Assembly (NCBI GenBank): GCA_020029625.1
Contig: JAIBJP010000002.1
Location: 1-35,218 of the forward strand
Source: Actinomycetota bacterium
GTDB lineage: Bacteria > Actinomycetota > Thermoleophilia > Gaiellales > Gaiellaceae
Direction: 5' to 3'
DNA length: 35,218 nucleotides
Position 1 is the stretch's first letter. Each line of letters opens with the position of its first letter. The translations under genes were made by a program, and so were the position numbers. The notes beneath the pieces are model-generated. The model ran no database searches and was not told where the DNA came from. It saw nothing but the letters and a program-made list of their open reading frames with translations. Below, in pieces: positions 1-35,218 of the stretch.

Positions 1-2016
1 GGCGCCTCGGCGACGCCGGGCAAGTGGGGGTACTGGCTCGCTCAGGGCGCTCTCCAGGCCGAAGAGAGGCGCGCCGTCTTCCTGGTCAACCGAAACGGCG
101 GCGAAATCCTCGGACGGACGGCGTATCGCTCCCTGGCCGAGCTGCCCGAGTCGCCTGAGTTGGTGGTAATCACGGTGCCCGCCGACGGCTTCGAGGAGGC
201 CGTCGACGGAGCGCTGGATGCGGGGGCCAAGGCGCTCGTGGTGATCAGCGCAGGACTGGGCGAGGGGGGACCCGAGGGCCGGGAGCGCGAGCGGGTAGCG
301 GTGGAGCGGATCCGCGATGCCGGCGCCCTCCTCGTCGGGCCGAATTGTCTCGGCCTGTTCGACGCCGAAACGAACCTTCACCTGAGCTCGAACTCTGTGC
401 CGAGCGGGCCCATCGGGCTCATCTCTCAGAGTGGGAACCTGGCTCTCGAGGTCGGGATGCTCGCAGGCGACGCCGGTCTGGGCTTCTCCCGCTTCGTCTC
501 GCTGGGGAACCAGGCCGACCTCGAGGCGGCCGAGCTGATCCACGATTTCCGAGAGCACGAGCCCACGCGGGTGATCGCCGTCTATTGCGAGGACTTCCGG
601 GACGGGCGCGCGTTCGCCCGGGCCGCGCAGCAGGCCGTCGAGGCGGGAAAGCCGGTACTGCTGATCGCTGGGGGAGGCACCCCGGGAAGCGCCCGTGCAG
701 CGCGGTCGCACACGGGGGCGCTGGTGAGCGATCTCGTGGCCGTCGAGGCCGCTTGCGCGGCGGCCGGCATCGAGCGAGTCTCGACACCGAAGGAGCTCGT
801 GGATGTCGCGGTTGCAAGGCTCGGAGCGCCTCCGGCGCGCGGCCCCAGAGTCGGCATCGCAGCCGACGGAGGTGGCTCCACGGTGATCGCAGCCGACCTC
901 GCGGCCGCGCACGGCCTCGAGCTGCCGCCGGTGTCCCGGAAGACCTCGTCAGGGCTCCAGGCCATCCTTCCGCCTACCGCCGCGACCGAGAATCCGGTCG
1001 ACCTCGCCGGTGGAGGCGAGTACGACGTCTTCAACTTCGCCCGCGTCGTCGAGCTACTGCTCCGCTCCGACGACCTCGATTCGGTCTTCCTCACCGGGTA
1101 CTTCGGTGGCTACAGCACGTACTCGGAAGAGCACGCGGCCCGCGAGGTCGAAGCGGCCGTCGCCATGGCCAAATACGCGGCGGACGCGGGCAAACCCTTC
1201 GTCGTGCAGACGATGTACTGGCGCTCCGCCGCCGCGGAGGCCCTTCGAGACGGCGGGATGCCCGTCTACCGGGATCTCGAGGGAGCGCTGCATGCGCTTT
1301 CGGCGTTGGTTCGCGCGGGCGTGGCCCAACCTCACGGGGTGCCTGATGTGCCGCCGCCGGCGCAACCCGTGGAGGCGGCCGGTTACTGGGCGGCACGGGC
1401 GCTCCTGGAGGAAGCCGGGGTCCTCTTCCCCGAGGCGCGCCGTGCGCAGGACTCGGAGGCCGCGCTGGCGGCTGCGAACGAGATCGGCTACCCGGTCGTG
1501 CTCAAGGCGCTCGGGGACGTGCACAAGTCGGATGCCGGCGGCGTCGCGGTAGGCCTGGCGGACGCGACCGCTTTGGAACGACAGTTGTCAGAAATGGCAA
1601 CACTGGAGGCTTCAGAGTACTCCGTCGAGCGGACGGCGCCGGTGGAGGAGGGGATCGAGCTGATCGTCGGCAGCCGGCGCGATCCTCGCTTCGGGCCGGT
1701 TACGCTCGTCGGGATGGGCGGGCTGTACACCGAGGTTCTCGGCGACGTGGCAGTCGCGCTCGCGCCCATCGGCGAGGACGAGGCGGAGCGGCTGATTTGC
1801 TCGCTTCGCGGCGCGCCGCTCCTCCTGGGAGCACGGGGGCGCCCAGCGCTGGACGTTCCCGCTGCCGCTCGGGCCACGGCTGCGTTCTCGAGAGCCGCCG
1901 GAGAGCACCCTGAGATCGACGAGTTGGAGATCAATCCGCTGCTCGTCCTGCCCGAGGGAGCACTGGGGCTCGACGCCCGGATCGTCCTGGGAGGAGTGGA
2001 CCGCGATGCTGCCTGA
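1..2016 (+). CDS. Acyl-CoA synthetase (NDP/ADP-forming), CoA-binding plus ATP-grasp domains; 5' end outside window
   Basis: Frame 1 is open from base 1 (GASATPGKWGYWLAQGALQAEERRAVFLVNRNGG...). Contains SARAARSHTGAL (His motif) and ATP-grasp VVLKALGDVHKSDAGGVAVGL. Confidence 0.88.
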   Translation, partial: GASATPGKWGYWLAQGALQAEERRAVFLVNRNGGEILGRTAYRSLAELPESPELVVITVPADGFEEAVDGALDAGAKALVVISAGLGEGGPEGRERERVAVERIRDAGALLVGPNCLGLFDAETNLHLSSNSVPSGPIGLISQSGNLALEVGMLAGDAGLGFSRFVSLGNQADLEAAELIHDFREHEPTRVIAVYCEDFRDGRAFARAAQQAVEAGKPVLLIAGGGTPGSARAARSHTGALVSDLVAVEAACAAAGIERVSTPKELVDVAVARLGAPPARGPRVGIAADGGGSTVIAADLAAAHGLELPPVSRKTSSGLQAILPPTAATENPVDLAGGGEYDVFNFARVVELLLRSDDLDSVFLTGYFGGYSTYSEEHAAREVEAAVAMAKYAADAGKPFVVQTMYWRSAAAEALRDGGMPVYRDLEGALHALSALVRAGVAQPHGVPDVPPPAQPVEAAGYWAARALLEEAGVLFPEARRAQDSEAALAAANEIGYPVVLKALGDVHKSDAGGVAVGLADATALERQLSEMATLEASEYSVERTAPVEEGIELIVGSRRDPRFGPVTLVGMGGLYTEVLGDVAVALAPIGEDEAERLICSLRGAPLLLGARGRPALDVPAAARATAAFSRAAGEHPEIDELEINPLLVLPEGALGLDARIVLGGVDRDAA

Positions 2017-2812
2017 GGGCACGTTCGAGCGCAAGGTGGCGATCGTGACCGGGGGCGGAAGCGGTCTTGGGCGGGTGATGGCGCTCGACCTCGCCCGGCT
2101 CGGCTCCGCGGTGGTCATCGCGGGGCGGCGGGAGGAGCCGCTGGCGGAGACCGCGAGACTGATCGAGGAGCGTGGAGGCCGGGCTCACCCGCAGCCCACC
2201 GACGTGCGGGAGCCCGAGGCGGTGGACGCGCTCGTTGCCGCGGCGGTCGAGCGCTTCGGCCGCGTCGACGTGCTTGTCAACAACGCCGCTGGCAACTTCG
2301 TCGTCAAGGCGGAGGAGCTCTCGCCCAACGGCTGGCGGGCGGTCGTCGGCATCGTCCTCGACGGGACCTTCCTATGTTCCCGAGCTGCCGGACGGCGCAT
2401 GATCGAGCAGGGCGAAGGCGGCGCGATCCTGAGCGTGATCGCCAGCTACGCGTGGACAGGCGGGCCGGGGACGATCCACTCTGCAGCCGCCAAGGCAGGG
2501 GTGCTCGCGCTGACGAGAACGCTCGCCGTCGAGTGGGCGGAGCACGGGATCCGGGTGAACTGCATCTGTCCAGGGCCCACCGACACGGAGGGCGCGGGGC
2601 AAGCGCTCTGGCCGAGCGAAGAGGACCGCGCCCGCGTCGCCTCGACAGTGCCGCTCGGGCGGCTGGCGAGCCCTGAGGAAGTCGCTGTGTGGGCCGCCGC
2701 GCTCTGCTCCCCGTACGCCGGCTACATCACCGGCGAGAACCTGACGATCGACGGCGGGCACTGGCTCGAGCAGGAGTCCTACCTGCCCGCACTCGGCAAG
2801 AAACGGGACTAG
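2006..2812 (+). CDS. SDR family oxidoreductase, 2,4-dienoyl-CoA reductase-like
   Basis: TGGGSGLG cofactor motif, NNAAGNF, HSAAAKAG (His where classical SDRs have Tyr, as in dienoyl-CoA reductases), C-terminal ITGENLTIDGGHWL. Overlaps the upstream gene by 11 nt. Confidence 0.87.
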   Translation: MLPEGTFERKVAIVTGGGSGLGRVMALDLARLGSAVVIAGRREEPLAETARLIEERGGRAHPQPTDVREPEAVDALVAAAVERFGRVDVLVNNAAGNFVVKAEELSPNGWRAVVGIVLDGTFLCSRAAGRRMIEQGEGGAILSVIASYAWTGGPGTIHSAAAKAGVLALTRTLAVEWAEHGIRVNCICPGPTDTEGAGQALWPSEEDRARVASTVPLGRLASPEEVAVWAAALCSPYAGYITGENLTIDGGHWLEQESYLPALGKKRD

Positions 2813-2817
2813 CGGCC

Positions 2818-3282
2818 GTGACCTTCCGGTTCAAGGTGATGAGCCAGGAGGACGCAGAGACAATCGCTCTCTGGCACTACCCTGAGCCATTCTCGTTCTA
2901 CGATTGGGCAGCCGATCCAGATGATCTCGCGGAGCTTCTCGACTCCGAGGCGCGCGGCGAGGCATACGCCGCCGTCGAGGACGAGACCGGCGCTCTGGTC
3001 GGCTACTTCTCGTTCAAACCGAGGCCCGCTGGGATCCTTGACATCGGGCTCGGTCTCCACCCCGAAAAGACCGGACGGGGTCACGGCGGAGCCTTTCTAT
3101 CCGCCGGACTCGACTACGCCCGCCGTCGCTTCGCGCCCGAGCAGTTCTCCCTTTCGGTCGCCACGTTCAACGGTCGAGCGATCACCGTGTACGAGCGGGC
3201 CGGTTTCGCGCCTGTTCGCGTGTACGAGCACTCGACGAACGGGGGCGAGTGGGAGTTCGTCGAGATGCGGCGCCCTGCGTAG
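2818..3282 (+). CDS. GNAT family N-acetyltransferase
   Basis: GTG start 5 nt after SDR stop; LGLHPEKTGRGHGGAFLSAGLDYAR and N-x-x-A-I-x-V-Y-E-R-A-G-F acetyltransferase motifs. Confidence 0.85.
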   Translation: MTFRFKVMSQEDAETIALWHYPEPFSFYDWAADPDDLAELLDSEARGEAYAAVEDETGALVGYFSFKPRPAGILDIGLGLHPEKTGRGHGGAFLSAGLDYARRRFAPEQFSLSVATFNGRAITVYERAGFAPVRVYEHSTNGGEWEFVEMRRPA

Positions 3283-3289
3283 CGGATCG

Positions 3290-4393
3290 CTAGCGCTCGG
3301 CGAGCGCTTCGAAGACGAGCCGCTGGAAATGCTGGATGAGGTGCTCGCTGGAGAGGAGCAGGCGTCCCTGCGGCACCATCCCGGTGTCGAGTCCACGCTG
3401 CACCGCCTCGACGAGCCCGCTGTCCTCCAGCCCCACCTGGTTGGCGAAGTCCATCATCTCGCGTGCCCGCTCGTCCGAGACCTCCTCGTAAAAGAAGTAG
3501 TCGGTCGCGCCGACTGAACGACCTGGCCCGTTCGGCCTCGTGGCGTCGACCGAGAGGTTGCCAGGCCCCGCTTCGACGTTGATCGTCGTGTTGGGCCACA
3601 AGAGGTGGTACTGCGCCTGCGTGATCTCGCCACTCGGGTTGTAGGGAGCTTTGCCGTCACCCGCCAGGGCTGCGGGACGGGGCGTCCCGAACTGGCTGGC
3701 CACGAGCCCGTCCGAGCTGAGCAGATACGCGTCCGGATCCACGTCGATCACCTTGCTGAACCCCGGGTGAGCGACCGGGCAGTGGTAGCACTCGAGGTAG
3801 TTCTCGACGGCGACCTTCCAGTCCGCGGAGATCTCCCACTCGCGCCGCTCGCGGAAGGTCAGGCGGCTCATGTCGACTCCGCTCGCTTCCACATGCCCGG
3901 GCAGGGGCCCGAGAGCCTCGGCAAGCCCAGGGACATCGAGATCAGGGTTGACGAAGACGAGCGGCCCCCAGGTATCCACCTGGACCGGCAGGAGGGAAAA
4001 CGCGTCGAAGTCGAAGTCCGGCTCCCGCTCCGAGCGCGGCGCCGTTCGCAGCGCTCCGTCGAGGCCGTAGGTCCAGGCGTGGTAGGGACACTGGAGCGTC
4101 TCGCGGTGCCCCGCTCCCGTCGCGACGATGTGCCCCCGGTGGCGGCAGACGTTCACGAACGCGTTGACGGTTCCCGAGCGGTCGCGCGTGACGACGACCG
4201 GAATCGTCCCGGCGACGGTGGTGAACCAGTCTCCCGGCTCCGCGACCTGGTCGAGCCGGCCGGCGTACTGCCACGTGCGCCGGAAGATCGCGTCCTGCTC
4301 GCGGCGGAGGATGGCAGCGTCCGAGTACCAGCTCGCAGGGAGCGTGGCGCCTCCTGCGAGGGCGTCACGTAGTTCCTGGACGTCGTCGATCAC
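3290..4393 (-). CDS. Rieske non-heme iron oxygenase alpha subunit, quaternary-amine oxygenase-like (CMO/GbcA/CntA type)
   Basis: Rieske CRHRGH...CPYHAW; mononuclear iron motif ENYLECYHCPVAHPG; EDSGLVEAVQRGL. GTG start overlaps upstream stop (GTGA). Confidence 0.9.
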   Translation of the reverse strand: MIDDVQELRDALAGGATLPASWYSDAAILRREQDAIFRRTWQYAGRLDQVAEPGDWFTTVAGTIPVVVTRDRSGTVNAFVNVCRHRGHIVATGAGHRETLQCPYHAWTYGLDGALRTAPRSEREPDFDFDAFSLLPVQVDTWGPLVFVNPDLDVPGLAEALGPLPGHVEASGVDMSRLTFRERREWEISADWKVAVENYLECYHCPVAHPGFSKVIDVDPDAYLLSSDGLVASQFGTPRPAALAGDGKAPYNPSGEITQAQYHLLWPNTTINVEAGPGNLSVDATRPNGPGRSVGATDYFFYEEVSDERAREMMDFANQVGLEDSGLVEAVQRGLDTGMVPQGRLLLSSEHLIQHFQRLVFEALAER

Positions 4394-5562
4394 GGCGCCT
4401 CCCAGCCCACGTAGGGCGCGATCCCGCGCTTGAAAAGCCCTCCCGCGACGATCACGCGCTGAATCTCGCTGGTGCCCTCCCAGATGCGGTCGACACGAAG
4501 CTCGCGGAAATGGCGCTCGGCCGGGTTCTCCTGCATGTAGCCGCGCCCGCCCAGGATCTGGACCGCCCTGTCGGCGACCCGTCCAGCCATCTCCGATGCG
4601 TAGAGCTTCGCCATCGCCGCCTTTCCGTGGACGATCTTGGCGTCCGGGTTCACGTCGAACTCGTGCGCGGCGTGGTAGGTAATCAGTCGCGCCGCGAGAA
4701 GCTCGGTGAGCGAGTCCGCCAAGGGGAATTGTACTCCCTGGTACTGGGAGATCGGCTGCTCGAAGGCGCGGCGCTCGAGTGCCCAGGCCCTTGCCAGATC
4801 GATGAGGCGCTCAGCGGCCCCGCAGCAGCGGGCCGCAATCATCAGCCGTTCGACGGTGAACCACTTCCGGGCGCCCTCGCCGCCGCCGCCCCTGATGCGG
4901 TTCGCCTCGGCCACGCGGCAGTTCTCCAACCGGAACTCGGGGTGAGCGTAGAGATAGGGGTCGTGCATGAAGCGGGGAGTGCGCGTAAGCGTGAGCCCGG
5001 GAGCGTCCTTGTCCACGAAGAAGAGAGTCTGCTCGCCGTCCGCGAGCGCGAGCAAGACGAGGTAGTCGGCCTGGTCGCCGCCGGTGACGAACCACTTCTC
5101 GCCGTTGAGGACCCAGTCGTCCCCGTCGCGCTCGGCAGTCGCAGCGATCGCGCCCACATCCGACCCTGCACCGGGCTCGGTGATCGCCCACGCCTCCTGG
5201 CGCTCGTGTCGGAGGGTCGGCAGGACGTAGCGCTCGAGCTGCTCAGGGCTCGCCAGCTCGAGCAGCTCTCGCGGCGCCCGCTCGCAGACGATGAAGCCGA
5301 GCCCGTTGGTCGCCTTGCCGCCCTCCTCCTCGATCGCCACCTGGGCGAGCATCGGCAGGTCGGGCCCGCCGTGCTCGGCGGGAACGTTGTAGTTCGAGAA
5401 GCCGGCGGCCCGGGCCTTGTCCTTCAGGTCGTGGATCTCGTGGCGGTCGATCTCGCCCCGCTCGGCGATATGCGCCTCGGCGGGATAGAGCTCCTCCTCG
5501 ACGAAGCGGGCGGCGCGCGCCTTCAGCTCGCGAATCTCGGGGGGAAGCTCGGGAACGATCAC
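4390..5562 (-). CDS. Acyl-CoA dehydrogenase
   Basis: WAITEPGAGSDVGAI, WVLNGEKWFVTGG, ILGGRGYMQENPAERHFRELRVDRIWEGTSEIQRVIVAGG. Confidence 0.94.
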   Translation of the reverse strand: MIVPELPPEIRELKARAARFVEEELYPAEAHIAERGEIDRHEIHDLKDKARAAGFSNYNVPAEHGGPDLPMLAQVAIEEEGGKATNGLGFIVCERAPRELLELASPEQLERYVLPTLRHERQEAWAITEPGAGSDVGAIAATAERDGDDWVLNGEKWFVTGGDQADYLVLLALADGEQTLFFVDKDAPGLTLTRTPRFMHDPYLYAHPEFRLENCRVAEANRIRGGGGEGARKWFTVERLMIAARCCGAAERLIDLARAWALERRAFEQPISQYQGVQFPLADSLTELLAARLITYHAAHEFDVNPDAKIVHGKAAMAKLYASEMAGRVADRAVQILGGRGYMQENPAERHFRELRVDRIWEGTSEIQRVIVAGGLFKRGIAPYVGWEAP

Positions 5563-5948
5563 GCTAGTCCCTCAAGTGCTTTTCGTTCACCATCCGAGAG
5601 CCGGCGGGTCTTCCGGGACTCCCGGTCCTGGGCGACGAGCACCGCTTCGGCCTCGGCCGCGAGCTCACCGTTCGAGGTTCTCAGCTCCTCGCGGGTGGTG
5701 ACGCTCGAAGTGCCCAGCCGGGCGAGCGAGCAGCTGGCCACGACCTCGTCGTCCTCCTGCCGAAGCTCCCGCCGGAAGTCGATCGCCACGCGTGCGAGGA
5801 CGTAGCCCCAGGCGGCGCCGTCGGAACCGAGCGCGCGCTCCAGCCATTCGTCGCGGGCCTCCTCGAGGTACGTGAGGTAGACCGCGTTGTTGACGTGGTT
5901 GTAGGCGTCGAGGTCTCGCCAGCGGATCTCGATTCGCTTCTCGTGCAC
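5559..5948 (-). CDS. Acyl-CoA thioesterase, 4HBT hotdog fold
   Basis: IRWRDLDAYNHVNNAVYLTYLEEARDEWL; GTG start 3 nt after the ABC ATPase stop. Confidence 0.9.
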   Translation of the reverse strand: MHEKRIEIRWRDLDAYNHVNNAVYLTYLEEARDEWLERALGSDGAAWGYVLARVAIDFRRELRQEDDEVVASCSLARLGTSSVTTREELRTSNGELAAEAEAVLVAQDRESRKTRRLSDGERKALEGLA

Positions 5949-5951
5949 TCT

Positions 5952-7061
5952 TCAGGCCTCCTCGACGCTCGGAACCTCGTCCGCGGGAAGGACTCGCAAT
6001 GCTTCGGCGGGAAGGTGGATCTGAACCGGCGTCCCTTGCTCGTAGGGGGCGCCCTTGCCGGTGTTCTGAATGAGCGCCTGAAGCGCATCTCCCGTCGCAG
6101 CCCGCACGATGACCTGGATCGCCGAGCCCACGTAGACGACTCGCTCGACCATACCTGGGAGCCGGTTGGGGCCGCTCGGCGCTCCGTGCGGCTCGAGCTC
6201 GACGCGTTCGGGCCGGATGACGATCTTGGCGGGCCCGGTGACGTCGGCCGCGCCGGCGCTTCCCAGGAGCTCGAACCGATCGAGCTCCACACGGCAGGCC
6301 CCATCGACCGCCCCCGTGGCTGTGGCGTCCATCAGGTTCGAGGCCCCGAGGAAGTCGGCGACGAACACCGTTTGTGGATCTTCGTAGACGTCCTGAGGGG
6401 CGCCAACCTGCTCCACGCGCCCGGCGTTCATCACCGCCAGCCGGTCCGACATGGTTAAAGCCTCCTCCTGGTCGTGCGTGACGTAGAGGAAGGTGATCCC
6501 GACCTCCTGCTGGAGCCCCTTCAGCTCCAGCTGGAGCGCCTTGCGCAATTTCGCATCGAGCGCGCCTAGAGGCTCGTCCAGAAGGAGCACGGCCGGGTTG
6601 AGGATGAGCGCTCGAGCGAGCGCGACACGCTGTTGCTGACCGCCCGAGAGCTGGGAGGATTTGCGCCGCTCGTAGCCCGTCAGCTGCACGAGCTCGAGCG
6701 CTCGCGCAACCCGCTCCTTGATCTCCGCCTTCGGGCGCTTGGCACGCCGGAGGCCGAAGGCCACGTTGTCGAAGACGTTCAGGTGGGGGAAGAGGGCGTA
6801 GTTCTGGAAGACCGTGTTGACGCTGCGTCGATGCGGAGGGGTGTACGCCACATCGGTGCCGTCGAGCAGGATCTGCCCCTCCGTGGGCTGCTCGAAGCCT
6901 GCGATCAGGCGGAGCGTCGTCGTTTTGCCGCATCCAGACGGTCCGAGCAGCGAGAAGAACTCGCCGGCGGGAATCTCGAGGTCGATGCCGTCCACCGCGG
7001 TGACGTCCGCGAAACGCTTGGTCAGCTCGACCAGCTGTATCTCTCCGCGCGCCACCGTCAT
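5952..7061 (-). CDS. ABC transporter ATP-binding protein, spermidine/putrescine (PotA) type
   Basis: Walker [13 protein letters not shown], signature [15 protein letters not shown], Walker [14 protein letters not shown]-terminal TOBE-like region. ATG at 7061 overlaps permease stop (ATGA); the longer ORF start at 7277 is unlikely. Confidence 0.93.
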
Positions 7062-7984
7062 AGCTCGAAGACGGCGAGGTCCTTGGTCTGGCCCGCCCTC
7101 GCTCGCCGCTCCTCTCGCGTGAAGACCCGCCACGCGAGAAAAGCCAAGGCAAGTGAGAGAAGCGTGAGGACCATCATCACCGTCGCGATCGCGTTCACGG
7201 AGGGAAGCGGCGCGGCTCGGGTGGCGGAGTAGATTCGGATCGGAACCGTATCCGTCTCCCCACCGCTCGACAGCCACTGGCTGATGACGAAGTCATCCAG
7301 GGAGATGGCGAAGACGACGGCCGCGGAGGCGACGATTGCGGGTGTCAGGAGGGGCAGGAGAACCCGGGTCAGGGCGACGGTCGGCGAGGCGCCGAGATCG
7401 GCGGCCGCCTCTTCGTACTGCCTGCCGATCGAGAAGAGGCGCCCGCGCACGATCACGACGACGTAGGAGATCGAGAATGTCACGTGGCCGAGGATCTGCG
7501 CGTCCGTACCCGCCCCGACGAATGTGAAGACGTGCGTGAACACGAGGAGGAGCGAGACACCCATGACGATTTCCGGCGTCACGAACGGAAAGAGCATCAG
7601 GAAGTTCGAGGGCCTCGCGCCCCAGCCCATCCAGCGTGCCAGGCCGATGGCGAGCAGCACGCCGATCGGCGTGGCGATCAGGACGTCCGCGCTCGCCAGC
7701 TTCAGGCTCTGGACGGCGGCATGGCGGAGAGTGGGGTCGTGCCAGACCGAGTCGACTGGATCGCCCCAGTACCAGCGAGTCGAAAAGCCTTGCCAAACCG
7801 ATCGCGAGCGGGTCGCGTTGAACGAGAACTGCACGGCGATCAGGACGGGGACGATCGACCAAACGATGTAGGCCCACGTGATCAGGACGAGGAAGCGGGG
7901 CCGCCCCCAGGGGTTCCTGACCCAGCCGGAAGCGCGGCTCCAGGTGGAGATGCCCCTAGGCCGCTGTTCTGCGATGGTCGTCAT
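7058..7984 (-). CDS. ABC transporter permease, PotC type
   Basis: Hydrophobic segments; [30 protein letters not shown] loop. ATG 7984 overlaps upstream permease stop. Confidence 0.92.
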
Positions 7985-8874
7985 ACCGCCGCCACGTCGC
8001 GGGAAGCTCGGTGGATCGTCCACATGTAGTACGCCATCAGCACGGTCAGGAACAGCGCGAGCACGACGGTGATCCCTGCCCCGATGGTCGGCTGCGGACC
8101 CCCGTGGAAGAAGAGGTCGATCTGGTTTCCGATCATCGACGTCTGCGGAGTGCCCGACACGATGTTCGGCGTGTAGTAGTCGCCGAACATCGGCAGCGTG
8201 ATCAGGACGGCGCCGCCGAGGATGCCCGTCTTCGACAGGGGCAGGGTGACGTGTAGAAACGTGCTCAGCGGGCTCGCCCCCAGATCACGGGCGGCCTCGA
8301 GGTGGCTTCGGTCGATGCGGTCGAGGGCCGCGAAGAGCGGCAGGATCAAGTAGGGGATATAGCCGTAGACGAGCGCGAGGACGACGGTCGACGGCTCACC
8401 TCCGAGCCATTCGCGCGGCTGGCTGAGGACGTGCGTGAAGGTGAGGAAGCGGTTCACGTACCCGTCGGTGGCGAGCAGGTTGACCCAGGCGAGCATGCGC
8501 ATCAGGTAGCTGATCCAGAGGGGGAGGATGATGAGCACGAGGAGAAGGCTCCTCATGCGGCCGCCGTGGCGGGCGATGTAGTAGGCGACGGGGTAGCCGA
8601 TCAGCAGGCAGAGCGCCAGCGAGCTGGCCACATACTCGACCGTGCGCACGGACGGGCCGAAGAACGTCCCACCGGGAGCGAAACGGTGGAGCACCTCGAC
8701 GATCCAACCGACGTTCCACTGGAGCGGATTCCAAATCGGGACGGGCTGCGAGAGGATGGGATCCACCGTCCCGAACGCCACCGCCACGACCGCGTAGAAC
8801 GGCACGACGAAGAGGACGACCAGCCACAGGATCCCCGGCAGCGCAAAGCCGGGCCAAAGCCAGCGGCGGTACAC
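7981..8874 (-). CDS. ABC transporter permease, PotB type
   Basis: Hydrophobic segments; LEAARDLGASPLSTFLHVTLPLSKTGILGG EAA loop. Confidence 0.92.
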   Translation of the reverse strand: MYRRWLWPGFALPGILWLVVLFVVPFYAVVAVAFGTVDPILSQPVPIWNPLQWNVGWIVEVLHRFAPGGTFFGPSVRTVEYVASSLALCLLIGYPVAYYIARHGGRMRSLLLVLIILPLWISYLMRMLAWVNLLATDGYVNRFLTFTHVLSQPREWLGGEPSTVVLALVYGYIPYLILPLFAALDRIDRSHLEAARDLGASPLSTFLHVTLPLSKTGILGGAVLITLPMFGDYYTPNIVSGTPQTSMIGNQIDLFFHGGPQPTIGAGITVVLALFLTVLMAYYMWTIHRASRDVAAV

Positions 8875-8883
8875 GGCTAGTGC

Positions 8884-10176
8884 CTATCCACCTCCGGCCA
8901 GGAAGTCAGAGTAGCCGTCCTGCCAGAGGCGCTGTCCCTGTGCCGTGAGCGTCCCGAACTGGAGCGAATCGGTCCCGAGATCGTCGTTCGTGAGCACGCT
9001 GTTCGCCAGGTGCTCCGGCACGATGCCGTCTGAGATGAGCGATGCCGGATCGATCTCGTTTAGCGGCGGCTGGTAGCCGTTGAAGTCGACGAAGTTCGTG
9101 TAGGCGACGCCGTTGTCGATGATGTAGTTGAGCCACAGGTGCGAAAGCACGGGCTTCTTCGTCGTCGTGCAGATCGACCAGCAGTCGTTCTGCACCGGCA
9201 CCTTGCCCTTGTCCGCCTTCCAGTAGCCGAGCGCGGTCGGCGGCGTCCCCTTCGGCAGGTAGTAGATGTAGCCGGCGATCATGTCACCCGACCAGGCCTG
9301 GTGGAGCCAGCTCTTGCCTTCCGGGATTGCCTGGTACTGGATGTCGTCGACCTTGATCTTGCAGATGCCGTACAGCTCCTTCAGGTCGGCGACCGCCTGA
9401 TCGACGAGCTTCGGATCCTCGGTGTTGATGTCCGTGTGGCCCTTGCGCAGGAGCGCCATTCCGATCGTCTCGCGCTCTTCGCTGAGGAGTCCCACCTTGC
9501 CCTTGTAGGCCTCTGCCTGCCAGAAGATGTCCAATGGCTGGGGCATCGAGGCGATGTCCTCTGTGACCTTGTCCGTACGCCAGGCGATTCCCGTCGCGTA
9601 GCACGTGTACGGGACCGTGTAGTGCGAGTCGACGTCGTAGAACGGGTTGACGAGCTCCGGCCAGATGTTCTTTTGCAGGTTGGGGATGTAGTCGAGGTTG
9701 AGCGGCTTGATGAGCTTGCCCGCCACGGCGCGGGTGAGGTTGTCGGGGGTCATTTCCATCACGTCCGGCGTGACGGCGCCGGAGGCGAGGCGCTGAATCC
9801 CGGACGAGATGTTGTCGAAGGCCGTGTACTGGACGTCGACGCTGTACTTCTTGCCGAAGTCCTTGAGGAGCTTCTTGTAGAGGTAGTCGGGATAGTTGAA
9901 GACGGTGAAGGTCCCACCCGTCTCGGGCTCGAGCCCCGACGCGATCGGGTCTTCCCAGAGGGGCATGGTGACGCGCTTGTCGGGCCTCGCAAGGGGGAGC
10001 CCGCCCGGGCCGAGAGGCTCTCCGCTCTTCCCGGTCGTGCCCTGGGCTGTCGTCTCCGAGCTGCACGCCGCGAGGATGCCCCCGGCTCCCGAGACGACAG
10101 TCGCGGCTCCTGCCGTGCGAAGAATAAAGTCACGACGGGTGAAGCCGTCGGGTCGCTCCTTGGGATGCAGCGTCAT
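8884..10176 (-). CDS. ABC transporter substrate-binding lipoprotein, PotD type, Tat-exported
   Basis: Tat motif TRRDFILR plus lipobox LAAC; PotD-like FNYPDYLYKKLLKDFGKKYSVDVQYTAFDN. SD AAGGAGGCT upstream of ATG 10176. Confidence 0.92.
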   Translation of the reverse strand: MTLHPKERPDGFTRRDFILRTAGAATVVSGAGGILAACSSETTAQGTTGKSGEPLGPGGLPLARPDKRVTMPLWEDPIASGLEPETGGTFTVFNYPDYLYKKLLKDFGKKYSVDVQYTAFDNISSGIQRLASGAVTPDVMEMTPDNLTRAVAGKLIKPLNLDYIPNLQKNIWPELVNPFYDVDSHYTVPYTCYATGIAWRTDKVTEDIASMPQPLDIFWQAEAYKGKVGLLSEERETIGMALLRKGHTDINTEDPKLVDQAVADLKELYGICKIKVDDIQYQAIPEGKSWLHQAWSGDMIAGYIYYLPKGTPPTALGYWKADKGKVPVQNDCWSICTTTKKPVLSHLWLNYIIDNGVAYTNFVDFNGYQPPLNEIDPASLISDGIVPEHLANSVLTNDDLGTDSLQFGTLTAQGQRLWQDGYSDFLAGGG

Positions 10177-10210
10177 CTTCAGCCTCCTTGGCGACGGGTC
10201 GGGAAGCCTC

Positions 10211-11350
10211 TCACGCCTGACCCGCCCCTTCAAGTCGCTCCTCGCTGTCCTTTTCGAGGATGCGCGCGAGTTCGTCGGCTAGTCGGTTCATCAGCGGTAC
10301 GGGGCCGATCGTGGCTCGGATGTACCCGGGCATGCCGAAGTCGTGCCCCGGGCGGATCAGGAGCCCGCGACGAAGGAGGCCCTCCGCGAGCGTGAGATCG
10401 TCCGTGTCCACGCGGACGAGCAGGAAGTTCGCCTCCGAGGGAATCGCTTCGAGCCCGAGCCCGCGTAGCCGGCGGGCAAGTGTCTCCCGGGCGTGCTCGT
10501 TCTCTAGGCGCCGCTTTTCCACCAGGTCCAGGTGCCGGAGGCTCGCGCGCCCGGCGGCGAGCGCGGCGCGATTGACATTGAAGGGCTCCTGGACGACGTC
10601 GAGAAAGGGCGCGAGCTGCTCGTCTACGACCGCGTAGCCGAGCCGCAGGCCCGCCAGGCCAAAGATCTTCGAAAAGGTGCGCAGGACGATCACAGGCCGG
10701 CCGGCCTCGACGTCGGCCTCGCGGCGCAGCCTGTGCTCCGGGTGGACGTATTCGGCGTAGGCCTCGTCCACGACAACGGCACAGCGCTCCGGCAGCTCGG
10801 TGAGAAGCGCCTCCCATTCGTCACGGGTCAACAGCGAGCCGGTCGGGTTGTTCGGGTCGCAGAGCCAGATCAGTCGCGCTCCGACCCGCCCGGCCGCGTC
10901 CGCGAGTGCTTCGACGTCGTGGCGATGCGCTCGGCCGGGGACTCGTTCGACTCGCGCACCGGCCGCAGTGGACACCTGCGCGTAGAGCCCGTAGGTCGCG
11001 CTCGGCACGACCACCGCGTCTCCGGGATCGAGGAAGGCGTGCGCGACCGTGGCGATGAGCGCCTGGATGCCGTGGCCGGGGACGATCAGCTCGGGGCGAA
11101 TCCCGAGCCAGGAGGCGACGGCCTCTCGGAAGTCCGAATATGCGTGCTCGGGGTACATCCAGGCGCGGTCGAGTTCGGCCAAAACGGACTCGGATACACC
11201 CGGAAAGGGCCCAAAGAGGCCTTCGTTCCAGTTCAGCTTGGCGAGCTCCGTGAGCCCGTACCTCTCCTTCAGCTCCTCGACGCCGGGGCCCGGGCGATAG
11301 GGATCCAGCCCCAGCAGGGAAGGCCGGACGAGCCTGCTCCAGTTGGTCAC
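10211..11350 (-). CDS. PLP-dependent aminotransferase class I/II, HisC-like
   Basis: NWNEGLFGPFPG, CDPNNPTGS, VVVDEAYAEYV, RTFSKIFGLAGLRLGY. GTG 11350 overlaps TPP enzyme stop (GTGA). No other histidine-biosynthesis genes nearby. Confidence 0.9.
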   Translation of the reverse strand: MTNWSRLVRPSLLGLDPYRPGPGVEELKERYGLTELAKLNWNEGLFGPFPGVSESVLAELDRAWMYPEHAYSDFREAVASWLGIRPELIVPGHGIQALIATVAHAFLDPGDAVVVPSATYGLYAQVSTAAGARVERVPGRAHRHDVEALADAAGRVGARLIWLCDPNNPTGSLLTRDEWEALLTELPERCAVVVDEAYAEYVHPEHRLRREADVEAGRPVIVLRTFSKIFGLAGLRLGYAVVDEQLAPFLDVVQEPFNVNRAALAAGRASLRHLDLVEKRRLENEHARETLARRLRGLGLEAIPSEANFLLVRVDTDDLTLAEGLLRRGLLIRPGHDFGMPGYIRATIGPVPLMNRLADELARILEKDSEERLEGAGQA

Positions 11351-12969
11351 TCCGTGGGAGTCCACATCTGGAGAAAAGTAGGGAGGTGAACGAGTGCGGG
11401 ACCGTCGTAGGCGAAGGCGCGTCCGAGTGCGGCGCCGAGCTCTTCCGGGGTCGTCCGCTCGGCGGGCACGCCGTAGGCGGCGGCGAGAGCGACGTAGTCG
11501 GGTTCCCCTAGGTCGACGGCGTAGGTCTCGCCGAACGTGTCTCGCTGGTACTCCCGCAGGATTCCGTACCCACCGTCGTCCACGACGAGGACGACCACGT
11601 CGAGCCCGTACTGGCGCGCCGCGGCGAGCTCTTGCGTCCCGTAAAGAAAGCCGCCGTCGCCGACGACGGCGAGCGCGGGCGTGCCGGGAAGAGCGACCGC
11701 AGCGCCGAGCGCCGCGGGCCACGCGTAGCCGAGCGTGCCCGAGCCGAGGGGGTAGAGAAAGCGCCGCGGCTCGGTGACAGGGAAGTGGGCCGCCGCCCAA
11801 TAGGCGAGGATTGTCATGTCCCAGGCGGTGACCGTGCCGGGCGGAACGGCTTCGCGGATCGTCTCGAGGAGACCGCGTTCGAGCTCCCGGTCCTGCTCTG
11901 CCAGGCCCTCCTCGATTCGCTCGCGCACACGGGCGGCGCGGGCCGCACCATCGCGGGCCTTCGGCTCGATGTGAGGGAGGAGCGCGCTCAGCGTCCAGTT
12001 CGCGTCTCCGACGAGGCCCAGCGCTGGATACGTCGCTCCGATGCGCTCCTTCGCCGCGTCGATCTGCACCAGCGTGCCGGAGAAAGCGAGCTGGTATTGG
12101 GCGGTCGTTTCGGCGCCCAGCTCGGTTCCGACGGCCAGCACGACGTCGGCGTCCTCCAGAGCCTCCTTGTAGGCGCCCTCGTCGCAGGCGGAGCCGAGCG
12201 AGAGCGGGTCGTCGGCGGGGAACGCCCCCTTGCCCATGTAGGTCGTCGCCACGGGAGCATCGAGCGCCCGGGCGAGCTCCGCGAGCTCCTCCCATCCATG
12301 CGCACGGAGAACCCCGCCTCCGGCCCACAGGACCGGACGCTCAGCATCGTTGAGAATTTGCGCCAGCTCGGCGATGTCCGCCTGGCTGGCCGTCGTGAAC
12401 ACGACGGCCGCCCCTTCCCTTTCCTTGGGCGGCGAGACTGCGGTCTCCCCGGCGAGGATGTCGACAGGGATTTCGACGAACACGGGCCCGCTCGGCGGAG
12501 TCATGGCCTGGCCCCACGCGCTTTGCAGCAGCTCGGGAACCTCTTCGTCCGACTCGGCCCGGCCGGCCCACTTCACGACCGGGGCGAAGGACGCGAGCTG
12601 ATCGGGCAGCTCGTGGAGATAGCCGCGCCCTCTCCCGATCAGATCTCGAGGGATCTGGCTCGCAATCGCGACCACGGGAACATGCGCCGTTGCAGCCTCC
12701 ATCAGGGCCGCGAGCGAGACGAGCGCGCCGGGGCCCGTCGAGAGAAGAAGCACTGCGGGCCAGCCCTTCGAGCGCGCGTAACCATCGGCGCCGAACCCCG
12801 CATTCAGCTCCGTTCGGAGGCCGACGGAGCGGATCGAACTGGTCCGCAGGCCGTCCCAGATCGCGAGCGCGTGGATTCCCGGGACGCCGAAGGCGGCCTC
12901 CGCACCGAGGGCCTCGAGCGTCTCCGCGACGAGCCGGCCGCCCGTATGGGCTTTGACCGCTTGCGCCAC
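11347..12969 (-). CDS. Thiamine pyrophosphate-dependent enzyme, acetolactate synthase/2-oxoacid decarboxylase-like
   Basis: N-terminal RTELNAGFGADGYAR (active-site Glu), TPP-binding GDGGFLYGTQEL...VVDDGGYG. GTG 12969 preceded by TAGGAT-N7; ORF caller start 13017 is probably too early. Confidence 0.88.
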   Translation of the reverse strand: MAQAVKAHTGGRLVAETLEALGAEAAFGVPGIHALAIWDGLRTSSIRSVGLRTELNAGFGADGYARSKGWPAVLLLSTGPGALVSLAALMEAATAHVPVVAIASQIPRDLIGRGRGYLHELPDQLASFAPVVKWAGRAESDEEVPELLQSAWGQAMTPPSGPVFVEIPVDILAGETAVSPPKEREGAAVVFTTASQADIAELAQILNDAERPVLWAGGGVLRAHGWEELAELARALDAPVATTYMGKGAFPADDPLSLGSACDEGAYKEALEDADVVLAVGTELGAETTAQYQLAFSGTLVQIDAAKERIGATYPALGLVGDANWTLSALLPHIEPKARDGAARAARVRERIEEGLAEQDRELERGLLETIREAVPPGTVTAWDMTILAYWAAAHFPVTEPRRFLYPLGSGTLGYAWPAALGAAVALPGTPALAVVGDGGFLYGTQELAAARQYGLDVVVLVVDDGGYGILREYQRDTFGETYAVDLGEPDYVALAAAYGVPAERTTPEELGAALGRAFAYDGPALVHLPTFLQMWTPTE

Positions 12970-12991
12970 AAGAGCGATCCTATCCCGGCCG

Positions 12992-15082
12992 ATGCCCCGC
13001 GATCCCCGCCACGACATCCTCTTCGAGCCTCTCCTGATCGGGCCGAAGACGCTGCGGAACCGCTTCTACGCAGTTCCCCATTGCACCGGCTTCGGCAGTG
13101 AGAAGCCTGCTTCGCAGGCTCGCTTCCGCGCCACGAAGGCCGAGGGCGGGTGGGCCGCCGTCTGCACCGAGGAGGCACTCGTCAGCGTCGACTCGGATTT
13201 CTGGCCGGTCGTCTCGACGCGAATGTGGGACGACGACGATGTCCGCAACCTTTCGGTCATGTGCGAGGAAGCCCATGCCTACGGCTCGCTCGCCGGGATC
13301 GAGCTCACCCACGGGGGCGCTCACGCGCGGGCGCGCGACGCACGCGTTCCCGCCGTTGCGCCCTCGCAGCTCGCGAGCGACTACGACCCCTTCGTGACGC
13401 CAAAGGCGATGCAGCTCGAGGACATCCGCCGCGTCCGGGACGACTGGGTCGCGGCCGCGCGCCGTTCCCGGGACGCGGGCTTCGACATCGTCTACGTGTA
13501 CGGCGGGCACAGCTACCTCCCGCTCCAGTTCCTCTCCCCGTACTACAACCATCGCACCGACGAGTACGGGGGCTCGCTCGAAAACCGTGCCCGCTTCTGG
13601 CTGGAGACCCTCGAAGCCGTTCGCGAGGCGATCGGCGACGAGTGCGCGATCGCCGTCCGCCTCTGCATCGAAGCGCTCGGACCGGCAGGCGTCGAGCTGG
13701 AGGAGGGCCTCGGCTTCGTCGGCCTCGCCGATCACCTGGTCGACCTGTGGGACGTCAACATCGGCTCGATCACCGAGTGGTCGAAGGACTCGGGCTCCTC
13801 GCGCTTCTTTGCCGAGGGCTACCAGCTCGAGTGGACGAGTCGCGTCCGCGAGGTGACGGCCAAGCCGATCGTCGGCGTCGGCCGCCTGACGAATCCCGAC
13901 CGCATGGCGGAGATCGTCGCGAGCGGTGCCTGGGACCTGATCGGCGCGGCGCGGCCTTCGATCTCGGACCCGTTCCTCCCCAAGAAGATCGAGGAGGGCC
14001 GCTACGGAGAGATCCGGGAGTGCATCGGTTGCAACATCTGCGCCGCCGGAGCCGAGTACGGAAACCAGATTCGCTGCACGCAGAACGCGACCGCGGGAGA
14101 GGAGTACCGGCGCGGCTGGCACCCGGAGCGGTTCGAGCCCGCGGCGAACGCGGACCGCGACGTCCTCGTCGTCGGGGCGGGGCCCGCCGGGATGGAATGC
14201 GCCATCGTCCTCGGCAAGCGCGGCATGCGCCGGGTGCACCTGCTCGAGGCCGAGGAGGAGATCGGCGGGATCATGCGCTGGATTCCGCGGCTCCCCGGTC
14301 TGGGCGAGTGGGGCCGGGTCCTCAACTGGCGCGCCGTGCAGCTGCAGAACCTTCGCAACGTCGAGGTGATCACCGGCACCCGGCTCGATGCCGCCGCGAT
14401 ACGCGAGTACGGCGCCGAGATCGTCGTGGTGGCGACGGGCGCCCGGTGGGCCGGGGACGGCATCAACTTCCTCACCCACCAGCCGATCCCGGGGGCCGAT
14501 CCCTCCCTGCCTCACGTGCTGACGCCCGAGCAGGTGATGCTGGAGGGGAAGGTCCCGCCGGGGAAGCGCGTCGTCGTCTTCGACGCGGACGGCTACTTCG
14601 TGGCCCCCGGGCTCGCGGAGAAGCTGGTCGCTGACGGCTTCGAGGTGGAGCTCGTCACCTGCCACGACCTCGTCTCGCCGCTCTCCGACGAGACGCTCGA
14701 GGGCGCGCTCCTGCGCCAGCATCTCCACGACACGGGCATCGGGATGCGGACCGGGACCCTGTTGACCGGCATCCAGCCGGGCCGGCTGACGGCGCGGGAC
14801 CAAGTAGGCGATCCACTCGAGCTCGAGGCTGACGCGGTCGTCCTGGTCACGCAACGACTCTCGAACGAGGGCCTCTTCCTCAGCCTGAAGAGGAACGAAG
14901 ACGCACTCGCCGCGGAAGGGATCGAGGCGGTGTACCGGATCGGAGACTGCGTCGCCCCCCGACTGATCGCCGAGGCCGTCTTCGAGGGTCACCGGCTCGC
15001 GCGCGAGATCGACTGTGACGATCCGGCGATTCCACTTCCCTACAGGCGCGAGCGCCTCGTTCTCGAGCGGGTCGTTACGTGA
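12992..15082 (+). CDS. FMN/[4Fe-4S]/ADP-binding amine dehydrogenase, trimethylamine/dimethylamine/histamine dehydrogenase family
   Basis: RNRFYAVPHCTGFGSEKP (6-S-cysteinyl-FMN Cys), FDIVYVYGGHSYLPLQFLSPYYN, CIGCNICAAGAEYGNQIRCTQNATAGEEYRRGWHPERF (4Fe-4S), VVGAGPAGMECA. Confidence 0.92.
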   Translation: MPRDPRHDILFEPLLIGPKTLRNRFYAVPHCTGFGSEKPASQARFRATKAEGGWAAVCTEEALVSVDSDFWPVVSTRMWDDDDVRNLSVMCEEAHAYGSLAGIELTHGGAHARARDARVPAVAPSQLASDYDPFVTPKAMQLEDIRRVRDDWVAAARRSRDAGFDIVYVYGGHSYLPLQFLSPYYNHRTDEYGGSLENRARFWLETLEAVREAIGDECAIAVRLCIEALGPAGVELEEGLGFVGLADHLVDLWDVNIGSITEWSKDSGSSRFFAEGYQLEWTSRVREVTAKPIVGVGRLTNPDRMAEIVASGAWDLIGAARPSISDPFLPKKIEEGRYGEIRECIGCNICAAGAEYGNQIRCTQNATAGEEYRRGWHPERFEPAANADRDVLVVGAGPAGMECAIVLGKRGMRRVHLLEAEEEIGGIMRWIPRLPGLGEWGRVLNWRAVQLQNLRNVEVITGTRLDAAAIREYGAEIVVVATGARWAGDGINFLTHQPIPGADPSLPHVLTPEQVMLEGKVPPGKRVVVFDADGYFVAPGLAEKLVADGFEVELVTCHDLVSPLSDETLEGALLRQHLHDTGIGMRTGTLLTGIQPGRLTARDQVGDPLELEADAVVLVTQRLSNEGLFLSLKRNEDALAAEGIEAVYRIGDCVAPRLIAEAVFEGHRLAREIDCDDPAIPLPYRRERLVLERVVT

Positions 15083-16149
15083 TCGACTGCGACATCCACC
15101 CGCAGATCGGAGATCCCGAGGAGCTCCTCGCCCACGTGGAGACCGGGCAGCGGGACTGGTTCCGCGGCCAGCCGTACTTCGGGCTCCCGGGCTACTCGTG
15201 GAGCCATCCGTCGTCCTGGTACCGAAAGGATCTCGCGGCCGACGGCCGTCCGCCGGGAGCGGATGTGGAGGCCGTGCAGAGGGAGCTGCTCGATCCCAGC
15301 GGGACTGCGGCCGGTGTTCTGAACGCCGACGACGCGGTGCTCGCCTCGCTGATGCCGAGCCCGTACAGGGCTGCGGCACTCGCCCGCGCGCACAACGACT
15401 GGATCCGCGAGCGCTGGCTCGAACGTGATGCGCGCCTGCGCGGGGCGATCGTCTGCCCGGCCCAAGACCCCGAGGAGGCGGCGCGGGAGGTCCGCCGGGC
15501 AGGCGAGGATCCCCGTTTCGTCCACGTCGTGCTCTGCGGCGGCTCCGAGCGGCCCTACGGCGAGCCCCGCTACCTCCCGATCTTCGAGGCCGCGGCCGAG
15601 CTCGGCCTGCCGGTGGCGATCCACTCCGGTGGCGAGGGGATGGGAATCGCGGCGCCGCCGGGCGGCGCAGGCCCGGTCACCTTCTACATCGAGTGGCACA
15701 CGCTCGGATCGGCCTGCAGCACCATGGCCCACCTCGTCTCCCTGCTCGTCCACGGGACCTTCGAGCGGCTGCCCTCTCTCAAGGTGCTCCTGATCGAGGG
15801 CGGGATCGCCTGGCTGCCGGGGATTCTCTGGCGGCTGGACACCAACTGGAGGGCGCTCCGCTCCGACACCCCCTGGCTCGACCGCAAGCCCAGCGAGGTG
15901 GCGCGCGAGCACGTCCGCTTCTCCACGCAGCCGCTCGAGCACACGGACGGACATGACGAGCTCCTCTGGGAGATGCTCGAAGCCGCCGGCGCTCCCGATG
16001 TCCTCTGCTTCGCCTCCGACTATCCGCACTGGGATTTCGACGATCCGGCCTTCATGCTCAAGCGGCTGCCCGAGGCCTGGCGCGAGCGCGTCCTGCACGA
16101 AAACGCCGCGGCGCTCTACGGCGAGCGCCTCGGCCTCGTCCCGGCGTGA
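15079..16149 (+). CDS. Amidohydrolase family (Amidohydro_2)
   Basis: N-terminal MIDCDIHPQ, internal PVAIHSGGEG, C-terminal CFASDYPHWDFDDP; GTG start overlaps previous stop (GTGA). Confidence 0.9.
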   Translation: MIDCDIHPQIGDPEELLAHVETGQRDWFRGQPYFGLPGYSWSHPSSWYRKDLAADGRPPGADVEAVQRELLDPSGTAAGVLNADDAVLASLMPSPYRAAALARAHNDWIRERWLERDARLRGAIVCPAQDPEEAAREVRRAGEDPRFVHVVLCGGSERPYGEPRYLPIFEAAAELGLPVAIHSGGEGMGIAAPPGGAGPVTFYIEWHTLGSACSTMAHLVSLLVHGTFERLPSLKVLLIEGGIAWLPGILWRLDTNWRALRSDTPWLDRKPSEVAREHVRFSTQPLEHTDGHDELLWEMLEAAGAPDVLCFASDYPHWDFDDPAFMLKRLPEAWRERVLHENAAALYGERLGLVPA

Positions 16150-16493
16150 GCGACTGGCACGACGTCGGCTCGCTCGCCGATCTCGAGCGGGACGGCCATG
16201 TAGTTGCCCGGGTGGAAGGACGTGAGGTCGGCGTCGTAGCGGTGGGGGGCGACCTTCGCGGCGTGCGCAATCGCTGTCCGCACCACGGCGGTCCGCTCTG
16301 CCTCGGGACCGTGGAGCGCCGCGTCACCGGGCGGCCTGGCGGCTACGACCTCGCGGATGAGCTGGTCCTCCGTTGTCCCTGGCACGGCTGGGAGTTCGAC
16401 CCGCTCACAGGTGCCTGCCTCGACGATTCCGCACTGCGCGTCGCCGTCTACCCGGCCAAGGCCGTCGACGGCCGAGTCTTGATTGACATATGA
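16146..16493 (+). CDS. Rieske [2Fe-2S] ferredoxin
   Basis: CPHHGGPLCLG ... ELVLRCPWHGWEFDPLTG; GTG start overlaps previous stop (GTGA). Confidence 0.92.
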   Translation: MSDWHDVGSLADLERDGHVVARVEGREVGVVAVGGDLRGVRNRCPHHGGPLCLGTVERRVTGRPGGYDLADELVLRCPWHGWEFDPLTGACLDDSALRVAVYPAKAVDGRVLIDI

Positions 16494-16511
16494 GGTAGTC
16501 CCAAGTACCTT
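16483..16511 (+). promoter_or_regulatory. Housekeeping-type promoter for padR: TTGACA (16483-16488) - 17 nt - TACCTT (16506-16511)
   Basis: Consensus -35, exact 17-nt spacer, -10-like box ending 7 nt before ATG 16519. Confidence 0.75.
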
Positions 16512-16518
16512 GTAGTGC

Positions 16519-16860
16519 ATGGTAGCTACGCAGGACGCCCTCCTCGCGCAAATGCGGCGTGGCACTCTCCAGTACTGCGTGCTCTCGCTGCTCGCCGACG
16601 AGGAGCGATACGGGTTCGATCTCGTCCGCGGTCTCGCCGTGTCGGACGGGATGGTCACGAGCGAGGGAACGATCTACCCGCTGCTGAGCCGCCTCCGCCG
16701 GGACGGGCTCGTCGAGTCCACCTGGCAGGAATCTCCGACCGGCCCGCCGCGCCGCTACTACCGCTTGACCGACGCCGGGCGGGCGGCGCTCGAGGGATTC
16801 AGGCTGGAATGGCGCCGGTTTCGCGACGCGGTAGACCACTTCGTAGAGAGGACGACATGA
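16519..16860 (+). CDS. PadR family transcriptional regulator
   Basis: MRRGTLQYCVLSLLADEERYGFDLVRGL...TSEGTIYPLLSRLRRDGLVES...RRYYRLTDAGRAAL. Confidence 0.95.
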   Translation: MVATQDALLAQMRRGTLQYCVLSLLADEERYGFDLVRGLAVSDGMVTSEGTIYPLLSRLRRDGLVESTWQESPTGPPRRYYRLTDAGRAALEGFRLEWRRFRDAVDHFVERTT

Positions 16861-17486
16861 TCATGGCAGCGAAAGTCGACAAGCTCGTATCGGATTATCT
16901 GAAGCGCCTGAACGGAGAGCTCCGGGGCCTTCCCCGAGCGCGGCGGCGCGAGCTCGTCGACGAGATCTCCGAGCACATCGCCGAGGCCCGTGCGGGCCTG
17001 GAGAGCGAGAACGAGGCCGCGATCCGAACGCTTCTCGATCGCCTGGGGGACCCGGAGGAGATCGCCGCCGAGGCGAGGGAGCGCTTCGGGCTGGCGCCGA
17101 GGAAGGTCGGCTGGAAGGAGGTCGGCGCTCTGATCATGCTCCCTATCGGCGGTGTCATCCTGCCAGTGCTCGGGTGGTTCATCGGGATCGTTCTGCTCTG
17201 GGTCTCCGACGCCTGGAGCACGCGAGACAAGCTCGTCGGAACCCTGCTGTTCCCGGGCGGCCTCCTCCTGCCATTGGCCTTGGGCGTGATGGCGGAGGAA
17301 TCCAGTGGCTGCGGCACGATCGTGAATCCTCAGCTTTCCCCTCAGCCGATCGGCAGCAACTGCCCGCCCGCCGATGGGACCGGCGCCTGGGAGGTCGCTC
17401 TCGTCGTGATGCTCGTGCTCGTGCCTCTCGTGACGACCGTGTACCTGGCCCGCCGGATGCGCCGGGCGTCGTCCGCGACGGCCTAG
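16857..17486 (+). CDS. HAAS/DUF1700-domain membrane protein, PadR partner
   Basis: ATGA overlap with padR. N-terminal VDKLVSDYLKRLNGELRGLPRARRRELVDEISEHIAEA...LGDPEEIAAEARERFG, then several TM segments. Confidence 0.85.
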   Translation: MIMAAKVDKLVSDYLKRLNGELRGLPRARRRELVDEISEHIAEARAGLESENEAAIRTLLDRLGDPEEIAAEARERFGLAPRKVGWKEVGALIMLPIGGVILPVLGWFIGIVLLWVSDAWSTRDKLVGTLLFPGGLLLPLALGVMAEESSGCGTIVNPQLSPQPIGSNCPPADGTGAWEVALVVMLVLVPLVTTVYLARRMRRASSATA

Positions 17487-19102
17487 AGCGCGTCGTACAC
17501 GGCCTCGCCCTCGACGAGAGTCAGGAGGACGCGGGCGTCGCCGACCGGTCCGGCGCCTGGATCGAAGAGATCACGATCGAGCACGACGAGGTCGGCGAGC
17601 TTGCCGGGCTCGATCGAGCCGGTTTTCTCTTCCAGGAAGTTCACGTAGGCCGAGCCCCGCGTGAAGGCTGCGACGGCGGTTTCCAAGTCGAGGGCTTCCT
17701 CGGGCAGCATCGGCTCGGTGTCGCGGTTCGGATGCTCGACGCGCGTGACGGCGACCTCGACGATCTCGAGCGGATTCGGAGTCGAGACCGTCCAGTCGCT
17801 GCCGAACGCGAGTCGCGCCCCCGCGCGGTGGAGACTGCCAAACGGGTAGTGGTAGCGCGCCCGCTCCTCCCCGATGAACGGAAGCGTCAGATCGGTCACG
17901 TAGCGGCTGGCGGCAGCCCAGTAGGGCTGCGCGTTCGCAACGACTCCGAGCTCGGCGAAGCGGGGCTGGTCGTCGGGATGGACGAGCTGGATGTGAGCCA
18001 GGTGGTGACGGGCATCGCGGCGCCCGTTCGCCTGCTGCGCCGATTCGATCGCGTCGAGCGACTCGCGCACGGCGCGATCGCCGATCGTGTGCAGGTGGAC
18101 TTGAAAACCGTGGCCGTCGAGGAGAGTGACGATGGACGAGAGCTCTTCCGGCTCGTGCATGCCGATGCCGCGGTTGTCAGTGCCGAAATAGGGCTCAAGA
18201 AGCGCTCCGGTGAAGTTCTCGAGCACCCCGTCCTGGAAGATCTTCGCTCCGCGGATGCGCAGGCGCCCGACGCTCCCCTGCTCCCGCATGGCGAGCAGCT
18301 CGTCGATCTGCTCCTCCCCTCGAGTACGGTCCCAGAGAAGGTTCCCCTCCGACCGCATCGTCAGCTCGCCTCGTTCGGCAAGCGTCCGGTAGGCGCTCAG
18401 GGTGTGCGAGAGGACAGTCGCGTCCTGCCAAGCGGTGATTCCGAGCGCGTGCAGCTGCGTCTGCGCGTTCAAGATCGCCTGCTCCCATTCGGCCGCGGTC
18501 GTTGCGGGCACGAGCTCGTCCACAGCGCGCATCGCTCCTTCGTGAAGCGTTCCGGACGGCTCCCCACCGGCGCCTCGCTCGATCCGTCCGTCAGGCGGAT
18601 CCGGGGTCGACGAGTCGATGCCCGCGAGCTCGAGCGCCCTGCTGTTGACCCAGGCGCCGTGGCTGTCCCGGTTCGTGACGAACACCGGCCGGTCGGGGAC
18701 GACCGCGTCGAGGCTCTCCTTGTCCGGGGTTCCACCCGGGAAAGAGTCCATCGACCAGCCGCTGCCCGCGATCCATTCCCGCTCCGAATGCTCGGCCGCG
18801 TAGCGGGCGATCGTGTCGAGGCACTCCGTCGCGGTCTTGGCGTCGTGCAGGTTGCACTCGATCGCCAGGAGGCCTCCGTGCGGCGGATGCAGGTGGGCGT
18901 CCTGGAAGCCCGGGAGAACCGTGCGGCCCTCGAGCTCGACGACGCGCGTCGCCGTCCCCGCCATGCTCGCGAGGTCTGATGCCGAGCCAACGGCCGTAAT
19001 GCGGCCGCCCCTGACCGCGACCGCTTCGGCGGTTCCGCCCGACACCATGTGCACGGCGCCGCCTGTGAGGAGGAGATCGGCCGGGTTAGGGTCCATCGGC
19101 AT
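17483..19102 (-). CDS. Metal-dependent amidohydrolase, YtcJ-like
   Basis: ADLLLTGGAVHMVSG, VLPGFQDAHLHPPHGG, VHLHTIGDRAVRESLDAIE, LAFGSDWTVSTPNPL. Start 19102 or 19096. Confidence 0.9.
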   Translation of the reverse strand: MPMDPNPADLLLTGGAVHMVSGGTAEAVAVRGGRITAVGSASDLASMAGTATRVVELEGRTVLPGFQDAHLHPPHGGLLAIECNLHDAKTATECLDTIARYAAEHSEREWIAGSGWSMDSFPGGTPDKESLDAVVPDRPVFVTNRDSHGAWVNSRALELAGIDSSTPDPPDGRIERGAGGEPSGTLHEGAMRAVDELVPATTAAEWEQAILNAQTQLHALGITAWQDATVLSHTLSAYRTLAERGELTMRSEGNLLWDRTRGEEQIDELLAMREQGSVGRLRIRGAKIFQDGVLENFTGALLEPYFGTDNRGIGMHEPEELSSIVTLLDGHGFQVHLHTIGDRAVRESLDAIESAQQANGRRDARHHLAHIQLVHPDDQPRFAELGVVANAQPYWAAASRYVTDLTLPFIGEERARYHYPFGSLHRAGARLAFGSDWTVSTPNPLEIVEVAVTRVEHPNRDTEPMLPEEALDLETAVAAFTRGSAYVNFLEEKTGSIEPGKLADLVVLDRDLFDPGAGPVGDARVLLTLVEGEAVYDAL

Positions 19103-20327
19103 GACGATCTTCTCATCCCGGGAGGCGCGGAAGGCCGTCGAGCATGCGTTGCCCGAGACGATTTCCTTCCTACAGGAGCTCGTCAGAGTGCCAAGCCTGC
19201 TCGGCAACGAGGAGCCGGCGCAAGCGCTCGTCGAGCAACGCCTGCGGGACCTCGGCTTCGACGTCCGCTCGCTCGTGCCCGACGAGGCCGAGCTTGCGGA
19301 GAACCCTAACTCGGGGATCCCGCTCCTTTCCTACGAGGCGCGCCGGTGCCTTGTCGGCACGCTGGGACGCGGTAGCGGAAAGTCGCTCCTCCTGAACGGG
19401 CACGTCGACGTCGTCAGCGAGGAGCCCGCCGATCGCTGGACGAAGCCGCCCTATGGGGCCGCAATCGAGGACGGGCGCCTGTACGGCCGGGGAGCCTGCG
19501 ACATGAAGGGCGGGATCGCGGCGATGCTCCTCGCCGTCGAGGCCGCGCTGAGCGCCGGCGAGCTCCCGGGCCCGCTCGTCTACCAGAGCGTGATCGAGGA
19601 GGAGTGCGGCGGCAACGGCGCGCTCGCCGCGTGCCTCGCCGGGCCGCTCGCCGACGGAGTCGTGATCGGGGAGCCGACCAACGGATCCATGGACCTGGTC
19701 GCTCCCGGCGTCATCTGGGCCCGGATCACCCTCGAAGGCAGCTCGCGACACGCCTCGCACGCCGACGAGGGCTCGAATCCGATCGAGACCGCCTTCGCCG
19801 TCACCGCGGCTCTGCACGGGCTCGAAGCCTCCCTGAACGAGAAGCCGGAGCCGGAGTTCGCCGGTGTGGAGCGCCCCTACTTGCTCAACGTCGGCGCGCT
19901 GCACTCAGGGGACTGGCCGTCGATGACGCCGGGAAGAGCCGAGCTCGACGTGCGTCTCGGTTTCCCGATCCGGATGGATCCGGGCGAGGCGCAGTCGCTC
20001 CTCGCCGCAGCCGTCGGGCGCGCCGAGGGCAGCGCGAAAGTCGAGTTCCGCGGCTTTCGTGCACGTGGCTATGCCTTCGAATCCGACACGCCGCTCGTCC
20101 GGCTCCTCGCGGACTGTCACGAGGAGGTGCGGGGAAGCGCGCTCGTGGCAGAGCCCGCCCGCGCGACCACCGACCTGCGCTTCTTCGAGCCCGGACAGGC
20201 CGTTTGCTACGGGCCGACCGGCGAAGGGCTCCACGGCGTCGACGAGTGGGTCGATCTCGAGTCGATCGCCGAGACGGCCGCCGTCCTCGCGCTCCTCATC
20301 CGGCGCTGGGGCGACGGGCACCTATAG
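19101..20327 (+). CDS. M20 family metallopeptidase/deacylase (ArgE/DapE-like)
   Basis: LLLNGHVDVVSEEPADRWTKPPYGAAIEDGRLYGRGACDMKGG and IEEECGGNGA. Confidence 0.92.
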   Translation: MTIFSSREARKAVEHALPETISFLQELVRVPSLLGNEEPAQALVEQRLRDLGFDVRSLVPDEAELAENPNSGIPLLSYEARRCLVGTLGRGSGKSLLLNGHVDVVSEEPADRWTKPPYGAAIEDGRLYGRGACDMKGGIAAMLLAVEAALSAGELPGPLVYQSVIEEECGGNGALAACLAGPLADGVVIGEPTNGSMDLVAPGVIWARITLEGSSRHASHADEGSNPIETAFAVTAALHGLEASLNEKPEPEFAGVERPYLLNVGALHSGDWPSMTPGRAELDVRLGFPIRMDPGEAQSLLAAAVGRAEGSAKVEFRGFRARGYAFESDTPLVRLLADCHEEVRGSALVAEPARATTDLRFFEPGQAVCYGPTGEGLHGVDEWVDLESIAETAAVLALLIRRWGDGHL

Positions 20328-21071
20328 GCGTCCGGCCTCGATGATCCGCTGGAGGAACTGCTGAGTTCGCTCGTTCGTGGGCGCGGAGAAGATCTCCGCG
20401 GGCGGCCCTTCCTCGAGGATGACGCCGTCGTGGAGGAAGCAGACGCGGTTCGCGATGTCGCGCGCGAAGCTCATCTCGTGCGTGGCGATGAGCATCGTCA
20501 TGCCGGAGGTGGCCAGGCCGCGGATCACGTCCAGGACCTCCGCGACCAGCTCGGGGTCGAGGGCGCTCGTCACCTCGTCCAGGAGCATCAGCTCCGGGCG
20601 CATGGCGAGCGCCCGCACGATCGCGACCCGTTGCTGCTGTCCCCCGGAGAGCCGGTCCGGGTACTCGCTCCGTTTGTCGGCGAGCCCGAAGCGGGCGAGG
20701 AGGTCGGCGGCTTCCTGATCGGCCTGCGCCTGTGGCGTCTTCAGCACCTTCGTCAGCCCGAGCGTGATGTTCTTGAGCACGCTCATGTGCGGGAAGAGGT
20801 TGAAGGCCTGGAAGACGATCCCGATCCGGCGCCGCACGTGGTCGACGTCGACACCCGGTGCGGTGATCTCCTCGCCGAGGAACTCGATCCGCCCGGCCTG
20901 GATCGGCTCGAGCAGGTTGACGCAGCGCAGGAGGGTGGACTTGCCAGAGCCCGACGCGCCGATCAGGCACACGACCTCGCTGGGCTCGAGCGTCAGGCTG
21001 ATGCCCTTCAGCACCTCGACGTCGAAGGACTTCTGCAGGCCTTCGATCGCGAGGACGGTCTCGGCGCTCAC
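20322..21071 (-). CDS. Polar amino acid ABC transporter ATP-binding protein (GlnQ/HisP type)
   Basis: [71 protein letters not shown] 21071 overlaps permease stop. Confidence 0.94.
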   Translation of the reverse strand: MSAETVLAIEGLQKSFDVEVLKGISLTLEPSEVVCLIGASGSGKSTLLRCVNLLEPIQAGRIEFLGEEITAPGVDVDHVRRRIGIVFQAFNLFPHMSVLKNITLGLTKVLKTPQAQADQEAADLLARFGLADKRSEYPDRLSGGQQQRVAIVRALAMRPELMLLDEVTSALDPELVAEVLDVIRGLATSGMTMLIATHEMSFARDIANRVCFLHDGVILEEGPPAEIFSAPTNERTQQFLQRIIEAGRL

Positions 21072-21883
21072 CGGGCTGCTCCGAGCGCGAGTTGCCGGCG
21101 CCGGTCGCGGATGACGAGCCAATCCGTCAGGCGCGCAAGCGGAATCGTCAGCAGGACGAAGAGGATCGCGGTCACGAGATATGGCGTGTAGTTGAAATTG
21201 CTCGCCACCTCGATCTGCGACTGACGGAAGGCCTCGACGGGGCCGAGGAGAGCGACGAGGGCGGTGTCCTTCTGGAGCCCGATGAAGTCGTTCAGGAGGG
21301 GCGGCACGACTCGGCGCACGGCCTGCGGGACGATCACGTAGCGCAGGGTCTTCGCCTGCGAGAGCCCAAGTGACCGAGCAGCTGCCTCCTGGCTCGGATG
21401 CACGGACTCGATCCCGGCGCGGTAGACCTCGGAGACGTACGCCGAGTAGACGAGCACGAGAGCGACCACGCCCCAGAAGAGCTCGTCGCGCGGGATGCCG
21501 GAGATCTGCAGAGCCGGCGCTCCGAACCCCAGGAGGTAGATGACGAGGATCGTCGGCACTCCCCGGAAGAAGTCCGTGTAGACGATCGCGAGCGCCCGCA
21601 AGGGAAAGAAGACCGGCCCCGGGAGGCTGCGCAGGATCGCGATGAAGAGCGCGAAGACGAGGATGAACACCTCGGCGATGAGGAAGATCCGTACGTTGAG
21701 GAGGAACGCCTTCGGGATCACCCGCAGGGACTCGCGGAAGAACTCCCCGTTGAAGAACTGGCGCTGCACCTCGGGCCAACCCGGAGAGTTGGACACCACG
21801 AGCACTACGACGAGCGCGAAGACGACCGTGCTCGCGAGCGCGATCAGGGTGCTTCGCGACCCGGAGGCGCCGTGAGTGCGCAA
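21068..21883 (-). CDS. Polar amino acid ABC transporter permease
   Basis: LPGPVFFPLRALAIVYTDFFRGVPTILVIYLLGFG, YRAGIESVHPSQEAAARSLGLSQAKTLRYVIVPQAVRRVVPPLLNDFI. TTG start. Confidence 0.92.
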   Translation of the reverse strand: MRTHGASGSRSTLIALASTVVFALVVVLVVSNSPGWPEVQRQFFNGEFFRESLRVIPKAFLLNVRIFLIAEVFILVFALFIAILRSLPGPVFFPLRALAIVYTDFFRGVPTILVIYLLGFGAPALQISGIPRDELFWGVVALVLVYSAYVSEVYRAGIESVHPSQEAAARSLGLSQAKTLRYVIVPQAVRRVVPPLLNDFIGLQKDTALVALLGPVEAFRQSQIEVASNFNYTPYLVTAILFVLLTIPLARLTDWLVIRDRRRQLALGAAR

Positions 21884-21890
21884 CCGGGTC

Positions 21891-22781
21891 TTACTCGAGC
21901 ACTGGCGGCGCCGAGCCCTCGATCCACTTCTGCGCGGCCTCGTCGAGGGTGCCCGCTTCGCGGAGGTTCGCGATCGCCTGGTTGACGCAATCGCGGAGCG
22001 GGTTCCCCTCCTCGAAGACGAGGCCGAAGTACTCCTGCCCCTCCGCCGGAAGGCGCCCGACCGCCGTCGCGTTCGGCACCTGGACGGCCGTGACGTAGAG
22101 AGAGGTGGGGTAGTCGACCACGATGCCGTCGATGTTCCCGTTCTTGAGGGCGCGGATGGCGTCGTTGTTCGTGCTGTAGACGTTCGGGTCCTTACTCGGC
22201 TGGATGGTGGCGACGATCGCGTCGTAGCTCGTCGTCCCCAGCTGGGCCCCCAGCTTCGCGTCCTTCAGGTCCCCGAGCGAAGTTGCCTTGGCGAACTTGG
22301 AGGACTTCAGCGTCACGACCGCCTGCTCGACGTCGTAGTACGAGTCGCTGAAATCGAGGGCCTGATCGCGCTCCGGGCTGTAGGAGACCTGGTTGATGTC
22401 GAAGTCGAAGTCCTTCGGGCCCGGCTTGAACACGTTGTCGAAGGGAACGACGACCCATTTGACCTCGTCGTCGGAGAAGCCCAACTCGTTGGCCACCGCG
22501 TAGGCGACCGCGCCTTCGTAGCCCTGCTTCGTCGGCTCGGTGGTCGGATCCCACGGGGCACCTTCGGCGTCCTGGAACCAGGGCGGGAAGGCAGGATTGT
22601 CCGTTGCGATCGTGAGCTGCCCGGAAGTCTTGAGGATCAGCTGGTCCTTGGCGCATGGATCGGGCGCGGCCGCCGTCTCCGTGCCCGCCGCTGTCGGCGT
22701 GGCCTCCTCGTCGGCTCCGCACGCGGCTGCCGCGAGTGCGAAGACGGCGAGAACGAGGGTCAGGACGAGCTGTTTCCGCAT
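21891..22781 (-). CDS. Polar amino acid ABC transporter substrate-binding lipoprotein
   Basis: Signal peptide with lipobox MRKQLVLTLVLAVFALAAAAC; SBP_bac_3-like body; SD GAAGGAGAC before ATG 22781. Confidence 0.92.
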   Translation of the reverse strand: MRKQLVLTLVLAVFALAAAACGADEEATPTAAGTETAAAPDPCAKDQLILKTSGQLTIATDNPAFPPWFQDAEGAPWDPTTEPTKQGYEGAVAYAVANELGFSDDEVKWVVVPFDNVFKPGPKDFDFDINQVSYSPERDQALDFSDSYYDVEQAVVTLKSSKFAKATSLGDLKDAKLGAQLGTTSYDAIVATIQPSKDPNVYSTNNDAIRALKNGNIDGIVVDYPTSLYVTAVQVPNATAVGRLPAEGQEYFGLVFEEGNPLRDCVNQAIANLREAGTLDEAAQKWIEGSAPPVLE

Positions 22782-22822
22782 CGGGGTCTCCTTCGGCCGG
22801 GTCGCCGAATCTACCAGGAGGA

Positions 22823-22863
22823 GCGCTTAACGCGCGCTTAACCGCACGCAACCCGCCCTTAAG
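22823..22863. repeat. Four phased GCGCTTAAC-like direct repeats (22823, 22834, 22844, 22855)
   Basis: GCGCTTAAC (22823-22831), GCGCTTAAC (22834-22842), GCACGCAAC (22844-22852), GCCCTTAAG (22855-22863); offsets 11, 10, 11 bp. Confidence 0.7.
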
Positions 22864-22874
22864 CACCGCGGCGC

Positions 22875-22880
22875 TATAAC
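22875..22880 (+). promoter_or_regulatory. -10 box TATAAC for leaderless htrA-like gene
   Basis: TATAAC ends 7 nt before GTG 22888; no SD. Confidence 0.6.
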
Positions 22881-22887
22881 CGTTGGC

Positions 22888-24051
22888 GTGGAGGTAGGCG
22901 CCACGCGCATCGGTGCGTTGCTCGTCGCCGGCGTACTCGGGGGCGGCGTCGCCGTCGGCATCGACCAGGCCGTCGGGGACGAAGGCGGCACGACAGTCAT
23001 CCGCGAGATCACCGCCGGCACTGCCCAGTCGACCGCGTTTCGCAATTCGAATGGCAGGACGATCTCCGACATCTACGCCGGCGCCAAGGGCGGCGTCATC
23101 CAGGTTCTAGCGACGTCTGTTGTCTCGGACAACCCCTTCTTCGGCTCCCAGCCGTCGCGGGCGCTCGGCTCCGGCTTCGTCATCGACAAGGCCGGACACG
23201 TCGTCACGAACTACCACGTCATCGAGGGCGCCTCCAAGGTCGAGGTGAGGTTCTCCGGCAACGACGAGATGCCGGCGACGGTCATCGGCCGGGACCCGTC
23301 CACGGACATCGCCGTCCTGCGGATCAAGCGTGCCCAGGGGCGCGCGCTGACGCCGCTCGAGCTCGGGAACTCGGACGTCGTCCAGGTGGGTGACGCGGTC
23401 GTCGCGATCGGGAACCCCTTCGGGCTCGAGCGGACGGTGACCGCGGGAATCGTCAGCGCGCTTCAGCGAGAGATCACCGCTCCCAACGGCTTTGCCATCG
23501 ACCGCGTCATCCAGACCGACGCCGCGATCAACCACGGCAACTCCGGCGGCCCGCTCCTGAACGCCGACGGCAGAGTGATCGGCGTCAACTCGCAGATCGA
23601 GACCGAATCGGGCGGGAACGTCGGCATCGGTTTCGCAGTCCCGATCAACACCGTGAAGGACGTCGTCTCGCAGCTTCTGGAAAACGGCAAGGTCGACCAC
23701 GCGTACATCGGCGTGGAGATGGCGACGATCACGGCCGAGCTGGCGTCGAACGTGCGCCTGCCGGTCGACCAAGGCGTCCTCATCCAGCGCGTGCGGACGG
23801 ACAGCCCGGCGGCCCAGGCCGGACTGCGCGGCGGCACGACGCAGGTGGTCGTCGACGGCGAGAGCTACCTCGTCGGCGGCGACGTGATCACGAAGGCGGA
23901 CGGCCAGCGGATCGAATCCGCGGAGCAGCTGCGGAGCGTAGTCACTTCGAAGCAGCCGGGCGACGAGATCGCCCTGGAGATCCATCGCCAGAACGAGACG
24001 AAGGAAGTGACCGTCAAGCTTGGGCGCCAACCGAACACCCCAGTCGGATGA
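22888..24051 (+). CDS. htrA: HtrA/DegP-type serine protease with C-terminal PDZ domain, membrane-anchored
   Basis: His ([10 protein letters not shown]), Asp (STDIAVLRI), Ser ([11 protein letters not shown]) triad; PDZ region [11 protein letters not shown]...[13 protein letters not shown]-terminal hydrophobic anchor. Confidence 0.93.
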
Positions 24052-24062
24052 GAGGCGTCCAT

Positions 24063-24123
24063 GGCCCCTTCCCCCAGGGGCCCGCTTCCGGCAGCCGAAC
24101 AAGCCAGCTTGGTTGACCGGAAG
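24063..24123 (+). ncRNA. Candidate structured RNA / 3'UTR element
   Basis: Hairpin GGCCCCT-TCCCCC-AGGGGCC (24063-24082) and nested stem CTTCCGG...CCGGAAG (24085-24091/24117-24123), directly upstream of a strong terminator. Confidence 0.35.
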
Positions 24124-24127
24124 TAAG

Positions 24128-24174
24128 CGGTCGGAGGCCCGCCCGCCTGCCCGGGCCTCCGACCGACTTCTTTA
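24128..24174 (+). terminator. Intrinsic terminator
   Basis: Perfect 14-bp stem CGGTCGGAGGCCCG / CGGGCCTCCGACCG, 10-nt loop, then ACTTCTTT. Confidence 0.8.
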
Positions 24175-24198
24175 GAAGGCTCAGCCTAGAGTGGCGCG

Positions 24199-25230
24199 GT
24201 GATTCCGCACGCCTTCGGGCAGAGCGAGCCGTGGTCGGTGGGGATCGAGGAGGAGCTCTTCGTGCTCGAGGCGGGCTCCCTGTCGCCCGCGCCGTTTCCT
24301 CCCGCGGAGCTTGACGGCGTTCGGCTCAAGCACGAGCTCTTCGCTTCGGTCGTCGAGCTCAATACCGCTGTGTGCGGCTCGGTCGCGGACGCGACGCGCG
24401 AGCTCGCTGGGCTCCGCACCGTCGCGAAAGAGCTGGCGGCCGACGCCGGACTGGTCCTGGCCGCTGGCGGGACGTGGCCGACGGCGTTTCCCGAGGAGCA
24501 GGCGATCACGGAGGACGAGGGCTTCCGCCGCTTCGTCGAGTACGCCGGGCCCTCGGCCCGGCGCCAGTACTGCTCCGGGTTGCACGTCCACGTCGGGGTG
24601 GCGAGCCCTGAGGCCTGCATGGGGGCTCTCGAGGCGGTGCTTCCGTGGCTGCCGCTCGTGCTCGCCGTCTCGGTGAACTCGCCGTACGTGGCCGGACGGG
24701 AGACCGGGCTCGCCTCCGCCCGGGCTGAGATTCTCTCCCTGCTGCCGCGCAGCGGGGCGCCGCCCGTCTTCGACTCCTACGCAGGGTGGGAGGCATTCGC
24801 GGAGCGGCTCCTCGCCCTCGGCCTCGCCGACGAGTACACGCGTATCTGGTGGGACGTCCGCCCTCACCCCCGCTTCGGGACGCTGGAGGTGCGGATGCCG
24901 GATCAGCCCACGCGCCTGGAGAACACGGCGGCTCTGGCTGGGCTCGTGCACGCGCTCGTTCGTTCGTCGGAGGCCGGCCCGGCCGCTGATCGTGGCGCCT
25001 ACGCCGAGAACCGCTGGGCTGCTTTCCGCTTCGGTCGCGAGGCGCGTCTCATCCACCCCGACGGGACGCGACTCGTCGCAGTGCCCGAGCTGCTCGACGA
25101 GCTCGCCGGGCGCGTCGGCGCCGCCGCCGTCGATCCCGTGCGGGAGCTCGACCAGGCGGGCGAGCAGCTACAGGTCGGGCGCGCCGAAGGTCTTGAATCG
25201 CTGTGCCGGCAGCTCGTCGCGCTTACGTAA
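24199..25230 (+). CDS. Carboxylate-amine ligase, glutamate-cysteine ligase GCS2/YbdK family
   Basis: WSVGIEEELFVLEAGS, CSGLHVHVGV, IWWDVRPHPRFGTLEVRMPDQPT. Confidence 0.9.
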   Translation: MIPHAFGQSEPWSVGIEEELFVLEAGSLSPAPFPPAELDGVRLKHELFASVVELNTAVCGSVADATRELAGLRTVAKELAADAGLVLAAGGTWPTAFPEEQAITEDEGFRRFVEYAGPSARRQYCSGLHVHVGVASPEACMGALEAVLPWLPLVLAVSVNSPYVAGRETGLASARAEILSLLPRSGAPPVFDSYAGWEAFAERLLALGLADEYTRIWWDVRPHPRFGTLEVRMPDQPTRLENTAALAGLVHALVRSSEAGPAADRGAYAENRWAAFRFGREARLIHPDGTRLVAVPELLDELAGRVGAAAVDPVRELDQAGEQLQVGRAEGLESLCRQLVALT

Positions 25231-25240
25231 CATCAGGAGC

Positions 25241-25453
25241 ATGGCGGTTCGTTCAGAGACGATTCGGGTCAGCGGCGTGCGCTGCGAACGGTGCGTCATG
25301 CGCCTCGGCGGCGCCCTGCAGAAGCTCGAGGGGATCGAGTCGGCGAACGCGAATCTCCTGGGAGAGGTCACGCTCGCCTGGGACGAGGAGCGTCTGCCGC
25401 GGGAGGAGATCGTCGCCGCGCTCGCGCGCGCAGGCTTCCAGACCGCTCCTTAG
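25241..25453 (+). CDS. Heavy-metal-associated (HMA) domain protein
   Basis: 70-aa ORF IRVSGVRCERCVMRLGGALQKLEGIESANANLLGEVTLAWDEE with CxxC; AGGAGC upstream of ATG. Confidence 0.82.
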   Translation: MAVRSETIRVSGVRCERCVMRLGGALQKLEGIESANANLLGEVTLAWDEERLPREEIVAALARAGFQTAP

Positions 25454-25454
25454 C

Positions 25455-25481
25455 GGGAATGAAGCGGGTGGCGGTGCCGTT
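25455..25481 (+). promoter_or_regulatory. SigR/SigH-type ECF promoter GGGAAT-N18-GTT upstream of the sigma gene
   Basis: GGGAAT 25455-25460, 18-nt spacer, GTT 25479-25481, just after the HMA stop and about 11-20 nt before candidate GTG starts. Confidence 0.72.
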
Positions 25482-25491
25482 GTGAGGTACG

Positions 25492-26091
25492 GTGCGGGCC
25501 GTGAGCGAGAGCAGCACGCCCGAGGCCGAGGCACGGCGCATCGCCGAGGAATCGCGCGACCGCGCTCGTTTCGAGGAGGAGGTTCTGGAATTGGCGGATC
25601 AGGTCTACCGGGTGGCCCGGCGGCTCGTCTCGACACGCGAGGAAGCCGAGGACCTGGTACAGGAGACCTACGCCCGGGCGTTCCGCAGCTGGCGCTCCTA
25701 CACCCCGGGAACGAACCTGCGCGCGTGGATCTTTCGCATCCTCACGAACCTCAACATTGATCGCGGTAGGCGCGAGCAGCGGGCGCCGGCGACGCAGCCG
25801 ATCGAGGAAGGCGACTACTTCCTCTACAACCGCCTCGAGGCCGATTCGGGGGCAGAAGACGAGGAGCGGATCGTCGAGCGCCTCTCCCAGGACGGGATCG
25901 TGGACGCGCTCTCCGCGGTGCCTCACGATTTCCGCGACGTGATCGTGCTCGTCGACATCGGCGACTTCACGTATCAGGACGCGGCCCAGATCCTCGACAT
26001 CCCGATCGGAACCGTGATGTCGCGACTCCACCGCGGCAGGCGTATCCTCAAGCAGCAGCTGGCGGAAGCGGCCGTCGGGGAGGAGGCGTGA
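25492..26091 (+). CDS. sigR: ECF sigma factor, SigR/SigH-like
   Basis: Region 2 AEDLVQETYARAFRSWRSYTPGTNLRAWIFRILTNLNIDRGR; region 4 FTYQDAAQILDIPIGTVMSRLHRGRRIL. GTG 25501 is an alternative start. Confidence 0.9.
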   Translation: MRAVSESSTPEAEARRIAEESRDRARFEEEVLELADQVYRVARRLVSTREEAEDLVQETYARAFRSWRSYTPGTNLRAWIFRILTNLNIDRGRREQRAPATQPIEEGDYFLYNRLEADSGAEDEERIVERLSQDGIVDALSAVPHDFRDVIVLVDIGDFTYQDAAQILDIPIGTVMSRLHRGRRILKQQLAEAAVGEEA

Positions 26092-26321
26092 TGTTCGATC
26101 CCTGCGCGAGGTGCGAAGAGGTTCTCCAGCCCTTCCTCGACCGGGAGCTCTCGGACGCCGAGCACGAGCAGGCGGAGGCGCATCTCGACCAGTGCGCGTA
26201 CTGCAGAAGGCGCTATCGGTTCGAGGAGAAGCTGCGCATGTACGTTCGGCAGGCGTGCGCCGAGCAGATGCCGCCCGCTCTCAAGGCCAAGCTGGCGGCG
26301 CTCAGAACGCCCCTCTACTAG
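26091..26321 (+). CDS. rsrA: RsrA-like zinc-binding anti-sigma factor
   Basis: CARCEEVLQPFLDRELSDAEHEQAEAHLDQCAYCRRRYRFEEKL: HxxxCxxC ZAS motif plus upstream Cys; follows the sigma gene (GTGATG junction). Confidence 0.87.
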   Translation: MFDPCARCEEVLQPFLDRELSDAEHEQAEAHLDQCAYCRRRYRFEEKLRMYVRQACAEQMPPALKAKLAALRTPLY

Positions 26322-26992
26322 CTCCTTAGCTGCCCGACGATCACCATCAGGCGGAGAGGGTTGTCTCCGCCGGGGAGAGCCCGTGTGCCGAGGCCGAGCT
26401 CGGCCGCCAGGCGCTTGGCGATCGCCTCGCCGCCCGGCGGATAGTAGACGAGCGTGCGCTGGTAGTTCCTCTGCTTGGCGTTGGCGACGGTGCCCATCTT
26501 GTAGGCGAGGCCGGCAACCTGATTGGCCAGTCCCGCCGCGGCGTTCCCTCTGGCCGTCCCGTTGAAGACGTCCACCTGGATCTGCCACCGCGCGGGTAGG
26601 AGGACCGCTGCGGGTTGCGAGGGGGCCGAGGCAGCCGAGGCGGCCGAGGCCGACGGCGTCTCGGGGAAGAGCTGTGGCCAGGCGACGAACCACGCCATTG
26701 CAGTGCAGGTGAGTAGGAAAGCCAGCGCGGCGAGCGTGCGGCGCGGTGACCAGGGATCGAGTCGCGACGGCACGGGCAGGCCGGCGAGCCGGCGGGCTTC
26801 CCGCTCGTTGATGCCGAGCGACGCCGCGTAGACGAGCGCCGCAGCCAGCGCGTCGGCGTTCGAGCCGAAGCGGTAGATGCAGTTGTCCTCGAGGGACTTG
26901 ATCGCGTCCACGTCCATGTTCGCGCGCGCGGCGGCCTGCTCCAGCGTCAAGCGCCGGCTCAGGCGTGCGGCTCCGAAGGGAGAACTTCCCAC
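26318..26992 (-). CDS. Membrane protein with RodZ-like HTH, TM helix and LytR_C domain
   Basis: ARLSRRLTLEQAAARANMDVDAIKSLED; TM LAALAFLLTCTAMAWFVAWP; C-terminal VDVFNGTARGNAAAGLANQVAGLAYKMGTVANAKQRNYQRTLVYYPPGGEAIAKRLAAELG. Confidence 0.78.
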   Translation of the reverse strand: MGSSPFGAARLSRRLTLEQAAARANMDVDAIKSLEDNCIYRFGSNADALAAALVYAASLGINEREARRLAGLPVPSRLDPWSPRRTLAALAFLLTCTAMAWFVAWPQLFPETPSASAASAASAPSQPAAVLLPARWQIQVDVFNGTARGNAAAGLANQVAGLAYKMGTVANAKQRNYQRTLVYYPPGGEAIAKRLAAELGLGTRALPGGDNPLRLMVIVGQLRS

Positions 26993-26998
26993 CGGCCG

Positions 26999-27526
26999 TC
27001 AGTGTTCGTCGAGCGGTTGTCCCAACCTGCCTATGTCATCGGCAGAGTCGACGTCTCCTGGAGTCCCAAGGTCATCGCAGGGGACGAGCGTGGCCGGAAG
27101 CCCTTTCATGCCCTCGTCCGGAATGCCCTCCCAGGCGGCTCGGGCGATCAAGACCGGGTGCCCGCGTTCGCCCGCGTAGCTGGCGGCGACGACGGGGCCC
27201 CCGCCCGCGCGCCAGGCCGTGAGCACCCGCCGCACGGCGTTAGGAGAGACGGTGGGGCCGTCCGCGAGGCAGACGACGGCCGCCTCCACGCCAGGACCGA
27301 GCGCGGCGAGGCCGCAGCGGAGAGATGCCCCCGGGCCACGCTCCCAGTCGGGGCACTCGACGACCTGCACCGAACCGGCGTCCAGGGGATAGGCGCCGGC
27401 GACGACCAAGACGTCGTCGACCGGGCTTTCCGAGAGCCGCCCGAGCACGTGTGGCAGGAGGAGCTCCTGCTTGGGAGCGCCGAAGCGGGTGGCCGCGCCC
27501 GCCGCGAGCACGACGGCCGCGATCAC
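26999..27526 (-). CDS. MobA/MocA-like nucleotidyltransferase
   Basis: IAAVVLAAGAATRFGAPKQEL, VVCLADGPTVSPNAVRR, GERGHPVLIARAAWEGI, GDVDSADDI. GTG 27526 overlaps upstream stop. Confidence 0.85.
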   Translation of the reverse strand: MIAAVVLAAGAATRFGAPKQELLLPHVLGRLSESPVDDVLVVAGAYPLDAGSVQVVECPDWERGPGASLRCGLAALGPGVEAAVVCLADGPTVSPNAVRRVLTAWRAGGGPVVAASYAGERGHPVLIARAAWEGIPDEGMKGLPATLVPCDDLGTPGDVDSADDIGRLGQPLDEH

Positions 27527-28674
27527 TCGGAGACGGTGACGGCGAGGATGTCGGCCAGGTGGATGAGCCGGAAGGTGAGGCGGCCGAGCTCGACGCGGTC
27601 CGACTCGGACTCCGTCTCGGGGAGCGTCCGCCACAGATCGCGTGCGCAGGCGAGCAGGTCGGCGATGCGCTCGCGCTCGTCCTCGAAGCCGTCGCGCTCG
27701 CGGCAGGCGTTCAGGGCCAGGCCGAGGACGCCGATCGTGTCGGTCTGCCTCGTCCAGAGGAGTGGGGTGGCCATCGCCAGGTAGTGGTGGATCCGGGCGA
27801 AAGTAATCGGCTGCTCGAGCGTACGGCGTCCGTTCGGTGACGTTGGCTCGAGCGGCGGCTCGCCGTTCGCTATTCGAGCGGCCGATCGGCCGAGCATGTC
27901 CCTCACCTGCTCCTCCGAGAGCCCGGAGAGCCTCGCGGTCCGCAGCGAGATGAAGAGGGAACCAGGCTGTTGGCCATAGGGGTAGTCGGAGGCATAGAGG
28001 ACCTGCTCGGGGGAGACCCTCTGGAACATGTCCAGGAGGTCGATCGGGCTCCACACCGAGGTGTCGAAGAACACGCCCGCGCGCCCGCCGAAGGCCTCCG
28101 AGAGGTCGGCGAGGTCGGCGATCCCGCCGTGCGCGATGATCAGCTGCGCCTCCGGGTAGGCGTCCACCAGGCGTTCAAGGTGGTCGGAGATCGGAGGAAG
28201 GCCGCGACCGCCATGGATGAGGATCGGAACGCGGCGCTCCGCGGCGAGTGCGAAGACGGGAGCCAGCCGCTCGTCGTTCAGGAGGAAGCCTTGAGACCTG
28301 GGGTGCAGCTTGATCCCACGCGCGCCGAGGTCGAGGCAGCGGGTCGCTTCCTCGATCGGCTCCTGCGCGAGATCGAGGCGGACGAAGGGGATCAACGCTC
28401 CGCCGGACCGCTCCGCGGCCGCAAGTGTGCGGTCGTTGGCCGCGCGGAAGGCGGGCTCGCGGTCTGGCTCGTCCATGCAGAACGCGAACGCCCGCCCGAC
28501 GCCGTAGCGCGCAAGGAAGGCCATGAGCTCGTCGTACGGCGCGACGAAACCGTCGATGTCGCGGCCCACGTGTACGTGGGCGTCGAAGAGCTCGGCGCCC
28601 TCCGGAATCACCCTCCGGAGCTCCTCGTCGTATCCGGAGAGAAGTCTCCGCGCGCGCTCGACGGCCTCTTCCAC
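27523..28674 (-). CDS. Amidohydrolase family metal-dependent hydrolase with C-terminal extension
   Basis: LFDAHVHVGRDIDGF, ARGIKLHPRSQGF, VPILIHGGRG, AQLIIAHGG, VLYASDYPYGQQ. GTG start. Confidence 0.9.
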   Translation of the reverse strand: MEEAVERARRLLSGYDEELRRVIPEGAELFDAHVHVGRDIDGFVAPYDELMAFLARYGVGRAFAFCMDEPDREPAFRAANDRTLAAAERSGGALIPFVRLDLAQEPIEEATRCLDLGARGIKLHPRSQGFLLNDERLAPVFALAAERRVPILIHGGRGLPPISDHLERLVDAYPEAQLIIAHGGIADLADLSEAFGGRAGVFFDTSVWSPIDLLDMFQRVSPEQVLYASDYPYGQQPGSLFISLRTARLSGLSEEQVRDMLGRSAARIANGEPPLEPTSPNGRRTLEQPITFARIHHYLAMATPLLWTRQTDTIGVLGLALNACRERDGFEDERERIADLLACARDLWRTLPETESESDRVELGRLTFRLIHLADILAVTVSE

Positions 28675-28708
28675 GGCACCGGAATCTACAACGCTAGGAT
28701 GGGAAGCC

Positions 28709-29812
28709 GTGGGGGACCTCTTGATTTACGGGGACACCGTCCGGTCGCCCGAGCTTCGCCACGAGGTGCCCGTTCCGGTGCCGGACCCCTTTCTCTACGT
28801 CGAGCGGAACGGCTCGCGCTATGCCTTCGTGGGCTCGCTCGAGCTCCCGCGGATTCAGGAGCTGGACGGGCTTCAGGTAGTGCCACTCGACGAGCTCGGG
28901 ATCGACGAGCTTGTCGCACGGGGACTTGCCTCGGATGAGCTCGACCGCGAGCTGGTCCTGCGGGCGTGCCAGCGGGTCGGGGTAGACGAAGCGGTCGCGC
29001 CGCGCACCTTCCCGCTGTACGTGGCCGACCATCTGCGGGCGAACGGAGTCCACGTGCAGGCGCACGGCGAAGTCTTCGACACGCGCCGGCGGGTGAAGAC
29101 CGAGGAGGAGCGCGAGGGTATTCGCAGGGCCCAGCAGGCCGCCGAAGGGGCTATGGACTCGATTCGCGCGCGCCTGCGCAAAGGCGGCAAGGTCACGTGC
29201 GAGGACCTCCGCAGCGAGGCCATGCGGGTCTTCACTGAGGCGGGAATGATCCTCCCCGACATCGTGATCGTCTCGCACGGCGCCCAGACGGCCGTCGGTC
29301 ACGAGCCCGGGTACGGGGAAATCCAGCCGGGCGAGCCGATCGTCGTCGATCTCTACCCGCAGGATCCCGAGTCGGGCTGCTACACGGACATGACCCGGAC
29401 GTTCTGTCTGGGTGAGCCGGACGAGGAGCTTGTTCGCTACCACGGTCTCGTCCGGGAGGCGCTCGAGCGCGCCTACGAGGTGATCAAGCCGGGAGTCACA
29501 GGTGCGGAGGCGCATCGTGCAGTCTGCGAGTTCTTCCAGGAGCACGGCTTTCCGACTCAGCTGACGAAGACTCCGGGCCAGGTCCTCGACGAGGGCTTCT
29601 TCCATTCCCTCGGGCACGGCGTGGGCCTCGAAGTGCACGAGCAGCCGGGACTCGGCCGCAACGGAGTCGAGATCGTCGCGGGCGACGTTCTCGCCGTCGA
29701 GCCGGGTCTCTACCGCAAGGGGTTCGGCGGTTGCCGCCTGGAAGACACCGTCCTCGTCACCGAGTCCGGCACCGAGCGCTTTGGCGACTACCCGTACGAC
29801 CTGGCGCCCTAG
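28709..29812 (+). CDS. M24 family Xaa-Pro aminopeptidase
   Basis: Metal ligands in IVVDLYPQD, YTDMTRTFCLG, FFHSLGHGVGLEVHE, LAVEPGLY, RLEDTVLVTE. Confidence 0.93.
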   Translation: MGDLLIYGDTVRSPELRHEVPVPVPDPFLYVERNGSRYAFVGSLELPRIQELDGLQVVPLDELGIDELVARGLASDELDRELVLRACQRVGVDEAVAPRTFPLYVADHLRANGVHVQAHGEVFDTRRRVKTEEEREGIRRAQQAAEGAMDSIRARLRKGGKVTCEDLRSEAMRVFTEAGMILPDIVIVSHGAQTAVGHEPGYGEIQPGEPIVVDLYPQDPESGCYTDMTRTFCLGEPDEELVRYHGLVREALERAYEVIKPGVTGAEAHRAVCEFFQEHGFPTQLTKTPGQVLDEGFFHSLGHGVGLEVHEQPGLGRNGVEIVAGDVLAVEPGLYRKGFGGCRLEDTVLVTESGTERFGDYPYDLAP

Positions 29813-29818
29813 CCGCGG

Positions 29819-31096
29819 CTAGGCCGAAAAGGCGAGGAGCTTCTGGAAGCGGTCCGCGTCGTCGAACGGCCCGATGAGCGCGAAGTTCAGGCGATCCTCG
29901 CGGATGATGTCCTGGGCGACCCGCTGGATGTCCTCGATCGTGACCGCGTCGAGGCCGGTGAGCACCTCGTCCGGCTCACGGAGGGTTCCTTCGAGCACCT
30001 CGTTGCGGAGGCCGAAGAGGATCATCCCCTTCGGGTCCTCGAGGGAGAGCACGAGCCGTCCCTTGGCGAAATTTCGTGCTTTCTCCAGCTCGTCCGGCTC
30101 GATCGGTTCGCCCGCGATGCGGGCGAACTCCCCGACGACGGTTGACACGGCGTCGTCGATCCGCTGGATGTCCACGCCCCCTTGGGCGAAAAGCGTTCCG
30201 GCGTCCGTGTAGCCCTGCTGGTGCCCGTAGATGTAGTAGGCGAGGCCGCGGCGCTCGCGCACCTCCGTGAACAAGCGCGACGACATCCCGCCTCCGAGCA
30301 CCGTCGCGAGCAGGCCGAGGGCGTAGCGGTCGGGATGGACGATTGGATAGCTGTGCACGCCTACCCGGATATGCGCCTGGTCCGACTGCTTCGTGTGGAG
30401 CTTCACCTGCGGCGCCTGCTGATGCCACTCGGCCGGAGGCGGCTCGCCCGTCGCGCCGTTCTGCACGTCGCCGAGCAGCTCCTCGAGCTGGGGAATGAGG
30501 CCCTCGCCGAGATTTCCCGCCACTCCCGCCACGATGCGCGGCGCGCGGTACCACCGCTCCAGGTAGTCGATGAACGTCTCGCGCTTGGCGGCGCGCACTG
30601 TTTCCTTGCGCCCGATGATGTCCCAGCCGAGCGGCGTGTCGTCGTAAAGCAGCCCGTCATAGACCCCGTCCACGTAGTCGCGCGGAGTGTCGTAGTACAT
30701 GTTCATCTCCTCGACGATGACGCCCTTCTCCCGCTCGATCTCCTCTGGATCGAACTTGGAGTGGCGGAGCATGTCTACGAGGACATCGAGGGCGACGTCG
30801 CGATGCTCGGCCGCGCACTTGACGTAGTAGCCGGTGTACTCCTTGCCGGTGAAGGCGTTGAACTCGCCGCCGATCGAGTCGATCTCGCCCGCGATCTCGC
30901 GCGCGGTCGGCCTCTTCTCCGTCCCCTTGAAGAACATGTGCTCGGCGAAGTGGGCGATTCCGTTCGTGTCCTTGGTCTCGTAGCGGGAGCCCGCGGCGAG
31001 CATGACGAAGCACGCCACCGACTTCGCCTGCGGCATCGGGGCCGTCACGACGCGGAGGCCGTTCGCCAGCGTGGTCTTCTCGAAGGCGTTCGGCAT
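29819..31096 (-). CDS. M16 family zinc peptidase (insulinase/processing peptidase-like)
   Basis: GIAHFAEHMFFKGTEKR (HxxEH), FNAFTGKEYTGYY, Glu motif EREKGVIVEEMNMYYDTP. Confidence 0.95.
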   Translation of the reverse strand: MPNAFEKTTLANGLRVVTAPMPQAKSVACFVMLAAGSRYETKDTNGIAHFAEHMFFKGTEKRPTAREIAGEIDSIGGEFNAFTGKEYTGYYVKCAAEHRDVALDVLVDMLRHSKFDPEEIEREKGVIVEEMNMYYDTPRDYVDGVYDGLLYDDTPLGWDIIGRKETVRAAKRETFIDYLERWYRAPRIVAGVAGNLGEGLIPQLEELLGDVQNGATGEPPPAEWHQQAPQVKLHTKQSDQAHIRVGVHSYPIVHPDRYALGLLATVLGGGMSSRLFTEVRERRGLAYYIYGHQQGYTDAGTLFAQGGVDIQRIDDAVSTVVGEFARIAGEPIEPDELEKARNFAKGRLVLSLEDPKGMILFGLRNEVLEGTLREPDEVLTGLDAVTIEDIQRVAQDIIREDRLNFALIGPFDDADRFQKLLAFSA

Positions 31097-31518
31097 CAGG
31101 CCGCCGCGAAGTCCTTGGCCTCGAGGCTCTGGATCCGCTCGCGCCAGAGATCCGGCACGGGCATGGTCGTGTCACCCCGGTAGTCGAAGGTCACGAGCGT
31201 CGTGGAGGCTACCGCCACCAGCCGCTCGTCCGGGCCGCGGACCTCATGGTCGAGGTCGAAGCTCTTCGTTCCGATGCGGGAGACCCGGGCGCCGATCTCG
31301 AGGACTTCGCCCAAAGAAGCCCGGCTGCGAAAGTCGATCCTCACTTTGGCCACGATCACGAGCAGGTCTTCGAGCGACTCGATACTCAGGACCTCGCGCA
31401 TGTACCCGATCCGCGCGTTTTCCAGATACGTGAGATAGACCGCGTTGTTGACGTGGCCGAACGCGTCGAGGTCGCCGAACGCGACCTCCTGCGAGTAGAC
31501 GTAACGGAACCCCTCCAT
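31096..31518 (-). CDS. Acyl-CoA thioesterase, 4HBT hotdog fold
   Basis: VAFGDLDAFGHVNNAVYLTYLENARIGYMREVL. Confidence 0.9.
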   Translation of the reverse strand: MEGFRYVYSQEVAFGDLDAFGHVNNAVYLTYLENARIGYMREVLSIESLEDLLVIVAKVRIDFRSRASLGEVLEIGARVSRIGTKSFDLDHEVRGPDERLVAVASTTLVTFDYRGDTTMPVPDLWRERIQSLEAKDFAAA

Positions 31519-31547
31519 CGGCGAGGATGTTACCTTCGCGCTCCCAG

Positions 31548-32414
31548 ATGTCCGGAGAACTGACCAGCAAGTCGATCCAGGCGCAGCCGGAGTGGCTGCG
31601 CGGCGTCCCCGAGCGCGTTGGCGCCCGGCGGTTTCCCGACGGACGCGTCGTCTTCACCGGCTGTGGCACCTCGTTTCACGCTGCGCAGACGGGCGGCGAA
31701 GCGCTCCACGCACTCGAGGCGGTGCTGCGTCCGCCCGAGGCGGACCTCCTCGTCTGTGTCAGCCACGAGGGTGAGACCCCCTTGACGCTCGAGGCCGCCC
31801 AGGCCTTCGGCGGCCCGGTCTGGCTCGTCACCGGCAAGCCCGACGGCCGGATCGGAGAGGTCTCCGAGGAGGTGATCGTGGTCACGCCTGAGGTGGAGGA
31901 GAGCTATTGCCATACGGGTTCCTACACGTGCGCAGTCGCGGCGCTCGACGCCCTCCGCGGCGCGGACGTTCGCTGGCTGCGGCTCGCGGTCGAGCACGCG
32001 CTCGCTGATCCGTTCGAGGGAGGCGACTGGGAGCGCGTCGCGGTCGTCGGCGCGGGTCGCGACTGGCCGACGGCGCAGGAGGCCGTTCTGAAGCTCCGCG
32101 AAGGGGCTCACATTCCGGCCGAGGCCCACCACACCGAGCAGATCCTGCACGGCCACCTGGCGGCGATCGACGAGCGGGTGCGGGTCTTCGTCCTCGAAGG
32201 GGAAGGGCGAGCGGCTGAGCGGGCCGCAGACGTCGTGGGTGCGCTGGGGGAGATCGGCGCCGAGACGACGCTTGTACCGACGGTTCATCCGGTCGTGGAC
32301 ATCGTCCGCTTCCAGCTCCTGACCGTCGATCTCGCCGAGCGGCGAGGCGTGAACCCCGACAGGATCCGCTGGGACGACCCGCGCTGGGACGCGGCCCGCC
32401 GGTCGTACGGCTAG
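31548..32414 (+). CDS. SIS domain protein (GlmS isomerase-like, no glutaminase domain)
   Basis: VFTGCGTSFHAAQTGGEAL, VCVSHEGETPLTLEA, VVGAGRDWPTAQEAVLKLREGAHIPAEAHHTEQILHGHLAAI. ATG 31527 is an alternative start. Confidence 0.87.
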   Translation: MSGELTSKSIQAQPEWLRGVPERVGARRFPDGRVVFTGCGTSFHAAQTGGEALHALEAVLRPPEADLLVCVSHEGETPLTLEAAQAFGGPVWLVTGKPDGRIGEVSEEVIVVTPEVEESYCHTGSYTCAVAALDALRGADVRWLRLAVEHALADPFEGGDWERVAVVGAGRDWPTAQEAVLKLREGAHIPAEAHHTEQILHGHLAAIDERVRVFVLEGEGRAAERAADVVGALGEIGAETTLVPTVHPVVDIVRFQLLTVDLAERRGVNPDRIRWDDPRWDAARRSYG

Positions 32415-32686
32415 CGAACCAGCAGGCCGCCGTTGATCGATGCGCCGCGCAGGAACGCGAGCCAGTCGTCCCAGAGCTTGCGGTCGCCAAGCTCGAGCGG
32501 CTCCGCCGCCGCTATCGCGAGCGCCTGGTCCACCTCGCTCGCGGTGACATGCATCCCTGGCTCGAGTTCAGGGAGGGGAATGCCCTGCAGGAGCATCTCC
32601 CGCTGGAGCGCGGAGCGCTCGAGCGGGCTTAAGAAGACATGGCCGGTCATGCCGTCGTTCCGCGCCCAATAGAGGCGGATGCTCAC
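32411..32686 (-). CDS. Small conserved-looking protein of unknown function, 91 aa
   Basis: VSIRLYWARNDGMTGHVFLSPLERSALQREMLLQGIPLPELEPG...; GTGA overlap with upstream aminotransferase. Confidence 0.65.
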   Translation of the reverse strand: MSIRLYWARNDGMTGHVFLSPLERSALQREMLLQGIPLPELEPGMHVTASEVDQALAIAAAEPLELGDRKLWDDWLAFLRGASINGGLLVR

Positions 32687-33849
32687 GCCAGGTCTTGCAG
32701 GGCTGCGAGCACGCGATCGACCTCGTCGCGGGTGTTGTAGTGGACGAAGCCGAGGCGGAGCGTTCCGTCGGGCAGGCCGAGCCGCTCCATCACCTCGACC
32801 GCATAATAGTTCCCCGGCCATGTGGCGATGTCGCGCTCGCCCAGGAGCGCCGCGAGTTCTTCCGGCGGCCGGTCGGGATGGGTGAAGGCGAACGTCGGGA
32901 CGCGGCCCTCCATCGAGGGAACGCCGTAGAGCCGGTATGGCACAGGCAACCCGTCGAGGAAACGCTGCCCGAGCTCGCGCTCATGCGCCTGGATCGCCTC
33001 CCAGCCGAGCGACTCCAGGTACTCCACCGCCGCCGTGAACCCGGCGAGCGACTCGTGCGACAGCGTGCCCGTCTCGAACCGGTGCGCCACGGGCTCGTCG
33101 GCGCTCGGCCGCACCTTGTAAGGCCGCCAGCGTTCGACCACCTCACGGCGGGCGAAGAAGAGCCCGAGGTGCGGGCCGAAGAACTTGTACGGCGAGCAGA
33201 TGAGGATGTCGACGTCGACCGCGGCCACGTCGATCGGCCCGTGGGGTGCGTAGTGGACGGCGTCGACCCAGGCCAGCGCGCCGGCGTCGTGCGCCAGCTC
33301 CGCGATCCTCCGCACCGGGCTGATCGAGCCGACCGCATTTGACGCCCAGGGGAACGCAACGACGCGCGTCCGGCCGCACAGCTGGCGCTGAAGGTCGTCC
33401 ACGTCGACAGTGCAGTCCTCTTCGTTCAGATCAGCAAAGCGGACGACGAGGTCGAGGTCGCGGGCCAGCTCGAGCCAGGGTGCCACGTTCCCGTCGTGGT
33501 CCAGGCGGGTGACGACGATCTCGTCGCCGGCTTCCAGCTCGCGCCCCAGGGCGCGCGTGAGCGCGAAGTTGAGGGTCGTCATGTTCTGCCCGAAGCCCAC
33601 CTCCTCGCGTGAGGCGGCAAGGAGGCGGGCGGCGGCTTCATGCGCCTCCCCGACCACCGCGTCGGCCCGGCGGCTCGTCTCGAAGGGACCCCCGAGGTTC
33701 GCGTTGGCCTCCCGGAGACAGGTCGCCATCGCTTCGATGACCGAGTCGGGAACCTGCGTGCCACCTGGGCCGTCGAGGAACGCGGTCGGCGTGTTCAGTG
33801 CGGAGAAGCGAGCGCGGACGGCTCCGACGTCGAAGGCGACTGTACTCAC
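32683..33849 (-). CDS. PLP-dependent aminotransferase class V (cysteine desulfurase-like)
   Basis: FLDGPGGTQVPDSVIEAM, WVDAVHYAPHGPIDVAAVDVDILICSPYKFFGPHLG (PLP Lys), ETGTLSHESLAGF. Confidence 0.92.
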   Translation of the reverse strand: MSTVAFDVGAVRARFSALNTPTAFLDGPGGTQVPDSVIEAMATCLREANANLGGPFETSRRADAVVGEAHEAAARLLAASREEVGFGQNMTTLNFALTRALGRELEAGDEIVVTRLDHDGNVAPWLELARDLDLVVRFADLNEEDCTVDVDDLQRQLCGRTRVVAFPWASNAVGSISPVRRIAELAHDAGALAWVDAVHYAPHGPIDVAAVDVDILICSPYKFFGPHLGLFFARREVVERWRPYKVRPSADEPVAHRFETGTLSHESLAGFTAAVEYLESLGWEAIQAHERELGQRFLDGLPVPYRLYGVPSMEGRVPTFAFTHPDRPPEELAALLGERDIATWPGNYYAVEVMERLGLPDGTLRLGFVHYNTRDEVDRVLAALQDLA

Positions 33850-34229
33850 CCCACTGCCTCGCCGTTGACGCGCCACTCGTACTGCGGCTGGACTGTCAGG
33901 GAGGCGCCGATGAAGCAGTCGCGCTCGGCCAGGTCGACCAGCTCGTGGATACGATCGGCGTCAGGAGCCGGATCGAGCTGGATGTCGAGCACGCAGTCGA
34001 TGTCCGTGAAGGCGTAGCGCCCGTCCTCCTCGCGCTTCGTCACGACTCCCCTTGCGGACGCGCTTCCGCTCACCGCGATCCCGGCCCGCTTGGCGTGGAA
34101 GTCGAGGGCCGTGAGCGTGCAGCGGGCGAGCCCGGCGAGGACGAGATGCTCGGGAGTCCAGTCCTCTTCGGCATGTGGCGGCTCGCCCCAGCGCTCGGTG
34201 ACAGCGTGCTCGAATCGTCTCGCAGTCAC
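33846..34229 (-). CDS. OsmC family protein
   Basis: WTPEHLVLAGLARCTLTALDFHAKRAGI and second Cys in AERDCFIGASL. Confidence 0.85.
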   Translation of the reverse strand: MTARRFEHAVTERWGEPPHAEEDWTPEHLVLAGLARCTLTALDFHAKRAGIAVSGSASARGVVTKREEDGRYAFTDIDCVLDIQLDPAPDADRIHELVDLAERDCFIGASLTVQPQYEWRVNGEAVG

Positions 34230-35218
34230 TCGGGCCAGCGCGTGATGACGACTTTCTTCTCCGTATAGAACTCGATCGCGTCGCGGCCGTGCGCGTGCAG
34301 GTCGCCGAAGAACGAATCCTTCCAGCCGGTGAAGGGGAAGAACGACATGGGCGCGGCGACACCGATGTTGACGCCGATCATGCCCGCCTGGGCCTCGTAG
34401 CGGAACTTGCGCATCGCTCCGCCCGACGTGGTGAAGATGGAGGCAGCGTTGCCCTTGGGCGAGGCGTTCATGATCTCGAGGGCGTGATCGAGGTCGCGTG
34501 CGCGAATGAAGGTGAGGACGGGGCCGAAGATCTCCTCCTTCGCGATCTCCGCTTCCGCGTCGGCCTCGATGATCGTCGGCCCGAGGAAGTTGCCGTCGTC
34601 GGAGCCTTTTCCGCGCCCGTCGAGAACGAGCTCGCCGCCTTCGGCGACTCCCTTGTCGATCCACTCGAGGATCCGTTCGAGGGCGGATCCCGAGATGACG
34701 GGCCCGACCTCCGTGTCCGGATCCGAGCCCTCGCCGACCACCATCGCCTCGCCTTTCTCAGCGAGGCGGCGCTTGAGCGGCTCGTAAGCGTCGCCTACTG
34801 CGACGCAAACCGAGTTGGCCAGGCAGCGCTGGCCCGCGGCATGGAAGGCCGAGGAGAGGACGCCGTCGACTGCCGACTCGAGCTCCGCGTCCGGCATGAC
34901 GACGACGTGGTTCTTGGCCCCGCCGAGAGCCTGGACGCGCTTCCCGTGCTTGGCGGCGGTCTCGTAGATGTGGCGGGCGACGGGCGTGGAGCCCACGAAG
35001 GAGACGCCGTTGATCCCCGGATGCTCGAGGATCGCGTCCACCGACTCACGGCCGCCGTTCAGGAGGCTCACCACTCCCGGGGGAAGCCCGATGCGGTCGA
35101 GCAGCTCGAACGTGAGCTCCATCGCGAGCGGGTCCTGCTCCGAGGGCTTGAGGATCATCGGGTTCCCGCACGCGATCGAGAAGGGCAAGAACCACATGGG
35201 CACCATGAAGGGGAAGTT
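34226..35218 (-). CDS. mmsA: CoA-acylating methylmalonate-semialdehyde dehydrogenase, 5' end beyond window
   Basis: NFPFMVPMWFLPFSIACGNPMILKPSEQDP, FHAAGQRCLANS (catalytic Cys), FTGWKDSFFGDLHAHGRDAIEFYTEKKVVITRW. Confidence 0.93.
   Translation of the reverse strand, partial: NFPFMVPMWFLPFSIACGNPMILKPSEQDPLAMELTFELLDRIGLPPGVVSLLNGGRESVDAILEHPGINGVSFVGSTPVARHIYETAAKHGKRVQALGGAKNHVVVMPDAELESAVDGVLSSAFHAAGQRCLANSVCVAVGDAYEPLKRRLAEKGEAMVVGEGSDPDTEVGPVISGSALERILEWIDKGVAEGGELVLDGRGKGSDDGNFLGPTIIEADAEAEIAKEEIFGPVLTFIRARDLDHALEIMNASPKGNAASIFTTSGGAMRKFRYEAQAGMIGVNIGVAAPMSFFPFTGWKDSFFGDLHAHGRDAIEFYTEKKVVITRWPE

Follow-up and report, generated by a model that had tools for sequence, protein, structure and literature searches.

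What occupies the space between htrA and the amino-acid ABC operon that diverges from it, and which of the two promoters does it serve? The window, i.e., the whole 35,218-nt stretch of DNA analysed here, carries four phased repeats at this position, which an earlier note had read as the binding site of a response regulator co-controlling envelope proteolysis and amino-acid uptake. The htrA gene (22888–24051, plus strand) encodes a trypsin-like domain and a PDZ domain (Pfam PF13365 and PF13180). Its divergent neighbor (21891–22781, minus strand) encodes an amino-acid solute-binding protein (SBP_bac_3).

Anatomy of the Array

The repeats lie where they had been placed, with units starting at 22823, 22834, 22844, and 22855 on the plus strand, so that the start-to-start spacing in the window sequence is 11/10/11. 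Units 1 (22823–22831) and 2 (22834–22842) share the sequence GCGCTTAAC, unit 3 (22844–22852) reads GCACGCAAC, and unit 4 (22855–22863) reads GCCCTTAAG. Unit 1 falls in a conserved column block of the alignment of relatives described below. Unit 2 is the most conserved of the four, its CTTAA being invariant in a 21-sequence alignment; the AAC of unit 3 is likewise conserved. The core of a unit is proposed to be [T/C]AAC or TTMA. Both -10 hexamers that had been named are present, TATAAC for htrA at 22875–22880 (plus strand) and TAGATT for the ABC operon at 22813–22808 (minus strand). Unit 4 is 11 bp upstream of TATAAC, at the -35 position.

Could the Array Be Chance?

In a window this GC-rich, one expects 0.71 exact 9-bp repeats at 11 bp, and hence such a repeat is not rare by itself. 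The word TTAA occurs five times in the 35-kb window (at 6455, 22827, 22838, 22859, and 32629), three of them inside the array and within 36 bp of one another. A repeat of this kind containing TTAA was found in none of 100 randomised windows, and the same was true of three TTAA units in the register of the array. Allowing up to two mismatches, GTTAAG-N5-GTTAAG is found once in the window, against 0.17 expected. At one mismatch or fewer the array is the sole match to this pattern in the 1.47-Mb assembly, and a reversed control pattern also matches once, so the bare-pattern scan is weak evidence. Finally, a matrix built from relatives alone gives the window site a score of 33.0, the best of 60 randomised windows reaching 18.5. 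The four repeats are not a product of chance.

Conservation at htrA

The array travels with htrA. Orthologues of about 55–69% identity repeatedly carry it, beside differing upstream genes, and about 20 genera have it in front of htrA. When 27 loci are aligned on the -10 and columns are numbered relative to the T of TATAAC, the conserved columns are -48 to -44, -37 to -33, -27 to -23, and -16 to -12. Columns of the unit cores hold 1–1.8 bits of information, as against at most 0.35 in the 20-odd bases further upstream. The distance from array to -10 is fixed within about 2 nt in most loci, and the TATAAC itself is nearly invariant.

The earlier note had staked its reading on conservation at orthologous htrA promoters, and conservation is what is found. 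In a leave-one-out scan of about 8,000 positions per locus, the array ranks first in 22 of the 27 loci. A sequence-only model of 21 promoters, here called R1, has a single match in the genome of the window, at htrA (E 1.9e-7). Among the 103 genomes of the family, R1 matches at htrA in 50 at E ≤ 1, of which 29 had not been used for the model; 15 of these held-out genomes match at E ≤ 0.01. Genus g9 has no R1 matches, and its htrA still has CTTAAC-N5-CCTAAT and a TATAA box. The htrA promoter of one relative (G066) has about six phased NNNAAC units rather than four.

Comparably strong arrays are nearly absent elsewhere, and the four-unit array occurs once in the genome of the window. At E ≤ 0.001, R1 has 26 matches at htrA and 2 at other places in the 103 genomes. 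One of the two (in G064) is an htrA whose start is cut by the contig end (tblastn 66%). The other (in G043) is probably another htrA, judging from synteny with a glutaredoxin-like gene, the end of which also lies upstream of htrA in two further loci (L129 and L138). Matches away from htrA number 51 at E ≤ 1, about the chance level over 103 genomes. Those noted in relatives are at genes for an esterase, a DMFA2_C protein, and a small membrane protein; most are near chance level, and they may be further targets. Outside the family, R1 has no matches in the order at E ≤ 0.05, and a class-level search of 399 genomes gave six matches near E 0.01, about what chance would yield, none being a clear htrA promoter. 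To summarize, the array is conserved, functional-looking, and htrA-specific, and by this comparison it belongs to htrA, whatever gene flanks its other side.

Three features of gene context were seen along the way. A glutamate-cysteine-ligase-like gene (window 24199–25230) adjoins htrA downstream and is often kept near it, on either side. An ECF-type sigma factor gene (25492–26091) is also nearby, with an orthologue near htrA in loci L116 and L118. In one genus (G001 and G002; loci L186 and L198), a full four-unit array with a TAGAAC -10 precedes the gene of an uncharacterised small membrane protein, with a polX-like gene running divergently from it; the membrane-protein gene may be a second target there.

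The htrA Promoter and the Probable Action of the Array

The GTG start of htrA is 7 nt past the -10, and in all 27 aligned loci the first in-frame start is 6–10 nt from it. This is the distance expected of leaderless transcripts, and htrA is therefore probably leaderless, as had been supposed, here and in its relatives. A search for sigma-70 promoters detected none with an acceptable -35 at the array, which bears out the view that neither promoter has a good one. An Rfam search likewise found no structured RNA family there, and a structured RNA is rejected as the explanation.

The geometry is that of OmpR/PhoB-type sites, as the earlier note had proposed: head-to-tail direct repeats with a period of about 11 bp, in an 11/10/11 spacing kept in relatives. 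The position of the site, with its last unit 11 bp from TATAAC and no -35, also fits a promoter activated by a regulator of this type. We consider it fairly likely, on these grounds, that the array is a tandem-dimer operator at htrA, where an activator of the OmpR/PhoB family takes over the role of the -35. In this model, two tandem dimers of the response regulator would occupy the four head-to-tail units, all on the same face of the DNA. The dimer nearer the promoter would stand in for the missing -35 and recruit RNA polymerase to TATAAC, so that under envelope stress htrA would be transcribed with essentially no leader. Three elements of the model are inferred: a response regulator as the binder, activation and not repression as its effect, and the stress signal. 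Activation is the likely mode, a choice made on position only.

A protein bound at the array could instead act negatively, keeping RNA polymerase out until some signal lifts the block. The overlap of units 3 and 4 with the -35 position would suit this, since repressors also act there. However, a repressor would find no -35 to block here, and the nearly constant distance between array and -10 resembles that in promoters served by activators, CiaR among them; repression is unlikely.

The Divergent ABC Operon

Is the array also an operator for the ABC operon? The claim that it covers both -35 regions is right in position for htrA. On the ABC side, a minus-strand GTTAAG-N5-GTTAAG lies 12 bp upstream of the -10 TAGATT, near the CiaR spacing of 10, and this is what speaks for a shared operator; yet the units are oriented opposite to the ABC promoter. 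The -10 itself is probably real, since orthologues of the solute-binding protein (the best at 74% and 70% identity) have retained a TA(G/C)NNT hexamer as their -10, shortly before the start. These orthologues do so without an array, which is absent upstream of all those examined. Moreover, none of about 109 fetched loci related to the solute-binding protein has htrA beside it; many of these loci reach at least 1.5 kb upstream, and some less. Co-control of amino-acid uptake is unsupported for these two reasons, and a shared operator governing both htrA and the ABC operon is quite unlikely. The transporter is probably a chance neighbor of htrA here.

Candidate Regulators

Seven OmpR-type (PF00486) regulators are encoded in the assembly that holds the window, which is 78% complete and so lacks about 22% of the genome. 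They are C84 (PhoB-like, beside pstS), C102 (MprA/PrrA/PhoP-like, divergent from a second htrA), C103 (MtrA-like; L202, 8071–8751), C71 (RegX3/WalR/RpaB-like), C98 (heavy-metal-regulator-like), and two further OmpR-type regulators, C7 and C33.

The apparent units in the family differ from promoter to promoter: TTCACC at pstS, TTAGC/TCAGC at the C102 gene and the second htrA, TTAAC at htrA and, as read by eye, TCTCAT at C98 genes. The PhoB-like and MprA-like regulators are both disfavored because their apparent sites differ from the htrA array. These differences suggest that the OmpR-type regulators of one clade are separable by their repeat units (TTAAC, TTCACC, TTAGC, and TCTCAT), which would offer a route for assigning regulators from sequence.

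By known motif, the MtrA-like C103 is the closest candidate. The six best-scoring arrays (G016, G017, G054, G000, G023, and G053) are all among the ten genomes that have its orthologue, a coincidence for which kinship may be the reason. As the sole regulator it is weakened, with an orthologue in 10 of 103 genomes versus an htrA array in 50. Orthologues of C71 and C7 are present in most of eight relatives surveyed. The candidates that remain are C71, C7, C103, or regulators in the missing part of the genome.

Gene position does not narrow the choice. The loci checked have no regulator gene closer to htrA than about 1.5 kb, the exception being a divergent HK-RR pair about 0.75 kb away in G039 that was not seen in other loci, and a regulator linked to htrA is accordingly rejected. 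The TTAAC array is absent from all regulator promoters examined. Thus, there is no clue from linkage or autoregulation.

SARP/BTAD-type activators have the same winged-helix domain and are thought to bind 11-bp repeats, so the binder might be one of these rather than a response regulator. One off-target R1 match in a relative does lie between a BTAD gene and the DMFA2_C gene. Set against this, no BTAD protein scores over the cut-off in the 78%-complete assembly of the window, and we regard a SARP as very unlikely. An OmpR/PhoB-family response regulator remains the preferred binder.

Comparison with Known Systems

The nearest described architecture is that of the CiaR promoters of Streptococcus (CiaRH), which read NTTAAG-N5-TTTAAG, then N10 and TATAAT; htrA is among the most strongly regulated CiaR genes, in a regulon of about 15 promoters (PMC3091779). 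The two have in common the target htrA, TTAAG/TTAAC hexamers with an N5 spacer, and a last unit 10–11 bp before a TATAA -10. The likeness is one of resemblance only. CiaR sites have two units in contrast to four here, most units here finish with AAC when read on the coding strand, the phylum is different, and outside htrA the present array is hardly ever found. None of the regulators in the assembly is assigned as a CiaR orthologue; those compared resemble MtrA, RegX3, and PhoP/PrrA. Unit 4 is the only one to end in TTAAG on the coding strand, and the proximal layout of the window is CTTAAG, eleven bases, TATAAC, i.e., N11 where CiaR has N10. One might propose that this family of Thermoleophilia keeps a near-single-target response-regulator circuit for htrA, with its own four-unit operator, which is independent of streptococcal CiaR–htrA and convergent with it in hexamer, spacing, and -10 geometry; in this full form, the proposal is tentative and on balance doubtful.

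The MtrA box of Actinobacteria (RTAACAATttnRTAACAAT; GtnAcC-n5-GTnAcn; PMC3353115, PMC13189361) shares with the array 11-bp direct repeats and a TAAC core, and an MtrA-like regulator is encoded in the assembly of the window, but the first base of the pentamer here is not G. The WalR/VicR box, TGTWAH-N5-TGTWAH (PMC4168254), likewise consists of hexamers with an N5 spacer, its TGTAAC shares the TAAC core, and C71 is of a similar type; the 5′ TG of that unit, however, is not conserved in the htrA array.

The Pho box is made of 11-bp direct repeats; a PhoB-type regulator binds them head-to-tail and makes contact with sigma (PMC4415409). Could the array be such a box, with the PhoB-like C84 as its regulator? 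The 11-bp period is shared, and some copies of unit 4 read GTTCAC. Against this, the core sequence differs within the same bacterial family, the TTCACC units of pstS promoters being clearly unlike TTAAC, and PstS of the type in this genome was found in 31 of 103 genomes only, the array being more widespread. We regard a Pho box as extremely unlikely. The 11-bp TTCACC repeats at pstS promoters across the family constitute a clade-specific Pho box of their own, and in the genome of the window GTTCAC/GTAAC repeats at 11 bp lie upstream of pstS (C84; L200, 1950–2000).

On these sequence comparisons, we claim a class for the array no further than that of a putative OmpR/PhoB-type operator. A literature search for response-regulator binding motifs in Thermoleophilia turned up no such site. 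The array gives a concrete candidate site through which an envelope protease may be controlled in a large, mostly uncultured group of Thermoleophilia.

In mycobacteria, the OmpR-type regulator MprA controls the HtrA protease PepD (HtrA2). A similar pairing is seen here in C102 (L201, about 4360–4526), where the second htrA is divergent from the MprA/PrrA/PhoP-like regulator gene. The apparent units of that regulator are TTAGC/TCAGC, not TTAAC, and the C102 regulator does not adjoin the htrA of the window. The intergenic region between the C102 regulator gene and the second htrA carries its own array of CTAAGA/TCTTAG units at about 11 bp.
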